Positions 1 to 64,000 of a DNA stretch of 64,000 bases are shown in pieces. The notes beneath the pieces are model-generated. The model was not told the DNA's origin, ran no database searches, and saw only the letters and a program-made list of their open reading frames with translations. How positions within the stretch are numbered: position 1 is the stretch's first letter; each line of letters starts with the position of its first letter. Both the position numbers and the translations under genes were made by a program. Source of the DNA: Sanguibacter antarcticus (lineage in GTDB: Bacteria; Actinomycetota; Actinomycetes; Actinomycetales; Cellulomonadaceae); contig NZ_PDJG01000001.1 in assembly GCF_002564005.1 (NCBI RefSeq), forward strand, positions 2,418,001 to 2,482,000, written 5' to 3'.

Positions 1-1
1 G

Positions 2-88
2 ACCGTCACCTCGCCCCTGTGGTTGGTCCTCTCGCTGGTCTTCCTGCTCGGGGTCCTCGCCGGGGCGTACCGCAGCAGGCGCCGCTAG
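2..88 (+). CDS. C-terminal end of a small membrane protein (partial, 5' end outside window)
   Basis: An open frame enters the window and runs for 28 codons to a TAG at 86-88. It encodes one strongly hydrophobic helix (about 18 residues, rich in Leu and Val) followed by a basic tail ending in Arg-Arg-Arg. This is the layout of the C-terminus of a LapA/DUF1049-type small membrane protein, but a single helix is too little for a family call. Its stop overlaps the stop of the convergent glycosyltransferase gene, so the two genes meet tail to tail. Confidence 0.45.
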   Translation, partial: TVTSPLWLVLSLVFLLGVLAGAYRSRRR

Positions 89-1284
89 CCCCTAGGTGCC
101 GCAGGCGTCTCCGACGTCCCGGCGGCCCCTGCGGCCCGGTAGACGTCGAGGATCTGCGTGCCGATGACGTCGACGTCGAAGCGCGCTGCCGCAGCGACCT
201 GTCGTTCGCTGGCCGCCGCTCGCGCGTCGGCATCGTCGACGAACCGGGCGAGGAGCGCGGCGAAGGCACCGGTGTCGGTCGCATCGACGAGCTGGTCCTC
301 GAGACCGTCCATGACGGTCCGGTAGCCCGGGTTGTCTCCGGCGAGGACCACACCGCGCGACGCCGCGAGCGCTTCAACGACGCTGATGCCGAAGCTCTCG
401 CCGCCGGTGGAGGGCAGCGCCACGATGTCGGCGCCCGCGAGGAGCGCTGCTTTGTCGTCTTCGGTGACGTACCCGACGAGCTCGACCGATCCGCCGAGGT
501 CGTTGTCGCGCACGAGCGCCTGGAGAGCGTCCTTGAGCGGTCCTGTCCCGCCGAGGACGACGTGGACGGGCCGGGTGGTCAGCGCCCGCATCCGGACGAC
601 GGCCCGGAGGAGCTCGATCGCCCCCTTGCGCTCGACGAGCCGGCCGAGGAAGACGATCCGCACCGGGGCGTCGGGCATCAGGGCGTCGGACGCCGGGGCG
701 CTGCTCGTCCTGGCGTGCTCGGCGTCGCGTGCGCGGCTGAAGCGGGAGACCTCGACGGGGTTGCCGATGACCACGGGCTCGACACGGAGCGCCTCGGCGG
801 CGAAGTCGGCAGCGGGACGAGAGACGGCGACGACGCGCGCGAAGCGTCGCAGCTGGCGGCGTTGCACGAGCCCGAGGAGGCGTGTGCCCCACTGCGTGAG
901 GAACGTCCAGGGAAGGATGTGGAACGTCCCGACGACCACGGTCCTGGCCTGTGCACGGGCCACGACCCGGCCGGCGAGCAGCGGGCTGTAGGGCATGTTC
1001 ACGTGCAGGACGTCGAACGGCGTCGCACGCAGGAGGTCGTCGATGCCGCGGGCCGGCGCGGGCAGCGGGATGCCGAGCCGGTTGCCGTTGAAGCGCAGGC
1101 GCAGGTTCCGGGCGAGGGAGTGCACGTTGACGAGGTCGGAGCGTCGCGTCGTGCTCGTGAGGTAGTGCACTTCGTGGCCCTGCGCGGTGAGCCAGGCGCC
1201 GAGGGTGAGGACGTGCTGCTGGACGCCGTCGGGCCGGTCGAGCGAGTCGTCGATGACGAGGCCGATCCGCAGTGTCTCGCTCAC
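85..1284 (-). CDS. GT4-family glycosyltransferase (GT-B fold)
   Basis: A 399-residue glycosyltransferase likely to transfer a nucleotide-activated sugar to a lipid or cell-envelope acceptor on the cytoplasmic face of the membrane. The N-terminal Rossmann half begins RIGLVIDD and carries the PDGVQQHV glycine-turn region and HVNMPYSP. The C-terminal donor-binding half starts at VRIVFLGRLVERKG and contains the GT4 E-x7-E region in GGESFGISVVEALAA, followed by GDNPGYR. The start is GTG at 1284, whose GTGA overlaps the TGA of the upstream dtd gene and implies translational coupling. An upstream in-frame extension exists but lies entirely inside dtd. It resembles phosphatidylinositol mannosyltransferase-like enzymes of actinobacteria, but acceptor and donor cannot be read from sequence. 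Confidence 0.85.
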   Translation of the reverse strand: MSETLRIGLVIDDSLDRPDGVQQHVLTLGAWLTAQGHEVHYLTSTTRRSDLVNVHSLARNLRLRFNGNRLGIPLPAPARGIDDLLRATPFDVLHVNMPYSPLLAGRVVARAQARTVVVGTFHILPWTFLTQWGTRLLGLVQRRQLRRFARVVAVSRPAADFAAEALRVEPVVIGNPVEVSRFSRARDAEHARTSSAPASDALMPDAPVRIVFLGRLVERKGAIELLRAVVRMRALTTRPVHVVLGGTGPLKDALQALVRDNDLGGSVELVGYVTEDDKAALLAGADIVALPSTGGESFGISVVEALAASRGVVLAGDNPGYRTVMDGLEDQLVDATDTGAFAALLARFVDDADARAAASERQVAAAARFDVDVIGTQILDVYRAAGAAGTSETPAAPRG

Positions 1285-1706
1285 GCGTCGAGGATGATCG
1301 TCACGGGGCCGTCGTTGACGAGCTCGACGGCCATGTTCGCCCCGAAGCGGCCGGTCCCGACGCGGAGCCCGCGTCCGCGCAGCGCCTCGACGACGGCGTC
1401 GACGAGCGGTTCTGCGACGTCCCCCTTCGCGGCAGCGTTCCACGAGGGACGACGGCCCTTCTTCGTGTCGGCGTAGAGCGTGAACTGGCTCACGACGAGG
1501 ACGGGGGCACTGATGTCTGCTGCGCCGAGCTCACCGTCGAATATGCGCAGCTCCGCGATCTTGCGGGCGATCGTCTCCACCTCGGTGGGTCCGTCGCCGT
1601 GGGTCACGCCGACGAGCGCGACGAGGCACGGCTCGTCGAACGCCGCGAGCACCTCGGTGTCGACCGTGACGGACGCGCGCGACGCGCGCTGCAGCACCGC
1701 GCGCAC
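1281..1706 (-). CDS. dtd: D-aminoacyl-tRNA deacylase
   Basis: A 141-residue DTD enzyme that hydrolyses D-amino acids (and misattached glycine) from tRNA, a cytosolic proofreading step outside the synthetases. The start MRAVLQRASRASVTV is the family start, SQFTLYAD holds the SQFT motif, and NDGPVTI near the C-terminus is the GPVT cross-subunit motif that forms the active site in the dimer. Length matches the family. It lies between DUF2516 (2-bp gap upstream) and the glycosyltransferase (4-bp overlap downstream), so the three probably share one transcript. Confidence 0.96.
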   Translation of the reverse strand: MRAVLQRASRASVTVDTEVLAAFDEPCLVALVGVTHGDGPTEVETIARKIAELRIFDGELGAADISAPVLVVSQFTLYADTKKGRRPSWNAAAKGDVAEPLVDAVVEALRGRGLRVGTGRFGANMAVELVNDGPVTIILDA

Positions 1707-1707
1707 G

Positions 1708-2052
1708 TCACCACCCGCCGCGGGAGCCGGGTCCCCGGGGTCCGGAGCCTCCGCGGGGGCCGCGCATGCTGCCGAGCGCGGGGCGCACGTCCGTGAGGTA
1801 GATGATCGCCGGGATGACGACGAAGAGCGCCATGAGCCCGAGGTACCCGCCTCCGAGCGGCGGGTAGAGGCCGATGAACCCGAGCGCGACGGCAGCTGCT
1901 AGCACGAGGGACCAGAACGTCTTGGTCTTCTTGCCCGCGCTGACGAAGGCAGCGCCCGGTCGGCGCAGGGCGTCGACGAGGGCGAAGACCTCGGAGGCGA
2001 AGAGGACCACGGTGATGAGGCCCAGGAGGTAGAACTGGAGGTCGGCGAACAT
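1708..2052 (-). CDS. DUF2516 family membrane protein
   Basis: A 114-residue actinobacterial membrane protein. It has two clear hydrophobic segments near residues 5-25 and 47-63 and a third around 70-88. The pattern of a DALRRPGAAF motif after the first helix, followed by a K/T-rich loop and an FW aromatic pair, is characteristic of DUF2516. The last 25 residues are Gly/Arg/Pro-rich and probably disordered. Function is unknown. It directly precedes dtd on the same strand, suggesting an operon, and its ATG is unambiguous. Confidence 0.8.
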   Translation of the reverse strand: MFADLQFYLLGLITVVLFASEVFALVDALRRPGAAFVSAGKKTKTFWSLVLAAAVALGFIGLYPPLGGGYLGLMALFVVIPAIIYLTDVRPALGSMRGPRGGSGPRGPGSRGGW

Positions 2053-2106
2053 GCTGACAGCCTATGCGGTCCGGCCTGCCGGGCGTGGTCTCGTCCCACG
2101 GGGTCC

Positions 2107-3228
2107 CTACATCGGGGCGAGGGCGTCGCGAGCCTCGTCTGGCTCGACGCCGGCTGCCTCGGCGAGGTCCACGATCGCGGAGCGCAGGATGAGGATGAGC
2201 GACTGCACCTGCCAGTTGCCGCTGCCGAGGAGCCCGGGGTCCGCCTGGCCTGCGACCTCGAGGATGAGCTCCCGGGCCCGTCTGGGCTCCCGTCCCGCTG
2301 CGACGTCCTCGGCCAGCTCGCGGGTCGCTGCACCGAGGTGGTCGAGGACGTCGGCGAGGTGCTCGATCTCTTGGCCGGCGGGCACGGAGAGGGCGCGACG
2401 GGCGATGACCCGCACGGTCCGCATCGTCCGGTCGACGAGCACGGCTGTCCGGAGCAGCTCGGTGAGCTCCTTGCGGTACCTGCGGCCGTTCGCTGTGACC
2501 CGGGCGGTGGAGAGCGCGGAGCGTGCCGCGGCCTGCCACTCGTCGAGCGCGGGCTCGGACGCCCGTCCGCGGATCAGGGCACGCTCCTGGTCGTCGCGAT
2601 CGCCGGAGCGCACCCCGGTGGCGATCGACTCGAAGGTGCTCGCGAGCTCGACGAGGCCCTCCCCGCCGATCCGCCGCGGGACGTGCCGAGGATCGCCCGG
2701 AGTGAGGGCTGTGGCGACGGCGGCGACGGCAGCACCGACGAGCGCGTCGGTCCAGCGGCCCAGCCCGCCCCCTGTGGACGCGAGCGGCAGACCGATGATG
2801 ACGATCGCCTGGACCCCCGCCTGGGTGGTCATGAGCGCGCCGCGGTCGATGAACCGGGCGATGAGCGCCGAGAGCCCGAGGACGAGGCCGATCTGCCACG
2901 CGCCGGTGCCGATCCGGCCGACGAGCACCTCGCCGAGGCCGACCCCGAGGGTGACACCGATCCCGAGCTCGATGACGCGGCGGACGTCACGGTCGGCGGT
3001 GAACCCGAGGCAGATCCACGCGCACACAGGAGCGAAGAAGGGGTACTGGTGACCGAACATCCAGTAGGCGAGCGCATACGAGACGGTGACCGCGATCGAC
3101 GCGCCGACGACGGGCAGCGCTGCTGAACGAACACGGGAGCGCCCCTGCCGCGCTCGGCTGCGGACGAGGAACGAGGCCCGGGCCCGCCGGGACACGACGC
3201 GGACCTCGTCGTCGTCCGGCGTCCCCAT
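2107..3228 (-). CDS. FUSC / aromatic-acid exporter family membrane protein
   Basis: A 373-residue protein of the FUSC/ArAE exporter type. About six hydrophobic segments fill residues 40-190 and include YALAYWMFGHQYPFFAPVCA, a glycine-rich TLGVGLGEVLVG turn and a TTQAGVQAI helix. They are followed by a long cytoplasmic helical region (about 200-373) rich in Arg, Glu and Ala. Family members export aromatic acids or similar compounds; the substrate here is unknown. I chose the ATG at 3228 (MGTPDDDE) over an upstream in-frame start at 3285, because a GGTGA-like ribosome site sits just before it and the extra 19 residues look non-coding. The protein is about half the length of E. coli AaeB, as is common for actinobacterial members. 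Confidence 0.8.
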   Translation of the reverse strand: MGTPDDDEVRVVSRRARASFLVRSRARQGRSRVRSAALPVVGASIAVTVSYALAYWMFGHQYPFFAPVCAWICLGFTADRDVRRVIELGIGVTLGVGLGEVLVGRIGTGAWQIGLVLGLSALIARFIDRGALMTTQAGVQAIVIIGLPLASTGGGLGRWTDALVGAAVAAVATALTPGDPRHVPRRIGGEGLVELASTFESIATGVRSGDRDDQERALIRGRASEPALDEWQAAARSALSTARVTANGRRYRKELTELLRTAVLVDRTMRTVRVIARRALSVPAGQEIEHLADVLDHLGAATRELAEDVAAGREPRRARELILEVAGQADPGLLGSGNWQVQSLILILRSAIVDLAEAAGVEPDEARDALAPM

Positions 3229-3294
3229 CAGGTCACCGCCTCGCCTGCGCAGCACGCAGGCGGGACGTCCCGAACGGTGCAGCACCGCGAGCGG

Positions 3295-4404
3295 TCAACG
3301 GGGAGAGAGCCCACGTGCCACCGGTCCGCGCGGGGCGGGGCGGTCGGTGGACACGCCTTCTCCCGGCACGACGACCTCCTGGCCTGCTGCGACGGCACCA
3401 CCGTCGCACGCGACCGAGAGGTCCACGTCGACCGGCGCGCTGCGCTTGATGACCGCGAGCGCGATCGGACCGTCTTCGTGGTGGCGGGCGACCGAGGTGA
3501 CGGTTCCGACGACCCGGTCTCCTGCCTCGACCTCGGCGCCGCGCTCGGGCAGCAGGTGGCCGGACCCGTCGAGGTGCGCCATGACGAGGCGTCGTGGTGG
3601 TCGGCCGAGGTTGTGCACGCGCGCCACCGTCTCTTGCCCGCGGTAGCAGCCCTTGTGCAGGTGGACGGCGGTGCGCAGCCAGTCGAGCTCGTGCGGGATC
3701 GTCTTGTGGTCGACCTCGGTCGCGAGCCGTGGACGCCATGCGGCGACGCGCAGCGCCTCGCTCGCCCAGGTGCCTGCGAGCCGCCATCCGGCGGCCTCGC
3801 GTGCGGCGACCGCGTCGAGCAGGTCGGCGCGGGGCACGAGGACCTGGCGCCAGGGGCGGTCGGAGCCCGGGTGCTCGTCGTCGGCGGGTCCGTAGCGGGT
3901 CCCGCCCGGTCCGGTCGTGGGCCAGGGGTCACGCCACGTCACGGGCTCCCCCTCGGCGGCCTCGGCGTCGACGGGCTCGCCGAGCACGGCCCACTGCTCG
4001 GTGACGTCGGCGATCTCGACGCGCAGGGCGAACTTCATCCGCTGGAGCCACGCCGTGAGCGTCGGTGCGTTCGCCGCCTCGGTGACGAGCCAGGTGGTCT
4101 CTCCGTCGTCGACCACTCCTGCTGCGTGCTCGATGTGGCCTTTCGGGGACAGCACGAGCGTCTCGGTGGACACGCGCGGTGCGAGGCCGGTGAGCTCTTG
4201 GGTGGAGATGGAGTGCAGCCACGTCAGCCGGTCGGGGCCGGTCACGGTGACGACGCCGAGGTGCGAGAGGTCGACGACCGCGCCGCCCTGGACGAGGGCG
4301 CGTTGCTCGGCGGTGGGGTCCCCGTAGTGCCAGGCGACCCCCTCGTCCGGACCGGCCGCAGCGACCGCTCCGTGGCGGGTGAGCAGGGGGCTGCGGTACG
4401 TCAT
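3295..4404 (-). CDS. ygfZ: YgfZ/GcvT-domain folate-binding iron-sulfur cluster repair protein
   Basis: A 369-residue YgfZ-type protein, a GcvT paralogue that binds folate and supports assembly or repair of certain [4Fe-4S] enzymes. The diagnostic K-G-C-x-G-Q-E motif is present as KGCYRGQETVARVHN at about residue 250, together with an N-terminal VVDLSHLGVVTVTGPDR barrel and a C-terminal beta domain. Start and length fit the family. It lies 1 bp downstream of the nitrobindin-like gene on the opposite side of a compact minus-strand group, and both genes concern redox or metal cofactors. Confidence 0.93.
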   Translation of the reverse strand: MTYRSPLLTRHGAVAAAGPDEGVAWHYGDPTAEQRALVQGGAVVDLSHLGVVTVTGPDRLTWLHSISTQELTGLAPRVSTETLVLSPKGHIEHAAGVVDDGETTWLVTEAANAPTLTAWLQRMKFALRVEIADVTEQWAVLGEPVDAEAAEGEPVTWRDPWPTTGPGGTRYGPADDEHPGSDRPWRQVLVPRADLLDAVAAREAAGWRLAGTWASEALRVAAWRPRLATEVDHKTIPHELDWLRTAVHLHKGCYRGQETVARVHNLGRPPRRLVMAHLDGSGHLLPERGAEVEAGDRVVGTVTSVARHHEDGPIALAVIKRSAPVDVDLSVACDGGAVAAGQEVVVPGEGVSTDRPAPRGPVARGLSPR

Positions 4405-4405
4405 G

Positions 4406-4981
4406 TCAGGTGTCCAGTCGAGTGAGGTTCGCTGAGGCGTAGGACTGCAGGGGCTGTCCGAAGGCGGCGAGCTCCCACACCCACATGAGCTGTCCTTCGA
4501 CGAGGCCGTAGAGGCGGTTCGAGGCTGTGACCTCGACCGACGTGGCCGTGCGGGCGACGAGGTCGCTCACGAGGTCGACGCGCCCGTTGCCCACTGCGCC
4601 GAGGTAGAGGGTCAGCCGGCCAGCAGGATCGACGAGCATGACCTCGAGCGGCGTCCGCCCCTCGGGAAGGTCGTCTGGCGTCTCGGGCGGCACCCGCCAG
4701 TAGCCGGTCTCGGTGGACCAGATCTCCAGCTCGTCGATCTGGGCCGCGGCGACGCCGGTCCAGTCGTCGGGCACCGTCTCGGGCACCTGGGGCGCCACGA
4801 GCCGGATCGTCGACGTGTAGCGCAGGTAGGGCCCGCCGTCGTGGTCGAAGGTGACGTCTTGGACGAAGGCTGCCTCGTCGATGCCGGGATAGGCGATGAC
4901 GCCTTCGCCGCGCCACGAGCCGACGAGCCACGCGAGCGGGTAGACCTCCGGCGCAAGACCGTCGGGGAGAGCGAACGCCAC
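4406..4981 (-). CDS. Nitrobindin-like beta-barrel protein lacking the heme-ligand histidine
   Basis: A 191-residue member of the nitrobindin / DUF1794 (THAP4-like, FABP-type) family. Typical members are ten-stranded barrels that bind ferric heme and isomerise peroxynitrite. The N-terminal family motif appears as LVGSWRGEG and the C-terminal signature as LYGLVEGQLMWVWELAAFGQ. In typical members the residue after 'GQPLQ-x' is the proximal heme histidine; here the stretch reads GQPLQSYASANL, with Tyr in that place. I chose the GTG at 4981, 2 bp after the TGA of the 37-residue gene and with AAGGG upstream; a longer frame to 5032 would run through that gene. Heme binding is therefore doubtful, as in the 'ferric nitrobindin-like' subgroup. 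Confidence 0.85.
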   Translation of the reverse strand: MAFALPDGLAPEVYPLAWLVGSWRGEGVIAYPGIDEAAFVQDVTFDHDGGPYLRYTSTIRLVAPQVPETVPDDWTGVAAAQIDELEIWSTETGYWRVPPETPDDLPEGRTPLEVMLVDPAGRLTLYLGAVGNGRVDLVSDLVARTATSVEVTASNRLYGLVEGQLMWVWELAAFGQPLQSYASANLTRLDT

Positions 4982-4983
4982 GG

Positions 4984-5097
4984 TCAGCGCTGGCCCTTGA
5001 AGAGCTTGTAGACCACATAGCCGGAGAACCACGTGATGGTCAGCGTCGCTGCGATCAGCAGTCCGAGGAAGATCGACTCGATGATGTGCACGTCCAT
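4984..5097 (-). CDS. Small single-pass membrane protein, 37 residues
   Basis: A 38-codon gene too short for most gene callers. Starting at ATG 5097 it encodes MDVHIIESIFLGLLIA, continues through one hydrophobic helix to FSGYVVYKLFKGQR, and stops at 4984-4986. The helix followed by a basic tail indicates a single-span membrane protein. The 2-bp spacing to the nitrobindin-like gene points to translational coupling. Codon use is like the neighbouring genes, with G/C in nearly all third positions. Function is unknown. A homologue in the same position in related genomes would confirm it. Confidence 0.7.
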   Translation of the reverse strand: MDVHIIESIFLGLLIAATLTITWFSGYVVYKLFKGQR

Positions 5098-5129
5098 GCC
5101 GTCATCCTACGTCGGGATAGCCTGACCGC

Positions 5130-5513
5130 ATGAGCGAGCCAGATTCGACTGCGTCACAGCGCCTCGTCATCAAGTCCACAGGTGGGACGACGACGCCCGA
5201 GACCACCAACCAGGCGTTCACCGTCGCCGCCGCCGCCCTCGCCGCGGGCGTCGAGGTGAGCGTGTGGCTCACCGGGGAGTCTTCCTGGTTCGCCGTCCCG
5301 GGGCGGGCCGACGAGCTCGTCGTCGAGCACGCGGTGGCGATACGAGACCTGCTCTCGGTGGTCCTCGAGGCCGGGACCCTGACCGTCTGTACCCAGTGCG
5401 CCGTCCGGCGCGGCATCGACGCGACCGACCTCCTCCCGGGCGTCCGCATCGCGGGCGCGTCGACCTTCGTCGAAGAGATCATGGTCCCGGGGACCCAGGC
5501 GCTCGTCTACTGA
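5130..5513 (+). CDS. DsrE/DsrF-like family protein
   Basis: A 127-residue protein with the DsrE-like alpha/beta fold: LVIKSTGGTTTPE at the first strand and nucleotide-like loop, NQAFTVAAAALAAGVEVSVW helix and strand, and a C-terminal VRIAGASTFVEEI. Family members act in sulfur relay or as peroxiredoxin-like oligomers. A C-x-x-C pair (TVCTQCAVRRG, about residues 87-90) lies where DsrE/TusD proteins carry their reactive cysteine, so thiol chemistry is plausible. The gene diverges from the 37-residue protein across a 32-bp gap and appears to be transcribed alone. Confidence 0.82.
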   Translation: MSEPDSTASQRLVIKSTGGTTTPETTNQAFTVAAAALAAGVEVSVWLTGESSWFAVPGRADELVVEHAVAIRDLLSVVLEAGTLTVCTQCAVRRGIDATDLLPGVRIAGASTFVEEIMVPGTQALVY

Positions 5514-5559
5514 CTGCCGCACGCCCGCACGCCCAAGAATGCGCTGGTGCGCCAGCGCG

Positions 5560-6294
5560 CTACGACACGAGGATGCGGCCGACCACGTAGACGAGGATCC
5601 CGCCGACGGCGACGGGGAGCACGATCGCCGCGAGCGCCGCACGCGGGCGCCCCAGCTCGGGCAGCCGGTGGAAGAGCGCCTGCAGGGACACGACGAGCAC
5701 GCCCGTGACGATCCCTGTCCACACCCCGCTGATCGAGGCCATGTCGGGGATCACCTTCGCGACACCCACACCGGTCGCGACCGCCGCGACGACCGTGGCG
5801 ACGACGTTGGGCAGCCCGCGCAGGCGAGAGGCCGAGACCGCGGACGCTGCAGCGATAGACACGGCGCAGCTGAGCACGAGGGACGTCCCGCCGTCGGTCT
5901 TGTACGCCGAGATCCATCCGGCCGCGGAGACAGCGACGACGAGGCCGCTCACCCCGCCGACGAGGGACTCGACGAGGCGTTCCCGACCGTCCCCGCGCAG
6001 GAGCTCGTTGATGAACGCGAGGAGCACCCCCATGGCCAGGACGAGCGGGAGGTTGCGCAGCCACGGCTCGCTGTAGGTTGCCTGCGCAGAGCCGAGAGCG
6101 CCGAGGCCGGCGAGCACGACGACGAAGAACGTACCGCCCGGGGTCGGGAGCCCGAGGAGCGGCGACCAGCCGACCGCGAAGAGGACCACGAGGACGGCGA
6201 CGACCGCGAGCAGGGGCACGGAACCGAGGTAGGCGCCACCAGCGATCGCGGCCGCAGCACACGCCGTGGCGACAGCACGCGTCGAGAGATTCAC
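5560..6294 (-). CDS. Conserved integral membrane protein, function unknown
   Basis: A 244-residue, almost entirely hydrophobic protein with about seven or eight membrane segments, for example around residues 22-45, 54-70, 83-100, 112-130, 142-158, 163-180, 190-210 and 220-242. The start is a GTG at 6294 (MNLSTRAVAT). I do not recognise a transporter signature. Similar unannotated proteins sit next to glnR-type regulators in actinobacteria, but that placement is from memory. It diverges from the GlnR gene, so the 150-bp region between them must hold both promoters. Confidence 0.65.
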   Translation of the reverse strand: MNLSTRAVATACAAAAIAGGAYLGSVPLLAVVAVLVVLFAVGWSPLLGLPTPGGTFFVVVLAGLGALGSAQATYSEPWLRNLPLVLAMGVLLAFINELLRGDGRERLVESLVGGVSGLVVAVSAAGWISAYKTDGGTSLVLSCAVSIAAASAVSASRLRGLPNVVATVVAAVATGVGVAKVIPDMASISGVWTGIVTGVLVVSLQALFHRLPELGRPRAALAAIVLPVAVGGILVYVVGRILVS

Positions 6295-6444
6295 AGTGCG
6301 AGTGTCCCAGATACTGCGCGTGCACCCGAACTGTGCGCGCGCACGTGGGAGAATCCAGTCGTGAGCGGACCCACCCCCCTACCATCTGGCAGGCCGGACG
6401 GCCGCCACAGTACTGAGACTGCCGTCTGAGAAGGAGGTGACCCC

Positions 6445-7227
6445 ATGGCCGAGCTGCTGCTCCTGACGCCCTCCGCGGGCGGTTCAGCACAGGTGCTCCC
6501 CGCGCTGGGACTGCTCACCCACCGTATCCGGGTCCTGCCCATGGAACCGTCCGCGCTCGTCGACGCACCCGATGCGGACGTCGTCCTGCTGGACGCCCGC
6601 CGCGACCTCGTCGGCGCTCGCACGACGTGCCGCCTCCTGCGCGCCACGGGCCTGACCGTCCCGCTCGTCCTCATCCTCACCGAGGGCGGCCTCATGGTCA
6701 TCACCGCAGAGTGGGGTGCCGACGACCTGCTCCTCGACAGCGCGACCCCTGCGGAGGTCGATGCCCGCCTGCGCCTCGCCCGGGAGCGCAGCACGCACCG
6801 CAGCGCGAACGACCAGCCGGACGAGATCTCGTCCGGCGAGCTGAACATCGACGCAGGCGGGTACACGGCCAGGCTGCGCGGCGTGCCGCTCGACCTCACG
6901 TACAAGGAGTTCGAGCTGCTCAAGTACCTGGTGCAGCACCCAGGGCGGGTCTTCACCCGTGCGCAGCTCCTCCAGGAGGTGTGGGGCTACGACTACTACG
7001 GGGGCACCCGCACGGTCGACGTCCACGTGCGTCGTCTGCGGGCCAAGCTCGGGCCGGAGTACGACCAGCTCATCGGTACGGTCCGCAACGTCGGGTACCG
7101 CTTCGACGCACCGAAGGACCGCCGCGCGGCACAGGCTGCGGACGCGATCGCCCACGGGGTCGCGGACGCGGCGCTCGCCGCGCTGCCGGACGACGACTCT
7201 CCCGAGCCTCTCGGGCTCGCACAGTGA
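6445..7227 (+). CDS. glnR: GlnR-type OmpR-family orphan response regulator
   Basis: A 260-residue winged-helix regulator matching actinobacterial GlnR, the global regulator of nitrogen assimilation. The receiver-like N-terminus (about 1-110) keeps the phospho-site region [10 protein letters not shown] but, as in GlnR, lacks the full acidic pocket of a phosphorylatable receiver. The DNA-binding half (about 130-225) contains [20 protein letters not shown] and [15 protein letters not shown] with the recognition helix, then [11 protein letters not shown]. The C-terminal tail of about 30 residues is Ala-rich. An exceptionally strong ribosome site, AAGGAGGTGA at about 6430-6439, fixes the ATG. No partner kinase is adjacent, consistent with an orphan regulator. 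Confidence 0.9.
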
Positions 7228-7240
7228 GACCTGCTCCCCG

Positions 7241-8170
7241 ATGACCGCGGACTATACGGACGTCCTGATCCCGGGCCCGTGGCGGCACGAGTTCGTCCCC
7301 GCGAACGGGGCCCGCTTCCATGTCGCGCTCGCGGGCCCGGACGACCGCCAGGCCCCGCTCGTCATGCTCTTGCACTCGTTCCCCCAGTTCTGGTGGGCGT
7401 GGCGGCACCAGATCGCGGCGCTGGGCGACGCCGGCTATCGCGTGGCGGCGATGGACCTGCGCGGCACCGGTGCGTCGGACAAGCCGCCGCTCGGCTACGA
7501 CGTCCCCTCGCGGACCCGTGACGTGGCCGGAGTCGTCCGTTCTCTCGGTGCCGAGCGCGCCGTCGTGGTCGGCCACGGTCTGGGCGGGTCGGTGGCGTGG
7601 TCCATGGCTACGCTCCAACCGGTGGTGACGTCGGCCGTCGCGGCGCTCGCGGCTCCGCACCCTGCACGGTTGCACGTCTCCTTGCGCTCGCTCCTCACGC
7701 GGCGCGGCGTCGCCCGCCTCGCCCAGCTCCAGGTGCCGTTCCTCCCGGAGCGCTCCCTCACGCAGACCGACCTGCTCGGCCAGCTCCTGCGGGAGTGGGG
7801 GGCGACCGCGTGGTCGGACGGGGTCGTCGACACCTACCGCACGGCGCTCCAGGTCCCGTTCGCGGTGCACAACTCGCTCGAGGCCCTGCGGTGGTACGCC
7901 AGCGCCATGCCTTCAGGCTCCGGCCGTCGGTACCTCTCCGCCGTGCGTGCTCCGATCTCGGTGCCGGCGCTGCAGATCCACGGTGAGCGCGACGGGCTCT
8001 TCCGTGCCGACCTCGCCGACGTGGACAGCACCGCGCTGTGCAAGGACCTGCGGTTCGAGCTCGTCGCCGGTGCCGGGCACTTTCTCCCGGAGGAGGCCCC
8101 GGACCTCGTCACCGAGATCCTTCTCGAGTGGCTCGAGACCGTCGCCGGCGGCGGCGTCAGCCGGTCTTGA
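7241..8170 (+). CDS. Alpha/beta hydrolase fold protein with a substituted nucleophile
   Basis: A 309-residue alpha/beta hydrolase resembling epoxide-hydrolase/haloalkane-dehalogenase relatives. The oxyanion-side motif is [12 protein letters not shown], the [11 protein letters not shown] loop follows, the acid is in IHGERDGLF and the histidine is in [13 protein letters not shown]. The nucleophile elbow, normally G-H-S/D-x-G-G, reads [12 protein letters not shown], so the nucleophile position is glycine (codon ggt at about 7575-7577). The enzyme may be catalytically dead or use another chemistry. The ATG at 7241 lies 13 bp after the glnR stop; a longer frame from 6959 is the out-of-frame glnR reading. 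The 3' end overlaps convergent nth by 14 bp. Confidence 0.8.
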
Positions 8171-8906
8171 CCATCGCCTGAGCCGTCTGAGGGTCGGTCT
8201 CCCCGATCCCGTACGACGGGCACAGGGCGGCGAGCGGGCACGCACCGCACGCCGGTCGCCGGGCGAAGCACACGCGACGACCGTGGAAGATCACACGGTG
8301 GGAGAGCAGGGTCCACTCGTGTCGCTCGACGAGCTGCCCGATCTCCCGCTCGACGCGCACCGGGTCCTCGCTCGTGGTCCAGCCCCAGCGCCGCACGAGA
8401 CGGCCCACATGCGTGTCGACCGTGATGCCGGGGACCCCGAACGCGTCCCCCAGCACGACGTTGGCCGTCTTGCGCCCCACCCCCGGCAGAGACACGAGGT
8501 CCTCGAGCCGCCCGGGCACCTGCCCGTCGAACCGCTCGAGGAGCGCCGCGCCGATCCCGACGAGCGCCCGGGACTTCGGCCGGAAGAACCCCGTCGACCG
8601 GACGAGGTCCTCGACCTCGGCGAGGCTCGCCCCGGCGTATGCCTGCGCGTCCGGGAACCGGGCGAAGAGCGCCGGCGTCACGAGGTTGACGCGCTTGTCC
8701 GTGCACTGGGCCGACAAGACCGTCGCGACGAGGAGCTCGAGCGGGGTGGTGAAGTCGAGCTCGCAGCGCGCGTCCGGATAGGTCGCCGCGAGAGTCCGGT
8801 TGATGCGACGCGCACGCCGCACGAGCCCCAGCGTCGGCGCAGACCCGCCCACCACGTCGTCGACCACCCCGTCGTCTCCTTCACCGATCGCCACAATCAC
8901 CTGCAC
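8157..8906 (-). CDS. nth: Endonuclease III (DNA glycosylase/AP lyase)
   Basis: A 249-residue Nth that removes oxidised pyrimidines and cleaves at abasic sites in base-excision repair. The helix-hairpin-helix is [14 protein letters not shown] with the catalytic lysine, and the catalytic aspartate follows in ITVDTHVGR. The [4Fe-4S] loop has the expected C-x6-C-x2-C-x5-C spacing: [17 protein letters not shown]. An N-terminal extension of about 25 residues precedes the conserved start of the fold (RARRINRTL), so an internal start near 8820 is possible. The nth-crp neighbourhood is typical for actinobacteria. Confidence 0.95.
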
Positions 8907-8979
8907 GCCCCCTCAAGGTCTGTCCGCGCGATGCCGAGAAACGAGTACACACGACAGGCGACTCACCGAGAGAAGGCTC

Positions 8980-9408
8980 ATGGTGCCAGCGCACGACTTC
9001 CGGGACACGCGAGCCATGAACGTGGCGGAGCTCCGACTCAAGCGCAGGGTGCTGCGCCACGAAGCCACCCAGGTGGCCCACTGGCGACGGCTCGTGCGAG
9101 CGCGTCTCGATCTCACGGTCGCCAGGGCGGTTCTCCCTGAGCGCGTCGGCGGGGCCGCCACGCAGTATCTCGGGACCGACGCCCCCGGACCTGACATCGC
9201 ACACTATCGCCTCGTGAGCATGGTGCACGGCACGGGCGACCAGATGCCGGTCGCCGACCTCCCGAGCCTTCGTGCAGCGGACGACGCGCTCGCCGCCTAC
9301 GAGGTGCGCATCCGGTGCGAGCTCGCGGTCGCCACCGACCTCCTCGTCGAACGACTGAGCGCAGATCCGTCCATCGTCGCGATGAACCTGTCCAGCGTGG
9401 AGTCCTGA
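8980..9408 (+). CDS. RsiG-like coiled-coil protein (putative anti-sigma / c-di-GMP sensor relative)
   Basis: A 142-residue mostly helical protein. The segment VAHWRRLVRARLDLTVARAV (residues 35-54) aligns with the c-di-GMP signature helix of Streptomyces RsiG, described as E-x3-S-x2-R-x3-Q-x3-D. Here it reads A-x3-A-x2-R-x3-R-x3-D, keeping only Arg and Asp. A second helix occupies the C-terminus (ADDALAAYEVRIRCELAVATD). RsiG binds the sigma factor WhiG when loaded with c-di-GMP. The degenerate motif suggests a diverged ligand site or loss of nucleotide control. ATG 8980 has AGAAGG just upstream; ATG 9016 is an alternative. The gene sits between divergent nth and co-directional crp. The family call is from remembered motif similarity only. 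Confidence 0.5.
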   Translation: MVPAHDFRDTRAMNVAELRLKRRVLRHEATQVAHWRRLVRARLDLTVARAVLPERVGGAATQYLGTDAPGPDIAHYRLVSMVHGTGDQMPVADLPSLRAADDALAAYEVRIRCELAVATDLLVERLSADPSIVAMNLSSVES

Positions 9409-9532
9409 GGCCCGCCGCTCCCGCGGCAGGTCGCCCTGCCGCGTCGGCGCGTGGGCTGTACCGTGGGGCAGCGCGCATGGGGCAGACTGTGGAGCGCAAG
9501 GACTTTCAGCCACTCCCGTGAAGGAATTCGCC

Positions 9533-10213
9533 GTGGACAACGACGACGTAGTGCTCTCCGCTCCTCTTTTCGCGACGATGGAGGACGTCGACACGCGCTC
9601 TCTCTTGGCGTCGATGAAGAAGGTCGAGCTGAGTCGCGGTGACGTCCTCTTCGACGAGGGGCAGCCTGGCGACCGCCTCTACATCATCCGCGAAGGCAAG
9701 ATCAAGCTCGGACGACGCTCCGGCGACGGCCGCGAGAACCTCCTCGCCGTCCTCGGCCCGGGAGAGATGTTCGGCGAGCTCTCGCTGTTCGACCCGGGGC
9801 CCCGCTCGCTCGGCGCCAGCGCGGTCTCGGACTCCGTCCTCTACGAGCTCGAGCACAGCGCGCTCATCACGGCGCTCGAAGAGAACCCCGGCGTGGCCAA
9901 GCACCTGCTCACCGCACTGGCACGGCGGCTGCGGCGCACGAACGAGGCGCTCGCCGACCTCGTCTTCTCCGACGTCCCAGGCCGTGTCGCGAAGGCGCTC
10001 CTCGATCTCTCCAAGCGTTTCGGCGAGCCGGTCGAGGAGGGCATCCGTGTCGCTCACGACCTCACGCAGGAGGAGCTCGCCCAGCTCGTCGGGGCCTCGC
10101 GCGAGACGGTCAACAAGGCGCTCGCCGACTTCGCCGGTCGCGGCTGGGTCCGCCGCGAGGGCCGCGCGGTCGTCCTGCTCGATGTCGACCGCCTGGAGCG
10201 CCGCGCACGCTGA
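9533..10213 (+). CDS. crp: Crp/Fnr-family transcriptional regulator (GlxR/Crp type)
   Basis: A 226-residue cyclic-nucleotide-responsive regulator very like actinobacterial Crp/GlxR. The cNMP-binding domain (about 8-125) includes EGQPGDRLYIIREGKIKLG and the phosphate-binding cassette GEMFGELSLFDPGPRS, with the Glu and Arg that contact cAMP. The HTH (about 165-205) is LTQEELAQLVGASRETVNKA. The chosen start is GTG 9533, with GAAGGA 8 bp upstream; an in-frame GTG at 9518 overlaps that ribosome site. Such proteins control carbon metabolism and development globally. A 9-bp-arm terminator follows at 10238-10267. Confidence 0.93.
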   Translation: MDNDDVVLSAPLFATMEDVDTRSLLASMKKVELSRGDVLFDEGQPGDRLYIIREGKIKLGRRSGDGRENLLAVLGPGEMFGELSLFDPGPRSLGASAVSDSVLYELEHSALITALEENPGVAKHLLTALARRLRRTNEALADLVFSDVPGRVAKALLDLSKRFGEPVEEGIRVAHDLTQEELAQLVGASRETVNKALADFAGRGWVRREGRAVVLLDVDRLERRAR

Positions 10214-10237
10214 CCGCACTGACCGCACTGACGCTGT

Positions 10238-10267
10238 TCCCGTCCGCCGGCCTGCCGACGGACGGGA
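10238..10267. terminator. Intrinsic terminator-like hairpin between crp and ridA
   Basis: Perfect 9-bp inverted repeat, TCCCGTCCG and CGGACGGGA, with a 12-nt loop, between two convergent genes. There is no strong T-run, as is common at high G+C. It probably serves both directions. Confidence 0.6.
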
Positions 10268-10273
10268 TGCTGG

Positions 10274-10774
10274 TCAGTGCTCCGCGACCTCGACGACGAG
10301 CTCGACCTCGACCGGCGAGTCCAGCGGCAGCACCGCGACGCCGACCGCGCTGCGTGCGTGGATGCCACGCTCACCGAAGATCTCGCCGAGCAGCGTGCTC
10401 GCTCCGTTGATCACGCCCGGCTGACCGGTGAACCACGGGTCGCTCGCGACGAACCCGACGACCTTGACGATCCGCACGACCCGGTCGAGCGACCCGATCT
10501 GGCTCGCGACAGCGGCGAGCGCGTTGAGAGCCGCCGTCCGTGCGAGATCGGTCGCGACCGACGGCTCCACGAGCCCCTCGCCCTCGCCGACCTTGCCCGT
10601 GACAGGCAGCGCGCCCTCGACGAACGGCAGCTGCCCAGACGTCCAGACGAGGGTGCCGTTGCGGACCGCGGGCACGTAGGCCGCGACCGGGGCTGCCACG
10701 GCCGGGAGCTCGATGCCGAGCTCGGCCAGCCGAGCGTTGATCGTTCCCGGCTCTGAGCCGCGTGCGGTGGTCAC
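10274..10774 (-). CDS. RidA family (YjgF/YER057c/UK114) imine/enamine deaminase
   Basis: A 166-residue RidA-family protein; the family hydrolyses reactive enamine/imine intermediates released by PLP enzymes. Readable features are AYVPAVRNGTLVWTSGQLPF near the N-terminus, VRIVKVVGFVASDPWF, and the C-terminal SAVGVAVLPLDSPVEVE that carries the family's trimer and active-site strand. The canonical Arg before the VAxLP strand is replaced (SAVGVAVLP), which marks the longer actinobacterial subgroup where deaminase activity is uncertain. GTG 10774 overlaps the stop of the DUF4177 gene (GTGA), so the two are coupled. Confidence 0.87.
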   Translation of the reverse strand: MTTARGSEPGTINARLAELGIELPAVAAPVAAYVPAVRNGTLVWTSGQLPFVEGALPVTGKVGEGEGLVEPSVATDLARTAALNALAAVASQIGSLDRVVRIVKVVGFVASDPWFTGQPGVINGASTLLGEIFGERGIHARSAVGVAVLPLDSPVEVELVVEVAEH

Positions 10775-10938
10775 TCGGTGGTCCCGGTCGGGCGCTTGAG
10801 ATAGGCCACGACGCCCTTGCCGTCCGGGCCCGTGACGACCTGGACGAGCTCCCAGCCGTCGGAGCCCCACTGGTCCAAGATCTGCTTCGTCGCGTGGATG
10901 ATGAGTGGAACGGTCGCGTACTCCCAGGTATGTGCCAT
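10771..10938 (-). CDS. DUF4177-like small protein, 55 residues
   Basis: A 55-residue gene beginning MAHTWEYATVPLIIHATKQI and continuing ILDQWGSDGWELVQVV to a short Gly/Lys tail. The W-E-Y-x-T-V-P start and the 'WGxDGWELV' core are characteristic of DUF4177-type proteins found upstream of RidA genes in actinobacteria. Function is unknown. It overlaps the RidA start by 4 bp and diverges from the PBP gene. The ATG at 10938 is preceded by no competing start. Confidence 0.85.
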   Translation of the reverse strand: MAHTWEYATVPLIIHATKQILDQWGSDGWELVQVVTGPDGKGVVAYLKRPTGTTE

Positions 10939-11049
10939 GGTTCGAGACTAGTGCGTGCTCATCGAGCCTCCGCGAACTCTCACACAACGCGCACACCCGG
11001 TCCGCGGGCTCTCCGGAGCACACGCGAGCGCCTCACGTAGGCTGTCGTC

Positions 11050-13344
11050 ATGGACAACTCTGCGCTCGGTGCGGGCCTCGCCGGAACTGACGGGTCCGAA
11101 GCCCCGCACTCCCGGCACTCGGTCAACATCTTCCAAGCCCTCGGGCTGCTGCTCATGTTCGCGCTGCTGGCCATGATCGGCGGGCTGCTCACCGCAGGTC
11201 TGATCATCCCGGTCGCGGCCGGTGCGAGCGCGGTGGCGAACGGCACGACGAAGGCGTTCGACGAGCTCCCGACCGAGCTCGAGCCCGGCACGCTCTCCGA
11301 GGCGTCGTACATCTACGCGAGCGACAACACGACGCTCCTCGCCCAGGTGTACGTCGAGAACCGCATCGTCGTGCCGCTCGAGAGCATCTCGATCAACATG
11401 CAGAACGCCGTCATCGCGACCGAGGACAAGCGCTTCTACTCCCACGGTGGCATCGACCCGCAGGGCATGATCCGCGCCGCAGTCACCAACCTCACCGGAG
11501 GTGCGCGGGAGGGTGGATCGACGCTCACCCAGCAGTACGTGAAGAACGTCCTCATCGAGGAGGCTGCGACCGCGGGCGACGACGCCGGCGTGATCGCCGC
11601 GAAGGAGCCGACGATCGAGCGCAAGCTCCGTGAGGCCAAGCTCGCCATCGCGCTCGAGAAGCGGTGGACCAAAGACGAGATCCTCACCAACTACCTCAAC
11701 ATCGCCCAGTTCGGTGCCACGGTGAACGGCGTCGAGACCGCCGCGAACCACTACTTCGGAGTGACTGCAGCCGACCTCACGGTCCTCCAGGCGGCCACGA
11801 TCGCCGGGATCACCGCCGCACCGAACACGTTCGACCCCGTCGCCAACCCGGTGCAGTCGGAGGGCCGGCGCAACCTCGTGCTCCAGCGCATGTACGAGCA
11901 GGGGTACGTGTCCAAAGAGGAGTACACGACCGCGCGAGCGACCCCCCTCGTGGACACCCTCAACGTCCAGCCGCTCACCCAGGGGTGCACCGGCGCCGGC
12001 GGCGCCGCGTACTTCTGCGACTACGTGACGAAGATCCTCATCCAGGACCCCGTCTTCGGCGAGACCGAAGCCGAGCGCAAGGAGCTCCTGTACCGCGGCG
12101 GGCTGCGCGTCGTGACGACGATCGACATGAGCAAGCAGGCGATGGCCGACGCAGCGATCAGCGCCGCGGTCCCGGCGGACAACGAGTATGGCTTCGCTGC
12201 CGCGATGACCTCCGTCGAGCCCGGCACCGGCAAGATCATCTCGATGGCGCAGGACCGGGCGTACTCGACGTCACCGTCTCCCGCTGCCGGGTCGACGTCC
12301 GTGAACTACAACACCGACCAGCTGCACGGCGGATCGAGCGGGTTCCAGCCTGGCTCGAACTTCAAGGCGTTCGTCCTCGCGGAATGGCTCCAGGAGGGAA
12401 ACACGCTCCTGGAGACGGTCAACGCCAACAAGCGCACGTGGACGGGCTACGACTTCACGAGCACCACGTGCACGAACTTCCGAGGGACCGAGTGGTCCCC
12501 CGGCAACGCCGACGGTCAGGGCACAGGTCAGCGCTCGGTCCTCGAGGCCACCGCGAAGTCGATCAACACGGCGTACGCCTCGATGTCCAGCCAGATCGAC
12601 CTCTGCGGCGCAGCGAGCCTCGCGTCCCAGATCGGTTTCCGACCTGCCGTGACGGCACAGGACGAGAACAAGACGTATGTCGATGGCGTCGAGATCAACA
12701 TGGGCATGACCCTCGGGACGCAGTCGACGTACCCGCTCGCCATGGCCAGCGCCTACGCGACCTTCGCGAGCGGCGGCGTCTACTGCGAGCCGATCGCGAT
12801 CACGTCCGTGAGCCGTGACGGCGAAGAGCTGCCGATCCCCCAGGCCAACTGCCGACAGGTCCTCGAGACCGCTACAGCCAACGCCGTCAACTACGCCCTC
12901 GAGCAGGTGATCGGCCCGAACGGTGGCGCGAAGTACGCCTCCCTCGCGGGGCACACGGCCGCCGGCAAGACGGGGACCACGCAGAACAACAGCAACGTGT
13001 GGTTCACCGGCTACACACCGGCGCTCTCCACCTCGATGTGGATGGGCCACCCGGACAACCAGAACATCGTGCTGCGCAACGTCACCATCGCTGGTGTGCC
13101 GTACTCCATCGTCTGGGGCTCGACCATCGCCGCCCCGACCTGGAAGACGTACATGGACCAGGCGCTCGCCGGGACGCCCGACATCGGCTTCGGGGCAGTG
13201 TCCCAGGCCCAGATCGGCCGGGCCCCTGTGGTCGTCGTGCCGAAGACCGTCACCCCGACGGTTCCTGAGGAGTCCACCGAGCCTGCGGTCCCCAACGAGC
13301 AGTCGACAGACGGCGGCCAGAACGACGGACGGAACGACCGCTGA
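11050..13344 (+). CDS. Bifunctional class A penicillin-binding protein (transglycosylase/transpeptidase)
   Basis: A 764-residue class A PBP that polymerises glycan strands and cross-links peptides outside the membrane. A short cytoplasmic N-terminus precedes one membrane helix (about 28-58). The glycosyltransferase domain has the catalytic-Glu motif ATEDKRFYSHGGID, GGSTLTQQYVKN, and KRWTKDEILTNYLN. The transpeptidase domain has SxxK as PGSNFKAF (about 437-444), SxN as KSINTAY, and KTG as GKTGTTQNNS. There is no PASTA domain; the C-terminus is a Pro/Glu/Asn-rich tail of about 40 residues. The metallophosphoesterase gene starts 5 bp after its stop. Confidence 0.95.
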   Translation: MDNSALGAGLAGTDGSEAPHSRHSVNIFQALGLLLMFALLAMIGGLLTAGLIIPVAAGASAVANGTTKAFDELPTELEPGTLSEASYIYASDNTTLLAQVYVENRIVVPLESISINMQNAVIATEDKRFYSHGGIDPQGMIRAAVTNLTGGAREGGSTLTQQYVKNVLIEEAATAGDDAGVIAAKEPTIERKLREAKLAIALEKRWTKDEILTNYLNIAQFGATVNGVETAANHYFGVTAADLTVLQAATIAGITAAPNTFDPVANPVQSEGRRNLVLQRMYEQGYVSKEEYTTARATPLVDTLNVQPLTQGCTGAGGAAYFCDYVTKILIQDPVFGETEAERKELLYRGGLRVVTTIDMSKQAMADAAISAAVPADNEYGFAAAMTSVEPGTGKIISMAQDRAYSTSPSPAAGSTSVNYNTDQLHGGSSGFQPGSNFKAFVLAEWLQEGNTLLETVNANKRTWTGYDFTSTTCTNFRGTEWSPGNADGQGTGQRSVLEATAKSINTAYASMSSQIDLCGAASLASQIGFRPAVTAQDENKTYVDGVEINMGMTLGTQSTYPLAMASAYATFASGGVYCEPIAITSVSRDGEELPIPQANCRQVLETATANAVNYALEQVIGPNGGAKYASLAGHTAAGKTGTTQNNSNVWFTGYTPALSTSMWMGHPDNQNIVLRNVTIAGVPYSIVWGSTIAAPTWKTYMDQALAGTPDIGFGAVSQAQIGRAPVVVVPKTVTPTVPEESTEPAVPNEQSTDGGQNDGRNDR

Positions 13345-13349
13345 GCGCC

Positions 13350-14276
13350 GTGCGCGGTACCGCGACCGCACTCGGGCTGGCGACCGGGGCAGCGCTCGCC
13401 GGGCTGGCCTGGGCCACCCTCGAGACGAGGATGTTCACGCTCCGCGAGGTGACCGTCCCCGTGCTGCCTGCAGGCCAGCGCAACCTGCGCGTCCTGCACG
13501 TCTCCGACATCCACCTCGTCCCGTCGCAGGCGTCGAAGATCGCCTGGGTGCGTGACCTCGCTGCGCTGCGTCCCGACCTCGTGGTCGACACCGGTGACAA
13601 CATGGCGCACCTGGACGCGCTCGCCCCGCTGCTGGGCGCGCTCGAACCGTTGCTGGCACTGCCTGGCGCCTTCGTCATGGGATCGAACGACTACTTCGCT
13701 CCGTCGTTCAAGAACCCTGTCCGCTACCTGCTGCCGGACTCCCGGGGCACCGGACGCGACGTCGTGCCGGTGCCGCTGCCCGCGGACGAGCTCGGGGCCA
13801 CCATGCGGGCTGCCGGGTGGAAGGACCTGACGAACCGCCGCGACGTGGTCGTCGCTGACGGTCGCCGGATCTCCCTCGTGGGCGTCGACGACGCCCACCT
13901 GGACCGCGACGTCTTCCCCGACGTCGAAGCCAGCACCGGTGGCCCTGCCGTCGACCTGCGCCTCGGGGTCACCCACGCCCCGTACCGACGGGTGCTCGAC
14001 CAGATGCACGCAGACGGTGCAGAGCTCACGATCGCCGGGCACACGCACGGAGGCCAGCTCTGCCTGCCGTTCTTCGGTGCCATCGTGACGAACTGCGACC
14101 TCGACCGGGGCCGGGTCAAGGGGCTGCACGGCTGGCCCGGGGCGCGCCCCGACGCTCCCGGAGGCCAGGACTCCAGCTGGATGCACGTCTCAGCGGGCCT
14201 CGGCGCGTCACCGTACGCGCCGGTCCGGTTCGCGTGCCGACCCGAGGCGACGCTGCTCACCCTCACCTCACGGTGA
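13350..14276 (+). CDS. Calcineurin-like metallophosphoesterase, membrane-anchored
   Basis: A 308-residue phosphoesterase with an N-terminal hydrophobic anchor (about 5-22) and a catalytic domain carrying the di-metal ligands in HVSDIHLVPSQ, DTGDNMAH, GSNDYF (replacing the usual GNHD), THAPYRR and AGHTHGGQLCLPF. The family includes UDP-2,3-diacylglucosamine- and cell-wall-related phosphoesterases such as YkuE. The GTG start lies 5 bp downstream of the PBP stop, so it is probably translated in the same operon and may act in envelope metabolism; that role is inferred from context only. The Asn-Asp in place of Asn-His is common in actinobacterial members. Confidence 0.87.
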   Translation: MRGTATALGLATGAALAGLAWATLETRMFTLREVTVPVLPAGQRNLRVLHVSDIHLVPSQASKIAWVRDLAALRPDLVVDTGDNMAHLDALAPLLGALEPLLALPGAFVMGSNDYFAPSFKNPVRYLLPDSRGTGRDVVPVPLPADELGATMRAAGWKDLTNRRDVVVADGRRISLVGVDDAHLDRDVFPDVEASTGGPAVDLRLGVTHAPYRRVLDQMHADGAELTIAGHTHGGQLCLPFFGAIVTNCDLDRGRVKGLHGWPGARPDAPGGQDSSWMHVSAGLGASPYAPVRFACRPEATLLTLTSR

Positions 14277-14396
14277 CGCTCAGGCGCGTCACGGGGCTTC
14301 GCCGGGACCCAGTTTCGTCTGGAGGGCAGTTGTCGGCTAGTCTGAGCAGGCTTCCCCAGCGAACGATCATTCGTGATCTTCGTGCGGTGAGCAGCT

Positions 14397-14474
<78 letters not shown>

Positions 14475-14481
14475 CAGTACA

Positions 14482-14516
14482 AGAGGCTCTGACCAGCACG
14501 AACGGTCGGGGCCTCT
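14482..14516 (+). terminator. Rho-independent terminator of tRNA-Pro
   Basis: AGAGGCTCTGACC pairs with GGTCGGGGCCTCT over 13 bp with two G.U pairs around a 9-nt loop, starting 9 bp after the tRNA. Confidence 0.75.
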
Positions 14517-14587
14517 CGTGCATCCGGTCACGTCTACGCAGCCGGTCTGCGGCAGCATCGCGTCGATCGAGCACAGGAGCCCACTGC

Positions 14588-15922
14588 ATGACCAGACCTG
14601 ACGGCGAGGAACGCCCAGGGATCACTCGCCGCAGCGTCCTCATCGGCGGCGCGACGCTCGCAGTGCTCGGTGCCGCAGGCGCCGGGTGGGCGACCCGGCA
14701 AAGCATCGACTACGAGACGATCCGCCTCTACTCCGAGTCTGTCGTGTTCGACGGTCCTGGCTCCCGCACGCTCGTGCCCGCAGGCCGCGCCCGCCTCGTC
14801 GTCCCGGGGACACGTGTGCTCTCAGGCATCTTCGAGCAAGAACGCCTCGTCGACGAGGAGGCTGCATGGCTCGGGCGCAGCGCGTCATGGACCTTCTCCG
14901 ACGAGGAGACCGGTTATCCCGCCGACCTCGCTCAGCAGGCCCTCCTGGACATCCGGTCGCTCCTCATGCCGAACGGGGCGAGCGTCGCCGCCTGGTCACC
15001 GAAGTGGAGGTACACCTGGCCCCGTGACGGTTCGCACGTCGCAGCCGCGCTGTCCGCGGCAGAGCACCACCTCGAGGCGCTCGCTGTCCTGATGTTCCTC
15101 CAAGACGTGCAGTCTCGGGACGGGTGGTTCGAGGCCCGCTACCTGCCCGACGGGCTCGGCATTCCAGACGACCGCGAACGCCAGCTCGACGGTGTCGGCT
15201 GGGTCCTGTGGGCGTGCGGCCGGCTCGTCGGACGACGCGACCCGATGCTCGTGCGGTCAGACCTCGAGACGATCAGCCCGATGATGAACCGCTCGCTCGC
15301 CCTCGTCCTGGCGAGCATCGACACCGCAGACCACCTCCCGCCAGCCTCTCCCGACTACTGGGAGGTCCGTGAGACCCGGCTGACGCTCGGCGTCGCTGCA
15401 CCGCTGCTCGCAGGGCTGTACGGCGCCGTCGCCGCGTTCGGGGCCCTCGGCGACGTCCGCAGCCGCGACGAGGCGCTCCGAGGCGCAGACAGGCTCTCGA
15501 CAGCGATCCACCGCGCCTTCGGTCCAGACGGCTACCCGCGCTACGTCGGTGGAGACGAACGCTGCACGTCTGTCGCGTTCCTCCTGCCGCCCTACGTCCC
15601 GGGCTCGCCGCCTGAGGTGTTCGAGGCGTTCGACCGCGCGCAGACCGAGCTTCTGCGCCCCGCCGGGGGACTGGCCCCCGGCGCGGGGTGGAAGCGCGAC
15701 GGCATCAGCTGGACGCCCGAGACCGCGGTCTTCGCGATGGCCGCCGCCGACAGCGGCCGTGAGGAGTACGCGCGATCGACGCTCCGGTGGCTCGCCGAGC
15801 ACCGCACGGCCGTGGGCTCGCTCCCGGAGAAGGTCCTGCACGACGGCAGCCCGGCCGCTGTCGCGCCGCTCGCGTGGACGGCAGCGAACGTCGTGCTCGC
15901 GGTCGACGCGCTGAACGGCTGA
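14588..15922 (+). CDS. Exported GH15-like (glucoamylase-fold) protein with Tat-type signal
   Basis: A 444-residue (alpha/alpha)6-barrel protein related to glycoside hydrolase family 15. The N-terminus is a twin-arginine signal: TRRSVLIGG followed by an Ala/Gly hydrophobic core to about residue 37. The barrel carries the GH15-like YTWPRDGSHVAAAL (about 141-154) with substrate-site Arg-Asp, a DGWFEARYLPDG segment, DGVGWVLWA, and LPEKVLHDG near the C-terminus, where GH15 enzymes keep the general base Glu. It could hydrolyse an alpha-glucan or trehalose-like substrate at the cell surface, but specificity cannot be read. It has no carbohydrate-binding module. It is convergent with the DAHP synthase gene (6-bp gap). 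Confidence 0.8.
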   Translation: MTRPDGEERPGITRRSVLIGGATLAVLGAAGAGWATRQSIDYETIRLYSESVVFDGPGSRTLVPAGRARLVVPGTRVLSGIFEQERLVDEEAAWLGRSASWTFSDEETGYPADLAQQALLDIRSLLMPNGASVAAWSPKWRYTWPRDGSHVAAALSAAEHHLEALAVLMFLQDVQSRDGWFEARYLPDGLGIPDDRERQLDGVGWVLWACGRLVGRRDPMLVRSDLETISPMMNRSLALVLASIDTADHLPPASPDYWEVRETRLTLGVAAPLLAGLYGAVAAFGALGDVRSRDEALRGADRLSTAIHRAFGPDGYPRYVGGDERCTSVAFLLPPYVPGSPPEVFEAFDRAQTELLRPAGGLAPGAGWKRDGISWTPETAVFAMAAADSGREEYARSTLRWLAEHRTAVGSLPEKVLHDGSPAAVAPLAWTAANVVLAVDALNG

Positions 15923-15928
15923 CGCAGC

Positions 15929-17047
15929 CTAGGCGAGCGTGCGGCGCGCCCGCGTCGCTGCTGCCAGTCCCTGCAGGAGCTCGGTCGTCGTGTCCCAGTC
16001 GATGCAGGCGTCGGTGACGGACTGTCCGTACGTCAGGCCGCTCGGGGCCGGGTCCTGGCGGCCTGCGACGAGGAAGCTCTCCATCATGATCCCAGCCGTC
16101 CCGGCGTCGCCTGCAGCGACCGACGCGGCGATCTCCCGGACGACCTCCGCCTGACGGACGTGAGACTTCCCGGAGTTGCCGTGGCTCGCGTCGATGACGA
16201 GGCGAGGCTCGAGCGCTGCCGCACGCACGACGTCCAGCGCCGCAGCGAGCGAGGCCGCGTCGTAGTTGGGTCCGCTGCGGCCGCCGCGCAGGATGACGTG
16301 GCAGTCAGGGTTGCCCGCGGTCGCGACCGCCGCCGCCCGGCCTGCGGAGTCGATGCCGAAGAACGTGTGCTCGGCAGCAGCCGTGACGCACCCGTCCGTG
16401 GCGGCCTGGACGTCGCCGTCCGTCGCGTTCTTGAAGCCGATCGGCATCGAGAGGCCCGACGCGAGCTGGCGGTGGACCTGGCTCTCCGGGTTGCGGGCCC
16501 CGATCGCCCCCCACGAGACGGCATCGGCGATGTACTGCGGGCTCGTCGGCTCGAGGAACTCGCACGCCGCAGGGACTCCCTCGGAGAGGACACCGAGCAG
16601 GACCTCGCGCGCCAGGGTGAGCCCGTGGTGGACGTCGAAGGTGCCGTCGAGGTGAGGGTCGTTGATGAGGCCCTTCCATCCGATGGTCGTCCGCGGCTTC
16701 TCGAAGTAGACGCGCATGACGATGCACAGGTCGGCGGCCGTCTCGCGGGCCACGACGGCCAGCCGGCGCGCGTACTCGAGCGCAGCCTCCGGGTCGTGGA
16801 TCGAGCACGGGCCGACGATGACGAGGAGGCGGTCGTCCTCCCCGCGCAAGATGTCGCGGACCTCGCTGCGGCTGCGGGCGACGAGATCGGCGCTCGCGCG
16901 CGTCAGCGGCAGATCGGCGAGCATCTGCGCAGGCGCCGGCAACGGATCGAGTGCGCGGATGCGCAGGTCGTTGGTGCTCGGTGCGTCGACGCTCTGGACG
17001 TCCGCACGGGGCGAGGTACCGGTGTGGGTGGGACGGTCAGCAGGCAT
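15929..17047 (-). CDS. aroG: 3-deoxy-7-phosphoheptulonate synthase (type I DAHP synthase)
   Basis: A 372-residue type I DAHP synthase joining PEP and erythrose-4-phosphate at the entry of the shikimate pathway. Visible motifs are VIVGPCSIHDPEAALEYA (metal-ligand Cys), MRVYFEKPRTTIGWKGLIND (substrate loop), the SWGAIGARNPESQVHRQLAS stretch, GFKNATDG, and VIDASHGNSGK. The ATG at 17047 starts MPADRPTHTGTSP, with GGAG about 10 nt upstream. The first 25 residues are Pro/Thr/Ser-rich, as in regulated isoforms. It is preceded by a roughly 200-nt leader containing a short aromatic-rich peptide gene and several hairpins (separate entries), so expression is probably attenuated by aromatic amino acid supply. 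Confidence 0.96.
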   Translation of the reverse strand: MPADRPTHTGTSPRADVQSVDAPSTNDLRIRALDPLPAPAQMLADLPLTRASADLVARSRSEVRDILRGEDDRLLVIVGPCSIHDPEAALEYARRLAVVARETAADLCIVMRVYFEKPRTTIGWKGLINDPHLDGTFDVHHGLTLAREVLLGVLSEGVPAACEFLEPTSPQYIADAVSWGAIGARNPESQVHRQLASGLSMPIGFKNATDGDVQAATDGCVTAAAEHTFFGIDSAGRAAAVATAGNPDCHVILRGGRSGPNYDAASLAAALDVVRAAALEPRLVIDASHGNSGKSHVRQAEVVREIAASVAAGDAGTAGIMMESFLVAGRQDPAPSGLTYGQSVTDACIDWDTTTELLQGLAAATRARRTLA

Positions 17048-17076
17048 GAGGTGGGGCTCCGAATCTGAGAAGGCAT

Positions 17077-17121
17077 CAGACGGAGCCGCGCACGTCTGCC
17101 GGTGTCCGGAGCCGCCGTCTG
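17077..17121 (-). promoter_or_regulatory. Leader stem close to the DAHP synthase start
   Basis: CAGACGG (17077-17083) pairs perfectly with CCGTCTG (17115-17121), 30 nt upstream of the aroG ATG. It could sequester or expose the ribosome-binding region; whether it competes with the upstream hairpins is inference. Confidence 0.4.
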
Positions 17122-17130
17122 AATGACGAA

Positions 17131-17157
17131 GGGCCACGACGCGAGTGCGTCTGGCCC
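17131..17157 (-). terminator. Attenuator-type terminator hairpin in the aroG leader
   Basis: On the minus strand GGGCCAGACGC pairs with GCGTCGTGGCCC (one bulged base, loop ACTC), followed by TTCGTCATT. The position, between the leader peptide stop and the DAHP synthase start, fits a transcription attenuator. Confidence 0.6.
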
Positions 17158-17160
17158 TGT

Positions 17161-17220
17161 GCTGGCTCCGGGTGGAAGGTTGGTCAGGCTCGCGCCCGCT
17201 CGACTCCACCAGGAGCCAGC
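17161..17220 (-). promoter_or_regulatory. Long inverted repeat overlapping the leader peptide gene
   Basis: GCTGGCTCCGGGTGG (17161-17175) and CCACCAGGAGCCAGC (17206-17220) are reverse complements over 15 bp with one mismatch. In the transcript the first arm begins right after the Phe codon of the leader peptide, so a ribosome stalled on Trp, Tyr or Phe would mask it. The first arm (CTGGCTC) can also pair, with one wobble, with GGGCCAG of the downstream terminator stem. Confidence 0.6.
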
Positions 17221-17252
17221 GTAAAGCGCTGATACCAACGATTTCCGGTCAC
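17184..17252 (-). CDS. Putative aromatic-amino-acid leader peptide upstream of DAHP synthase
   Basis: A 22-codon gene: GTG start at 17252, product begins MTGNRWYQRFTLAPGG and stops with TGA at 17184-17186. Trp, Tyr and Phe codons lie at positions 6, 7 and 10. One of each end product of the shikimate pathway within five codons is the hallmark of a ribosome-mediated attenuator. No Shine-Dalgarno site is visible, and a -10-like TAACCT lies 7 nt upstream, so the message may be leaderless. C. glutamicum is reported to use a leader peptide (aroR) before a DAHP synthase gene; sequence similarity to it is not claimed. Confidence 0.65.
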   Translation of the reverse strand: MTGNRWYQRFTLAPGGVERARA

Positions 17253-17259
17253 GAGTGCG

Positions 17260-17265
17260 AGGTTA
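17260..17265 (-). promoter_or_regulatory. Possible -10 element for the aroG leader transcript
   Basis: TAACCT on the minus strand ends 7 nt before the GTG of the leader peptide, placing a start site at or next to that G. No convincing -35 is seen. Confidence 0.4.
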
Positions 17266-17308
17266 GCACGGCTGCCTCGAACGGTCCGCGCGACGCTACG
17301 CTCTGGAC

Positions 17309-17806
17309 ATGACTGTCCCGCCGTTCATCAGCGCCTTGCGCGCACACATCGGCACCGACATGCTCTGGCTCCCGGGGGTGAGCGGTGTCGTCCTCGACGA
17401 GGCTGGCCGCATCCTCCTCGCGCAGCGCGCTGACGACGCCCTGTGGACCGTCGTCAGCGGCGTCCTCGAGCCCGGCGAGGAGCCCGCTGTCGGCCTCGCC
17501 CGGGAGGTGCTCGAGGAAACTGGGGTGACCGTGCACGTCGAGGCGTTCTCGGCGCTGAGCGTCACCGGACCGGTCGTGTACCCCAACGGTGACCAGACGC
17601 AGTACGTCGACCTGTGCTTCGTCTGCCGACCGCTCGACGCCGCCGAAGCGTCCGCCGCCCACGTCGCGGACGACGAGTCTCTCGCCGTCGGGTGGTTCGG
17701 TCTGGACGACCTCCCCAAGGCGCTCTCCCCCACCTCGCGCGACAGGATCACCTGGACGCTCGCCTTCCTCAGCGACCCTGCAGCCGGACCGCGGTTCGCC
17801 CGTTGA
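17309..17806 (+). CDS. NUDIX hydrolase
   Basis: A 165-residue NUDIX protein. The NUDIX box G-x5-E-x7-R-E-x2-E-E-x-G is complete as GVLEPGEEPAVGLAREVLEE followed by TGV (about residues 51-73). The N-terminal VSGVVLDEAGRILLAQR is the first strand pair. Such enzymes cleave nucleoside diphosphates linked to another moiety; the substrate is unknown. It diverges from the aroG leader with only 56 bp between the two starts, so their promoters overlap back to back. A strong bidirectional terminator follows. Confidence 0.92.
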   Translation: MTVPPFISALRAHIGTDMLWLPGVSGVVLDEAGRILLAQRADDALWTVVSGVLEPGEEPAVGLAREVLEETGVTVHVEAFSALSVTGPVVYPNGDQTQYVDLCFVCRPLDAAEASAAHVADDESLAVGWFGLDDLPKALSPTSRDRITWTLAFLSDPAAGPRFAR

Positions 17807-17851
17807 AGCACTCCCGAGGGGACAGTGCGCGGCCCGGCTCCGGACGACGAC

Positions 17852-17881
17852 GGACCGCCACCGAGGGTCCGGTGGCGGTCC
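17852..17881. terminator. Bidirectional terminator between NUDIX gene and asd
   Basis: Perfect 11-bp inverted repeat GGACCGCCACC / GGTGGCGGTCC with an 8-nt loop, midway between two convergent genes. Confidence 0.75.
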
Positions 17882-17902
17882 ATCGTCGGACGTCGTCGAG
17901 GC

Positions 17903-20262
<2,360 letters not shown>

Positions 20263-20360
20263 CGAGATGCTCCGTTACTGTGCTGGTCCCGTTGATCTAA
20301 ACGTCCACCAGGTGCTGTCCGAAGCCACGATCGTACGCCGCGGCGCGTCGCGAGCGTCGC

Positions 20361-20379
20361 GGGTCCGCATCCCGGACCC
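20361..20379 (-). terminator. Terminator-like hairpin after the TauE/SafE gene
   Basis: GGGTCCG and CGGACCC (7 bp) around a 5-nt loop, immediately downstream of the TauE/SafE stop and about 100 bp before lysC. It likely separates the two transcripts. Confidence 0.5.
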
Positions 20380-20388
20380 GCTGGGTGG

Positions 20389-21189
20389 TCAGCGCACGAC
20401 GAGCTGCCAGGCGAGCCGCAGGATGAGCGCCGACACGACGACGAGGAACACCACGCGCACGAAGCCGCTGCCCTTCGCCACCGCCATCCGCGCGCCGAGG
20501 TAGGCGCCGCAGAAGTTCGCGACGCCGATGCACAGGCCCAGCGCCCAGATCACCGACCCGTGCGGGACGAAGAAGATCAGGGCGCCCGCGTTCGTCGCCA
20601 GGTTCGTGATCTTGGCGAGGGCCGAGGCCTGCAGGAACGCGTAGCCGAGGATGCTCACGAGCGCGATGACGAGGAACGTCCCGGTGCCTGGCCCGAGGAG
20701 GCCGTCGTACACCCCGATGACGAGCCCGATCCCGGCTGCGGCCCAGCGGTGCCCGTTGCCCTCCCAGCGCAGCTCGCTGCTCTTCCCGACAGACGGCCGG
20801 AACCACGTGTACGCGGCGACGCCGACAAGCACCGTGAGGATGATCGGGGTGAACAGGTCGGCAGGTATCTGCGACGCGAGCGCGGCACCGCCGAAAGCCC
20901 CGGCACAGGCCACGAGCGCCATCGGTCCAGCAGTCCGCAGGTCAGGCCCGACGCGGCGGTAGTACGTCGCCGCGCTCACCGAGGTGCCCATGATGCTGGC
21001 GAGCTTGTTCGTCGCGAGCGCCTGGATCGGCGTGATACCCGGGACGAGCAGGAGCGCCGGGAGCTGGACGAGCCCACCGCCCCCGACCACCGCGTCGATC
21101 CAGCCCGCAGCGAAGCCCGCCACCACGAGCGCGACGAGCGTCGTCGCACCGAGATCAAGCCCTCCGACCGCTACACCTGTACCGTCCAC
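20389..21189 (-). CDS. TauE/SafE-family (TSUP) membrane transporter
   Basis: A 266-residue probable anion (sulfite/sulfonate-type) exporter with about eight membrane segments. The family repeat motif is visible as FAAGWIDAVVGGGGLVQLPA near the N-terminus and as VIGVYDGLLGPGTGTFLVIA at about residue 145. TNKLASIMGTSVSAATY and TNLATNAGALIFF are the paired conserved loops. Start codons are weak: GTG 21189 was chosen, and TTG 21195 in the same frame is an alternative; neither has a clear ribosome site, so a leaderless message is possible. It is divergent from the ABC exporter. Confidence 0.88.
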   Translation of the reverse strand: MDGTGVAVGGLDLGATTLVALVVAGFAAGWIDAVVGGGGLVQLPALLLVPGITPIQALATNKLASIMGTSVSAATYYRRVGPDLRTAGPMALVACAGAFGGAALASQIPADLFTPIILTVLVGVAAYTWFRPSVGKSSELRWEGNGHRWAAAGIGLVIGVYDGLLGPGTGTFLVIALVSILGYAFLQASALAKITNLATNAGALIFFVPHGSVIWALGLCIGVANFCGAYLGARMAVAKGSGFVRVVFLVVVSALILRLAWQLVVR

Positions 21190-21279
21190 CGGCAATTCGT
21201 ATCACGGCGGACGGTACCGGAGAGCGCCCTCGCGGCGCGGGGCGCACGCACCGCAGGGACCTCTCGCTACTCTCGGTCC

Positions 21280-22266
21280 ATGACGAGTGCAGAGCCGCCC
21301 TCCCCACCCGTGCTCGTTCCTGTGCCCACGGCGTCACCGGTCGCGACACCGACCGAGTACGGCGTGATCGCCCAGGGCGTGCGACGGACGTTCGGGAGCG
21401 TGCGCGCCGTCGAGGACGTCCACATGCTGGCCCGGCGCGGCTCCGTCACCGCGCTCATCGGCCCCAACGGGTCGGGCAAGACGACGCTCATGCTCATGCT
21501 CGCCGGGCTGCTCGTCCCCGACGCCGGCCACATCTTCATCGACGGCCTCGACCCCGTGACGCAGAACTACGCGGCGCGCTCGCGCGTGGGCTGGATGCCC
21601 GACGTCTTCGGGACGTGGGACTCTCTCACCGCGCGCGAGGTGCTCGAGACGTCCGGCGCCGCCTACCGGCTCCCGGCGGCCTACGCCAAGGAGCGGGCCA
21701 ACGAGCTCCTGGCGACCGTGCACCTCAACGACCTCGCTGACCAGCCCGCGCACGTCCTGTCGCGCGGGCAGAAGCAGCGCCTCGGCCTCGCACGAGCGCT
21801 CGTCCACAACCCGTCCGTCCTCATCCTCGACGAGCCGGCCAACGGACTCGACCCGCGCTCGCGCATCGAGCTGCGCGCCCTCGTCCGCACCATCGCCGCA
21901 ACAGGCACCACCGTCCTCGTCTCGAGCCACATCCTCGCGGAGCTCGACGAGATGGTCGACGACGCCGTCTTCGTCTCGAACGGGCGCACCGTCGCCAGCG
22001 AGTCCGTCGCCGAGGCCCGCACCGCCCATCGCACCTGGCGGATGAGAGCCATGACCCCCGAGCCTCTCCAGGCGTGGCTGCGGTCGGTCGCTGTCCCGTT
22101 CGTCGAGCAGCCCGACGGTTCGCTCGTCCTCCAGCTCGCCGGCGAGGAAGCCGCGTCCCGGATCTTGCGCGACAGCGTCACCGCAGGTGTGCCCGTCGTC
22201 TCCCTCGCGCCCTCGGGCGGCGCGCTCGAACAGACCTACCTCTCCCTCGACGAGGAGCGCCGGTGA
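21280..22266 (+). CDS. ABC transporter ATP-binding protein
   Basis: A 328-residue nucleotide-binding subunit of an ABC-2 type exporter. Walker A is GPNGSGKTTLM, the signature loop is LSRGQKQR, Walker B is VLILDEPANGLDP and the switch His is in VLVSSHI. An N-terminal Pro-rich extension of about 30 residues precedes the domain, and about 80 residues after it (including the ALEQTYLSLDEER end) are typical of exporter ATPases. ATG 21280 is the only start consistent with the divergent neighbour; the frame stays open further upstream without domain content. The stop overlaps the permease start by 4 bp. Confidence 0.93.
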   Translation: MTSAEPPSPPVLVPVPTASPVATPTEYGVIAQGVRRTFGSVRAVEDVHMLARRGSVTALIGPNGSGKTTLMLMLAGLLVPDAGHIFIDGLDPVTQNYAARSRVGWMPDVFGTWDSLTAREVLETSGAAYRLPAAYAKERANELLATVHLNDLADQPAHVLSRGQKQRLGLARALVHNPSVLILDEPANGLDPRSRIELRALVRTIAATGTTVLVSSHILAELDEMVDDAVFVSNGRTVASESVAEARTAHRTWRMRAMTPEPLQAWLRSVAVPFVEQPDGSLVLQLAGEEAASRILRDSVTAGVPVVSLAPSGGALEQTYLSLDEERR

Positions 22267-23429
22267 CCTACCCACCTGCCCCGACGCCCCTCTCCGGCTC
22301 CGGGCCCTACGGCCCGGGCTCGCCGCCGCCCGCACCGGCGCCCGGACAGTACGGTGCACCGCCCACCGGCCCAGCAGAGCGCGGCGACTGGTCGCTCTCG
22401 TGGCACGGCGTGCGCACCGTGGCACGCCTCGAGCTCACGCAACGCATCCGCTCGACCCGATGGAAGACCGCCCTCGTCGTCTGGTTCGTCGTCGTCGGCG
22501 GCATCTCGGTCCTCATCAGCACCGCCGCGTCCTTCGGGTCGACCTACGGCGACATCAAGACCGGCCCGCTGATCTTCGGTCTCAACGTCTTCTTCATCCT
22601 CTTCCTCGGGCTCCTCGTCACCCCGACGCTCAGCTCCAGCGCCATCAACGGCGACCGCAACGCAGGCACCCTCGCCATCCTCCAGGTCACGCTCCTCACA
22701 CCCCTGGAGATCACGCTCGGCAAGCTTCTCGCCGGATGGTCCGCCGCGCTCGCCTTCCTCGCCGTGAGCATCCCCTTCATCGTGTGGGCGTTCTTCGCCG
22801 GCGGTGTCCCCGTCCTGGCGGTCGTGACGACGCTCGCGCTCCTCAGCCTCGTCCTCGCGGTCGTGTGCGCGTTCAGCCTCGCGCTGTCCTCTCTCGTCAC
22901 CAAGACGAGCGGGTCGACGATGCTCTCCTACCTCACGGTCGCCGGGCTCGCGTTCTTCTCCTTCATCCTCTTTCTCCTCACCCTCATCCCCATGACGAGC
23001 GAGGACACGGTCCGGGTCCAGCAGGCCTCGGCCTTCGACTCCGAGACCGGACAGGTCACCGCCTGCGAGTGGCAGACCTACGAGACCAGCCAGGTGCACA
23101 CCGAGCGCACCTGGTGGCTCCTCGCCGTCAACCCGTTCGTCATGATCGCCGACGCCTCGCCCGGTGGCGAGTCCTTCGGCGAGAACGGGGCCGACCCGCT
23201 CGCAGCGATCCGCGACAGCGTCCGGGAGATGCGCGCCGGCCAGGGAGCACCGAGCACCTCGTGCCCGGCCGAGATCTCCGGGATCGAGCAGACAGACCCG
23301 TCCACCGCCCCCGTGTGGCCGCTCGGGCTCGTGTTCTACGTCCTGCTCGGCGCCGGGTCCGTGTACCTCACCGTCCGTCGCATCCGGATCCCGCAGCGAC
23401 GGCTCGCCCGCGGGACGCGCATCGCCTGA
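22263..23429 (+). CDS. ABC-2 type transporter permease
   Basis: A 388-residue membrane subunit. A Pro/Gly-rich cytoplasmic N-terminus (about 1-40) is followed by about six membrane segments. Between the last two lies a long extracellular region (about 255-345) containing two cysteines that could form a disulfide (TACEWQ and TSCPAE). The GTG start sits in GTGA, overlapping the ATPase stop, so the pair is translated together. Exporter polarity is expected, with no substrate clue. Similar two-gene exporters occur widely in actinobacteria. Confidence 0.87.
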   Translation: MTYPPAPTPLSGSGPYGPGSPPPAPAPGQYGAPPTGPAERGDWSLSWHGVRTVARLELTQRIRSTRWKTALVVWFVVVGGISVLISTAASFGSTYGDIKTGPLIFGLNVFFILFLGLLVTPTLSSSAINGDRNAGTLAILQVTLLTPLEITLGKLLAGWSAALAFLAVSIPFIVWAFFAGGVPVLAVVTTLALLSLVLAVVCAFSLALSSLVTKTSGSTMLSYLTVAGLAFFSFILFLLTLIPMTSEDTVRVQQASAFDSETGQVTACEWQTYETSQVHTERTWWLLAVNPFVMIADASPGGESFGENGADPLAAIRDSVREMRAGQGAPSTSCPAEISGIEQTDPSTAPVWPLGLVFYVLLGAGSVYLTVRRIRIPQRRLARGTRIA

Positions 23430-23440
23430 GCGGTCGCGCG

Positions 23441-24049
23441 TCAGGACTGGAGCGCGTCGTACTCCGCCTCGGCGGCGACATCGTCGGCGACGTCGAGGCG
23501 CAGGTGCCCGAGGATGAGCTGGAGGACGCGCAGCGCGCTCGCCGCCCGCTCGCCCCACGACGACAGGTACGAGAACTGCCACCACCACAGGGCCTCGATC
23601 GAGCTCCCGGCGTCGTAGTGCTGGAGCCCTTGGGTCAGGGCCGACGCGATGGTCGCGAGGTCGGCCGAGAGGCTCGCGCTCCCGAGGTCGGGGCCGAGCA
23701 CCGGGTCGATGACCTCGACGTACTCGTCGAGACCCTCGAGCAGCTTCGCCAGGCCAACACGCAACGGGTCGAGGTCGATCTCCTCGCCCGCGTCCGGCTC
23801 GAACCGCTCGGAGGGGACCACGTCGATCATCGCGCCCAGGCGGGCACCAGCACCGAGGATGTCCGACGTCGCGAGGAGCAGCAGCGGGATCGCCGCGTCC
23901 GGGGCCCCGCCGGACGCGACCTCGGCGCACGTCTGGAGGAACCGTTTGGCCTGCGGGACCACGGCGGCAGCCACGGATCGCAGGTCGGCTGCGTCCTGCG
24001 CGGCCACCTGGCCCGCCGCACCGTTCTCCAGCGTGGTCTCGTCAGTCAT
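23441..24049 (-). CDS. DUF5063 domain-containing protein
   Basis: A 202-residue, acidic, helical protein matching the DUF5063 family that is commonly encoded next to recR in actinobacteria. Recognisable pieces are AKRFLQTCAEVASGG, DVVPSERFEPDAGEEIDLDP and EALWWWQFSYLSSWGERAAS. Function is unknown. The ATG at 24049 starts MTDETTLENG. It is separated from recR by 115 bp without an obvious terminator, so it may be the distal gene of a dnaX-recR-DUF5063 operon. Confidence 0.85.
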   Translation of the reverse strand: MTDETTLENGAAGQVAAQDAADLRSVAAAVVPQAKRFLQTCAEVASGGAPDAAIPLLLLATSDILGAGARLGAMIDVVPSERFEPDAGEEIDLDPLRVGLAKLLEGLDEYVEVIDPVLGPDLGSASLSADLATIASALTQGLQHYDAGSSIEALWWWQFSYLSSWGERAASALRVLQLILGHLRLDVADDVAAEAEYDALQS

Positions 24050-24164
24050 GAACAGCTCTCCAAGCCTCCGGACGGCGCCAGGTCTGCCTCGCGTCGTCTC
24101 TCCAGTGTCCCCGTGGACGGGGTGCCGCGCGAACGTGCGCGTCCTGCTCTCTGACCGTGGAGGC

Positions 24165-24764
24165 TCAGCCGCCGACGACCCTGCGGCCTTCGAAGGCCCG
24201 CCCGAGCGTGACCTCGTCGGCGTACTCGAGGTCGCCACCGACAGGCAGGCCGGACGCGAGGCGCGTCACGCGCAACCCCATCGGGCCGAGCAGGCGGGCG
24301 AGGTAGGTGGCCGTGGCCTCCCCCTCGACGTTCGGGTCCATCGCGAGGATGACCTCTTGCACCACGCCGTCGGCGAGGCGCGTGAGGAGCTCCTTGATCC
24401 GCAGGTCGTCAGGTCCCACGTTGTCGATCGGGTTGATCGCTCCGCCGAGCACGTGGTACCGCCCGCGGAACTCTCGCGTGCGCTCGACAGCGACGACGTC
24501 CTTGGGCTCCTCGACCACGCAGATGACCGCGGTCGAGCGGCGAGGGTCGCGGCACACGCGGCACTCCTCAGACTCTGCGACGTTGCCGCAGATCTCGCAG
24601 AACCGGACCCGCGCCTTCACCTCGGTGAGCGCGTCCACGAGCCGCCGGACGTCGCCACCGTCTGCCGCGAGCAGGTGGAACGCGATGCGCTGCGCACTCT
24701 TGGGGCCGATCCCGGGCAGCAGCCCGAGCTCGTCGATCAGGTCCTGGACCACGCCTTCATACAT
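24165..24764 (-). CDS. recR: Recombination mediator protein RecR
   Basis: A 199-residue RecR for RecFOR-type gap repair. The N-terminal HhH appears as [15 protein letters not shown], the zinc finger as C-x2-C-x8-C-x2-C ([17 protein letters not shown]), and the Toprim domain as [17 protein letters not shown] with [16 protein letters not shown]. Length and start ([14 protein letters not shown]) are canonical. It lies 56 bp downstream of dnaX on the same strand, the usual arrangement. Confidence 0.97.
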
Positions 24765-24820
24765 GCCCCCAGCCTATGCGGCCACGGGGCACAGACCGTG
24801 CGACGGCGCGCGGCCCCGGG

Positions 24821-27205
24821 TCAGCTGCCGCTGTTGATGATGTCGTCGACGACCACTCCCCCGAGCATCTGCACGACGAGCGGCGCACCGACGAGGCCCG
24901 ACGACGCGAGGTCTTCGTCGTCCGGCTGCGGGTCGTCGACCACCTGGGTGCGAGCCATCTCTTCACGCCGAGAGCGCGCGACGCGACGTTCCGCCGCCTG
25001 GCGCGGGCTCTCGCGCTCCGGCTCCGGCGGGGGCTCGTGCCCTGGGTCGAAGTCGTCTGGTGGTTCTTCACCGAACTCGCTCGGGCCGCCTGCGGACGGG
25101 CGTGCCCGTCCTGCGTGCGACGGCCCTGAGCCGACCTCGCCCGGGTGCGTAGCCCCTGGTCGCACAACGGCTCCGGGGCCCTGGGGCGCGGACGTCTGCG
25201 GCGGCTGTGCTGCGGACGACGGGCCTGCCACGGGCGCCGGTGCCGCACCGCTCGCCGGCCGCGCCGGTGCGTCCCACGACGCGGCAGCCGCTGCGGGGTC
25301 GACTCCCGCGATCCGGCCGACAGGGCTGCCAGACCCAGCCCCAGGAGCACTCTCCGGTCCTGCCCCGGGAGCCGCGGTCGCTCCGCCAGAGGAAGCCCCC
25401 CGACCGCTGGGCCCGCCCGCTCCGCGGACCTGCTCTTCTAGGCCGCCCTCGACACGGACGTCGAAACCGAGCGTCTCCCGGACAGCCCGCTGGACGAGCT
25501 CGGCGCCGGGGCTGCTGCGGAAGGCTGTCGCCAGACCGGCCGACGCGAAGGTCAGGTAGAGCGTGGTGTCCGTGAGGTCCGCTACCTGAGCGTTCTGGCT
25601 CACGAGCGCCCACGTCGCCTTCCGGAGCCTGCTCAACGTGTCCAGCACCTCTGGCCAGCGACGGCGCAGCATCTCCGTGCTCGCAGCGCTCCCCATACCG
25701 GCCGCAGCCGCCTGCGCCTGCGCCTGCGTCGGTGCCGGTGCCGGTGCCGCGCTGGGTGCTGGGACCGAGGGCGAGCTCTCGACACGTGCGTCTGCTGCTC
25801 GACCGGCAGCAGGCGCCACCGGCGCGTGCTCCGCGGGCTCGCGCATGGGGTGCGCCGCGGGCACCTCCTCGTCCTGGCGAGGCGCAGCAGGCGCGGCTGG
25901 CGCAGCTGCTGCGGCAGGCGCAGCCGGGACAGGCGCCCGTTCGACAGGACCTGCTGCGGGCGGTGCTGGTGCGGCCGGGACAGGCTCGGCCTGCGCCCGG
26001 ACGGCGGGCGCGACGGCCTGCTGCACCGGCGCGTGGACGACACCACGCTCGAGCCGGTCGAGACGCGCTCCGACGCCCGACAGGGAGTCGTCGACGGCCG
26101 GGAGGAGCAGGCGAGCGCACAGGAGCTCGAGGTGCAGACGCGGCGAGGTTGCGCCGCTCATCTCGGACAGGGCGGCGTTGACCACGTCGGCCGACCGCGA
26201 GAGCTCGGTCGCACCGAGGTTCGTCGCCTGCGTCATCATCCGGGCCATCTGGTCCGCCGGGACGCTGCGGAGCACCGCCTGGGCCGCGTCGCCGGAGACA
26301 GACAGGACGATGAGGTCGCGCAGCCGCTCGAGGAGGTCCTCGACGAACCGTCGGGGCTCATGCCCGGTCGAGACGACGTGGTCGACCACGCGGAACATCA
26401 CCGCGCCGTCGCGTGCGGCGAGCGCCTCGACGACGTCGTCGAGCAAGGTCACGTGCGTGTAGCCGAGGAGCGAGACGGCCCGCTCGTAGTCGAGGGTCGC
26501 GTCCTGGGCGCCGGCCATGAGCTGGTCGAGGACGGACAACGAGTCGCGGACGGAGCCGCCACCGGCACGCACGACGAGCGGCAGCACGCCGGACCCGACC
26601 GAGATCCCTTCGCTCGCGCAGAGATCGCCGAGGTACGCCTGGAGGGTCTCGGGTGCCACCAGCCGGAAGGGGTAGTGGTGGGTCCGCGACCGGATGGTGC
26701 CGATGACCTTGTCCGGCTCCGTCGTCGCGAAGATGAACTTGAGGTACTCCGGCGGCTCTTCGACGATCTTGAGCAGCGCGTTGAAGCCCTGCGCCGTGAC
26801 CATGTGGGCCTCGTCGAGGATGAAGATCTTGAAGCGGTCGCGCGACGGGCTGAAGGTGGCGCGCTCGCGCAGCTCGCGGGCGTCGTCCACACCACCGTGG
26901 CTCGCGGCGTCGATCTCGACGACGTCGAGGCTCCCTGGCCCGCCGCGGGCCAGGTCGATGCACGACTCGCACTCGCCGCACGGGGTGTCGGTCGGCGACT
27001 GCGGTGTGTTGCGCGCGCAGTTGAGGATCCGGGCGAGGATGCGGGCCGACGTCGTCTTTCCGCAGCCCCGCGGACCGGAGAAGAGGTAGGCGTGGTTCAC
27101 GCGGTCGGAACGCAGAGCCTGCATGAGCGGACCCGTCACGTGCTCCTGACCGATCACCTCGGCGAAGTTCTCAGGACGGTATCGGCGGTACAGGGCTGTG
27201 CTCAC
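24821..27205 (-). CDS. dnaX: DNA polymerase III subunits gamma/tau
   Basis: A 794-residue clamp-loader ATPase. Walker A is FSGPRGCGKTTSA, the zinc module has cysteines in NCARNT and PCGECESC, Walker B/DExx is FILDEAHMV, and the sensor loop is FATTEPDKVIGTIRSR. Domain III ends near residue 370. A long Ala/Pro-rich linker (about 395-500) follows, then a conserved C-terminal block (RRRWPEVLDTLSRLRKATWA) seen in tau, and another disordered stretch. No slippery heptamer is obvious, so a short gamma form by frameshifting is not supported. The ATG at 27205 is clear. Confidence 0.96.
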   Translation of the reverse strand: MSTALYRRYRPENFAEVIGQEHVTGPLMQALRSDRVNHAYLFSGPRGCGKTTSARILARILNCARNTPQSPTDTPCGECESCIDLARGGPGSLDVVEIDAASHGGVDDARELRERATFSPSRDRFKIFILDEAHMVTAQGFNALLKIVEEPPEYLKFIFATTEPDKVIGTIRSRTHHYPFRLVAPETLQAYLGDLCASEGISVGSGVLPLVVRAGGGSVRDSLSVLDQLMAGAQDATLDYERAVSLLGYTHVTLLDDVVEALAARDGAVMFRVVDHVVSTGHEPRRFVEDLLERLRDLIVLSVSGDAAQAVLRSVPADQMARMMTQATNLGATELSRSADVVNAALSEMSGATSPRLHLELLCARLLLPAVDDSLSGVGARLDRLERGVVHAPVQQAVAPAVRAQAEPVPAAPAPPAAGPVERAPVPAAPAAAAAPAAPAAPRQDEEVPAAHPMREPAEHAPVAPAAGRAADARVESSPSVPAPSAAPAPAPTQAQAQAAAAGMGSAASTEMLRRRWPEVLDTLSRLRKATWALVSQNAQVADLTDTTLYLTFASAGLATAFRSSPGAELVQRAVRETLGFDVRVEGGLEEQVRGAGGPSGRGASSGGATAAPGAGPESAPGAGSGSPVGRIAGVDPAAAAASWDAPARPASGAAPAPVAGPSSAAQPPQTSAPQGPGAVVRPGATHPGEVGSGPSHAGRARPSAGGPSEFGEEPPDDFDPGHEPPPEPERESPRQAAERRVARSRREEMARTQVVDDPQPDDEDLASSGLVGAPLVVQMLGGVVVDDIINSGS

Positions 27206-27311
27206 GTCGCCACCTTAGACGGTGGACCTGACAGCCCGCGGCGGAGCGCGCGGACCGGCTGCGAGCCCGCCGCACGATCCGCGACGTGCGTCCGACGGGC
27301 GCCGCGCACCG

Positions 27312-27974
27312 TCACCGGTGCAGAGCCTTGCGCGCCAGACGGTTCCCGAGGAGCTGGGCGAGCTGGACGATGACGATGATCACACCGAGCGAGACGAACG
27401 TGACCTCCCAGTTGAACTTCTGGTACCCGTACCGGATGGCGAAGTCACCCAGACCGCCACCGCCCACGAGGCCAGCCATCGCCGACATGTCGATGACACC
27501 GACGAAGAGGAACGTGTACCCGAGGACGAGCGGCGCGAGCGCCTCGGGGATGAGCACCGACCAGATGATCCGCAGCCGCGAGGCACCCATCGCCCGCGCT
27601 GCCTCGATGACGCCCGGGTCGAGGGCGACGAGGTTCTGCTCGACGATCCGCGAGAACGCGAAGGCCGCGACGATCGACATGGGGAAGATGACGGCGGTGG
27701 TCCCGAGCGTCGACCCCATGACCTCGCGCGTCACCGGCGCGATCGCGGCGAGGAAGATGATGAACGGGATGGGTCGGACGATGTTGACGAGCACGTTGAG
27801 CACAGCGAAGACGGGACCGTTCGAGAGCAGGTTCCCCGTCCGTGCGACGTAGAGCCCGAGCCCGAGGAGCAGCCCCACGACGCCGCCGACGAGCATGCTC
27901 ACGGAGACCATGTAGAGCGTGTCGCCCAGTGCCTCGACGAGGATCGGGCTGAGGAAGGTCCAGTCGCGGTTCAT
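27312..27974 (-). CDS. metI: Methionine ABC transporter permease
   Basis: A 220-residue MetI-type permease with five to six membrane segments and the binding-protein-dependent transport EAA loop (IEAARAMGASRLRIIWSVLI). Methionine-family hallmarks are the NIVRPIPFIIFLAAIAP segment and GLGDFAIRYGYQ. Start ATG 27974 overlaps the metN stop by 4 bp (ATGA). A small hairpin (GCACCG/CGGTGC, 27306-27321) overlaps the stop codon and may end the transcript. Substrate assignment rests on the metQ-metN-metI cluster. Confidence 0.95.
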   Translation of the reverse strand: MNRDWTFLSPILVEALGDTLYMVSVSMLVGGVVGLLLGLGLYVARTGNLLSNGPVFAVLNVLVNIVRPIPFIIFLAAIAPVTREVMGSTLGTTAVIFPMSIVAAFAFSRIVEQNLVALDPGVIEAARAMGASRLRIIWSVLIPEALAPLVLGYTFLFVGVIDMSAMAGLVGGGGLGDFAIRYGYQKFNWEVTFVSLGVIIVIVQLAQLLGNRLARKALHR

Positions 27975-29209
27975 CGGTTCCCCCTGCGGAACGGTGCGAA
28001 CGGGTTGAGGTGACCGCCGAAGAACGAGAGCCCGCCCACCTGGGCTGCGTTCTCCGCGTCCGTGGTCAGCGCAGCGAGCTCCGCCGTGCCGCCGTCCTGG
28101 CCTCCGTCCTGCCCATCCGACGGGGTCGAGCCCGTCCCCGGGTCGAGGTCCGGGTCGACGAGCGGGTGCTCGGCCGTCCCGAGGTCGACGACCCGGGTGT
28201 ACCCCTGCAGCCGGACCACGGCACGCTCGACGTCCGCGGCCGCACCCTCCAGCTCCCACGTGAGGGAACCGAAGGGGCGCTCGGTCACCTCGCTGATCCC
28301 CCCGAAGATGATGGTCCCCTGCACGCGGTGCTCGGCCAGCACGTCGGTGATCCGACCGCCGGACGTGCCGTCCTCGTGGACAGACACCGTGATGAGGCGC
28401 CCGGGGTGCCGGTGCCGCAGGCGTTCCAGCACGTCGGACGTCGGCCGGTCCTTGATGGACGACTCGACGAAGCGCCGGGTGGCGCGGTGCCGCGGGTTCG
28501 CGAACACGGAGTAGACGTCACCGAGCTCGACCACCGTGCCTCGCTCCATGACGGCGACGCGGTCGCAGATCGACTTCACGACGTCCATCTCGTGCGTGAT
28601 GACGACGACGGTGATGCCGAGGTCGTGGTTGACCTTCTTGAGGAGCGCCAAGACGTCCTGGGTGGTGTCCGGGTCGAGGGCGCTCGTCGCTTCGTCGGCC
28701 AGGAGGATGCGCGGGTTCGTCGCGAGCGCGCGTGCGATGCCCACGCGTTGCTTCTGCCCGCCCGAGAGCTGGCCGGGGTACTGGCGTGCCTTCTCCGCGA
28801 TCCCGACGAACTCGAGGAGCTCCGCGACGCGCGCCGTGCGCCGCGCCCTGGACCACCCGGCGACCTCGAGCGCGTAGGCCACGTTGCCGGCCACCGTCCG
28901 GGAGGTGAGGAGGTTGAACTGCTGGAAGATCATCCCGATGCCGGCCCGGACGCTGCGCAGGCTGCCCTCGGAGAGGCCCGTGATCGTGCGGCCGTCGACC
29001 TCGATGGTGCCGCTGCTCGCGATCTCGAGCGCGTTGATGAGCCGGACCAGGGTGGACTTGCCTGCTCCGGAGTAGCCGATCACCCCGAAGATCTCGCCCT
29101 GGTGGATGTCGAGGGTCACGCCGTCGACAGCGCGCACCTCGCCGGAGCGGGTCGCGAACGACTTGGTGACCCCGCTGAATCTCACGATCGCGGGCGTTCC
29201 GACGCTCAT
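27971..29209 (-). CDS. metN: Methionine ABC transporter ATP-binding protein with NIL domain
   Basis: A 412-residue MetN. Walker A GYSGAGKSTL, signature LSGGQKQRVGIARA and Walker B ILLADEATSALDP are intact. The C-terminal NIL domain (about 265-345) binds methionine and trans-inhibits transport; here it includes VSVHEDGTSGG and GTIIFGGISEV. A further Asp/Gly-rich tail of about 65 residues is longer than in E. coli MetN (343 residues). It is separated from metQ by a strong hairpin and overlaps metI. Confidence 0.96.
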   Translation of the reverse strand: MSVGTPAIVRFSGVTKSFATRSGEVRAVDGVTLDIHQGEIFGVIGYSGAGKSTLVRLINALEIASSGTIEVDGRTITGLSEGSLRSVRAGIGMIFQQFNLLTSRTVAGNVAYALEVAGWSRARRTARVAELLEFVGIAEKARQYPGQLSGGQKQRVGIARALATNPRILLADEATSALDPDTTQDVLALLKKVNHDLGITVVVITHEMDVVKSICDRVAVMERGTVVELGDVYSVFANPRHRATRRFVESSIKDRPTSDVLERLRHRHPGRLITVSVHEDGTSGGRITDVLAEHRVQGTIIFGGISEVTERPFGSLTWELEGAAADVERAVVRLQGYTRVVDLGTAEHPLVDPDLDPGTGSTPSDGQDGGQDGGTAELAALTTDAENAAQVGGLSFFGGHLNPFAPFRRGNR

Positions 29210-29279
29210 GCGCTCTCCTTGTGGGTGGTGCAGGCCCCGCTCGGGAGCGGAGCGTCGGGCGGTCTCTCATCCTGCCAGG

Positions 29280-29317
29280 GACGCCGGGCCTGCGCTCAGG
29301 AGCGCGGGCCCGGCGTC
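29280..29317 (-). terminator. Hairpin between metQ and metN (partial terminator or mRNA stabiliser)
   Basis: Perfect 11-bp arms GACGCCGGGCC / GGCCCGGCGTC, extended inward by GCGC/GCGC past a single mismatch. It lies between the metQ stop and the metN start and could raise binding-protein output relative to the membrane components. Confidence 0.65.
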
Positions 29318-29329
29318 GAGGTGCGCAGG

Positions 29330-30229
29330 TCAGCCGTTGCGCAGGCTGTCTTCGATGCCCGCGAGGATGTCAGCGAGCTCTGCTTCGTCCTGGTTCGCGA
29401 TGAACGCGCTGCCGCCCGCAGCCTCCTGGAGGGCTGCCTCGACCTCGGCGTCGTGCGAGATCTCGACGAGCTCGTGGAACGTCTCGTTGTCCTTGTCCTC
29501 GGCGCGCGAGACCCAGACGTTGATGTACGGGAGCGCCCCCTCGCTCTCGGCGTTGTCCGAGAAGAGGGCGTTCTCTGGGTCGAGGCTCGCGTCCTTGATG
29601 AAGTCGTTGTTCACCACGGCACCGTCGATGCTCTCGAGGTTCGTCGCCGTCTGGGTCGCGTCGACCGGGATGACAGAGACGCGCGAGCTGTCGAGGACGT
29701 CCGCCTCGGTGGACGAGGACGAGCCGCCGTCCGCGAGCTCGATGAGGCCGGCCTCCTGCAGCACGAGGAGCGCTCGTGCGAGGTTGGTGGGGTCGTTCGG
29801 GATCGCGATCTCGGCGCCCTCGGGGATGTCGTCCACGGAGTCGTGCTTCGTCGAGAAGAGGCTCAGGGGGTAGACCGCGGTCGCACCGATCGGGGTGAGG
29901 TCCTCGTCCGAGTTGACGTTGTACTCGGCGAGGAACTGCAGGTGCTGGAACTGGTTGAGGTCGAGCTCGCCCTGTGTGAGGGCAGGGTTCGGGAGCGTGT
30001 AGTCGCCGAGGTCGATGACGTCGACAGCGATGCCGGCGGCCTCGGCCTTCTCCTGGAAGATCGTCCACTGGTCGTCCGCGGAGTTCACGACGCCGATCTT
30101 GATCGGCGCGTCGGTGTCACCGGTGCCGGTCTCCTGCTCGTCGGCGCCGCAGGCGCTCAGGCCGAGCGCGAGGGCTCCGGCGACGGCGAGGGCGCTGAAC
30201 GCCCGGGGGAAGCGGTTCGTGCGGGTCAT
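29330..30229 (-). CDS. metQ: Methionine-binding lipoprotein (NlpA/MetQ family)
   Basis: A 299-residue substrate-binding lipoprotein. The signal peptide (about 1-26) ends in a lipobox, LSACGADEQ, so it is anchored to the outer face of the membrane by Cys27. The mature part begins with PIKIGVVNSADDQW and contains the family features YTLPNPALTQGELDLNQFQH, AIPNDPTNLARALLVLQ and the C-terminal FIANQDEAELADILAG. It is the first gene of the metQ-metN-metI unit and is preceded by a long leader (30230-30700). Confidence 0.95.
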   Translation of the reverse strand: MTRTNRFPRAFSALAVAGALALGLSACGADEQETGTGDTDAPIKIGVVNSADDQWTIFQEKAEAAGIAVDVIDLGDYTLPNPALTQGELDLNQFQHLQFLAEYNVNSDEDLTPIGATAVYPLSLFSTKHDSVDDIPEGAEIAIPNDPTNLARALLVLQEAGLIELADGGSSSSTEADVLDSSRVSVIPVDATQTATNLESIDGAVVNNDFIKDASLDPENALFSDNAESEGALPYINVWVSRAEDKDNETFHELVEISHDAEVEAALQEAAGGSAFIANQDEAELADILAGIEDSLRNG

Positions 30230-30805
30230 GAGAGGTGGTCCTTCCGGGGCGGCACCTGTGCGGTGCCGGTGGGGGCTTCGAGTCGTGGTGGTGCGGAGAG
30301 GCGACGGTGGGGAGCTGCGACGACCTCAGGACGCGGCGTGCGGCCGCGATCATGACGCCCTCGCACGAGGGGATGGGGACCTGGAGGTCCGCACGACGAT
30401 GCGGCGGAGGCCGGTCGGCTGGTGTGCGGTCCAGGGGCACCGTCGTCGGTGTCAGAGAGGTGCCGCGCTGGGCGGCGTGCATCGGGGAGTGCCCGATCCG
30501 GGTGGGTCGCTAGGTCAGCGACAGCACCCGCTGGGCATGACGCCCACGGTGCGGGCCGACGCGCAGCACGTCATCGAGCAGCGCGGTGCGCTGGCTCGGA
30601 CGTGGCGGGAGGTGCTCGGCGTGACCATGGGAGCAATCATGCGGGGCGATACCGGTGCGCACCACCTGCGCTCCAGAAATCTCACGGTGTGAACATTTTT
30701 AGGACCGCATCGCGGACAGAATCGCCTCGTACCGGACATAGACGGCCATCAGCTCGGCGATCGCTCTCGGTCGAGCGCACGAGAACACGCACGAGGGCAT
30801 GAAAG
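30230..30805 (-). other. Long leader/intergenic region upstream of metQ
   Basis: No protein gene is convincing in this 576-bp stretch. On the minus strand it contains hairpins at 30434-30451 (GGCACCG/CGGTGTC) and 30481-30497 (ATCGGG/CCCGAT), an 8-codon mini-ORF at 30515-30538, and an AT-richer segment around 30680-30705 (with TCTCACGGTGTGAACATTTT on the plus strand) that is the best promoter candidate. I looked for a SAM-II, SAM-IV or S-box riboswitch core and could not find one. Confidence 0.4.
30515..30538 (-). CDS. Possible cysteine-rich mini leader peptide upstream of metQ
   Basis: ATG CCC AGC GGG TGC TGT CGC TGA encodes M-P-S-G-C-C-R, with tandem Cys codons, followed 18 nt later by a 6-bp hairpin. 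Short polycysteine uORFs act as cysteine-responsive attenuators in mycobacteria. An 8-codon frame can easily occur by chance and no ribosome site is obvious. Confidence 0.2.
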   Translation of the reverse strand: MPSGCCR

Positions 30806-30893
30806 GACCCCCCGCACACCCATCAGAGCTCACCTGCCCTTGCTGCCTTCCGGCCCTGGGGGAGTTCAGCAAGATGACGCCGCACGGGGGGTC
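30806..30893 (-). ncRNA. ffs: Signal recognition particle RNA (4.5S, small bacterial type)
   Basis: The minus strand carries the conserved SRP domain IV: CAGGGCCGGAAGGCAGCAAG with the GGAA tetraloop region, the asymmetric internal-loop strand GGGCAGG, and closing arms GACCCCCC / GGGGGGTC that pair the 5' and 3' ends. The 3' arm is followed by CCTTTC. The RNA binds Ffh for co-translational targeting. The gene lies in the metNIQ-dnaX region next to a tRNA-Ser, a frequent actinobacterial location. Exact ends are estimated from the terminal stem. Confidence 0.92.
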
Positions 30894-31056
30894 GAGATGC
30901 AGCCTAACGCAGACGGACCCTCCAGGAGAAAACCGCCGGGGCCTGAGCTGCCCAGCGCGCACCCACCGCCCCAGGAGAGGAGCGGCGACAGCGCGGATTC
31001 GGTCTGACGCCCCGCGTCCGCTATTCTCGTCAGGCTGGGTACGCCCGGTGCACCAC

Positions 31057-31141
31057 GGAGGATTCGCCTAGTGGCCTATGGCGCCGTCTTGGAAAGGCGG
31101 TTGGGTTAACGCCCTCGGGGGTTCGAATCCCCCATCCTCCG
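31057..31141 (+). tRNA. tRNA-Ser (anticodon GGA)
   Basis: Acceptor stem GGAGGAT/ATCCTCC with discriminator G; the CCA is not encoded. Anticodon stem CCGTC/GGCGG encloses TTGGAAA with anticodon GGA at 31091-31093, reading UCC/UCU. It has the long variable arm typical of class II tRNAs and the T-loop GGTTCGAATCC. Confidence 0.96.
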
Positions 31142-31163
31142 CAGAAGAACAGCACGGCCTCAG

Positions 31164-31209
31164 CACGGGAGGCCTGCGATCACCGCACGGTGATCGCAGG
31201 CCTCCCGTG
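31164..31209 (+). terminator. Very long perfect hairpin after tRNA-Ser(GGA)
   Basis: Arms of 21 bp, CACGGGAGGCCTGCGATCACC (31164-31184) and its exact reverse complement at 31189-31209, with a GCAC loop and TCATTTC afterwards. It is placed as a tRNA terminator, upstream of the GGDEF gene. Confidence 0.75.
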
Positions 31210-31274
31210 TCATTTCGCCCCCCTCATGCGCGTTCGACGGCTCATGTGGTCCCCGCAGGTGCCGATGGAAGGGC

Positions 31275-32768
31275 ATGTCCACGAGCAGCACCGAGGGTGC
31301 CAGCGCCCGATCGGCGCGCCCCGCCGTCGGCGCCATCGTCGCTGTCGCGATCATCGCGCCCGGTGGGTTCCTCATGATGGACGGCGTCCTCGCGGCCGTC
31401 GTGTTCTTCCTCTCGGCGCTGCTCCCCTCGGTCGCGATCGCCATCACCATGATCGTCCCGTCGCGGCGCCCCGAGGTCACCCGGCCGTGGCGGTGGGCGC
31501 TCGGCGGCTCGCTCTGCCTCGCCCTCGACGCCGCGATCTGGCTCCTGCGCACGGCGGAACCGTCGCTGCCCGAGGGCCTCGCCGTCGTCGCCCAGATCGC
31601 CGTCCTGCTCGGCTACACCGGCCTGCTCGTCGCGACGGTCCTTCTCGTCCTCCCCGCCATGCGCGACGACGGCGGCAAGGCCATCGACTCTGCCATCTTC
31701 GCGACCGGGGCAGCCGTGCTGCTGTGGGCCGGCGTCGTGGACACCGCTCTCACCGATCGCGTCGTGTCGTCTGTCGACCGGTCCGTGGCGCTCGTCGGGC
31801 TGCTCCTCGTGAGCGGCATCGCCGGGGCGATGGGCCGTGCGATCGTCACCTCCCAGCGCGCCCGCTTCACCCTCGGCTGTCTCGCCCTCGCGGCGCTCGC
31901 TGCGATCGTCGCCAACATGGCGCTCCTGGTCAACGTCGACGAGACCACAGGCGTGGAAGCCCCCTGGGTGGGAGCGCTGTGGGTCCTGTCCAACGTGACC
32001 TTCGCCGCCGCGGCCCTCCGCCCGCAGGACCTCACGTTCACGGCGTCGCACCGACCACGAACCCAGCGGCTGAGCTACCCGCACCTCGGTTTCCTGGCCC
32101 TCGCGCTCTCTCTCAATCCTCTCCTCGCGGCCGCCCGAGAGTCTGTCGGGGAAGAAGCGGACCAGGCTCTGCTCACCACCGGGACTCTCGTGCTCGTCCC
32201 GCTCGTCCTCGCCCGGGTGGCCCAGCTCGCGCGCCTCCAGCACCGGACGGAGCAAGAGCTCGCCCACCAGGCGACGCACGACGCGCTCACAGGCCTGCCG
32301 AACCGGCGCGCCGCAGACCAGCACCTCGACCAGACGATCCGCCAGGTCCGCGAAGGGACCCTGCCCGGTGCGCTCCTGTGCTTCCTCGACCTCGACAACT
32401 TCAAGGACGTCAACGACGAGCACGGCCATCACGTCGGCGACCAGCTCCTCGTCGCAGTCGCCGGCCGGCTGCAGGCCGTCGTCCGGGAGCGCGACCTCGT
32501 GGCACGGTTCGGAGGTGACGAGTTCATCCTCATCATCATCGGCGCCCCTGACGTCCTGCGGACCGAGACTGTCGCACGGATCCACCAGGCGCTGTCAGCT
32601 CCCGTCGACCTCGGCTCGACCACGGCCTCGGCTGTAGCGAGCATCGGGACGGCAGCAGTCCGCCGAGGGAACGAGCTCTCGGGCGAACAGCTGACGTCGA
32701 TCGCCGACGCACGCATGTACGCCGAGAAGCGCCGCGCGACGCACGGCATCCCGGTCACGCCCGCCTGA
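31275..32768 (+). CDS. Membrane diguanylate cyclase (GGDEF domain)
   Basis: A 497-residue protein with about eight to nine hydrophobic segments in residues 15-320 and a C-terminal GGDEF domain (about 333-490) that makes c-di-GMP from GTP. The domain start is HDALTGLPNRRAAD, the catalytic motif is RFGGDEFI, and an allosteric I-site R-x-x-D (RERD) lies exactly five residues before GGDEF, so product inhibition is expected. FLDLDNFKDVND supplies the metal/nucleotide Asp. No EAL or HD-GYP partner is in the window. The membrane part may sense a lipid or small hydrophobic signal; that is inference. Confidence 0.93.
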   Translation: MSTSSTEGASARSARPAVGAIVAVAIIAPGGFLMMDGVLAAVVFFLSALLPSVAIAITMIVPSRRPEVTRPWRWALGGSLCLALDAAIWLLRTAEPSLPEGLAVVAQIAVLLGYTGLLVATVLLVLPAMRDDGGKAIDSAIFATGAAVLLWAGVVDTALTDRVVSSVDRSVALVGLLLVSGIAGAMGRAIVTSQRARFTLGCLALAALAAIVANMALLVNVDETTGVEAPWVGALWVLSNVTFAAAALRPQDLTFTASHRPRTQRLSYPHLGFLALALSLNPLLAAARESVGEEADQALLTTGTLVLVPLVLARVAQLARLQHRTEQELAHQATHDALTGLPNRRAADQHLDQTIRQVREGTLPGALLCFLDLDNFKDVNDEHGHHVGDQLLVAVAGRLQAVVRERDLVARFGGDEFILIIIGAPDVLRTETVARIHQALSAPVDLGSTTASAVASIGTAAVRRGNELSGEQLTSIADARMYAEKRRATHGIPVTPA

Positions 32769-32787
32769 GAGCGCGGCGCGAGCGGAG

Positions 32788-34110
32788 TCAGCGTCCAGGC
32801 AGCTGCGGGAGATGCTCGTCGTCGAGCCACGCAAGGAGGATCGACGCCACGCGCACCGCCAGCTTCGTCCCCCCGGCCGTGACCGCGTGCTCGGCCGCGA
32901 GGGAGCGGAACGCCTCCGTCGTGACGACCCCGTGGCGGTTGCGGGCGACCCAGTCGCGGACGAGGTCGAAGAAGGCCGAGTCCCCCATCGCCGTGCGCAG
33001 CGTGTGCAGCGTCAGAGCCCCACGCTTGTAGATGCGGTCGTCGAAGAGGTCGTCCGGGCCTGGGTCGGCCAGGACGAGGTCCTGGTCGAGCTTGTGGAGA
33101 CGGGTCCAGAACCGGCGCGCGAGGGCGTCGGCCGTCGGGCCGCCGGAGGCCTCGGACCAGAGCCACTCGGCGTAGCAGGCGAAGCCCTCGTTGAGCCAGA
33201 TGTGCTGCCAGCTCGCGACAGAGAGGCTGTTGCCGAACCACTGGTGCGCAAGCTCGTGAGGGACCAGGCGCACGGCGTCTGCCTCGTCGAGGTGATTGCT
33301 CCCGAAGATCGAGACCCCCTGAGCCTCGAGAGGGATCTCGAGGTCGTCGTCGGTGACGACGAGCGTGTAGGCGTCGAACGGGTACGGGCCGAAGAGCTCG
33401 GTGAAGAGAGTCATCATCTCGGGCTGGCGCTCCAGCCACCGTGTCGCAGACGACGCGTGCTTCCCGCCGACGACGAGACGCTGCGGGACAGGCCCGCCCG
33501 CGAGGACGATCTCGGAGTAGTGCCCGATCTGCACCGTCGCGAGGTACGTGCAGGTCGGGTGCGTCTCCGCATAGACCCATGTGGTGGTGGCCGCACGCAC
33601 GCGTCGATCGACGAGCGTCCCGTGAGCGAGGACGAAGTACGGGCTGTCGACCGTGAGGGACGTCCGGTAGGTGGCCTTGTCACCTGGGCGGTCGTTGCAC
33701 GGGAACCACGACGGTGCACCGACGGGCTGGCTCGCGACGAGAGCGCCCTCGTCGAGCTCCTCCCACCCCACAGGCCCCCAGGCGCTGGCGACCGGCCCAG
33801 GGTTGCCGCTGTAGCGGACGGTCACCGTGCACTCCGCACCCGCGGCGAGCTTCTCGCTGAGCCGCACGACGAGACGACCGTCCCGGTGGCGATACTTCAC
33901 GAGCCGGGCCCCCGCGACGGAGAGCTTGTCGACAGCGAGACCGACCAGGTCGAGCGTGATCTCCTTGGCGTCCTCGAGCATCGTGACCTGCAGCGTCGCG
34001 GTCCCGCTCAGGCGGTTCGCCGAGACCCGGTACGTGAGGTCGAGGTCATAGTGCTCGACGTGAAACCCACGGCTCCCGTGAGACGGCTCGTAACGATCGG
34101 CGTCGCTCAT
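32788..34110 (-). CDS. M1-family zinc metallopeptidase, partner of the Pls-type NRPS
   Basis: A 440-residue gluzincin aminopeptidase. The zinc site HExxH-x18-E is present as HELAHQWFGNSL and WLNEGFACYAEWLW. The exopeptidase substrate motif, usually GAMEN, is divergent; the corresponding stretch reads PLEAQGVSIFG. The N-terminal beta domain (about 10-210) has the family VEHYDLDLTYRVS start. The protein is short relative to aminopeptidase N (about 870) and lacks the C-terminal helical domain. ATG 34110 lies 14 bp beyond the stop of the NRPS gene on the same strand, so the two are almost certainly co-transcribed. It may trim or degrade the product of that synthetase, as reported for polylysine systems. 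Confidence 0.9.
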   Translation of the reverse strand: MSDADRYEPSHGSRGFHVEHYDLDLTYRVSANRLSGTATLQVTMLEDAKEITLDLVGLAVDKLSVAGARLVKYRHRDGRLVVRLSEKLAAGAECTVTVRYSGNPGPVASAWGPVGWEELDEGALVASQPVGAPSWFPCNDRPGDKATYRTSLTVDSPYFVLAHGTLVDRRVRAATTTWVYAETHPTCTYLATVQIGHYSEIVLAGGPVPQRLVVGGKHASSATRWLERQPEMMTLFTELFGPYPFDAYTLVVTDDDLEIPLEAQGVSIFGSNHLDEADAVRLVPHELAHQWFGNSLSVASWQHIWLNEGFACYAEWLWSEASGGPTADALARRFWTRLHKLDQDLVLADPGPDDLFDDRIYKRGALTLHTLRTAMGDSAFFDLVRDWVARNRHGVVTTEAFRSLAAEHAVTAGGTKLAVRVASILLAWLDDEHLPQLPGR

Positions 34111-34123
34111 TCGTGGACCACGG

Positions 34124-37100
34124 TCATACCGTAACGTCCGGGACGTCACGCGTGTGCCACGGGGCGATCGGGTTGCCTGCCCAGCGCGACCCGGCGGGCA
34201 CGGTCTCCCCGCGCAGCACGAGCGACGCAGGCCCGACGACGGAGCCGGGCGCGAGCACGGCCGCCGGCAGGATGACCCCGCGGGGACCGAGCGTGGCCCC
34301 CTCCTGGAGCGTGACGAGGTCGAGGCTCATGATGCGGTCGTGGAAGAGATGAGTCTGGACGACGCAGCCGGGGCCGACCGTCGCCCCGTCGTCGAGCCGG
34401 ACGAGATCGGCCTCGGGGAGCCAGTACGTCTCGCACCAGACGCCCTTGCCGATCCGTGCACCCATGCCGCGCAGCCACCACACGAGCGCCGGGCTGCCGT
34501 TGACACCGTCGGCGAAGAACGGCGCTGCGACCATCTCGGTGAACGTGTCCGCGAGCTCGCCACGCCATACGAAGGCGCTCCACAGCGGGTGCTCACCAGC
34601 CGTGACCCGCCCGACGAGCAACCGCTTGACCGCGATCGTGACGCCGGCGGCCAGCGCGCCCACGGCGAGCAGCACGAGCCCGCCGAGGAGCAGGGCTGCA
34701 CCCCATCCGAGGTGGACGACGACCGCCTCCAGCACGAGGAGCACCACGACGCCGAGAACTCCGACGAGGACCGCCGGCACCGCGCGGCACGCCTCGACGA
34801 GACCGCGGGCGCGCCGCAGCGCTCGAGGTGGCGAGTAGGTCAGTCCGCCGTCGTCGAGCGTCGCCGCGCGCGGGAGGAGGACAGGCGGGCTGCCGATGTA
34901 GCTCGAGCCGGACCGTGTCTTGTTCGGTGTGGCGGACAGGACCGCGACGAGGCCGTTCTTCGGGACGGTCCGCCCCGGCGCGGTCATCCCGGAGTTCCCG
35001 AGGAACGCACGGCGCCCGACCTTCGCGACCGCGACCCGGACCCACCCTCCTCCGAGCTCGTAGGGGGCGACCATCGTGTCGTCAGCGAGGAAGGCTCCGT
35101 CCTTGACCCGCATCATGCTCGGCAGGCCGATCACGGTGGACGCCTCGACGTCCGAGCCGATGCTCGCGCCGAGCAGCCGCAGCCACGTCGGGGTCACGAG
35201 GGAGGAGTACAGCGGGAAGAGCACGGTGCGCGCCGAGTCCATGAGGCGTTCGGTGCACCACGCCTGCCACCCGACCCGCGAGCGCACCGGGTGGTACCCC
35301 TCGACGAGGCCGCGGCCGAGGAGCCGGACGATGACGAGGATGAAGAGGGCGTAGACGAGGTAGGCGAGGGCGGTCCCGCCGACGGTCGCGAGCAGGAGGG
35401 GGCCGGCGGCCTCGCGGAGCGTCTGCGTCCCACGGACCACGGGTGCGACGGAGAGGAGGCCGAGGGTGGCGGCGAGCGGGGCGAGCGCAGCGAGGAGAGC
35501 CGCGGAGACGCCGTAGACGCCGAGCCACCGGCGTGGCCGGGAGGGCTGCTCGGCGGGCCACGGGTGCCGGGCCCCGTGGACCCGGCGTGCCGGGGAGCCT
35601 GCCCAGTAGTCGCCGTCGCTCGTGCGTCCGTGGACGGCGGAGCCCGCAGCGACGTCGGTTCCTGCCCCGACGTGAGCCCCGGGGTAGAGGATGCTGCGGG
35701 CGCCGACGGTGGCACCGGCGCCGATGGTCACGCGTCCGACGTGGAGGAGGTCGCCGTCGAGCCAGTGACCGGAGAGGTCGACCTCGGGCTCGACCGCGCA
35801 CCCTTGCCCGAGCACGAGCATCCCGGTCACGGGCGGGACGGTGTGGAGGTCGACGTCTCTGCCGATCTGTGCGCCGAGGAGACGTGCGTAGACCCCGACC
35901 CACGGGGCGGTGCCGTCCGTCAGCGCGCCGAAGCCTTCGACGAGGCGCTCGGCGGACCACAGGCGCAGGTGGACGGACCCGCCGCGCGGGTAGGTGCCGG
36001 GGGCGACGCCGGTCAGGAGGAGCCTGGCGCCGAGTGCGCTCACGCCCATCCTGCCGAGCGGGCTGACGGTGAGGAGCCAGCCGGCGACCACCCACCACCA
36101 GGACACGGGGACGGTCCACGGGACCTGCCAGGCGAGGTCGAGGAGGTTGTTCATCGCGGCGAGCGCGGTCGCCCACCGGAGCGCGACGAGGGTGCGCAGC
36201 GGCACGAGGACGAGGAGCTGGGCGACCTGGCTGGCGACCGGGACGGGGCCGACGCGCCGGATCTTCGCGGTGCCCGCCGCGGTGGCGTCTTCTGCGGAGA
36301 GGGGCGGCCAGCGTCTGTCGAGATAGGCCGCCAGGGCGCCGACCTCCGGGTGGGCGTAGACCTGGGCGACCGTCACCTCCGGGTAGCGGCCGCGCAGCGC
36401 GGAGACGAGCTGGGCTGCGGTGAGCGAGCTGCCGCCGTGGGCGAAGAAGTCGTCGTCCTCGCCGAGCGGGCGGACGCCGATGACGGTCTCCCACTGGTCG
36501 CCGACCCAGGCGGCGGTCCCGACGAGGGTCTCCCCGACGCCGCCGGTGCTGGGCAGCGGCCACGGGAGGGCGTCGCGGTCGACCTTGCCCGACGTCCTCG
36601 TGGGGATGTCCTCGACCACGGCGAGGAGCGGGATGAGCGATGCGGGCAGCTCGTCGCGCAGCGCGGCGAGCAGCGTGCCGGTGTCGAGCGTCCGGGAACC
36701 GGCCGGGACGACGTATCCGACGAGCACGGCGGTGCCTGCTGGGGTGCGCTGGACGGCGGCTGCTGCGGCGCCGACGCCGTCGAGCCCGAGGAGCGCCGCG
36801 TCGATCTCGCCGAGCTCGACGCGTCGACCGTTGACCTTGACCTGGTCGTCAGCCCGTCCGACGAACAGGAGGCCTGCGTGGTCGAGCTGCACGAGGTCGC
36901 CGCTGCGGTAGGCGCGTTCCCAGCCGAGGCTGGGCATCGGGGCGAACTTCACGGCGTCGAGCTCCGGGTCGAGGTACCGCGCGAGGCCGACACCGCCGAT
37001 GATGAGCTCCCCCGTCTCTCCTTCGGCGACCTCTGCCCCGTCGGGCCCGACGACGGCGAGGTCCCAGCCGTCGAGCGCGAGGCCGATCCGCACGGGTTCA

Positions 37101-38086
37101 CCGGGCTCGAGGGTCGCGGCGCACGCGATGACCGTCGCCTCGGTCGGCCCGTAGGTGTTCCACAGCTCGCGGCCTTCGCGCCACAGGCGGGTCGCGAGCT
37201 CGGCAGGCACCGCCTCGCCGCCGAAGATGAGCAGGCGGACCGCGTCGAGCGTCTCGACGGGCCACAGCCCGGCGAGCGTCGGCACCGTGGAGACGACGTT
37301 GATCTCGCGCTCGACGAGCCAGGGACCGAGGTCCGTGCCCGAGCGGACGAGCGAGCGAGGAGCCGGGACGAGGGTCGCTCCGCTGCGCCAGGCGAGCCAC
37401 ATCTCCTCGCACGAGGCGTCGAAGGCGACCGACAGCCCCGCCAGGACCCGGTCGCCGGGGGCGAGCGGCCGCTCCTGGAGGAACAGGCGCGCCTCCGCGT
37501 CGACGAGCGCTCCGGCGCTGCGGTGCGTGACCGCGACGCCCTTGGGACGGCCGGTGGAGCCGGACGTGAAGATGATCCATGCGTCGTCGCCCAGGCCTGG
37601 GCTCACGAGGTCGGCGGGGCTCGCGCCCTCGACGTCGTGCACGACACCGGCCCGGGCGTGCTCGCCTGTGCGGGTGACGGCTCCGCGGGTGACGGCTCCG
37701 TCGTCACCGACGACAGCCACCACCTCGGCTTCCTCGAACACGAGCGAGGCGCGCTCGTCCGGGTCGTCGGCGTCGACCGGGACGTACGCCGCCCCGGCGT
37801 GGAGGATCGCCAGGATGGAGAGGTAGAGGTCGACGGTGCCGGACTCCGCCCGGATGCCGACGCGGTCCCCGACCCGCACACCGGCGGAGACGAGCCGCCT
37901 TGCACGCGCCTCGACCGCCAGCTGCAGCGCCGCGTAGGTGAACTCTTCGTCGCCGTCGTCGATCGCGATGGAACCGGGGAACCGTGCCGCAGTCGCGGCG
38001 AAGATCTCGACGAGAGTTCGCGGCTCGGGGGCACGCGCCCCGGCTCGCATGCGGTCGGTACCGGCATCAGACGTCTGGAAGGTCAC
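34124..38086 (-). CDS. Pls/PosA-type single-module non-ribosomal peptide synthetase (candidate poly-amino-acid synthetase)
   Basis: A 1320-residue membrane NRPS with the architecture and length of epsilon-poly-L-lysine synthetase (Pls). The adenylation domain (about 20-520) contains FTSGSTGRPKGVAVTH, NTYGPTEATV, YRSGDLVQL and the catalytic-Lys region near SGKVDRDALP. The carrier domain (about 535-610) has its phosphopantetheine serine in FFAHGGSSLTA. There is no normal condensation or thioesterase domain. Instead, residues 640-1320 alternate membrane pairs with hexapeptide-repeat blocks (VTIGAGATVGARSILYPGA). In Pls such blocks perform iterative bond formation. An acidic residue in FDASCEEMW near the substrate pocket is compatible with a basic amino acid, but specificity is not proven. 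The start is GTG 38086. Confidence 0.9.
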   Translation of the reverse strand: MTFQTSDAGTDRMRAGARAPEPRTLVEIFAATAARFPGSIAIDDGDEEFTYAALQLAVEARARRLVSAGVRVGDRVGIRAESGTVDLYLSILAILHAGAAYVPVDADDPDERASLVFEEAEVVAVVGDDGAVTRGAVTRTGEHARAGVVHDVEGASPADLVSPGLGDDAWIIFTSGSTGRPKGVAVTHRSAGALVDAEARLFLQERPLAPGDRVLAGLSVAFDASCEEMWLAWRSGATLVPAPRSLVRSGTDLGPWLVEREINVVSTVPTLAGLWPVETLDAVRLLIFGGEAVPAELATRLWREGRELWNTYGPTEATVIACAATLEPGEPVRIGLALDGWDLAVVGPDGAEVAEGETGELIIGGVGLARYLDPELDAVKFAPMPSLGWERAYRSGDLVQLDHAGLLFVGRADDQVKVNGRRVELGEIDAALLGLDGVGAAAAAVQRTPAGTAVLVGYVVPAGSRTLDTGTLLAALRDELPASLIPLLAVVEDIPTRTSGKVDRDALPWPLPSTGGVGETLVGTAAWVGDQWETVIGVRPLGEDDDFFAHGGSSLTAAQLVSALRGRYPEVTVAQVYAHPEVGALAAYLDRRWPPLSAEDATAAGTAKIRRVGPVPVASQVAQLLVLVPLRTLVALRWATALAAMNNLLDLAWQVPWTVPVSWWWVVAGWLLTVSPLGRMGVSALGARLLLTGVAPGTYPRGGSVHLRLWSAERLVEGFGALTDGTAPWVGVYARLLGAQIGRDVDLHTVPPVTGMLVLGQGCAVEPEVDLSGHWLDGDLLHVGRVTIGAGATVGARSILYPGAHVGAGTDVAAGSAVHGRTSDGDYWAGSPARRVHGARHPWPAEQPSRPRRWLGVYGVSAALLAALAPLAATLGLLSVAPVVRGTQTLREAAGPLLLATVGGTALAYLVYALFILVIVRLLGRGLVEGYHPVRSRVGWQAWCTERLMDSARTVLFPLYSSLVTPTWLRLLGASIGSDVEASTVIGLPSMMRVKDGAFLADDTMVAPYELGGGWVRVAVAKVGRRAFLGNSGMTAPGRTVPKNGLVAVLSATPNKTRSGSSYIGSPPVLLPRAATLDDGGLTYSPPRALRRARGLVEACRAVPAVLVGVLGVVVLLVLEAVVVHLGWGAALLLGGLVLLAVGALAAGVTIAVKRLLVGRVTAGEHPLWSAFVWRGELADTFTEMVAAPFFADGVNGSPALVWWLRGMGARIGKGVWCETYWLPEADLVRLDDGATVGPGCVVQTHLFHDRIMSLDLVTLQEGATLGPRGVILPAAVLAPGSVVGPASLVLRGETVPAGSRWAGNPIAPWHTRDVPDVTV

Positions 38087-38251
38087 AGCTGACAGGTCCC
38101 CTGGTTCTCGAGCACGGCTTCTGGCACCGTGTGGCGTTCCCGCCTCGCTCGGATGTTCTCATGTCCTGGTGAACGCCCGGGTGCGCACGTGGCCGGACGA
38201 GCACGAACAGGCGTGGTTCGTCTCAAATCGACCTCCACCTAGACTGTCTCC

Positions 38252-38548
38252 ATGATCTTCAAGCGGGTCGGCGAAGGCCGACCGTACCCGGACCACGGGC
38301 TGGTGACGGCCAAGGACTGGTCGACAGTGGCCCCGCGGCAGGTGCGGCTCGACGAGCTGGTGACGACCAAGCGCACCCTCAACCTGGATACGCTCCTCGC
38401 GGACGACTCCACCTTCTACGGAGACCTCTTCGCGCACGTCGTGCAGTACGAGGGCGTGATGTTCCTCGAAGACGGGCTCCACAGGGCGCTGCGCGCCGCG
38501 CTCCAGCAACGTTCGCTGCTCCATGCGCGCGTCTTCGTCATCGACTGA
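38252..38548 (+). CDS. Conserved actinobacterial protein of 98 residues (often labelled VapB-like antitoxin)
   Basis: A 98-residue protein with a highly patterned sequence: MIFKRVGEGRPYPDHGL, then RQVRLDELVTTKRTLNLDTLL and a C-terminal EDGLHRALRAALQQRSLLHAR. It is widespread upstream of LytR_C proteins in actinobacteria and is often auto-annotated as a VapB-family antitoxin. No PIN-domain toxin lies next to it, so I do not accept a toxin-antitoxin role from this context. The ATG is clear. It is divergent from the NRPS gene across 165 bp and 25 bp upstream of the LytR_C gene. Confidence 0.8.
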   Translation: MIFKRVGEGRPYPDHGLVTAKDWSTVAPRQVRLDELVTTKRTLNLDTLLADDSTFYGDLFAHVVQYEGVMFLEDGLHRALRAALQQRSLLHARVFVID

Positions 38549-38573
38549 GACCCAGAGGCGGTAAATTTCTCGG

Positions 38574-39257
38574 ATGACCACGCCTGACGACGTCAGAGAC
38601 GCGCGCACCCTGCGACGACGACACAAGCACGAACGACAAGCCGTGATCTTCGGGGTGCTCATCGCATCCCTGGCTGTCACGGGGCTCACCGCGGTCGCGG
38701 TCTACACCGACACCATCGACCTGCCGTTCGACCGAGGCTTCAGCGCCAAGGAAGTCAAGCAGGACGTCGTCCTCGCCCAGCCGTGCATCCCGGAGGGCAC
38801 CCTCCCGGTGCCGTACGACACGATCCCCGTCAACGTGCTCAACGCGACGAGCCAGGGCGGCCTGGCCGCCAGCGCCTCGTCGTCGCTCGCGGACCGTGGG
38901 TTCACCGTCGCGTCGACGGGCAACACCGAGGTGGTCGTCGAAGGGATCCGGATCTCCTTCGGGCTCTCTGGTCTCGCGTCCGCCTATACCGTCGCCGCTC
39001 ACTTCGAGGACGCTGACCTCTACTACGACGCCCGCGAGGACGCGAGCGTCGACGTCTTGCTCGGGTCCTCCTTCGAGACGGTCAAGGCTCCCGAGGCTGT
39101 CACGCTCGACCCGACCGTCCCGATGATCTCCCGGGAAGGGTGCGTCGCGATCAACGAGATCACCCCGCAGGCGCTCCCGCTCGTCGCGTCGACCGAGGAG
39201 CCTGCCGAAGACGCTCCGGCCGACGAGGCCCCTGCCGAAGAGGTCCCGGCAGGCTGA
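38574..39257 (+). CDS. LytR C-terminal domain protein, single-pass membrane
   Basis: A 227-residue protein: basic cytoplasmic N-terminus (about 1-24), one membrane helix (about 25-45), then an extracellular LytR_C domain (about 80-175) containing IPVNVLNATSQGGLAASASS and LADRGFTVASTGNTE. It ends in an acidic Pro/Ala/Glu repeat (AEDAPADEAPAEEVPAG). Two cysteines (QPCIP and REGCVA) may form a disulfide. The domain accompanies LCP cell-wall ligases, though here it is free-standing. It is probably co-transcribed with the 98-residue gene. Confidence 0.88.
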   Translation: MTTPDDVRDARTLRRRHKHERQAVIFGVLIASLAVTGLTAVAVYTDTIDLPFDRGFSAKEVKQDVVLAQPCIPEGTLPVPYDTIPVNVLNATSQGGLAASASSSLADRGFTVASTGNTEVVVEGIRISFGLSGLASAYTVAAHFEDADLYYDAREDASVDVLLGSSFETVKAPEAVTLDPTVPMISREGCVAINEITPQALPLVASTEEPAEDAPADEAPAEEVPAG

Positions 39258-39290
39258 GCGGTCCCGGCAGGCTGAGCGCCCGGCCGGCTC

Positions 39291-40613
39291 CTACTGGACC
39301 GGTCCGGCGCTCTCGACCTCGCTGCCTCCTGGCGCCGACGCGGGCGACGCAGCCTCTTGGCTCGTCCCGCGCCACCGGGACAGGACGCGCATCGAGTGGT
39401 AGATCCCCAGTGCGGCTGCCGTGCCGATCGCGATCCCCTTGAACTCGAGGTCGCCCGGCGTCCAGGCGAAGTCAGCGATGCCGACGACCAGAGCGATGGC
39501 CGCCGTCGTGAGGTTGACCGGGTCGGAGAAGTCGACCTTGTTCTGCACCCAGATGCGCGCACCGAGCATGCCGATCATCCCGTAGAGGAGCGTCGCCGCA
39601 CCTCCCAGCACACCGCCCGGGACCGAGGCGATGACCTCGCCGAACTTCGGCGAGAGGCTCAGCACCAGCGCACCGCACGCCGCGACCCAGTACGCCGCCG
39701 TCGAGTAGACGCGGGTCGCGGCCATGACACCGATGTTCTCCGCGTACGTCGTCGTCCCGGATCCTCCGCCGAGACCGGCGAACGTCGTGGCGAGCCCGTC
39801 CGCCAGGAGGGCGCGCCCGGCCAGGTCGTCGAGGTTCTGCCCGGTCATCGCTGCGACCGACTTCACGTGCCCGACGTTCTCGGCCACGAGGACGAGCACG
39901 ACCGGCACGAACAGACCGAGCAAGGACACCTGGAAGGTCGGGGTGACGAACTCCGGGAGGCCGAACCACGCAGCCTGCTCGACACCCGCGAAGCTCACCT
40001 CCCCACGGACGACCGCGCAGCCGTACCCGACGAGGACGCCCACGAGGATCGCCAGCCGTCCGACGATCCCCTTGAACAGGACCGTGACGAGGACGATCGA
40101 GACCAGCGTCACCATCGCGGTGACCGGCGCCGTCTGGACGTTGCCCCACGCCGACGGCGCGAGGTTGAAGCCGATGAGCGCCACGATCGTGCCGGTGACG
40201 ACCGGCGGCATGATCGCGTTGATCCACCGGGCCCCGGCGAGGTGGACGACCACGCCGACGACGGTGAGCGTCAGCCCCGTGATGAGGATGCCTCCCACGG
40301 CCGCCGACTGACCGCCGGACGCGGTCGCTGCACCGATGGGCGCGATGAACGCGAAGCTCGATCCGAGGTAGCTGGGGAGCCTGTTGCCGGTCACGAGGAG
40401 GAAGAGCACGGTCCCGACCGCGGAGAAGAACAGCGTCGTCGCGGGAGAGAAGCCCGTGAGAAGCGGGACGAGGAACGTCGCACCGAACATCGCGACGATG
40501 TGCTGCAGACCGATGCCGACGGTGAGCGGCCACGACAACCGCTCTCCCGGCCCGACGACGTCGGACGGTCCCATCGTCTTGCCGTCGCCATGGACGGTCC
40601 AGCCAAGCTTCAC
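39291..40613 (-). CDS. NCS2-family nucleobase permease (uracil/xanthine type)
   Basis: A 440-residue NCS2/NAT transporter with about 12-14 membrane segments, importing uracil or a related base with protons. Family features are GLQHIVAMFGATFLVPLLTG, a PSYLGSSFAFIAP re-entrant segment, ENVGHVKSVAAMTGQNL, and GGSGTTTYAENIGVMAATRV with the substrate-site Glu. GTG 40613 (product starting with the KLGWTVHGDGK region) has GGGAG 7 nt upstream and fits homologues; an in-frame ATG at 40637 is the alternative. The C-terminal 30 residues are Ser/Pro/Gly-rich. It could serve the upp salvage route located further along. Confidence 0.9.
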   Translation of the reverse strand: MKLGWTVHGDGKTMGPSDVVGPGERLSWPLTVGIGLQHIVAMFGATFLVPLLTGFSPATTLFFSAVGTVLFLLVTGNRLPSYLGSSFAFIAPIGAATASGGQSAAVGGILITGLTLTVVGVVVHLAGARWINAIMPPVVTGTIVALIGFNLAPSAWGNVQTAPVTAMVTLVSIVLVTVLFKGIVGRLAILVGVLVGYGCAVVRGEVSFAGVEQAAWFGLPEFVTPTFQVSLLGLFVPVVLVLVAENVGHVKSVAAMTGQNLDDLAGRALLADGLATTFAGLGGGSGTTTYAENIGVMAATRVYSTAAYWVAACGALVLSLSPKFGEVIASVPGGVLGGAATLLYGMIGMLGARIWVQNKVDFSDPVNLTTAAIALVVGIADFAWTPGDLEFKGIAIGTAAALGIYHSMRVLSRWRGTSQEAASPASAPGGSEVESAGPVQ

Positions 40614-40753
40614 GGTGATCTCCCGAGACACGAGCATGCACGTGGTGGGCCGCTCCTGCGACCCACGGAGCAGGATACTGCGGGCTAGACGCAGCCTGAC
40701 CCAGGGTGCGTACGATCGAGGCACAGACTGCCCACAGCGACAGAGGAGCAACC

Positions 40754-41206
40754 GTGTCCAGCCCCAACTTCAGCAAAGAGCCCGGCGACGGTGCTGCACC
40801 GTCGAACCCCTACAGCACCCCCGCAGCCGACGCCGGGACCCCCGGCCCGTCGTCCTACGAGAGCGCGCCGCCGCAGGGGGCCCCGTACCAGCAGCAGTAC
40901 CCGTCGAACGGGCCTGGCGGCTACCCGTACGGTGCGCCCACCGCGACCAACCCCATGGCGCTCGGATCGCTCATCGCGTCGATCGCCGGGTGGACGGTCG
41001 TGCCGGTCGTCGGGTGGATCGTCGGCGTGATCCTCGGGCACATCGCCCGCCGACAGCTCCGAGAGAACACCGCGCAGGGTGCCGGGCTGGCGCTCGCCGG
41101 GCTCATCACCGGTTACGTCGGGCTGGCGCTGCTTGTGCTGGCCTTCGTCCTCCTCTTCGTCTTCGTCGCTGTCGTCGGGGTGAGCTACGAGAGCTGGGAC
41201 GTCTAG
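40754..41206 (+). CDS. DUF4190 domain membrane protein
   Basis: A 150-residue protein: a Pro/Tyr/Gly/Ser-rich N-terminus (about 1-70, with QQQYPSNGPGGYPYG) and two hydrophobic segments separated by GHIARRQLRENTAQGAGLAL, the DUF4190 signature. Such proteins localise to the membrane; function is unknown. GTG 40754 has GAGGAG 6 nt upstream and is preferred to the in-frame start at 40706. Its stop overlaps that of the small convergent gene at 41203. Confidence 0.83.
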   Translation: MSSPNFSKEPGDGAAPSNPYSTPAADAGTPGPSSYESAPPQGAPYQQQYPSNGPGGYPYGAPTATNPMALGSLIASIAGWTVVPVVGWIVGVILGHIARRQLRENTAQGAGLALAGLITGYVGLALLVLAFVLLFVFVAVVGVSYESWDV

Positions 41207-41367
41207 AGCCGGGACGTGATCGACGCCAGCAGGTAGCTGCGCGTGCTGCCGTCGTCGATGCGCTCGTCGGGCAGGTCCCGCGACGCCTCGAGGGCGGCGG
41301 CCGCGTCGTCTGGGCCAGCGAGATAGCCGCTGACGGGGCTCATCGGCAGCACGAGGATGCCGAGCAT
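41203..41367 (-). CDS. Hypothetical small protein, 54 residues
   Basis: A 55-codon frame beginning MLGILVLPMSPVSGYLAGPD, continuing DDAAAALEASRDLPDERIDD and ending SYLLASITSRL. Codon use is as G/C-biased as in real neighbours and the frame fills the gap between two genes. There is no clear ribosome site and the domain is unknown. A three-copy 14-bp repeat lies just upstream, so it could be the displaced tail of a formerly longer reading frame. Confidence 0.35.
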   Translation of the reverse strand: MLGILVLPMSPVSGYLAGPDDAAAALEASRDLPDERIDDGSTRSYLLASITSRL

Positions 41368-41386
41368 CGCGGCCGGGCCGCGCGGC

Positions 41387-41425
41387 GTCGTCAGGAGGGT
41401 GTCGTCAGGAGGGTGTCGTCAGGAG
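41387..41425. repeat. 14-bp tandem repeat, 2.8 copies
   Basis: Unit GTCGTCAGGAGGGT at 41387-41400, 41401-41414 and 41415-41425 (partial). The stop codon of the LLM oxidoreductase lies inside the third copy. Unit length is not a multiple of three, so copy-number change would shift frames. Confidence 0.85.
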
Positions 41426-42336
41426 CGCGACACGACCTCTCGCGCGACGAGGTCTAGGTGGTCCAGGTCGGAGAGGTCCATGACCTGCAGGTAGACGCGC
41501 TCGACGCCCTGCTCCGCGATCTTGCCGAGCGTGTCCACCGCCTCGTCGACCGTCCCGGCGATGCCGTGCTCGCGCAGCTCTGCCGGCTCGCGCCCGATCG
41601 CTCGCGCCCGCTCGACGAACTCTGCCTCGTTCGCACCGACGCACATGATGAGGGCTGTCGAGTAGGTGAGCTCGTCCGCGTCACGGCCGATCGCCTCGCA
41701 CGCCTCCCGGACGCGTGCGAACGTCGGTGCGAGCGCGTCGAGCTCGGGGAAGGCCGCGTTGAACTCCGTCGCATGACGCGCCGCGAGAGCAGGGGTGCGC
41801 TTGGGCCCGTTGCCGCCGACGATCACCGGGACGCTCCCGACCGGCTTCGGGAGCGCCGGGGAGTCGGTGAGCGTGTAGTGCGTGCCGTCGAACGAGTACG
41901 TCTCGCCGACGGGGGTCCCCCACAGGCCGGTGATGATCTCGAGCTGCTCTTCGAGGAGACCGAAGCGCTTCGCAGGGAACGGGACGCCGTACGCCTCGTG
42001 CTCGCGCGCGAACCAGCCGGCTCCGAGCCCGAGCTCCGCGCGGCCGCCGCTCATCTGGCTGACCTGGGCCACCTGGATCGCGAGGAGTCCCGGGTGCCGG
42101 AACGTCGCCGAGGTGACGAGGGTCCCGAGCTTGATGCGGCTCGTCTCGCGGGCCAGTCCCGCGAGCGTCAGCCAGGCGTCCGTGGGGCCGGGCAGCCCGT
42201 CGCCGTCGCCCATCGCGAGGAAGTGGTCGGAGCGGAAGAAGGCGTCGAAGCCGAGGTCCTCGGTCGCCTTCGCGACCGCGAGAAGATCGTCGTACGTCGC
42301 GCCCTGCTGGGGTTCTGTGAAGATTCTGAAGTCCAT
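41419..42336 (-). CDS. LLM class F420-dependent oxidoreductase
   Basis: A 305-residue luciferase-like TIM-barrel enzyme expected to use coenzyme F420. Landmarks are FRIFTEPQQGATYDDLLAVA, GFDAFFRSDHFLAMGDGDG, LGTLVTSATFRHPGLLAIQV, AELGLGAGWFAREHEAYG and PVIVGGNGPKRTPALAARHA. These match the F420-dependent LLM subgroup and not bacterial luciferase. The substrate is unknown. The terminal codons lie in a short tandem repeat, so the C-terminus may vary between strains. The start MDFRIFTEPQ is canonical. Confidence 0.9.
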   Translation of the reverse strand: MDFRIFTEPQQGATYDDLLAVAKATEDLGFDAFFRSDHFLAMGDGDGLPGPTDAWLTLAGLARETSRIKLGTLVTSATFRHPGLLAIQVAQVSQMSGGRAELGLGAGWFAREHEAYGVPFPAKRFGLLEEQLEIITGLWGTPVGETYSFDGTHYTLTDSPALPKPVGSVPVIVGGNGPKRTPALAARHATEFNAAFPELDALAPTFARVREACEAIGRDADELTYSTALIMCVGANEAEFVERARAIGREPAELREHGIAGTVDEAVDTLGKIAEQGVERVYLQVMDLSDLDHLDLVAREVVSRS

Positions 42337-42359
42337 GACCTCACCCTACGGTCGGCAGG

Positions 42360-43616
42360 CTATCGGGGTTCGAGCCCGCGCCAGCGGCGCGGCAACGCCA
42401 TGTCTGCCACCGTGACGACCGCCGCCGCTGCGCAGGCCCACCCGAGAGCGGTCCGGGACGTGCTCCCCCGCTGGGCTCCGGGCCGCAGCAGGATGGCTGC
42501 CGCGCCGCCTGCGGCGACCGCCTCGGCGATCGAGAGCAGCCAGTACGCACGTGGACGGTAGATCCACAGGCGCTGCAGGTCGTTGATCCGGCCGGGCTCG
42601 GTGGGGACTGTCGTGAGCGAGGACCACATCGCCTGGACGAAGGGCTGCGACTCGACGCGTCGGACGTCCGGCAGCTCCGCAGGGTCCAACCAGCCTTCGG
42701 CCACCTCGGCGGCCTCGACCGGGAGCCCGAGGAGCCGCATGACGGCAGTGAAGGGGTCGTCGGCCTCGGTGTCGTCGAAGAGCGTCTGGAGGGCGCGCGT
42801 CTGCGAGTCGGTGAGGTCGAGCGTGCGGGCGAACTCGCCGACGTCCCCGACCGGGGTGTCGAAGTACTCGTGCACGAGGGTCATGACGCCGTCGGTGGGT
42901 GCGACGCCCTCGGACGGGTCGAGGTGCTTCCACCGAGGCCCCCACTCGTGCGCAGCGACGACGGCGCGGCCGCGCATGAGGCCGATCCGACGCCAGGGAC
43001 CGTTGCGCTCGAGGCCGACGGTCGGGGTCGCTGACGCCGAGGTCGCAACCGGTTCGAGGTCCGCACCGGGGTCGACGGCCGCGACGATCGACGTGCCGTC
43101 GATCTGCGCGAACCAGAGGTCGGACTCCATGAGGTGCGCGAGCTGCGGTGCCTCCGTGGAGCGCAGGCGACCGACGACGGCACCGGAGCGCTGCTCGATG
43201 ACGATGCCGAGACCGTGGTCCGCGCTCGCGTCGGACGGGATCTCGAGCTCCTCGCCGACCCGGCACGCGACGTCGATCGCCCGCGAGAGGTAGGTCGCGA
43301 CGTCGTCGCACGAGAGCGTGGGGTAGGGGCCGTTCGCCGGGTTCTCGTCCGGCGCCCAGCGCACGATGCGCCCATCGCTCCAGCCGACCGTGCGAGCGAT
43401 GACCCAGCCGGGCGCACCGATGTGCGTACCGTCGATCATCTCCGCCGGGATGCCGAGCTGGGTGAGGACACCCGCGACCTCCTCGACGGTCGCTGCGGGG
43501 ACGTGCTCGATGGCGTCCTCCGTGCGGGCGCCCTCGCCACGCGGGTCCCGAGGCTCTACAGCGATGTAGAGCGGGACGAGGGCGAGAAGATCTGTGCCAG
43601 AAGTGACGTCCTGCAT
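42360..43616 (-). CDS. Hypothetical protein with two C-terminal membrane helices
   Basis: A 418-residue protein of unknown function. Residues 1-350 are soluble, acidic and Trp-containing (for example RTVGWSDGRIVRWAPDENPA, HEWGPRWKHLDPSE), and the final 55 residues contain two membrane segments (YWLLSIAEAVAAGGAAAILL and WACAAAAVVTVADMAL). The soluble part probably faces the cytoplasm. I do not recognise a domain. ATG 43616 (MQDVTSGTDLLALVPL) was chosen; further in-frame starts exist upstream but run into the tRNA terminator region. Codon use is typical for the window. Confidence 0.65.
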   Translation of the reverse strand: MQDVTSGTDLLALVPLYIAVEPRDPRGEGARTEDAIEHVPAATVEEVAGVLTQLGIPAEMIDGTHIGAPGWVIARTVGWSDGRIVRWAPDENPANGPYPTLSCDDVATYLSRAIDVACRVGEELEIPSDASADHGLGIVIEQRSGAVVGRLRSTEAPQLAHLMESDLWFAQIDGTSIVAAVDPGADLEPVATSASATPTVGLERNGPWRRIGLMRGRAVVAAHEWGPRWKHLDPSEGVAPTDGVMTLVHEYFDTPVGDVGEFARTLDLTDSQTRALQTLFDDTEADDPFTAVMRLLGLPVEAAEVAEGWLDPAELPDVRRVESQPFVQAMWSSLTTVPTEPGRINDLQRLWIYRPRAYWLLSIAEAVAAGGAAAILLRPGAQRGSTSRTALGWACAAAAVVTVADMALPRRWRGLEPR

Positions 43617-43726
43617 GACACGAGTCTCACACATCCTCGCGCGGGCGTCGTCGTGGTGGACGCACGAGACGGGCTGGACGGGCCATGAGGCGCGGGAGCC
43701 CTCGACCTCTCGCCCAAGAACACGAC

Positions 43727-43772
43727 AGAACCCCCCGCTCAAAGCCCTTCAGGGCTCCCAACGGGGGGTTCT
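43727..43772 (-). terminator. Branched rho-independent terminator after tRNA-Ser(CGA)
   Basis: AGAACCCCCCG (43727-43737) pairs perfectly with CGGGGGGTTCT (43762-43772), and a nested hairpin AGCCC/GGGCT sits in the loop. It lies just downstream of the minus-strand tRNA. Confidence 0.8.
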
Positions 43773-43804
43773 GGCACTGCATGACCCTGAACGACCAGGA
43801 TCTG

Positions 43805-43894
43805 TGGCGGTAGCGGTGAGATTCGAACTCACGGTGGACTTTCACCCACACACGCTTTCGAGGCGTGCTCCTTAGGCCGCTCGGACACGCTACC
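43805..43894 (-). tRNA. tRNA-Ser (anticodon CGA)
   Basis: On the minus strand: acceptor GGTAGCG/CGCTACC, discriminator G, encoded CCA (43805-43807). Anticodon stem CACGC/GCGTG encloses CTCGAAA with anticodon CGA at 43858-43860, reading UCG. A long variable arm (GTGGGTGAAAGTCCAC) and T-loop GAGTTCGAATCTC are present. Confidence 0.96.
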
Positions 43895-43979
43895 TCGCCC
43901 AGAAGAGTACCTGCCGAGAGCCCGAAGCTCCCAATCGACGCCCCGGGCGCCTGCCGGTCAGCGGGATCTCACCGGGATC

Positions 43980-46121
43980 TCACCGGGACGTCAGCGTGAA
44001 CTCCCGGACCCCGTCGGCCAGCTCGGACGCCACCTGGCCGAGGTCGCTCACCGCGCCGCGGACCTCGCCGACCTGCTGGCTCGTCGCCTCGGACGTCCGT
44101 GCGACGAGAGCGATGTTGTCGGCGATGTCGGTCGAGCTCGTCGCAGCGCTCACGAGGTTCCGCTCGATCTCCGTCGTCGTCATCGCCTGCTGCTCGACGA
44201 CGGCCGCGACCGCCCCCTGCCGCTCGTTGACCTCCGCCATGGCTGCGGCGATCCGTGCGATGCCCGCCGTGACGTCCCCGGCGTCCGCTCGCACGGCGTC
44301 GAGGACCGGCTCGATCGCGTCGATCGCGGTCGCCGTCTGGCGTGCGAGCTCCTTGACCTCGCCGGCCACGACCGCGAAGCCGCTGCCGGCGTTCCCGGCG
44401 CGGGCCGCCTCGATGGTCGCGTTGAGCGCGAGCAGGTTCGTCTGCTCGGCGATCGCGGTGACCGTGCGCAGGACCGCGGCGATCTGCGAGGACGAGTCTC
44501 CGAGCCGCTCCGCGGACTCCGACGTCTCGGTGATAAGTCCCACGGCCCGCACGGCTTCCGTCGCAGCCGACCGGACGTCGTGCCCCACGGACTCGATCGA
44601 CGTCCTCATCTCGGTCATCGCTGCGGTGACGGCCTGCACCTCGGACGAGACGACCGACGCGGAACCGGCGGCCTCGGCCGCCCGCTGCTGCGCGTCGCCC
44701 GCGATGCCCTCGAGAGCACGGCTGGAGTCCCCGAGCCCTCCGGCGGTCGCGTGGAGCGACCCGGCGCTCGTCTCCATCCGTTGCACGGCCGTCCGCATGC
44801 CGTCGACGGCCTCGCGCAGGGCCTCCCCCATGACACCGATCTCGTCTGTGCCTTCCGGGACGACGACGACCGAGAGGTCGCGGTCCGCGACGCGACGCAG
44901 GGCATCGGTCAGCCGGACCAGCCGTCGGGTGATCCGCCCGGAGGTCCACACCACGACCGCGGCGACGAGAGCGGCGACCGCGAGACCGATGAGCATGAGG
45001 TCGCGCGCGAGCGCGCTCGCGCCCTCCTCGAGGTTCGCGGGGACTGCCTCGAGGTCGGAGTCGAAGCCCCAGGCAGCGATGGTCCATCCCCATGCCGGGA
45101 ACGATCCTGCCTCGACGGTCGCGGCCCCGCTGCCGGCCAAGGTCACGCGCGACCGGGCGTGCTCGCCCTGTCCGTCCGCGACCGCGTCGACGATCCCCTG
45201 GACGTACGCGGTGCCGTCAGCGTCGACGGCGTCGAGCGCGGAGTCCCCCTCGACGCTGCCGGGCGGCGGAACGACATAGTCGCCTGCAGCGCTGACGACC
45301 GTGACGTAGCCGGCGCTGCCGATCGCGATCTCGGAGAGGGCCGCGCGCAGGGGCGCGTCGACGTCCGTCTGCGGCAGCCCGACGAACACGGCCCCGATGA
45401 CCTCGCCCGACGCGTCGAGCAACGGACCGTAGCCCGTCACGTACGTCTCGCCGACGACGGTTGCCGTGCCGAAGAAGCTCTCGCCTGCGAGGAGGGACGC
45501 GACGACCGCGTTGGGCGTGCCGTCGGCTCCCGTGGCTCCGATGTAGGTGCCGATGGCGCGCGCACCGTCGGCGGTCGGGACGGTCGTCCCGACACGGAGC
45601 ATGTCGCCGTCGTCGTTCATGCGCTGGAAGACGGTGACGGCCTCGCCGAGGAGCGTGGCGATCTCGTCGACGACGGGCGTGGTCGTCGCGAGGTCGGTGT
45701 TCTGGCCGAGCCAGGTCTCGCCGACGGACAGCCGGGGAAGCGTGACGTCGGTGGCGTCGCCCGTGGTCTGGTTGGTCGCGCGCCACGCGACCGACGAGTC
45801 CAGCACGACGGGGCCGTGCCCGGCGAAGACCTGCTGGGCGACGCGGAGGTCGGACTCGAGCCGGGACGTGACGGTGGCGACCTGCGTCGCGACGAGCGAC
45901 TCCGCCTGCATGACCGTGGTGTCGAGCGACGACTCGTTGAGCGCGCGCACGTCCGCGCTCGCGCCGTCGGCGAGCGACGCGCTCTCGACGGCACCGGCGA
46001 CGGTGAGCAGCACAGCGGTGACGACCACCGAGCCCACCCCCGTGAGGAGGAGCTGTGCACGGAGCCCGAGGCTGCGTCCGGTTCGATGGTTCAGACGGCT
46101 GGCGATGTCCGTGGTCTGCAC
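43980..46121 (-). CDS. Methyl-accepting chemotaxis protein with extracellular Cache-type sensor
   Basis: A 713-residue chemoreceptor. An N-terminal membrane helix (about 22-42) leads into a roughly 300-residue periplasm-side sensor with two Cache-like halves ([40 protein letters not shown]), a second helix (about 370-392), HAMP, and the cytoplasmic signalling coiled coil. The hairpin tip [20 protein letters not shown] and [17 protein letters not shown] are canonical. GTG 46121 has AGGAGG 4 nt upstream, which rules out the longer frame to 46193. There is no C-terminal CheR-docking pentapeptide. A FliA-type promoter candidate lies upstream; no che or fla genes are in the window. Confidence 0.93.
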
Positions 46122-46186
46122 AGTGCCTCCTGGTTCGTTCGCGGGGGATCCGGCGACGATGACGGGGCGCCCCAGGACCGGGACGT

Positions 46187-46213
46187 CATTCACCTATCGG
46201 CGGTAGGTGAATG
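46187..46213. promoter_or_regulatory. 10-bp-arm palindrome in the MCP/Sir2 divergent region
   Basis: CATTCACCTA and TAGGTGAATG, perfect arms separated by 7 bp. It overlaps the FliA-like -10 element, so a bound dimer would occlude that promoter. The binding protein is unknown. Confidence 0.55.
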
Positions 46214-46220
46214 CTCATGA
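46194..46220 (-). promoter_or_regulatory. Candidate sigma-28 (FliA/WhiG-type) promoter of the chemoreceptor gene
   Basis: On the minus strand TCAT - 15 nt - GCCGATAG, compared with the FliA consensus TAAA-N15-GCCGATAA: seven of eight -10 bases and two of four -35 bases match. It lies about 75 bp upstream of the MCP start. Confidence 0.5.
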
Positions 46221-46259
46221 CCGTTCGCCGCACATCGGTGCAGCCGTACCCTGGAACGG

Positions 46260-47117
46260 ATGGACACGATCGAGACCCTCAGCACCGATCCCGTGCTCGC
46301 GCCCCTCGTCGAGATCTTCGCCGGGCACCGCGTCGCCGTGCTCACCGGGGCCGGGATGTCGACCGACTCGGGCATCCCCGACTACCGCGGGCCGGACTCG
46401 CCGCCGCGCACCCCCATGACGTACCAGCAGTTCGTCGGCGACGCCGCGTTCCGACGCCACTACTGGGCGCGCAACCACGTCGGCTGGCAGCACGTGCAGC
46501 GCACCTCCCCCAACGCCGGCCACCGTGCGCTGGTCGAGCTAGAGCGCGCCGGGGCGGTCACCGGCGTCGTCACGCAGAACGTCGACACCCTCCACCGGGT
46601 CGCCGGCAGCCGCACCCTCGTCGACCTCCACGGAAGCTTCGACCGCGTCGTCTGCCTCACGTGCGGGCACGTGGTCTCGCGCGAGTCGCTCGCCGTGCGG
46701 CTAGAGGCAGCGAACCCGGGCTTCGTCGAGAGCATCGGGAACGTCGCCGACATCGAGATCGCCCCCGACGCGGACGCCGTCATCGAGTCCACCGCCCACT
46801 TCCACCCCGTCGCCTGCGAGCGGTGCGGCGGGATGCTCAAGCCAGACATCGTCTACTTCGGCGAGAGCGTCCCCAAGGAACGGGTGGCGCGAGCGTTCGA
46901 GATCGTCGACGGCGCCGACGCCCTGCTCGTCGCCGGGTCGTCGCTCACGGTCCACTCGGGCCTCCGGTTCGTCAAGCACGCCGCGAAGGCGGGCAAACCG
47001 GTCGCGATCGTCAACCGCGGCACCACGCGCGGGGACGACCTCGCGACCGTCCGCCTCGACGCCGGGACCTCCGAGGTCCTCACCGCTCTTGTCGGTGCCC
47101 TGCGAAGAAGTCCCTGA
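46260..47117 (+). CDS. Sir2-family NAD-dependent protein deacylase
   Basis: A 285-residue sirtuin. The NAD pocket is GAGMSTDSGIPDYRG, TQNVDTLH supplies the ribose contact, the catalytic His is in LVDLHGSFDRV, the zinc site has CLTCGHV and CERCGG pairs, and GSSLTVHSGLRF follows. The Ala/Tyr/Arg motif of SirT5-like desuccinylases is not evident. It removes acyl groups from lysines, regulating metabolic enzymes; targets are unknown. Its 3' end overlaps the convergent tadA gene by 38 bp. An ATG is used and the short upstream region holds the palindrome. Confidence 0.94.
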   Translation: MDTIETLSTDPVLAPLVEIFAGHRVAVLTGAGMSTDSGIPDYRGPDSPPRTPMTYQQFVGDAAFRRHYWARNHVGWQHVQRTSPNAGHRALVELERAGAVTGVVTQNVDTLHRVAGSRTLVDLHGSFDRVVCLTCGHVVSRESLAVRLEAANPGFVESIGNVADIEIAPDADAVIESTAHFHPVACERCGGMLKPDIVYFGESVPKERVARAFEIVDGADALLVAGSSLTVHSGLRFVKHAAKAGKPVAIVNRGTTRGDDLATVRLDAGTSEVLTALVGALRRSP

Positions 47118-47550
47118 GCAGGCCCGCGCACTCCTCCTCCTGCACGCCGCCGAGGACCTCGACGCGATGGTTCATCCGGCGGTCGCGCACGATGTCCCAC
47201 ACCGACCCGGTCGCCCCCGCCTTGTCGTCCCACGCCCCGAGGACGAGCCGCGGCACGCGCGCGAGCAGGACCGCGCCGGCGCACATCGCGCACGGCTCCA
47301 GCGTCACCACGAGCGTGCAGCCCTCGAGCCGCCACTCCCCGACCGCCGTGGCAGCCTCGCGCAGGGCGATCACCTCGGCATGAGCCGTCGGGTCGCCTGT
47401 CGCTTCTCGCGCGTTGTGACCGCGCCCGACGACCGTCCCGTCCGGACCGACGACCACGGCGCCGACCGGGACGTCGCCCGTGCGGAGCGCGAGCCGCGCC
47501 TCGTCGAGAGCAAGGTCCATGGCCCAGCCGTACCGTCCGTCGTGGTGCAT
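47080..47550 (-). CDS. tadA: tRNA-specific adenosine deaminase
   Basis: A 156-residue TadA converting A34 to inosine in tRNA-Arg(ACG). The zinc/catalytic motifs are TAHAEVIAL (His-Ala-Glu) and [11 protein letters not shown] (Pro-Cys-x2-Cys); VPVGAVVV and GRGHNARE are the flanking strands. The start at 47550 gives [18 protein letters not shown], which matches the 'W-M-x-x-A-L' opening of homologues; ATG 47520 is an alternative. It diverges from upp by 67 bp and converges on sir2. Confidence 0.93.
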
Positions 47551-47617
47551 GCGCGCCAGTATGGCAGCGGCACCGGCGTGGCAGCATGCCAGGGTGAGAG
47601 CGCGGTACCGTTCTCTC

Positions 47618-48256
47618 ATGCGCCTGCACGTCGCCGACCACCCGCTGGTCGCACACAAGCTCACCGTCCTCCGCGACCAGGAGACGGCCTCGCCGACCTT
47701 CCGGCTCCTCGTCGACGAGCTCGTCACGCTCCTCGCGTACGAGGCCACGCGCGAGGTGCGCACGGAACCGCACACGATCACGACCCCGGTGACCGAGACG
47801 GTCGGGACACGCATCGCGGACCCGCGCCCGCTCGTCGTCCCGATCCTGCGCGCCGGGCTCGGCATGCTCGACGGCATGACCCGCCTCCTGCCCACCGCCG
47901 AGGTGGGGTTCCTCGGGATGCAGCGCAACGAAGAGACGCTCGAGGCGGTCACGTACGCCAACCGGCTGCCCGACGACCTCACGGGTCGCCAGTGCTTCCT
48001 CCTCGACCCGATGCTCGCGACCGGCGGCACGCTAGTCGCCGCGATCGACTTCCTCTTCGACCGTGGGGCCCGTGACGTCACGGCCGTCTGCCTGCTCGCC
48101 GCGCCCGAGGGCCTCGAGGTCCTCGAGAAGTCGATCGGCGACCGCGTCGACGTCAAGGTCGTCGTCGCCGCCGTGGACGAGCGCCTCAACGAGAAGGCGT
48201 ACATCGTCCCGGGCCTCGGCGACGCAGGCGACCGCCTCTACGGCGTCATCGACTGA
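47618..48256 (+). CDS. upp: Uracil phosphoribosyltransferase
   Basis: A 212-residue Upp salvaging uracil with PRPP to UMP. It begins [20 protein letters not shown], the PRPP-binding loop is [19 protein letters not shown], and the uracil site lies in the C-terminal [15 protein letters not shown]. Length and motifs are canonical. It probably works with the NCS2 permease encoded at 39.3-40.6 kb. Monocistronic and divergent from tadA. Confidence 0.96.
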
Positions 48257-48322
48257 CCTGACGGAGAAGCGCGGCCGGCACGGTCTCGCGGCCCGGTCGA
48301 GCATTGGAGCCACGACGGTCGG

Positions 48323-51300
48323 TCAACTGCCCGAGCGGGCGATCACACCGTCGGACGTGAAGGGCATCCCGGTCAGCGGGTCCGTACTGCTGACCATGTA
48401 GGTAAAGCTCCCAGAGTCGACGGCCCCCACGCTCGTGAGCACGTCGATCGGCAGACGCACCTGCTCCCCTGCGCCGAGCTCAGCCACCGTGCACGTGACC
48501 TCCTCGCCGGACGGCCTGCACCGCGGGCCGACGGACACCAGGACCAACTTCCTGTCCGGGATCGTCAGCTCGACGGTCATGTCTACGAGGTCGAGCGGGC
48601 TGCCGTTGTTCGCCGAGACGGTGAAGGCGATGATGGGCCCGTAGGCATACAGCTGCACCGGCTCGAGCACGACCGCCGGGACAGCAGGAGCGTCGTCCTG
48701 GTCGAGCGGCCCCGCTGCCGACGCATCCGCAGAGGAGTGCACGACGAGGGTGTCGAGCGCACCCTTCCCGCTGGCAGGGACCGTGAGGCTCAGCGCGAAC
48801 GGACCGGTCGCGCCAGCGGCAGTCGGGAGGAGCCCGGCCGACCGGTAGGTCACCACGCTGGTCCCCCCGGTCGTCGGCAGGGCCGCGCCGTTCGCGAGCA
48901 CCGTGGCAGGGACGCCGCTGCGTCCTGACGCGGTCGCCGCGACCTTGACTGCTCCGTCAGCCGGGAGCAGGTACGTCTTCTCGGCTGACGCAGCGCCGAA
49001 CGGCGGCGGTCCCGACAGGAGCGCGACCGTCGATGCTGGCTGGTCAGGAACGTCGTACACGATCGTCAGCGACCACCGCAGGTCGACCGGCAGCACGGTC
49101 CCCGGCTCCGGCACCACGGTCCACCGGCCGCTCGCGGGGTGCGCCGAGACGAACGACGTGACGTCGCTCGCCGCCCAGTACCCCTGAGCACGTGCGCCCG
49201 GTGCGTCGAGCACGACCGGGGTCCCCACCAGCGGCTCCGTGGCGAGCCCGCCAGCGTCGGTGCGGAGCTCCACGTGGGAGAGTCCGTCGGCAGAGGTGCC
49301 CTGCGCGTCGGAACCGCTCCACACGACCTCCGCGTGGCGGACGATCGCGTCATCCGGGACGCGCACCATGATCGCCTCGCTCGCAGCACCAGAGATCTGA
49401 GCCGTCTGGAGCGAGCCTGCGAGGAGCGCGGTCGCGGACAGCCCTCGTGCGGCGACGGTCAGGTGACTCGCCGTGCCGGACGTGCTGGACGTGCCGGACG
49501 TGCCCGCCGCCGTCCCATGGCCGACGACCGGGACAAGCTCACCGTCGAAGGACGAGTCCGGGGCGACCTGCACCGGCAGGACGAGCGTCGTGGACGCGTC
49601 CCCGGCAAGGTCCGCCAAGCTGCTGCACGACGCGACAGCACGGTCAGAGGCGGAACGGACCGTGCACGACCAGTCCGCGCTAGACCCGGCTGCGAGCGAC
49701 AGCGAACCGTCAGGGGCCCCCCACGTCACACCGCTGTCCACAGGCAGCGGGAGGTCGACGCTCACGTCTTCCGCCGTCTCCTGACCGAGGTTCGACACGT
49801 TCACCGCGAGGTGTCCTGGCCGTCCTGCGACGAGCTCCGCGACAGGGACGACTTCCGCGTCGAGGCGCGCAGGTGCCTGGGCGATCAGTGAGGACATCGT
49901 GATCGCGGCACCGTGGCGCACCCCGCCGACGTAGAGCTGACCGGTGATGGTCACGGACGTCGCCGTGCTCTCCGCGTAGAAGTCGAGCGTCAGGTCGGCC
50001 GACGCGCCGCTCGCGATCTCGGCGATCTCGCACCGGACGGTCGTCAGGCCAGACGTCTCCGGGGTCCCGGCGAGGCAGACCCAGCCCTCGCTCTCGAGCG
50101 CAGGCAGGCGTGGACCGAAGACACCAGAGGTCGCCGAGTCGTCGGCGACGAACGCGAGACCGGCCGGGACGGACAGCTCGAGAGCCACGTCGGTGACGAC
50201 GTCCTGGCCCGAGTTGGTCAGCGCGAGCGTGAGCGTGTTGTTCTGGCGTGCAAAGAACGTGGTCCCGGACCCGAGCGTGAGCCCCATGTCGAACGACACC
50301 GGGGTGGGTGTCGGGTCAGGGTCGACCGGTGCCGGGGTGATCGGGTCGGGGTCAGCTGGGTCTGGGTCTACCGGGTCTGGGGCGACCGGGTCCGGATCGA
50401 CCGGGTCCGGGGCGAGGGGCGAGGCGTCTTCCGGGGTGGTCCCGGTCGGCGTGCCTGACGGAGTCGTCGCGCGCGGGACTGTCGGGGTCCCGCTGTCCAC
50501 GGCGTCGGAGCTGTCTGACGGGCTGGTGTCGTCTGCGGTGTCGTCGGGCGCGAGCGGGACGGCCGCGGGATCCGACGGGTCGTCCGGCGGCGAGAGCGCG
50601 TCTGCGTCGGCCGGGTCGTCGCTGCTGGCGTCGCCGTCCTGCGTCTCGGTGGTGGCGCCGCTCGCGACAGGGCCTGACGGCGGGGCGTCGTCCCCGCCGA
50701 ACACCCCGAGGAGAGCCGCCGCCGCGAGGCCCGCGGCCACGACGACGACCGCTGCGATCCCGACCACGAGCGCGGGAACCGCTGCCGCCGCAGCGGCGAG
50801 CCCTCCCGCGGCAGCTCCGCCTGCGCTCCCGGCAGCGGCTCCGCCTGCACCGGCGGACGCACCGCCCGCGGACCCTCCGGACGCACCAGCAGCCGACCCA
50901 CCAGGTGCCGCGGCACCTGAGGCAGCAGCACCCGAGGTCGCGGCGCCGGACAGTCCGGTGGCAGCGAGGCCGGTGGCGGTCGCGGTCCCTGCCACGGCAC
51001 CCCACGTGGGCAGCGCGGTCCCGACGAGGCCTGCACCAGCGAGGCCGAGGACCAACGGAGCGATGACCGTACGCATCCCGTGCGAGACGTCGCCGAGCTC
51101 GAGGACGAGCGCGCGGCACTCGCCGCAGTCGTCGAGGTGACGCTCCACGACCGCTGTCTCGCGCTTGGCGAGCCCGCCCCGGACGTACGACCCGAGGAGG
51201 CCGTTGGCCTTCTGGCACTCGTCTGCGGGTGTGCTCGACAGGTGCTGCTGGAGGTATGCCTCGCGCAGCCCCTCACGCGCCCTGTACGCGAGAGCCGCTG

Positions 51301-51817
51301 CACCGTTGGCGGTCAGTCCGAGGATGGGCGCGATGGCTGCCGGGGCGAGCCCTTCGACCTCGGAGTACCAGAGGACGGACTGCCACCGCTCGGGGAGGGA
51401 GCGGAACGCTTCGGCGACCGTCGTGCGCTCGAATCCCTGGAGGGCGGGCTCTTCGGTCGAGGCCAGCGGGCCGAAGGCCGACTCGAAGGCCTCCGTGTCG
51501 TCCGTCGGCTGGGTCCGGCGGGCTCCGTTGATCATCTCGAACGCGCGCCGACGCACCACGGTGAACAGGTAGGCACGGAAGGCGATGTCTGGGCCGCCGC
51601 CGCCGCTGACGATGACGAGGACCTTGGTGAACGCGTCCGCCACGGCGTCGTCGACCTCGCTCGGTGAGCGCAGGTACTGCCCAGCGACCCGGCACGCCGC
51701 TGCCGCGTGCCGCTGGTAGAGCGCCCCGAAGGCCTCGTTGTCACCGAGACGAACAGCCGTGATGAGCTCGGCATCCGAGGAGCCTGCGCCCCATGCTGCC
51801 CCGTGCTCGTCCGTCAC
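48323..51817 (-). CDS. ECF sigma factor fused to zinc finger, membrane helix and large DUF11-type ectodomain
   Basis: A 1164-residue fusion. Residues 14-100 form sigma region 2 (DNEAFGALYQRHAAAA, VDDAVADAFTKVL) and 135-192 region 4 (SLPERWQSVLWYSEVEGL, with an HTH). An anti-sigma-like zinc finger follows with C201, H227, C231 and C234 (RHLDDCGECRALV). After an Ala/Gly/Ser-rich stretch comes a membrane helix (about 350-373). Roughly 790 extracellular residues follow: an acidic Pro-Asp repeat linker, at least three DUF11-like beta domains, and a middle beta domain. The sigma part is thus tethered to the membrane with its own sensor. GTG 51817 was chosen; in-frame starts extend to 51925. Release probably needs proteolysis or conformational change, which is inference. 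Confidence 0.88.
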   Translation of the reverse strand: MTDEHGAAWGAGSSDAELITAVRLGDNEAFGALYQRHAAAACRVAGQYLRSPSEVDDAVADAFTKVLVIVSGGGGPDIAFRAYLFTVVRRRAFEMINGARRTQPTDDTEAFESAFGPLASTEEPALQGFERTTVAEAFRSLPERWQSVLWYSEVEGLAPAAIAPILGLTANGAAALAYRAREGLREAYLQQHLSSTPADECQKANGLLGSYVRGGLAKRETAVVERHLDDCGECRALVLELGDVSHGMRTVIAPLVLGLAGAGLVGTALPTWGAVAGTATATGLAATGLSGAATSGAAASGAAAPGGSAAGASGGSAGGASAGAGGAAAGSAGGAAAGGLAAAAAAVPALVVGIAAVVVVAAGLAAAALLGVFGGDDAPPSGPVASGATTETQDGDASSDDPADADALSPPDDPSDPAAVPLAPDDTADDTSPSDSSDAVDSGTPTVPRATTPSGTPTGTTPEDASPLAPDPVDPDPVAPDPVDPDPADPDPITPAPVDPDPTPTPVSFDMGLTLGSGTTFFARQNNTLTLALTNSGQDVVTDVALELSVPAGLAFVADDSATSGVFGPRLPALESEGWVCLAGTPETSGLTTVRCEIAEIASGASADLTLDFYAESTATSVTITGQLYVGGVRHGAAITMSSLIAQAPARLDAEVVPVAELVAGRPGHLAVNVSNLGQETAEDVSVDLPLPVDSGVTWGAPDGSLSLAAGSSADWSCTVRSASDRAVASCSSLADLAGDASTTLVLPVQVAPDSSFDGELVPVVGHGTAAGTSGTSSTSGTASHLTVAARGLSATALLAGSLQTAQISGAASEAIMVRVPDDAIVRHAEVVWSGSDAQGTSADGLSHVELRTDAGGLATEPLVGTPVVLDAPGARAQGYWAASDVTSFVSAHPASGRWTVVPEPGTVLPVDLRWSLTIVYDVPDQPASTVALLSGPPPFGAASAEKTYLLPADGAVKVAATASGRSGVPATVLANGAALPTTGGTSVVTYRSAGLLPTAAGATGPFALSLTVPASGKGALDTLVVHSSADASAAGPLDQDDAPAVPAVVLEPVQLYAYGPIIAFTVSANNGSPLDLVDMTVELTIPDRKLVLVSVGPRCRPSGEEVTCTVAELGAGEQVRLPIDVLTSVGAVDSGSFTYMVSSTDPLTGMPFTSDGVIARSGS
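50300..50412 (-). repeat. Tandem repeat coding the Pro-Asp linker of the sigma fusion
   Basis: Degenerate repeats of ACCGGGTCTGG / ACCGGGTCCGG on the plus strand encode alternating DPVDPDPVAPDPVDPDPADP in the minus-strand protein, just outside the membrane. Such repeats are prone to length change and set the reach of the ectodomain across the wall. Confidence 0.7.
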
Positions 51818-52010
51818 CTTGCCCGCTCTCGACGCTCGCTCCACGACCCGATCAGGTCCTTTGTGCCAGCGCCCCGCACACGCCCTGTCGAATTCGGCAG
51901 GACGTACGGTTGGTGCCGTTATCACTCAGGATAAGGGGCGATGGGCGAAAGTAAGAAAGTCCTCACGCAAAAACGCGTCATGATCGACCTCACGAGAACT
52001 CTCACAGAGT

Positions 52011-52778
52011 GTGGAGATCCTCGTTCAGGGCGCTGTGCCGCCCACTGGCGCGCTGCGCGAGCAGTGGCGTGAGGCGAGCCTCCAGACTGCCTGGCTCCAC
52101 GAGGACGACTGGTACCACCCCGCGGTCGACGCGGTCGTCGAGGCCCTCGCTGACGGGACCCCGACGCTCCGTGCGTGCGAGCGGCTCGGTCTCGCACGTG
52201 CCTCCAGCGGGTGCGGGATCGGCGAGACCATCGACGACCTCATGTGCCTGCTCGGCTCAGCATCAGCCTCGGACGTCGGTGCTGCGCTGCGCGCGCTCTG
52301 CAGCGGGTGGGCGGACGGACAGGTTCCGCCACCCAGCGTCGACGGCTGCACGGATCCCGAGACGGGGTTGCGTACGGCCGACTATCTCGTAGCTCGCGTC
52401 GCGGAGCTGTATGGCTCGACAGGTGATCTCCCGGCCGACCCTGGCACGTCCCACGCGCTCATCGTCGTCGACGTCAGCCTGGACCGCGTCTCACCGTGGG
52501 AACGGATGGCTCGCTCGGCAAGCATGGGACGCACGCTCGTCGACGCGTTCGGTCCGAGCCACCCGATGGCTCCTCTCGGCGGTGGCGTCTTCGTGGTCCT
52601 CGTCGAGCGCGACGGCACTGTGCTCACGACGCTCGACGAGGTCCGGCTCCTCATCGAGCAGGACTCCGCCGACCTCGGGGTGTCGACGATCGTCCGCCGG
52701 CCACCCCGCCTCTGGATCGAGCACCTGCCCTCGACCTCGCGAGCGGCCGTGCACCTGCTCCAGAGGCTCGCCCGCTGA
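52011..52778 (+). CDS. Protein with degenerate GGDEF-like C-terminal domain
   Basis: A 255-residue protein divergent from the sigma-fusion gene. The N-terminal half (1-108) is helical, with ALREQWREASLQTAWLHEDD. The C-terminal half mimics a diguanylate cyclase fold: DPETGLRTADYLVARVAELY resembles the 'D-x-LTGL-x-N-R' opening, HALIVVDVS the first strand, and GGGVFVVLVERDG occupies the place of the GGDEF strand, without the catalytic residues. It is therefore probably a regulator and not an enzyme. GTG 52011 is the start; there is no strong ribosome site. The assignment is by visual pattern only. Confidence 0.5.
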   Translation: MEILVQGAVPPTGALREQWREASLQTAWLHEDDWYHPAVDAVVEALADGTPTLRACERLGLARASSGCGIGETIDDLMCLLGSASASDVGAALRALCSGWADGQVPPPSVDGCTDPETGLRTADYLVARVAELYGSTGDLPADPGTSHALIVVDVSLDRVSPWERMARSASMGRTLVDAFGPSHPMAPLGGGVFVVLVERDGTVLTTLDEVRLLIEQDSADLGVSTIVRRPPRLWIEHLPSTSRAAVHLLQRLAR

Positions 52779-52857
52779 CGAGCACGATCAGCAGGTCGCC
52801 GCGGATCGGGCGCACCCGGACAGCGAGACCCGCGCCACGGGGCAGTCTCGGCCTGCG

Positions 52858-53163
52858 TCAGCGCGGGGTGTAGGTGAGGCAGTCCGCGAGCTCGTCCATC
52901 GAGGAGCCTGCTCCGATGCGGATCGAGTCCGCATGACACTCGAGCGACTCGTTGTGCGCACATTCTCCGCGCTGGCACGCGCCGACCTGCGCGACGACCT
53001 TGTCGAGCCCGCCCTTGACCGACAACGGAATGAAGGTGGCGCACTCTGCTGCGGAGCCGTGCCCACCGACCGTGACGGCGCCAGCATGGCACCCGTCGTG
53101 GTTGTATCCGCAGGTGGAGGCGGTGCAGTCGACGACGTGCGGGAGATCGAGGAGCGAGCTCAT
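52858..53163 (-). CDS. DUF1540 cysteine-rich protein
   Basis: A 101-residue protein with two copies of the DUF1540 pattern. The first has C-x4-C-x-Y-N-x3-C (DCTASTCGYNHDGCHAGAV) and the second ACQRGECAHNESLECHADSI, each followed by a strand and a final Cys (CATF, CLTY). The eight or so cysteines suggest a metal-binding protein. ATG 53163 is preceded by GGAGGA with 5-nt spacing; the adjacent ATG at 53166 is too close to the ribosome site. Function is unknown. Confidence 0.85.
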   Translation of the reverse strand: MSSLLDLPHVVDCTASTCGYNHDGCHAGAVTVGGHGSAAECATFIPLSVKGGLDKVVAQVGACQRGECAHNESLECHADSIRIGAGSSMDELADCLTYTPR

Positions 53164-53380
53164 CATTCCTCCAGGGAATGTGTCACGGGAGGTGCGCGAC
53201 GGTTCCGTGCCCACCTTTGGGTCGTTCCCACGATAAACCTGCCCAGCATTCTTGTATAGACAGGAAAGGCTCACCACAAAAGACCTGCGAGCACGAAACA
53301 ACGAGGCCTGCAAAGAGATTTCGACGGACAGGGCGCGGGTATCCGCTGCACGACGTGCGACCAGGCACTACGGTCGAGGC

Positions 53381-54133
53381 ATGGACGCTGATGCCCGCCC
53401 TCGGACGGGGTACGACACCACCACGACAACCCCCGACGAGAGGCTGCCGGTCCTTGACGACTGTCACCTGCTGACGAGCGGTCGCACGTCGAACGTGTAC
53501 CTGCTCAACGACACCCAGGTGGTGCGCCGCCTCCACGATCCGGACGCCTCGTTCGACAACGTCGAGCTCATCCGGTACCTCGACACCGAGGACTTCCCCA
53601 CCGCCCGGCTCGTCCAGGCGCAAGGCCCTGACCTGGTCTTGGAGCGCCTGCACGGCCCGACGCTCCTCCAGTCGCTCGACGTCCAGGACGTGAGCATCTC
53701 CGAGGGCGTGCGCATCTTGCTCGACCTCCACGAGGCGCTGCACGGGATCACGGCGCCTCCGCCGGGAGTGGCTGCCCGCGTCATCGGTCAGGGAGAGTGC
53801 ATCGTCCACCTCGACCTGCACCCGGCCAACGTCCTCATGACGGACGAGGGTCCGTTCCTCATCGACTGGGAGGCCGCCGGGCTCGGGCCGGCAGGGCTCG
53901 ACCTGGCCACGACCGCGCTCGTCTTCGCGGAGATCGTCGCCGACGAGGACGAGTATGCCCGGCCGGCTCTGGCGCTCCTGCGGGCGTTCACGACTCTCAC
54001 CGGACCGGCGTTCTCTGACCACATCGCGGACGCGGCCACGCACCGGGCATCGAGCAGGACGGCAGACCCGGAAGAGGTCGAGCTCATCCCCCGAGCGCAG
54101 GCGATCGTCGAGCGGGAGCTCGCGCGGCACTGA
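53381..54133 (+). CDS. APH/choline-kinase-like phosphotransferase
   Basis: A 250-residue small-molecule kinase of the aminoglycoside phosphotransferase superfamily. The catalytic loop is HLDLHPANVL (His-x-Asp-x4-Asn), the metal Asp lies in FLIDWEAAG, and the N-lobe has GRTSNVYLLNDTQVVRRL in place of a Gly-rich loop and Lys. The substrate is unknown, and resistance cannot be inferred. ATG 53381 was chosen; the frame stays open 130 bp further up without conserved sequence. It is convergent with hspR. Confidence 0.85.
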   Translation: MDADARPRTGYDTTTTTPDERLPVLDDCHLLTSGRTSNVYLLNDTQVVRRLHDPDASFDNVELIRYLDTEDFPTARLVQAQGPDLVLERLHGPTLLQSLDVQDVSISEGVRILLDLHEALHGITAPPPGVAARVIGQGECIVHLDLHPANVLMTDEGPFLIDWEAAGLGPAGLDLATTALVFAEIVADEDEYARPALALLRAFTTLTGPAFSDHIADAATHRASSRTADPEEVELIPRAQAIVERELARH

Positions 54134-54148
54134 GCAGCGCGGTGGCCG

Positions 54149-54634
54149 TCACGGACGCCACAGGACGACTGCTGCGCGCTCGTCGCCCTGCTCGCCAGAG
54201 ACCTCCCGCCGCCCCCAGCCACGACGCCGGGACCACGGGCCTCGCCGCACGGCGACGACGTCCCCTGACGCTGCTGCGGTGAAGACTCTGGACCCCGGGT
54301 CCACCGCTGCGGTGAGGTGCTCGACCTTGTGCTCGAGGCGTCGTACCTGCGCTTCGAGGTCGAGGATGCGTTTGATCCCGGCCAGGTTGATGCCCTCGTC
54401 CTGGCTGAGCGCCTGGACCTCGATGAGCTGCAGCACGTCTCGCCGGGAGTACCGCCGGCCTCTGCCTGCGGTCCGTCCCGGCGAGACGATGCCGAGCCTG
54501 TCGTACTGACGGAGCGTCTGCGGGTGCATGCCCGCGAGCTCTGCGGCGCGGGAGATCGGGAAGACAGGCTCGTCGTCGCGAGACCCGCCGGCTGCTCCGG
54601 GCTCCAGGTCGTCGAACACGATCTCCACGCGCAC
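54149..54634 (-). CDS. hspR: Heat-shock repressor HspR (MerR family)
   Basis: A 161-residue repressor of the dnaK operon. The MerR-type HTH (about 27-65) reads FPISRAAELAGMHPQTLRQY and RRYSRRDVLQLIEVQAL, followed by a dimerisation helix (LEAQVRRLEHKVEHL). The C-terminus ends in the short hydrophobic AAVVLWRP, like other HspR proteins, which use the tail and DnaK as co-repressor. It is the last gene of dnaK-grpE-dnaJ-hspR, 2 bp after dnaJ, and is expected to bind the two HAIR sites upstream of dnaK. Confidence 0.94.
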   Translation of the reverse strand: MRVEIVFDDLEPGAAGGSRDDEPVFPISRAAELAGMHPQTLRQYDRLGIVSPGRTAGRGRRYSRRDVLQLIEVQALSQDEGINLAGIKRILDLEAQVRRLEHKVEHLTAAVDPGSRVFTAAASGDVVAVRRGPWSRRRGWGRREVSGEQGDERAAVVLWRP

Positions 54635-54636
54635 GG

Positions 54637-55650
54637 CTACTCCTTCGCTCGGGCGCTCAGGTCGGCACGGACGTTCTCCCCGCTCGTCGCCTCAGCGAAC
54701 GCCTCGACCGCAGCACGGGCCTCGTCGGAGAGCCGCTGCGGCACGACGACCTGGATGGTGACGAGAAGGTCGCCGGTCTCTTTGGCCGTCTTGACGCCGT
54801 GGCCCTTGACGCGCATGACCCGGCCGGAGGGGGTTCCTTCCGGGACGCGCACCTTGACGACCGTGCCGCTGAGCGTGGGAACCTCGAGCTGGCTGCCGAG
54901 CGCCGCCTCCGCGAACGTGACGGGCACGGCGACGCGCAGGTTGTGGCCGTCGATGGTGAAGACCGGGTGCGGTGTGACGGCGACGGTGATGACGAGGTCA
55001 CCAGCCGGACCGCCTCCGGCGCCAGGGCGTCCCTTGCCCCGCAGCCGGATCTTCTGTCCGTCACGGACTCCGGCGGGGATCCGTGCGGTCACGGACCGCC
55101 CGTCGACGCCGAGCGTGACGGTGCATCCCTCGACCGCGTCGCGGAACGGGAGCGTCGTGGTCGCAGCGATGTCCTGTCCGGCCTGCGCGCGCGTGTTGGG
55201 GCGGAACCCCGTCTGCCCACCGCGGCCGCCCGCCGAGCTGCCGAACATGCTGCTGAGCACGTCCTCGAAGCCGTCAGGCATGCCGCCCTGGCTCGTGGAA
55301 CGGGTGCGGCCGCCGGTGCCGGCTCCGCCGAACATGCCGCCGAAGAGGTCTTCGAAGCCGCCGGCGCTCCGACCGCTCGCGCCGCCGGGTCCTGCCGCGA
55401 AGCGTGCACCGCCGCCGGCCATCGCACGGATCGCGTCGTACTGCTGGCGCTGTTCCGTGTCGGAGAGCACCGAGTAGGCCTCGCCGATCTCTTTGAACTT
55501 GCTCTCGGCTGCGGCGTTCCCGGCGTTCTGGTCCGGGTGGTACTTGCGCGCGAGCTTGCGGTACGCCTTCTTGAGCGCTGCGTCGTCTGCGTCTTTCGAG
55601 ACGCCCAACGCGGCATAGAAGTCCTTCTCGATCCAGTCTTGACCGGTCAT
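54637..55650 (-). CDS. dnaJ: Chaperone DnaJ, type without zinc finger
   Basis: A 337-residue J protein. The J domain (about 8-75) has [10 protein letters not shown] with the HPD that stimulates DnaK ATPase. A Gly/Phe-rich region with [13 protein letters not shown] follows, and then the two C-terminal substrate domains (about 155-310). The four CxxCxGxG zinc-finger repeats of classical DnaJ are absent, so it is a type II (CbpA-like) protein, common for the operon-encoded copy in some actinobacteria. It lies about 145 bp downstream of grpE and directly upstream of hspR. Confidence 0.94.
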
Positions 55651-55795
55651 GGCGCCTCCTTCCGTTCGATGTTCTGCACGCTCTGCTTCCTCTGCCTCGG
55701 AGAGTACCGACTACGGGCACCGCACCCGCACGCCAGGCCGGTCAGGGCCTGTCGGCGAGCGGGGTGCCCGTGGTCGGTCGTGCTCGGTGCTGCTG

Positions 55796-56352
55796 TCAGG
55801 CCTCGGGGCCGACGACGGCGACGCGCGCCGCGCGGACCACGCGGTCACCGATGCGGTAGCCGACCTCGACCACGTGCTGGACGGTCGTCGACTCTGCCTC
55901 GGCGGACGTCTGGTGCATGAGCGCCTCGTGCTTGGCGGGGTCGAACTCTTCCCCCACCTCGCCGTACGTCTCGACGCCGAAGCGTGAGAGCGCACCGGTG
56001 AGCTTCTCCGAGATGGCTTCGAACGGCCCGGTGAGGTCGCCTGCCTGACGAGCGCGGTACACGTCGTCGAGCACGGGGAGCAGGCTGACGAGGACGTCCT
56101 CGACGCCGCGGGCACGTGCTGCCTCCTGCTCGCGCTTGGCGCGCTTGGAGAAGTTCACGTACTCGGCGTTGAGGCGCTGGAGGTCGTTGAGACGGTCGGC
56201 AGACTCGGCCTGGGCCTTGTCGAGCTCGGTCATCTCCACGACGGGCTCCGACGCTTCTGCGACGGGCTCGTCCACGTCGAACGCCTCCTTCGAGGGTTCG
56301 AAGTCGAGTCCTTCGAGCGGGTCGCCGCTCTGGTTCTCGTCGTTGGGCGTCG

Positions 56353-56356
<4 letters not shown>
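55796..56356 (-). CDS. grpE: Nucleotide exchange factor GrpE
   Basis: A 186-residue GrpE that accelerates ADP release from DnaK. It has an acidic disordered N-terminus (about 1-45), a coiled coil ([20 protein letters not shown]), and the C-terminal beta domain ending in [20 protein letters not shown]. The start overlaps the dnaK stop by 4 bp, a tight translational coupling. Confidence 0.96.
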
Positions 56357-58212
<1,856 letters not shown>

Positions 58213-58273
58213 GTGTGGAGCCTTTCAGTGCGAACGGGACCAGGATGCTGCGAGACGTTCGATGCGCGTCCTG

Positions 58274-58294
58274 GTTGAGTCTCTTGCGCTCAAG
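58274..58294. promoter_or_regulatory. HAIR operator 1 (HspR-associated inverted repeat)
   Basis: GTTGAGT-N7-GCTCAAG, versus consensus CTTGAGT-N7-ACTCAAG: 12 of 14 positions match. It lies 61 bp upstream of the dnaK start. Confidence 0.85.
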
Positions 58295-58336
58295 TCTGCG
58301 CCTTCGTTCTCGCGGGTGCAAGTTCGAGGGACAAAC

Positions 58337-58357
58337 TTGAGTCTGTCAGGCTCAACC
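58337..58357. promoter_or_regulatory. HAIR operator 2
   Basis: CTTGAGT-N7-GCTCAAC, again 12 of 14 consensus positions; its centre is 63 bp from the first site (six helical turns), so two HspR dimers could bind on one face of the DNA. Confidence 0.85.
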
Positions 58358-58379
58358 TTGGAGGGCGGGGTTGTATTCC

Positions 58380-58863
58380 AGGGGATGGAGAACGGGGCGT
58401 CAGGGCGTCGGGGCGGCGGCACGGAGCGCTCGGGAACGGTGGCGACGGTCGGGGCGCGACAGGTCGCACAGGGGATGCCTGCGAGGCTCCCCGGTCCGGT
58501 GCCAGCCAGAAGCGCTGCCCCGGACGCTTTTGGTCCGCGGCCATAGGCCGACGTGTACTTTTTGGCGCGTCCTCGAGCTCTCGTGGTCGTAGACCGCGAA
58601 CTTCGGCCCGCCAGGCGTACGGATCGCCGCTCAACCGCTGCTCATCGAGGGCTCTGACGGTCCTGCGAAGCGGTCACGCTTCCCCAACTTCATTCTGCGT
58701 GGCCGCCGACTGACGAGTCCGCGTGGTTGACGTGAAGGCGCCATCCTCCCTGACGAAGCCTGATGTCGTCGCGGCCCTCGACTGAACTCGAGGAGTGATC
58801 GACGGTCGGGGCTAGGAGTACGAGATCTGGACAGGCGATGGCTGCCAGACCGTCCCGGTCCCC
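58380..58863. other. Intergenic region without a recognisable gene
   Basis: About 480 bp between the dnaK promoter and a small hypothetical gene. Several overlapping frames are open, but they are Arg/Pro/Ser-rich and look like shadow translations of G+C-rich DNA. No RNA gene, insertion sequence end or repeat was seen. It marks the junction between the chaperone operon and the metal-resistance stretch. Confidence 0.4.
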
Positions 58864-59241
58864 TCAGTCGATTCGAGGGGCGGAGCACGCCGGACGGTCA
58901 GCACTCTCTGCCCTCGAGCACAGGTCCCGCAGCACCTCTTGCGGGTCGGTGCCGTCCGGGATCGCGCCCGGCACTTCGCCTGCGCCTGCGAGCCACTCGT
59001 CTGGTGACCCGCAGTAGCGCAACGACCGACTCTCGGTGTCGGCGAGCACGATGTTGGCAACACCTTGGCGAGCTGAGGCCATCTCAGAGAACGCCGCCTG
59101 GCAGATGCTCATGTGCCCAACGGCGGGCTCCGCGCCAGCACCCGGATCGCACGCCCTCAGCGCGGCCACGACCCCGACAACGACGACGAGCACACCGAGA
59201 CGGGCTGGCCACCGACGCGCACCCTCGATCGCTCGCACCAC
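58864..59241 (-). CDS. Hypothetical exported or membrane-anchored protein
   Basis: A 125-residue protein with a basic N-region and hydrophobic core (ARLGVLVVVVGVVAALRAC) that may be a lipoprotein signal, although Arg at -2 of LRAC is atypical. The exported part has four further Cys (SICQA, RYCGS, DLCSR, PACSA), suggesting two disulfides. GTG 59241 has GAGGAGG 7 nt upstream. Domain unknown. It is divergent from the CopB ATPase gene, so a link to metal stress is possible but unproven. Confidence 0.6.
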   Translation of the reverse strand: MVRAIEGARRWPARLGVLVVVVGVVAALRACDPGAGAEPAVGHMSICQAAFSEMASARQGVANIVLADTESRSLRYCGSPDEWLAGAGEVPGAIPDGTDPQEVLRDLCSRAESADRPACSAPRID

Positions 59242-59405
59242 GACCTGACCTCCTCAAGCGCTGGGACCAGTCACGTATGCAGGGGCGCCCGTACGGAGAC
59301 CCGCCCCGCCGACCGGCGAAGCATCAGCTCCGAACTGCCTCCACACCCCGTCCAAGATAACGTGCGCAAGAGGCCGTTCTCGAGTTCTGTCCGCGGGGAG
59401 TCACC

Positions 59406-61487
59406 ATGAATGCCATGCAGGAGCATCATCACGGCCCCTCGACGGAGCCGGGTCCGAAGCTAGATCCGAGCCGTCCGCGAGACCCGGATCACGACCTCGG
59501 GCATGCGGGTGGGATGCACCACGACCACGGCGATCACGTGGGACAGTTCCGGCGGTTGTTCTGGCTGATGCTCGTGCTGGCACTGCCGACGGCCTACTTC
59601 AGCGAGATGTTCGCGTCGATCCTCGGCTACTCCCTACCCGAGGTGGGGGCGGTGGCTGTGATCTCCCCGGTACTCGGAACGGTGATCTACGCGTGGGGAG
59701 GGCGTCCCTTCCTCGCGGGCGCCGTCTCCGAGCTCAAACAACGCTCCCCCGGGATGATGCTGCTGATCGCGATGGCGATCACGGTGGCCTTCGTCTCGTC
59801 CTGGGGCGCCAGCCTGGGAGTTCTCTCCCACGAGCTCGACTTCTGGTGGGAGCTGGCTCTCCTGGTCGTCATCATGCTCCTCGGCCACTGGATCGAGATG
59901 CGTTCGCTCGCCCAGACCTCGTCCGCGCTGGACTCTCTCGCGGCGCTGCTCCCGGACACTGCCGAACGCATCGACGGCGACCAGGTCACTCAGGTCAGCC
60001 CGGCCGACCTGCAGGTCGGCGACGTGGTCATGGTCCGGCCCGGAGGACGCGTCCCGGCCGACGGGCACGTCGTCGACGGCACGGCGGACGTCGACGAGTC
60101 CATGATCACCGGAGAGTCCCGACCCGTGCAGCGCTCCTCCGGCGATCGCGTCGTAGCCGGAACAGTGTCCACCGATTCCGCCCTCCGCATCGAGATCTCG
60201 GCAGTCGGGGAGAACACCGCCCTGGCCGGGATCCAGCTGCTCGTCAGCGAAGCCCAGTCGTCGTCCACCCGTGCCCAGCGCCTGGCCGACAAGGCCGCCG
60301 GATGGCTGTTCTGGTTCGCGCTCGTCTCGGCCGCCTTGACTGTCGCGGCCTGGCTGGTCTTCGGCAGCCCCGAGAGCGCGCTGATCCGTGCGATCACCGT
60401 GCTGGTGATCGCCTGCCCGCACGCCGTCGGCCTGGCGATCCCGCTGGTCGTCTCGATCTCCACCGAACGTGCCGCTGCTGCGGGCATCTTGATCAAGGAC
60501 CGGATGGCCCTGGAGCAGATGCGGACCGTGAGCACGGTGATCTTCGACAAGACGGGCACCCTGACGAGAGGCACCCCGGGCCTGCGGAAGGTCCTCGCCA
60601 CCGACGATCACAGCGAGCAGATCGTGCTCGCCTGGTCGGCCGCAGTCGAGCGCGACAGCGAACATCCCTTGGCACGAGCGATCGTCTCAGCAGCAGACGA
60701 TCGAGGCGTCACCGTTCCCAGCGCGACAGACTTCCAGGCGTCCACAGCGGTCGGGGTCACCGCAACGGTCGAGGGCCACACCGTCAGCGTCGGCGGCCCC
60801 AGCATGCTCCGCGCGCACGACCAAGAGCCCCTGGCCGGGAGCCAGGCCTGGTCAGCCCAGGGGTCCATCGTTCTTCACGTCCTGATCGACAATGAGGTCG
60901 CGGGAGCGTTCGAGCTCGTCGACGAGGTTCGCCCCGAGTCGCGCGAGGCCGTCGACGCGCTGCAGGCTCGAGGGATCCAGGTCGTGATGATCACCGGCGA
61001 CGCTGAGCCCGTCGCTCGTTCGGTCGCCGACGAGCTCCACATCGAGCAGGTGTTCGCCGGTGTCAAGCCCGAGAACAAGAGCGGCCACGTCCAAGAGCTC
61101 CAGCACGGCGGCCGGCTCGTCGCGATGGTCGGCGACGGTGTCAACGATGCCCCGGCCTTGGCACAGGCCGACGTCGGGATCGCGATCGGAGCGGGAACCG
61201 ACGTGGCGATCGCCTCCGCCGGAGTGATCCTGGCGAGCGACGACCCGCGGTCCGTGCTCTCCGTGATCGACCTGTCTCAGGCGTCGTACCGGAAGATGAA
61301 GCAGAACCTCTGGTGGGCCGCCGGATACAACCTCGTGTCCGTGCCGCTGGCGGCAGGGGTGCTCGCCCCGATCGGGTTCGTCATGCCGATGGCGGTCGGT
61401 GCGCTGCTGATGTCGCTGTCGACCGTGGTCGTCGCGCTCAATGCCCAGCTGCTGCGCCGTCTCGACCTTCGCGTGGACGCGCGCTAG
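59406..61487 (+). CDS. copB: CopB-type (P1B-3) copper-transporting P-type ATPase
   Basis: A 693-residue heavy-metal ATPase exporting copper. The N-terminus is His-rich (EHHHGPS and HHDHGDH), replacing CxxC metal domains. The membrane metal site is CPH (VIACPHAVGLAIP) and the last helices carry NxxxVPLAAG and MSLSTVVVALNAQL, all diagnostic of subgroup P1B-3. The actuator TGES, phosphorylation site DKTGTLTRG and hinge GDGVNDAPAL are intact. No CsoR/CopZ partner is adjacent. It is likely an accessory resistance gene. Confidence 0.93.
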   Translation: MNAMQEHHHGPSTEPGPKLDPSRPRDPDHDLGHAGGMHHDHGDHVGQFRRLFWLMLVLALPTAYFSEMFASILGYSLPEVGAVAVISPVLGTVIYAWGGRPFLAGAVSELKQRSPGMMLLIAMAITVAFVSSWGASLGVLSHELDFWWELALLVVIMLLGHWIEMRSLAQTSSALDSLAALLPDTAERIDGDQVTQVSPADLQVGDVVMVRPGGRVPADGHVVDGTADVDESMITGESRPVQRSSGDRVVAGTVSTDSALRIEISAVGENTALAGIQLLVSEAQSSSTRAQRLADKAAGWLFWFALVSAALTVAAWLVFGSPESALIRAITVLVIACPHAVGLAIPLVVSISTERAAAAGILIKDRMALEQMRTVSTVIFDKTGTLTRGTPGLRKVLATDDHSEQIVLAWSAAVERDSEHPLARAIVSAADDRGVTVPSATDFQASTAVGVTATVEGHTVSVGGPSMLRAHDQEPLAGSQAWSAQGSIVLHVLIDNEVAGAFELVDEVRPESREAVDALQARGIQVVMITGDAEPVARSVADELHIEQVFAGVKPENKSGHVQELQHGGRLVAMVGDGVNDAPALAQADVGIAIGAGTDVAIASAGVILASDDPRSVLSVIDLSQASYRKMKQNLWWAAGYNLVSVPLAAGVLAPIGFVMPMAVGALLMSLSTVVVALNAQLLRRLDLRVDAR

Positions 61488-61558
61488 GCCAGCAGGCGGG
61501 CTTCAGCGCTGACCTGCCGACACCCGACACCGGACACGGAGACGCCAGAACGAGCCGG

Positions 61559-62572
61559 TTACCGTGACGTCGTCGCGGACGGCACCGGCGGTACCGGCTC
61601 GGGCCCGCCAGAGGACGCTGGTCGCGCAGCAGGCACCAGACGACCGCGGACCACGAGGACCACTGTCCCGACGATGAGCGCGACCAGCAGCGCCGTGGCG
61701 ATCACCACGACCGCGATCGCCACGATCCGGACGTCGGTGTCTGGTCGGGAGTACAGGAACCGCAGCCCGGTGTTGGACATCGCTGCGAGACCGAAAGAGA
61801 AGGCCCAGAGCCCAGGCGTGAAGCCCGCAGCGAGGATCCAGCGCCACAGACGCAGCATGAGCACCAGCTGCAGCACCCCGTAGCCGAAGAGCCCGAGCGC
61901 GAGGGTGTCGAACCGCCCACCGTTGACCGCCAGGTAGGCATAGCAGGCGACGAAGGCTGGAGCGAGCTGCACGCCGATCACGCCGCGCGCAGCCGGGGGC
62001 GTCTCCGGCCCGGTGCGCAACCGGTGCGTGATGAGCGGTTCGAGCGTCAGCCACGAGATCACGCCGGCTCCGAGAAACAGGTACCCGAGCTTCTCGTGCC
62101 CTGCCGCACCGAGCCCGATGGCGCTGATGAAGTTGGCTGCGACGAACGGGAGGTAGAGCCCTGGGGTCGTGGCGTCGAGCGGCTGGGTACCGGCCCACAG
62201 CGGCGCGCAGCGGACAGCCACGAAGGCGAGCTGCCCAGCGATACCGAGCCACAGGAGCACGGCCGCAACGACGGGGACGTACGGGTGCAGCCCGACAGAG
62301 ACCAAGACGCCGCCCGCGGGCAGGAGGCTGATGAACGAGAAGGTCGCCGGGTCACGCCACTCCGCTGCGACGCCGTCTCGCGCGGTCAGGAAGCGGTAGA
62401 CATAGACGGCCACCAGCGCGAACCACACCCCGCACCCGGCGAGCACGCCGACCTCGCCCACCCAGTGCGGGACGAGCCCGATGCTCGCGCCGTACCGCCA
62501 CGTGCTCCCGAGCCCGAAGACGCCGAGGACCATGCCGAAGAAGCTCGCCGGGACACGCTGGAGGGTGCGCAC
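61559..62572 (-). CDS. TDT/SLAC1-family transporter (TehA-like)
   Basis: A 337-residue membrane protein with ten hydrophobic segments, starting VPASFFGMVLGVFGLGSTWR, the TehA/SLAC1 opening. AANFISAIGLGAAGHEKLGY in the middle and FTPGLWAFSFGLAAM near the C-terminus are further landmarks; the gating Phe lies near the fifth helix. Members are anion channels or transporters (tellurite resistance, dicarboxylate, sulfite). GTG 62572 has AGGAGGTGA immediately upstream, which rules out the longer frame to 62641. The C-terminus is Pro/Ser-rich. It is convergent with copB. Confidence 0.88.
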   Translation of the reverse strand: MRTLQRVPASFFGMVLGVFGLGSTWRYGASIGLVPHWVGEVGVLAGCGVWFALVAVYVYRFLTARDGVAAEWRDPATFSFISLLPAGGVLVSVGLHPYVPVVAAVLLWLGIAGQLAFVAVRCAPLWAGTQPLDATTPGLYLPFVAANFISAIGLGAAGHEKLGYLFLGAGVISWLTLEPLITHRLRTGPETPPAARGVIGVQLAPAFVACYAYLAVNGGRFDTLALGLFGYGVLQLVLMLRLWRWILAAGFTPGLWAFSFGLAAMSNTGLRFLYSRPDTDVRIVAIAVVVIATALLVALIVGTVVLVVRGRLVPAARPASSGGPEPVPPVPSATTSR

Positions 62573-62781
62573 GAGCTCACCTCCTACAGGTCTGGCGAAC
62601 GGTCGACGGTTCACACCCGACCATAATGACGACGAGTGCACGAGATGTGGGTCGTTCGTCCGGCGGCAGGTGCCATCCGGCCGGCGGCCTCGTCAATGGT
62701 CGGCAGTGGTTGTCAGCGGTCGGCAGCGGTCGTCCCGACAGACGGGACCAATACGACCCGACACCGGGAGAGGATCGAGCC

Positions 62782-63183
62782 ATGGACCCCGCGATCGAGC
62801 TGCACATCAGAGACGACCTGGACGACGCTGACCTCGAAGCCCTGCACGCCGCCGCGTTCGGGCACCCGGTCACCTCGACCCCGTGGCGACGACGCCTCGC
62901 AGACCACAGCATCACCTGGATCGCCGCGCGCACCGATGGCCGACTCGTGGGGTTCGTCAACGTCATCGGCGACGGCGGCGCCCATGCCGTCCTCCTCGAC
63001 ACGTGCGTCGCGCCAGATATGCGCGGGCGCGGACTGGGGCGAGCGCTCGTCGCGGCCGCGATCGAGGAAGCGCGGCGTGCAGGCTGCCAGTGGGTGCACG
63101 CCGACTATGAGCCCCACCTGGTCGGTTTCTACGAGGGCGCGTGCGGCCTGCGACACAGCGAGGCCGGGCTCGTCCGGCTCTGA
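62782..63183 (+). CDS. GNAT-family N-acetyltransferase
   Basis: A 133-residue GNAT protein. The acetyl-CoA loop is MRGRGLGRALVAAAIEEAR, preceded by VLLDTCVAPD and followed by WVHADYEPHLVGFYEGACG. The substrate is unknown; this subgroup often acetylates small molecules or toxins. ATG 62782 has GGAGAGGA upstream. It may form a two-gene unit with the DinB protein 58 bp downstream. Confidence 0.88.
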   Translation: MDPAIELHIRDDLDDADLEALHAAAFGHPVTSTPWRRRLADHSITWIAARTDGRLVGFVNVIGDGGAHAVLLDTCVAPDMRGRGLGRALVAAAIEEARRAGCQWVHADYEPHLVGFYEGACGLRHSEAGLVRL

Positions 63184-63241
63184 TAGCGGGCAGGGAGCTC
63201 GTCCCCGCCCGCCCCGACCGCTTCCATCTAGGCTCACCGTC

Positions 63242-63772
63242 ATGATCGAGACGCCCGCAGACGCCACGCAGGACCTCCGAAGCCACCCGCCCTTCATGGC
63301 AGGCGACCGGGAGAGCCTCGAGAGCTGGCTCGAGCTGTACCGGACGACCCTGCCGCTCAAGATCGACGGCCTCACGCCGGAGCAGCTGAGCGCACGGTCC
63401 GTCCCGCCGTCGACGTTGTCGCTCCTCGGGATCGTCCGACACCTCACGGGTGTCGAGCAGTACTGGTTCACCGTCGTCGTCGGCGGGAACGAGACCCCGC
63501 CCATCTACTGCGAAGACGATGACGACGGCGACTTCGACGACGCCCGTGCAGAGACCGCGAGCGCGGACGTGGCCCGCTACGGTGCCGAGCTGAACACCGC
63601 GCGAGAGCGCGCGGGCGAGGTGGTGGACCTCGACGCGGCCCTGCCGGGTCGGCGGCGCGGGAGCGAGGTCAACCTGCGGTGGGTCTATGTCCACATGATC
63701 GAGGAGTATGCCCGTCATCTCGGGCATGCTGACCTGCTCCGCGAGGCGGTCGACGGGGTGACGGGCTACTAG
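63242..63772 (+). CDS. DinB family protein (DUF664)
   Basis: A 176-residue four-helix-bundle protein of the DinB/DUF664 type. The metal-binding histidines are in IVRHLTGVEQYWF (about residue 64) and in WVYVHMIEEYARHLGHADLL (two His, about 147 and 155). Such proteins are linked to mycothiol- or bacillithiol-dependent chemistry, plausible in an actinobacterium but unproven. A run of acidic residues (CEDDDDGDFDDA) follows the first helix pair. ATG 63242 is clear. Confidence 0.87.
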   Translation: MIETPADATQDLRSHPPFMAGDRESLESWLELYRTTLPLKIDGLTPEQLSARSVPPSTLSLLGIVRHLTGVEQYWFTVVVGGNETPPIYCEDDDDGDFDDARAETASADVARYGAELNTARERAGEVVDLDAALPGRRRGSEVNLRWVYVHMIEEYARHLGHADLLREAVDGVTGY

Positions 63773-63962
63773 TCCCCCCGTGGGGAGATATGCCATTTAT
63801 CGTACATGTCACACCATGTCGGCAAATGCGATCTACTTCACATACCGTCGGTCGGTGACTGTGCTCACCGAGATTCTGAGGGCAAGAGTGCGGGCAAAAC
63901 CTGCCCCGCAACCCTCTTTCACCTGCGACACACCCCGCCTCTTCAGCTGCAACACACCCTGG

Positions 63963-64000
63963 CTCCTGTCTCCTGCCTCCTGCCTCCTGCCTCCTGCCTC
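63963..64000. repeat. 7-bp tandem repeat at the window end (CTCCTGC)n
   Basis: CTCCTGT at 63963-63969, then four exact CTCCTGC units (63970-63997) and a partial copy that runs off the window. The preceding 190 bp hold no convincing gene and are A+T-richer (63785-63850), unlike the rest of the window. Confidence 0.85.

Follow-up and report, generated by a model that had tools for sequence, protein, structure and literature searches.

An ECF sigma factor fused to a zinc-finger anti-sigma-like domain is linked to a catalytically dead GGDEF protein

Introduction

Groups ECF48, ECF52, and ECF53 comprise ECF sigma factors that carry a zinc-finger anti-sigma part and one or two membrane helices in the same chain, and their release by proteolysis has already been proposed, according to the available parts of the papers concerned (PMC8999054, PMC5826349). 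In the literature compared here, the best studied actinobacterial example is SCO4117 of Streptomyces coelicolor (ECF52). In the available part of its description it consists of an ECF sigma factor, a pfam13490 finger, a membrane part, a proline-rich region, and a C-terminal domain with a carbohydrate-binding module; it has been proposed to regulate its own gene and to be freed by proteolysis or by a change of conformation (PMC5826349). A membrane-bound anti-sigma part is also fused to sigma in IutY of Pseudomonas putida (ECF243), where sigma is released via cleavage by Prc and RseP; IutY differs in belonging to Gram-negative cell-surface signaling for aerobactin, and the accessible part of that paper mentions no GGDEF partner (PMC8999054).

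Here we describe a fused ECF factor gene from Sanguibacter antarcticus, contained in the 64,000-nucleotide stretch of DNA that was analyzed (the window). Its product resembles SCO4117 in the kinds of parts that it contains, with DUF11 repeats in place of the carbohydrate-binding module. It shares with ECF48 and ECF53 the C-terminal zinc-finger anti-sigma fusion and the membrane helices, but approximately 970 residues follow sigma region 4, whereas extensions of up to 400 residues are given for those groups in the part of the source available (PMC8999054). The physical coupling of a sigma factor, an anti-sigma-like finger, and a large C-terminal part, which the original prediction had emphasized, is real, but the idea is not new, the three ECF groups having been published. 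What appears to be new is the surroundings of the gene, namely a near-constant neighbor, here called W, and DNA hints at target genes. Neither a GGDEF protein as partner of such fusions nor the promoter-like motif GCGTCAT reported below was found described in the open-licence literature, which is weak evidence of absence, as the large ECF classification papers lie outside that scope.

Results

The fused sigma factor gene lies on the minus strand at 48323..51817, in agreement with the coordinates first assigned to it. The reverse complement of 48323–51925 is a single 1200-codon frame with no inner stops, the longest frame beginning with a GTG at 51925; the plus-strand frame over 48323..51817 is interrupted by stops. 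Because the database record of the protein has 1164 amino acids and many relatives start near residue 37 of the 1200-codon frame, the GTG at 51817 was preferred as the start codon. Residues 40–300 gave 1305 protein matches at E ≤ 0.001 (8000 candidates scored), and long open frames of the same type were found again in independent assemblies; a sequencing error is therefore very unlikely. The recurrence of these frames also rules out a chance frame, and an error or stop between the sigma part and the ectodomain, the danger attached to the original prediction, was not upheld. Sigma regions 2 and 4, the finger, the hydrophobic segments, the Pro/Asp linker, and the DUF11 repeats all stand in one uninterrupted frame, and the fusion is real. 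This architecture, though striking in raw sequence, is common in the host family.

The HMM search found the predicted Sigma70_r2 (E = 1.2e-7), zf-HC2 (E = 6.6e-8), and DUF11 (E = 1.1e-12, in three stretches of the C-terminal part) domains with Pfam models. Sigma region 2 occupies 51506..51784 (minus strand; residues 48–140 of the 1200-codon frame) and sigma region 4 occupies 51236..51424 (minus strand; residues 168–230 of the same frame). Region 4 scored 18.8 bits with Sigma70_r4_2, under the cut-off of 25.7; despite this score it is conserved and matched by structure, and the NCBIfam model sigma70-ECF, spanning both regions, scored 58.8 bits (cut-off 42.9). The protein thus has the ECF composition of sigma2 and sigma4 without sigma3. 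In a 63-sequence alignment, the region 4 residues L141 P142 E143 R144 W145 and Y178 R179 A180 R181 E182 were invariant, which excludes the loss of DNA-binding region 4 across homologues on which the earlier reading might have foundered.

The zinc-finger anti-sigma-like domain, C-x25-H-x3-C-x2-C, lies at 51074..51226 (minus strand; residues 234–284). Its ligands had been correctly identified: C201, C231, and C234 were invariant and H227 nearly so in the same alignment. H227, C231, and C234, plus C201, constitute the Hx3Cx2C signature of the class I zinc-binding anti-sigma domain (PMC7406223), and the pattern was present in 119 members of a set of 120 listed proteins that includes the window's own record. 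We infer that the finger inhibits sigma in cis. In the AlphaFold model, with a pTM of 0.36, the finger is not docked onto sigma2 and sigma4, and the placement of the domains is unreliable.

All of the remaining parts are on the minus strand. In the AlphaFold model, hydrophobic segment 1 (51008..51073; residues 285–306) prolongs the last helix of the finger. It is followed by an uncharged linker rich in Ala, Gly, and Ser (50777..51007; residues 307–383), by hydrophobic segment 2 (50696..50776; residues 384–410), most likely a membrane helix judging from hydropathy and AlphaFold, by an acidic Pro/Asp linker (50282..50695; residues 411–548), and by the DUF11-containing C-terminal part with its cysteine pairs (48326..50281; residues 549–1200), which is probably outside. 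When hydrophobic segments were counted in the 260 residues after Hx3Cx2C at a mean hydropathy of 1.6, at least two were present in 115 of the 119 homologues with the pattern and one in the other 4. The description of the protein as having one membrane helix is consequently unsafe, and the topology is ambiguous because two hydrophobic segments, not one, are conserved. A sugar or adhesion signal, as once suggested, is unsupported: conservation within the protein is lowest in the C-terminal part, and to our knowledge DUF11 has no known function.

W (52011..52778, plus strand) is a protein of 255 amino acids whose N-terminal part is helical and whose GGDEF domain is catalytically dead, as judged by fold and active-site columns. 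The GGDEF fold is present and the GG(D/E)EF motif is not; none of 99 aligned rows (1 gapped) had Glu at the catalytic Glu position, which excludes W as an active diguanylate cyclase. The linkage of W to sigma is well supported. Among 121 host-family genomes, 102 had both genes, 18 had neither, 1 (G099) had sigma only, and none had W only; in all 101 other copies the two are divergent neighbors. Class-wide, 34 of 36 W matches flank a fused sigma of the same kind, in two orientations. There was no match to W in the Streptomyces-like genus and family f5, though fused sigmas exist there, and the adjoining W gene is a difference between the window sigma and SCO4117.

A promoter-like motif, GCGTCAT-N17-CTCTC, was found at 51975..52003 (plus strand), 7 bases upstream of the W start codon. 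The search for a shared promoter motif, an idea already present in the original prediction, was productive: GCGTCAT-N17-[GC]TCTC occurs before W, before a small LuxR-type gene, and before some fused-sigma paralogues. It differs from the SCO4117 motif, given as 'CSGYN-17bps-SRHA' in the available part of the source (PMC5826349). The strict motif has three matches in the host's own genome, at W, at the LuxR-type gene, and within a LacI-like coding frame, the last being probably due to chance. Across 61 genomes it was present at 30 of 51 W genes, and 11 of 19 W upstream regions outside the host family's main locus passed a shuffle test. Outside W promoters there were 140 strict matches, about 120 of which were retrieved, and many motif matches fall within coding frames. 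At four Streptomyces-like sigma loci (L117–L120) no relaxed sense-strand motif was found; L120 had one antisense match.

The ATG within GCGTCATG opens a frame toward W in several genomes, as read by eye. Conservation of the motif as coding sequence is disfavored, and conservation as DNA preferred, because the base following GCGTCAT is not G in other genomes and the ATG in the window is out of frame with W.

Discussion

The reading that we favor, with a probability of about 0.5, is that the fused protein is a membrane-bound, self-inhibited ECF sigma factor that is tuned by a dead GGDEF partner, W, and also transcribes it. Sigma2 and sigma4 would be kept off RNA polymerase by the zinc finger of the same chain, with the finger anchored in the membrane and the DUF11 part most likely outside. 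A cue from outside or from the cytoplasm would free the sigma part, presumably by proteolysis or rearrangement; M50 proteases occur at two places in the genome, but the M50 family was matched in all 14 control genomes as well. The freed sigma may then read GCGTCAT-N17-[GC]TCTC promoters, the predicted core targets being the divergent W and the small LuxR-type regulator, a single-domain protein encoded away from this locus, and the motif before some fused-sigma genes would allow autoregulation in relatives. Weighing against this reading are the AlphaFold placement of the finger, the ambiguous topology, the fused sigmas that have no W, the W genes that lack the strict motif, the motif matches in coding frames, and the sigma-defective or sigma-lacking genomes with the motif or a near match, described below.

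From its place in the cytoplasm, W would probably exert feedback on the sigma/anti-sigma module, through a putative direct contact with sigma. The model here is RmdB of Streptomyces, whose GGDEF domain binds sigma-WhiG/RsiG directly, its cyclase motif being dispensable; as far as the available part of that paper goes, RsiG exists as a protein of its own and the EAL domain of RmdB is active, whereas W has no EAL and is linked to the sigma gene (PMC13232838). More broadly, and with somewhat less than an even chance of being right, the pair may be a conserved actinomycete two-gene switch, in which a tethered, self-inhibited ECF sigma receives its inputs from a fast-varying outside domain and from a dead GGDEF protein in the cytoplasm that binds the sigma/finger module, and serves a compact regulon defined by the motif.

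W might instead lie solely on the output side, as an effector or a reader of nucleotides with a dead GGDEF domain that is made under active sigma and does not act back on it. The motif stands directly before W, as it does before unrelated genes, and with ten strong GGDEF matches in the host genome c-di-GMP may be there to read. However, an ordinary target is not expected to lie beside sigma in both orientations across families, or to be lost along with it, and the LuxR-type target shows neither property, being unlinked to sigma and retained when sigma is lost. We consider a role as output only rather unlikely.

The motif could also belong to some other sigma factor, whether a soluble ECF or a paralogous fusion, or be the site of a different regulator, with the fused sigma no more than a neighbor of W. 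A short ECF-type gene adjoins W at 8 of 9 W paralogue loci, and the strict motif before the LuxR-type gene is retained by two sigma-defective genomes: G017, whose sigma gene is shortened, and G053, in which upp is missing too. Against this, the motif stands before fused-sigma genes themselves, and its two blocks with a fixed 17-base spacer resemble a −35/−10 pair. In addition, GCGTCAT at the LuxR-type gene tracks the presence of the fused sigma, being found in all 15 of the sigma-bearing genomes fetched versus 0 of 5 sigma-lacking ones; seven sigma-bearing members of the 61 genomes (G001, G006, G014, G031, G044, G048, and G054) lie outside the set covered at this gene. One of the five sigma-lacking genomes, G015, has a near match, GCGTAAT, with a score of 12.0, above its shuffles, and all five still hold more distant sigma relatives. 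We judge a different reader to be distinctly unlikely and take the fused sigma as the candidate reader.

If both hydrophobic segments spanned the membrane, the DUF11 part would be cytoplasmic and the protein no surface sensor. The recurrence of two segments in the homologues fits this arrangement, as does the better conservation of segment 1, directly after the finger, relative to segment 2. It is nevertheless improbable: among the 137 residues of the linker that follows segment 2 there are 30 Asp, 33 Pro, and 1 Arg but no Lys, cysteine pairs are conserved in the C-terminal part, and relatives terminate in NPCBM, Ig-like, or ricin-type lectin domains.

Like ECF52 members, the fused protein has a zinc finger, a membrane part, and a proline-rich extension after the sigma domain; strict membership is not claimed because the carbohydrate-binding module, a C-terminal NPCBM in that group, was not found by Pfam, which reported NPCBM_assoc (NEW3; E = 3e-7) and weak CARDB besides DUF11. 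That it is a plain ECF52-type protein working as proposed for SCO4117, with W incidental, is very doubtful: the order of parts is the same, identity to Streptomyces-like relatives is 40–43% over sigma and finger, and three scanned relatives of that kind end in NPCBM, but the window protein has no such domain by Pfam, and W accompanies sigma too regularly for the linkage to be incidental.

The linked W is a candidate partner for binding, and the predicted promoters could serve as defined reporters. Should W act on the sigma module, the idea that inactive GGDEF domains regulate sigma/anti-sigma pairs would no longer be confined to WhiG but would take in ECF factors as well, and it would point to a way in which a single protein combines signals from outside and inside the cell. 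W and the promoter-like motif, both missed in the first reading of the window, are more telling about function than the C-terminal part.

Architecture of the Fused Sigma Factor

The original prediction placed sigma regions 2 and 4, a finger, a membrane helix, and DUF11 repeats in one uninterrupted chain at 48323..51817, and this observation holds except for the strand and the helix count. The coordinates were correct; the gene lies on the minus strand of a genome consisting of a single contig of 3,521,501 bases, where the reverse complement of 48323–51925 forms a single 1200-codon open frame. The start at 51817, giving 1164 aa, agrees with the database record and many relatives. Pfam and NCBIfam detected sigma2, a weak but conserved sigma4, a zf-HC2 finger, three stretches of DUF11, and an NPCBM-associated domain; the four zinc ligands that had been named are present at the predicted residues and conserved. 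The protein is almost certainly a fused ECF factor.

Residues 40–300 were matched by 1305 proteins among 8000 scored candidates, and homologue lengths ranged from 732 to 1942 aa among the 120 matches listed. Median identity to 18 homologues, hand-picked out of those 120, was 62% for sigma2, 76% for sigma4, 75% for the finger, 61% for hydrophobic segment 1, 41% for segment 2, and 27% for the C-terminal part. The regulator part is conserved and the C-terminal part variable.

This architecture is already published and is common in the host's family. The SCO4117/ECF52 chain consists of an ECF sigma, a pfam13490 finger, a membrane part, a proline-rich region, and a carbohydrate-binding module, and proteolytic release of SCO4117 was proposed from truncation and knockout experiments (PMC5826349). 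ECF48, ECF52, and ECF53 are expected to act likewise, with IutY named as the sole case with experimental characterization (PMC8999054). A class-wide search found relatives of mostly 634–783 aa in genus f25/g54 (genomes of 5.8–11 Mb), which we infer to be Streptomyces. NPCBM stood at the C-terminal end in all three relatives scanned there, and two loci that were inspected had a TetR-like gene, recognised by eye, directly upstream, resembling atrA beside SCO4117. Sigma plus finger identity of the window protein to these relatives was 40–43% (five loci). Because the order of parts is that of ECF52 proteins such as SCO4117, and because of these Streptomyces-like relatives, the window's protein represents a known type, of which it is a variant, with DUF11 where SCO4117 has NPCBM.

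Membrane Topology

Instead of the single membrane helix predicted, the protein has two hydrophobic segments, 286–306 and about 384–410, separated by an uncharged Ala/Gly/Ser-rich linker. Among 119 proteins with the finger pattern, 115 have at least two such segments within 260 residues after the finger (three or four in 58 of them), and four have one. An even number of membrane crossings would put the large C-terminal part inside. A location outside is favoured by the linker past segment 2, whose 137 residues include 30 Asp, 33 Pro, one Arg, and zero Lys, by nearly invariant cysteine pairs in the C-terminal part, and by the NPCBM, Ig-like, or ricin-type lectin domains at the C-terminal ends of relatives. 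In the AlphaFold model the helix that closes the finger runs on into segment 1, and segment 2 stands as a helix of its own; a single crossing, via segment 2, seems most likely.

A Dead-GGDEF Partner

Divergent from the fused sigma lies the gene for W (52011–52778, + strand), a 255-aa protein with a GGDEF fold that lacks the catalytic motif. The Pfam scan of the window's W gave zero matches, and GGDEF_2 matched 2 of 21 W family members; the closest homologue is from Sanguibacter sp. One of the genome's ten strong GGDEF matches lies elsewhere in the window, at 32271–32735 (+).

Of 121 family genomes, which as relatives are not independent samples, 102 carried W together with a close fused sigma (E below 1e-75) and 18 carried neither; one (G099) had the sigma only, and none had W only. 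W was the divergent neighbour in all 101 other W-bearing genomes. The 18 joint absences were spread over eight genera, some of these genomes being incomplete, and upp, which flanks the locus on the far side, was kept in 14 of the 15 W-less genomes searched for it. In the window W adjoins a gene (52858–53313, −) with two stretches matching DUF1540; most of the 20 family loci have this gene between hspR and W.

When 246 genomes of the class were searched with a W profile, 37 gave matches; with the own genome set aside, 34 of 36 adjoined a sigma of this type, 16 divergently and 18 upstream on the same strand, and the other two had E values of 1.2e-4 and 7.8e-4. Frozen gene order alone could hardly produce a pairing that occurs in both orientations. 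The same search detected no W in the Streptomyces-like genus or in family f5, both of which carry fused sigmas. We put the probability of a functional link between W and the sigma at roughly 0.9.

Second W copies were found near fused paralogues at nine loci: the fused sigma adjoined W at six (one cut by a contig end), was about 10 kb off at two, and was missing from one. A short ECF-type gene adjoins W at eight (L102, L103, L104, L105, L107, L108, L109, and L110), and at L109 and L110 it occupies the position divergent to W, with the fused sigma about 10 kb off. In genome G017 the orthologue at the same locus (L123:4765–5505) is shortened to 246 aa, keeping sigma2, sigma4, and the finger; its membrane and C-terminal parts are lost and W is gone.

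A Promoter-like Motif

GCGTCAT-N17-CTCTC, at 51975–52003 (+), ends seven bases upstream of the W start codon, and GCGTCA[TG] with the same spacer lies upstream of W at 20 of 21 loci (the window plus 20 loci of the family). In its strict form, GCGTCAT-N17-[GC]TCTC, the motif had 140 matches in 61 family genomes versus 12 for the reversed pattern, and occurred at 30 of 51 W genes there. Among 120 annotated loci (40 + 80), 36 had the motif upstream of a small LuxR/GerE-type gene, counted by residue pattern, own genome included (C1:2926710). It also precedes related genes with a partial EAL domain, another c-di-GMP-type module, at four loci (L156, L157, L158, and L195; two scanned), and a cluster of related genes at L185, L206, L208, and L211, the one scanned having HATPase_c_2, the family of RsbW-type anti-sigma kinases. 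Strict matches stand about 80–120 bp ahead of a fused-sigma paralogue match in G049, G043, G059, and G011, and relaxed ones 64–71 bp ahead of the sigma frame in two of six f5 loci. Many other matches fall inside coding frames and look like chance. Away from the family's main locus the motif is weaker, with 11 of the 19 regions upstream of W (nine paralogue, ten class loci) passing a shuffle test.

The LuxR-type gene is retained in several genomes without a close sigma. GCGTCAT with the 17-base spacer was present at this gene in 15 of 15 sigma-bearing genomes whose best copy lacks the strict form, versus none of five sigma-lacking genomes, a comparison that left out seven sigma-bearing genomes. 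G015, one of the sigma-lacking genomes, had GCGTAAT, a near match that outscored its own shuffles. Outside this comparison, two sigma-defective genomes kept the strict motif: G017, upstream of the LuxR-type gene, and G053, which lacks upp too, so that its assembly may miss the sigma locus. The pattern supports reading by the fused sigma or a close paralogue, and the motif is probably read by this type of sigma.

Proposed Mechanism

The most likely mechanism is that a self-inhibited membrane sigma factor would, on release, activate W and a small gene set, and that W would feed back on the sigma module. The feedback step is suggested by RmdB, whose GGDEF domain is reported to bind sigma-WhiG and displace RsiG, its GGDEF motif being dispensable (PMC13232838). 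We infer the signal from outside, the step that frees the sigma, and the binding of W; release could be proteolytic, at slightly under even odds, and direct binding by W, by analogy with RmdB, is a tentative proposal. In the open-licence literature searched, which did not list the large ECF classification papers, neither a dead-GGDEF partner of fused ECF factors nor such a motif came up. With its conserved partner and predicted promoter, the locus is of greater interest than the architecture by itself.

Near the fused sigma, at 43980–46193 (−), lies a gene for a methyl-accepting chemotaxis protein with a Cache_3–Cache_2 sensor domain.
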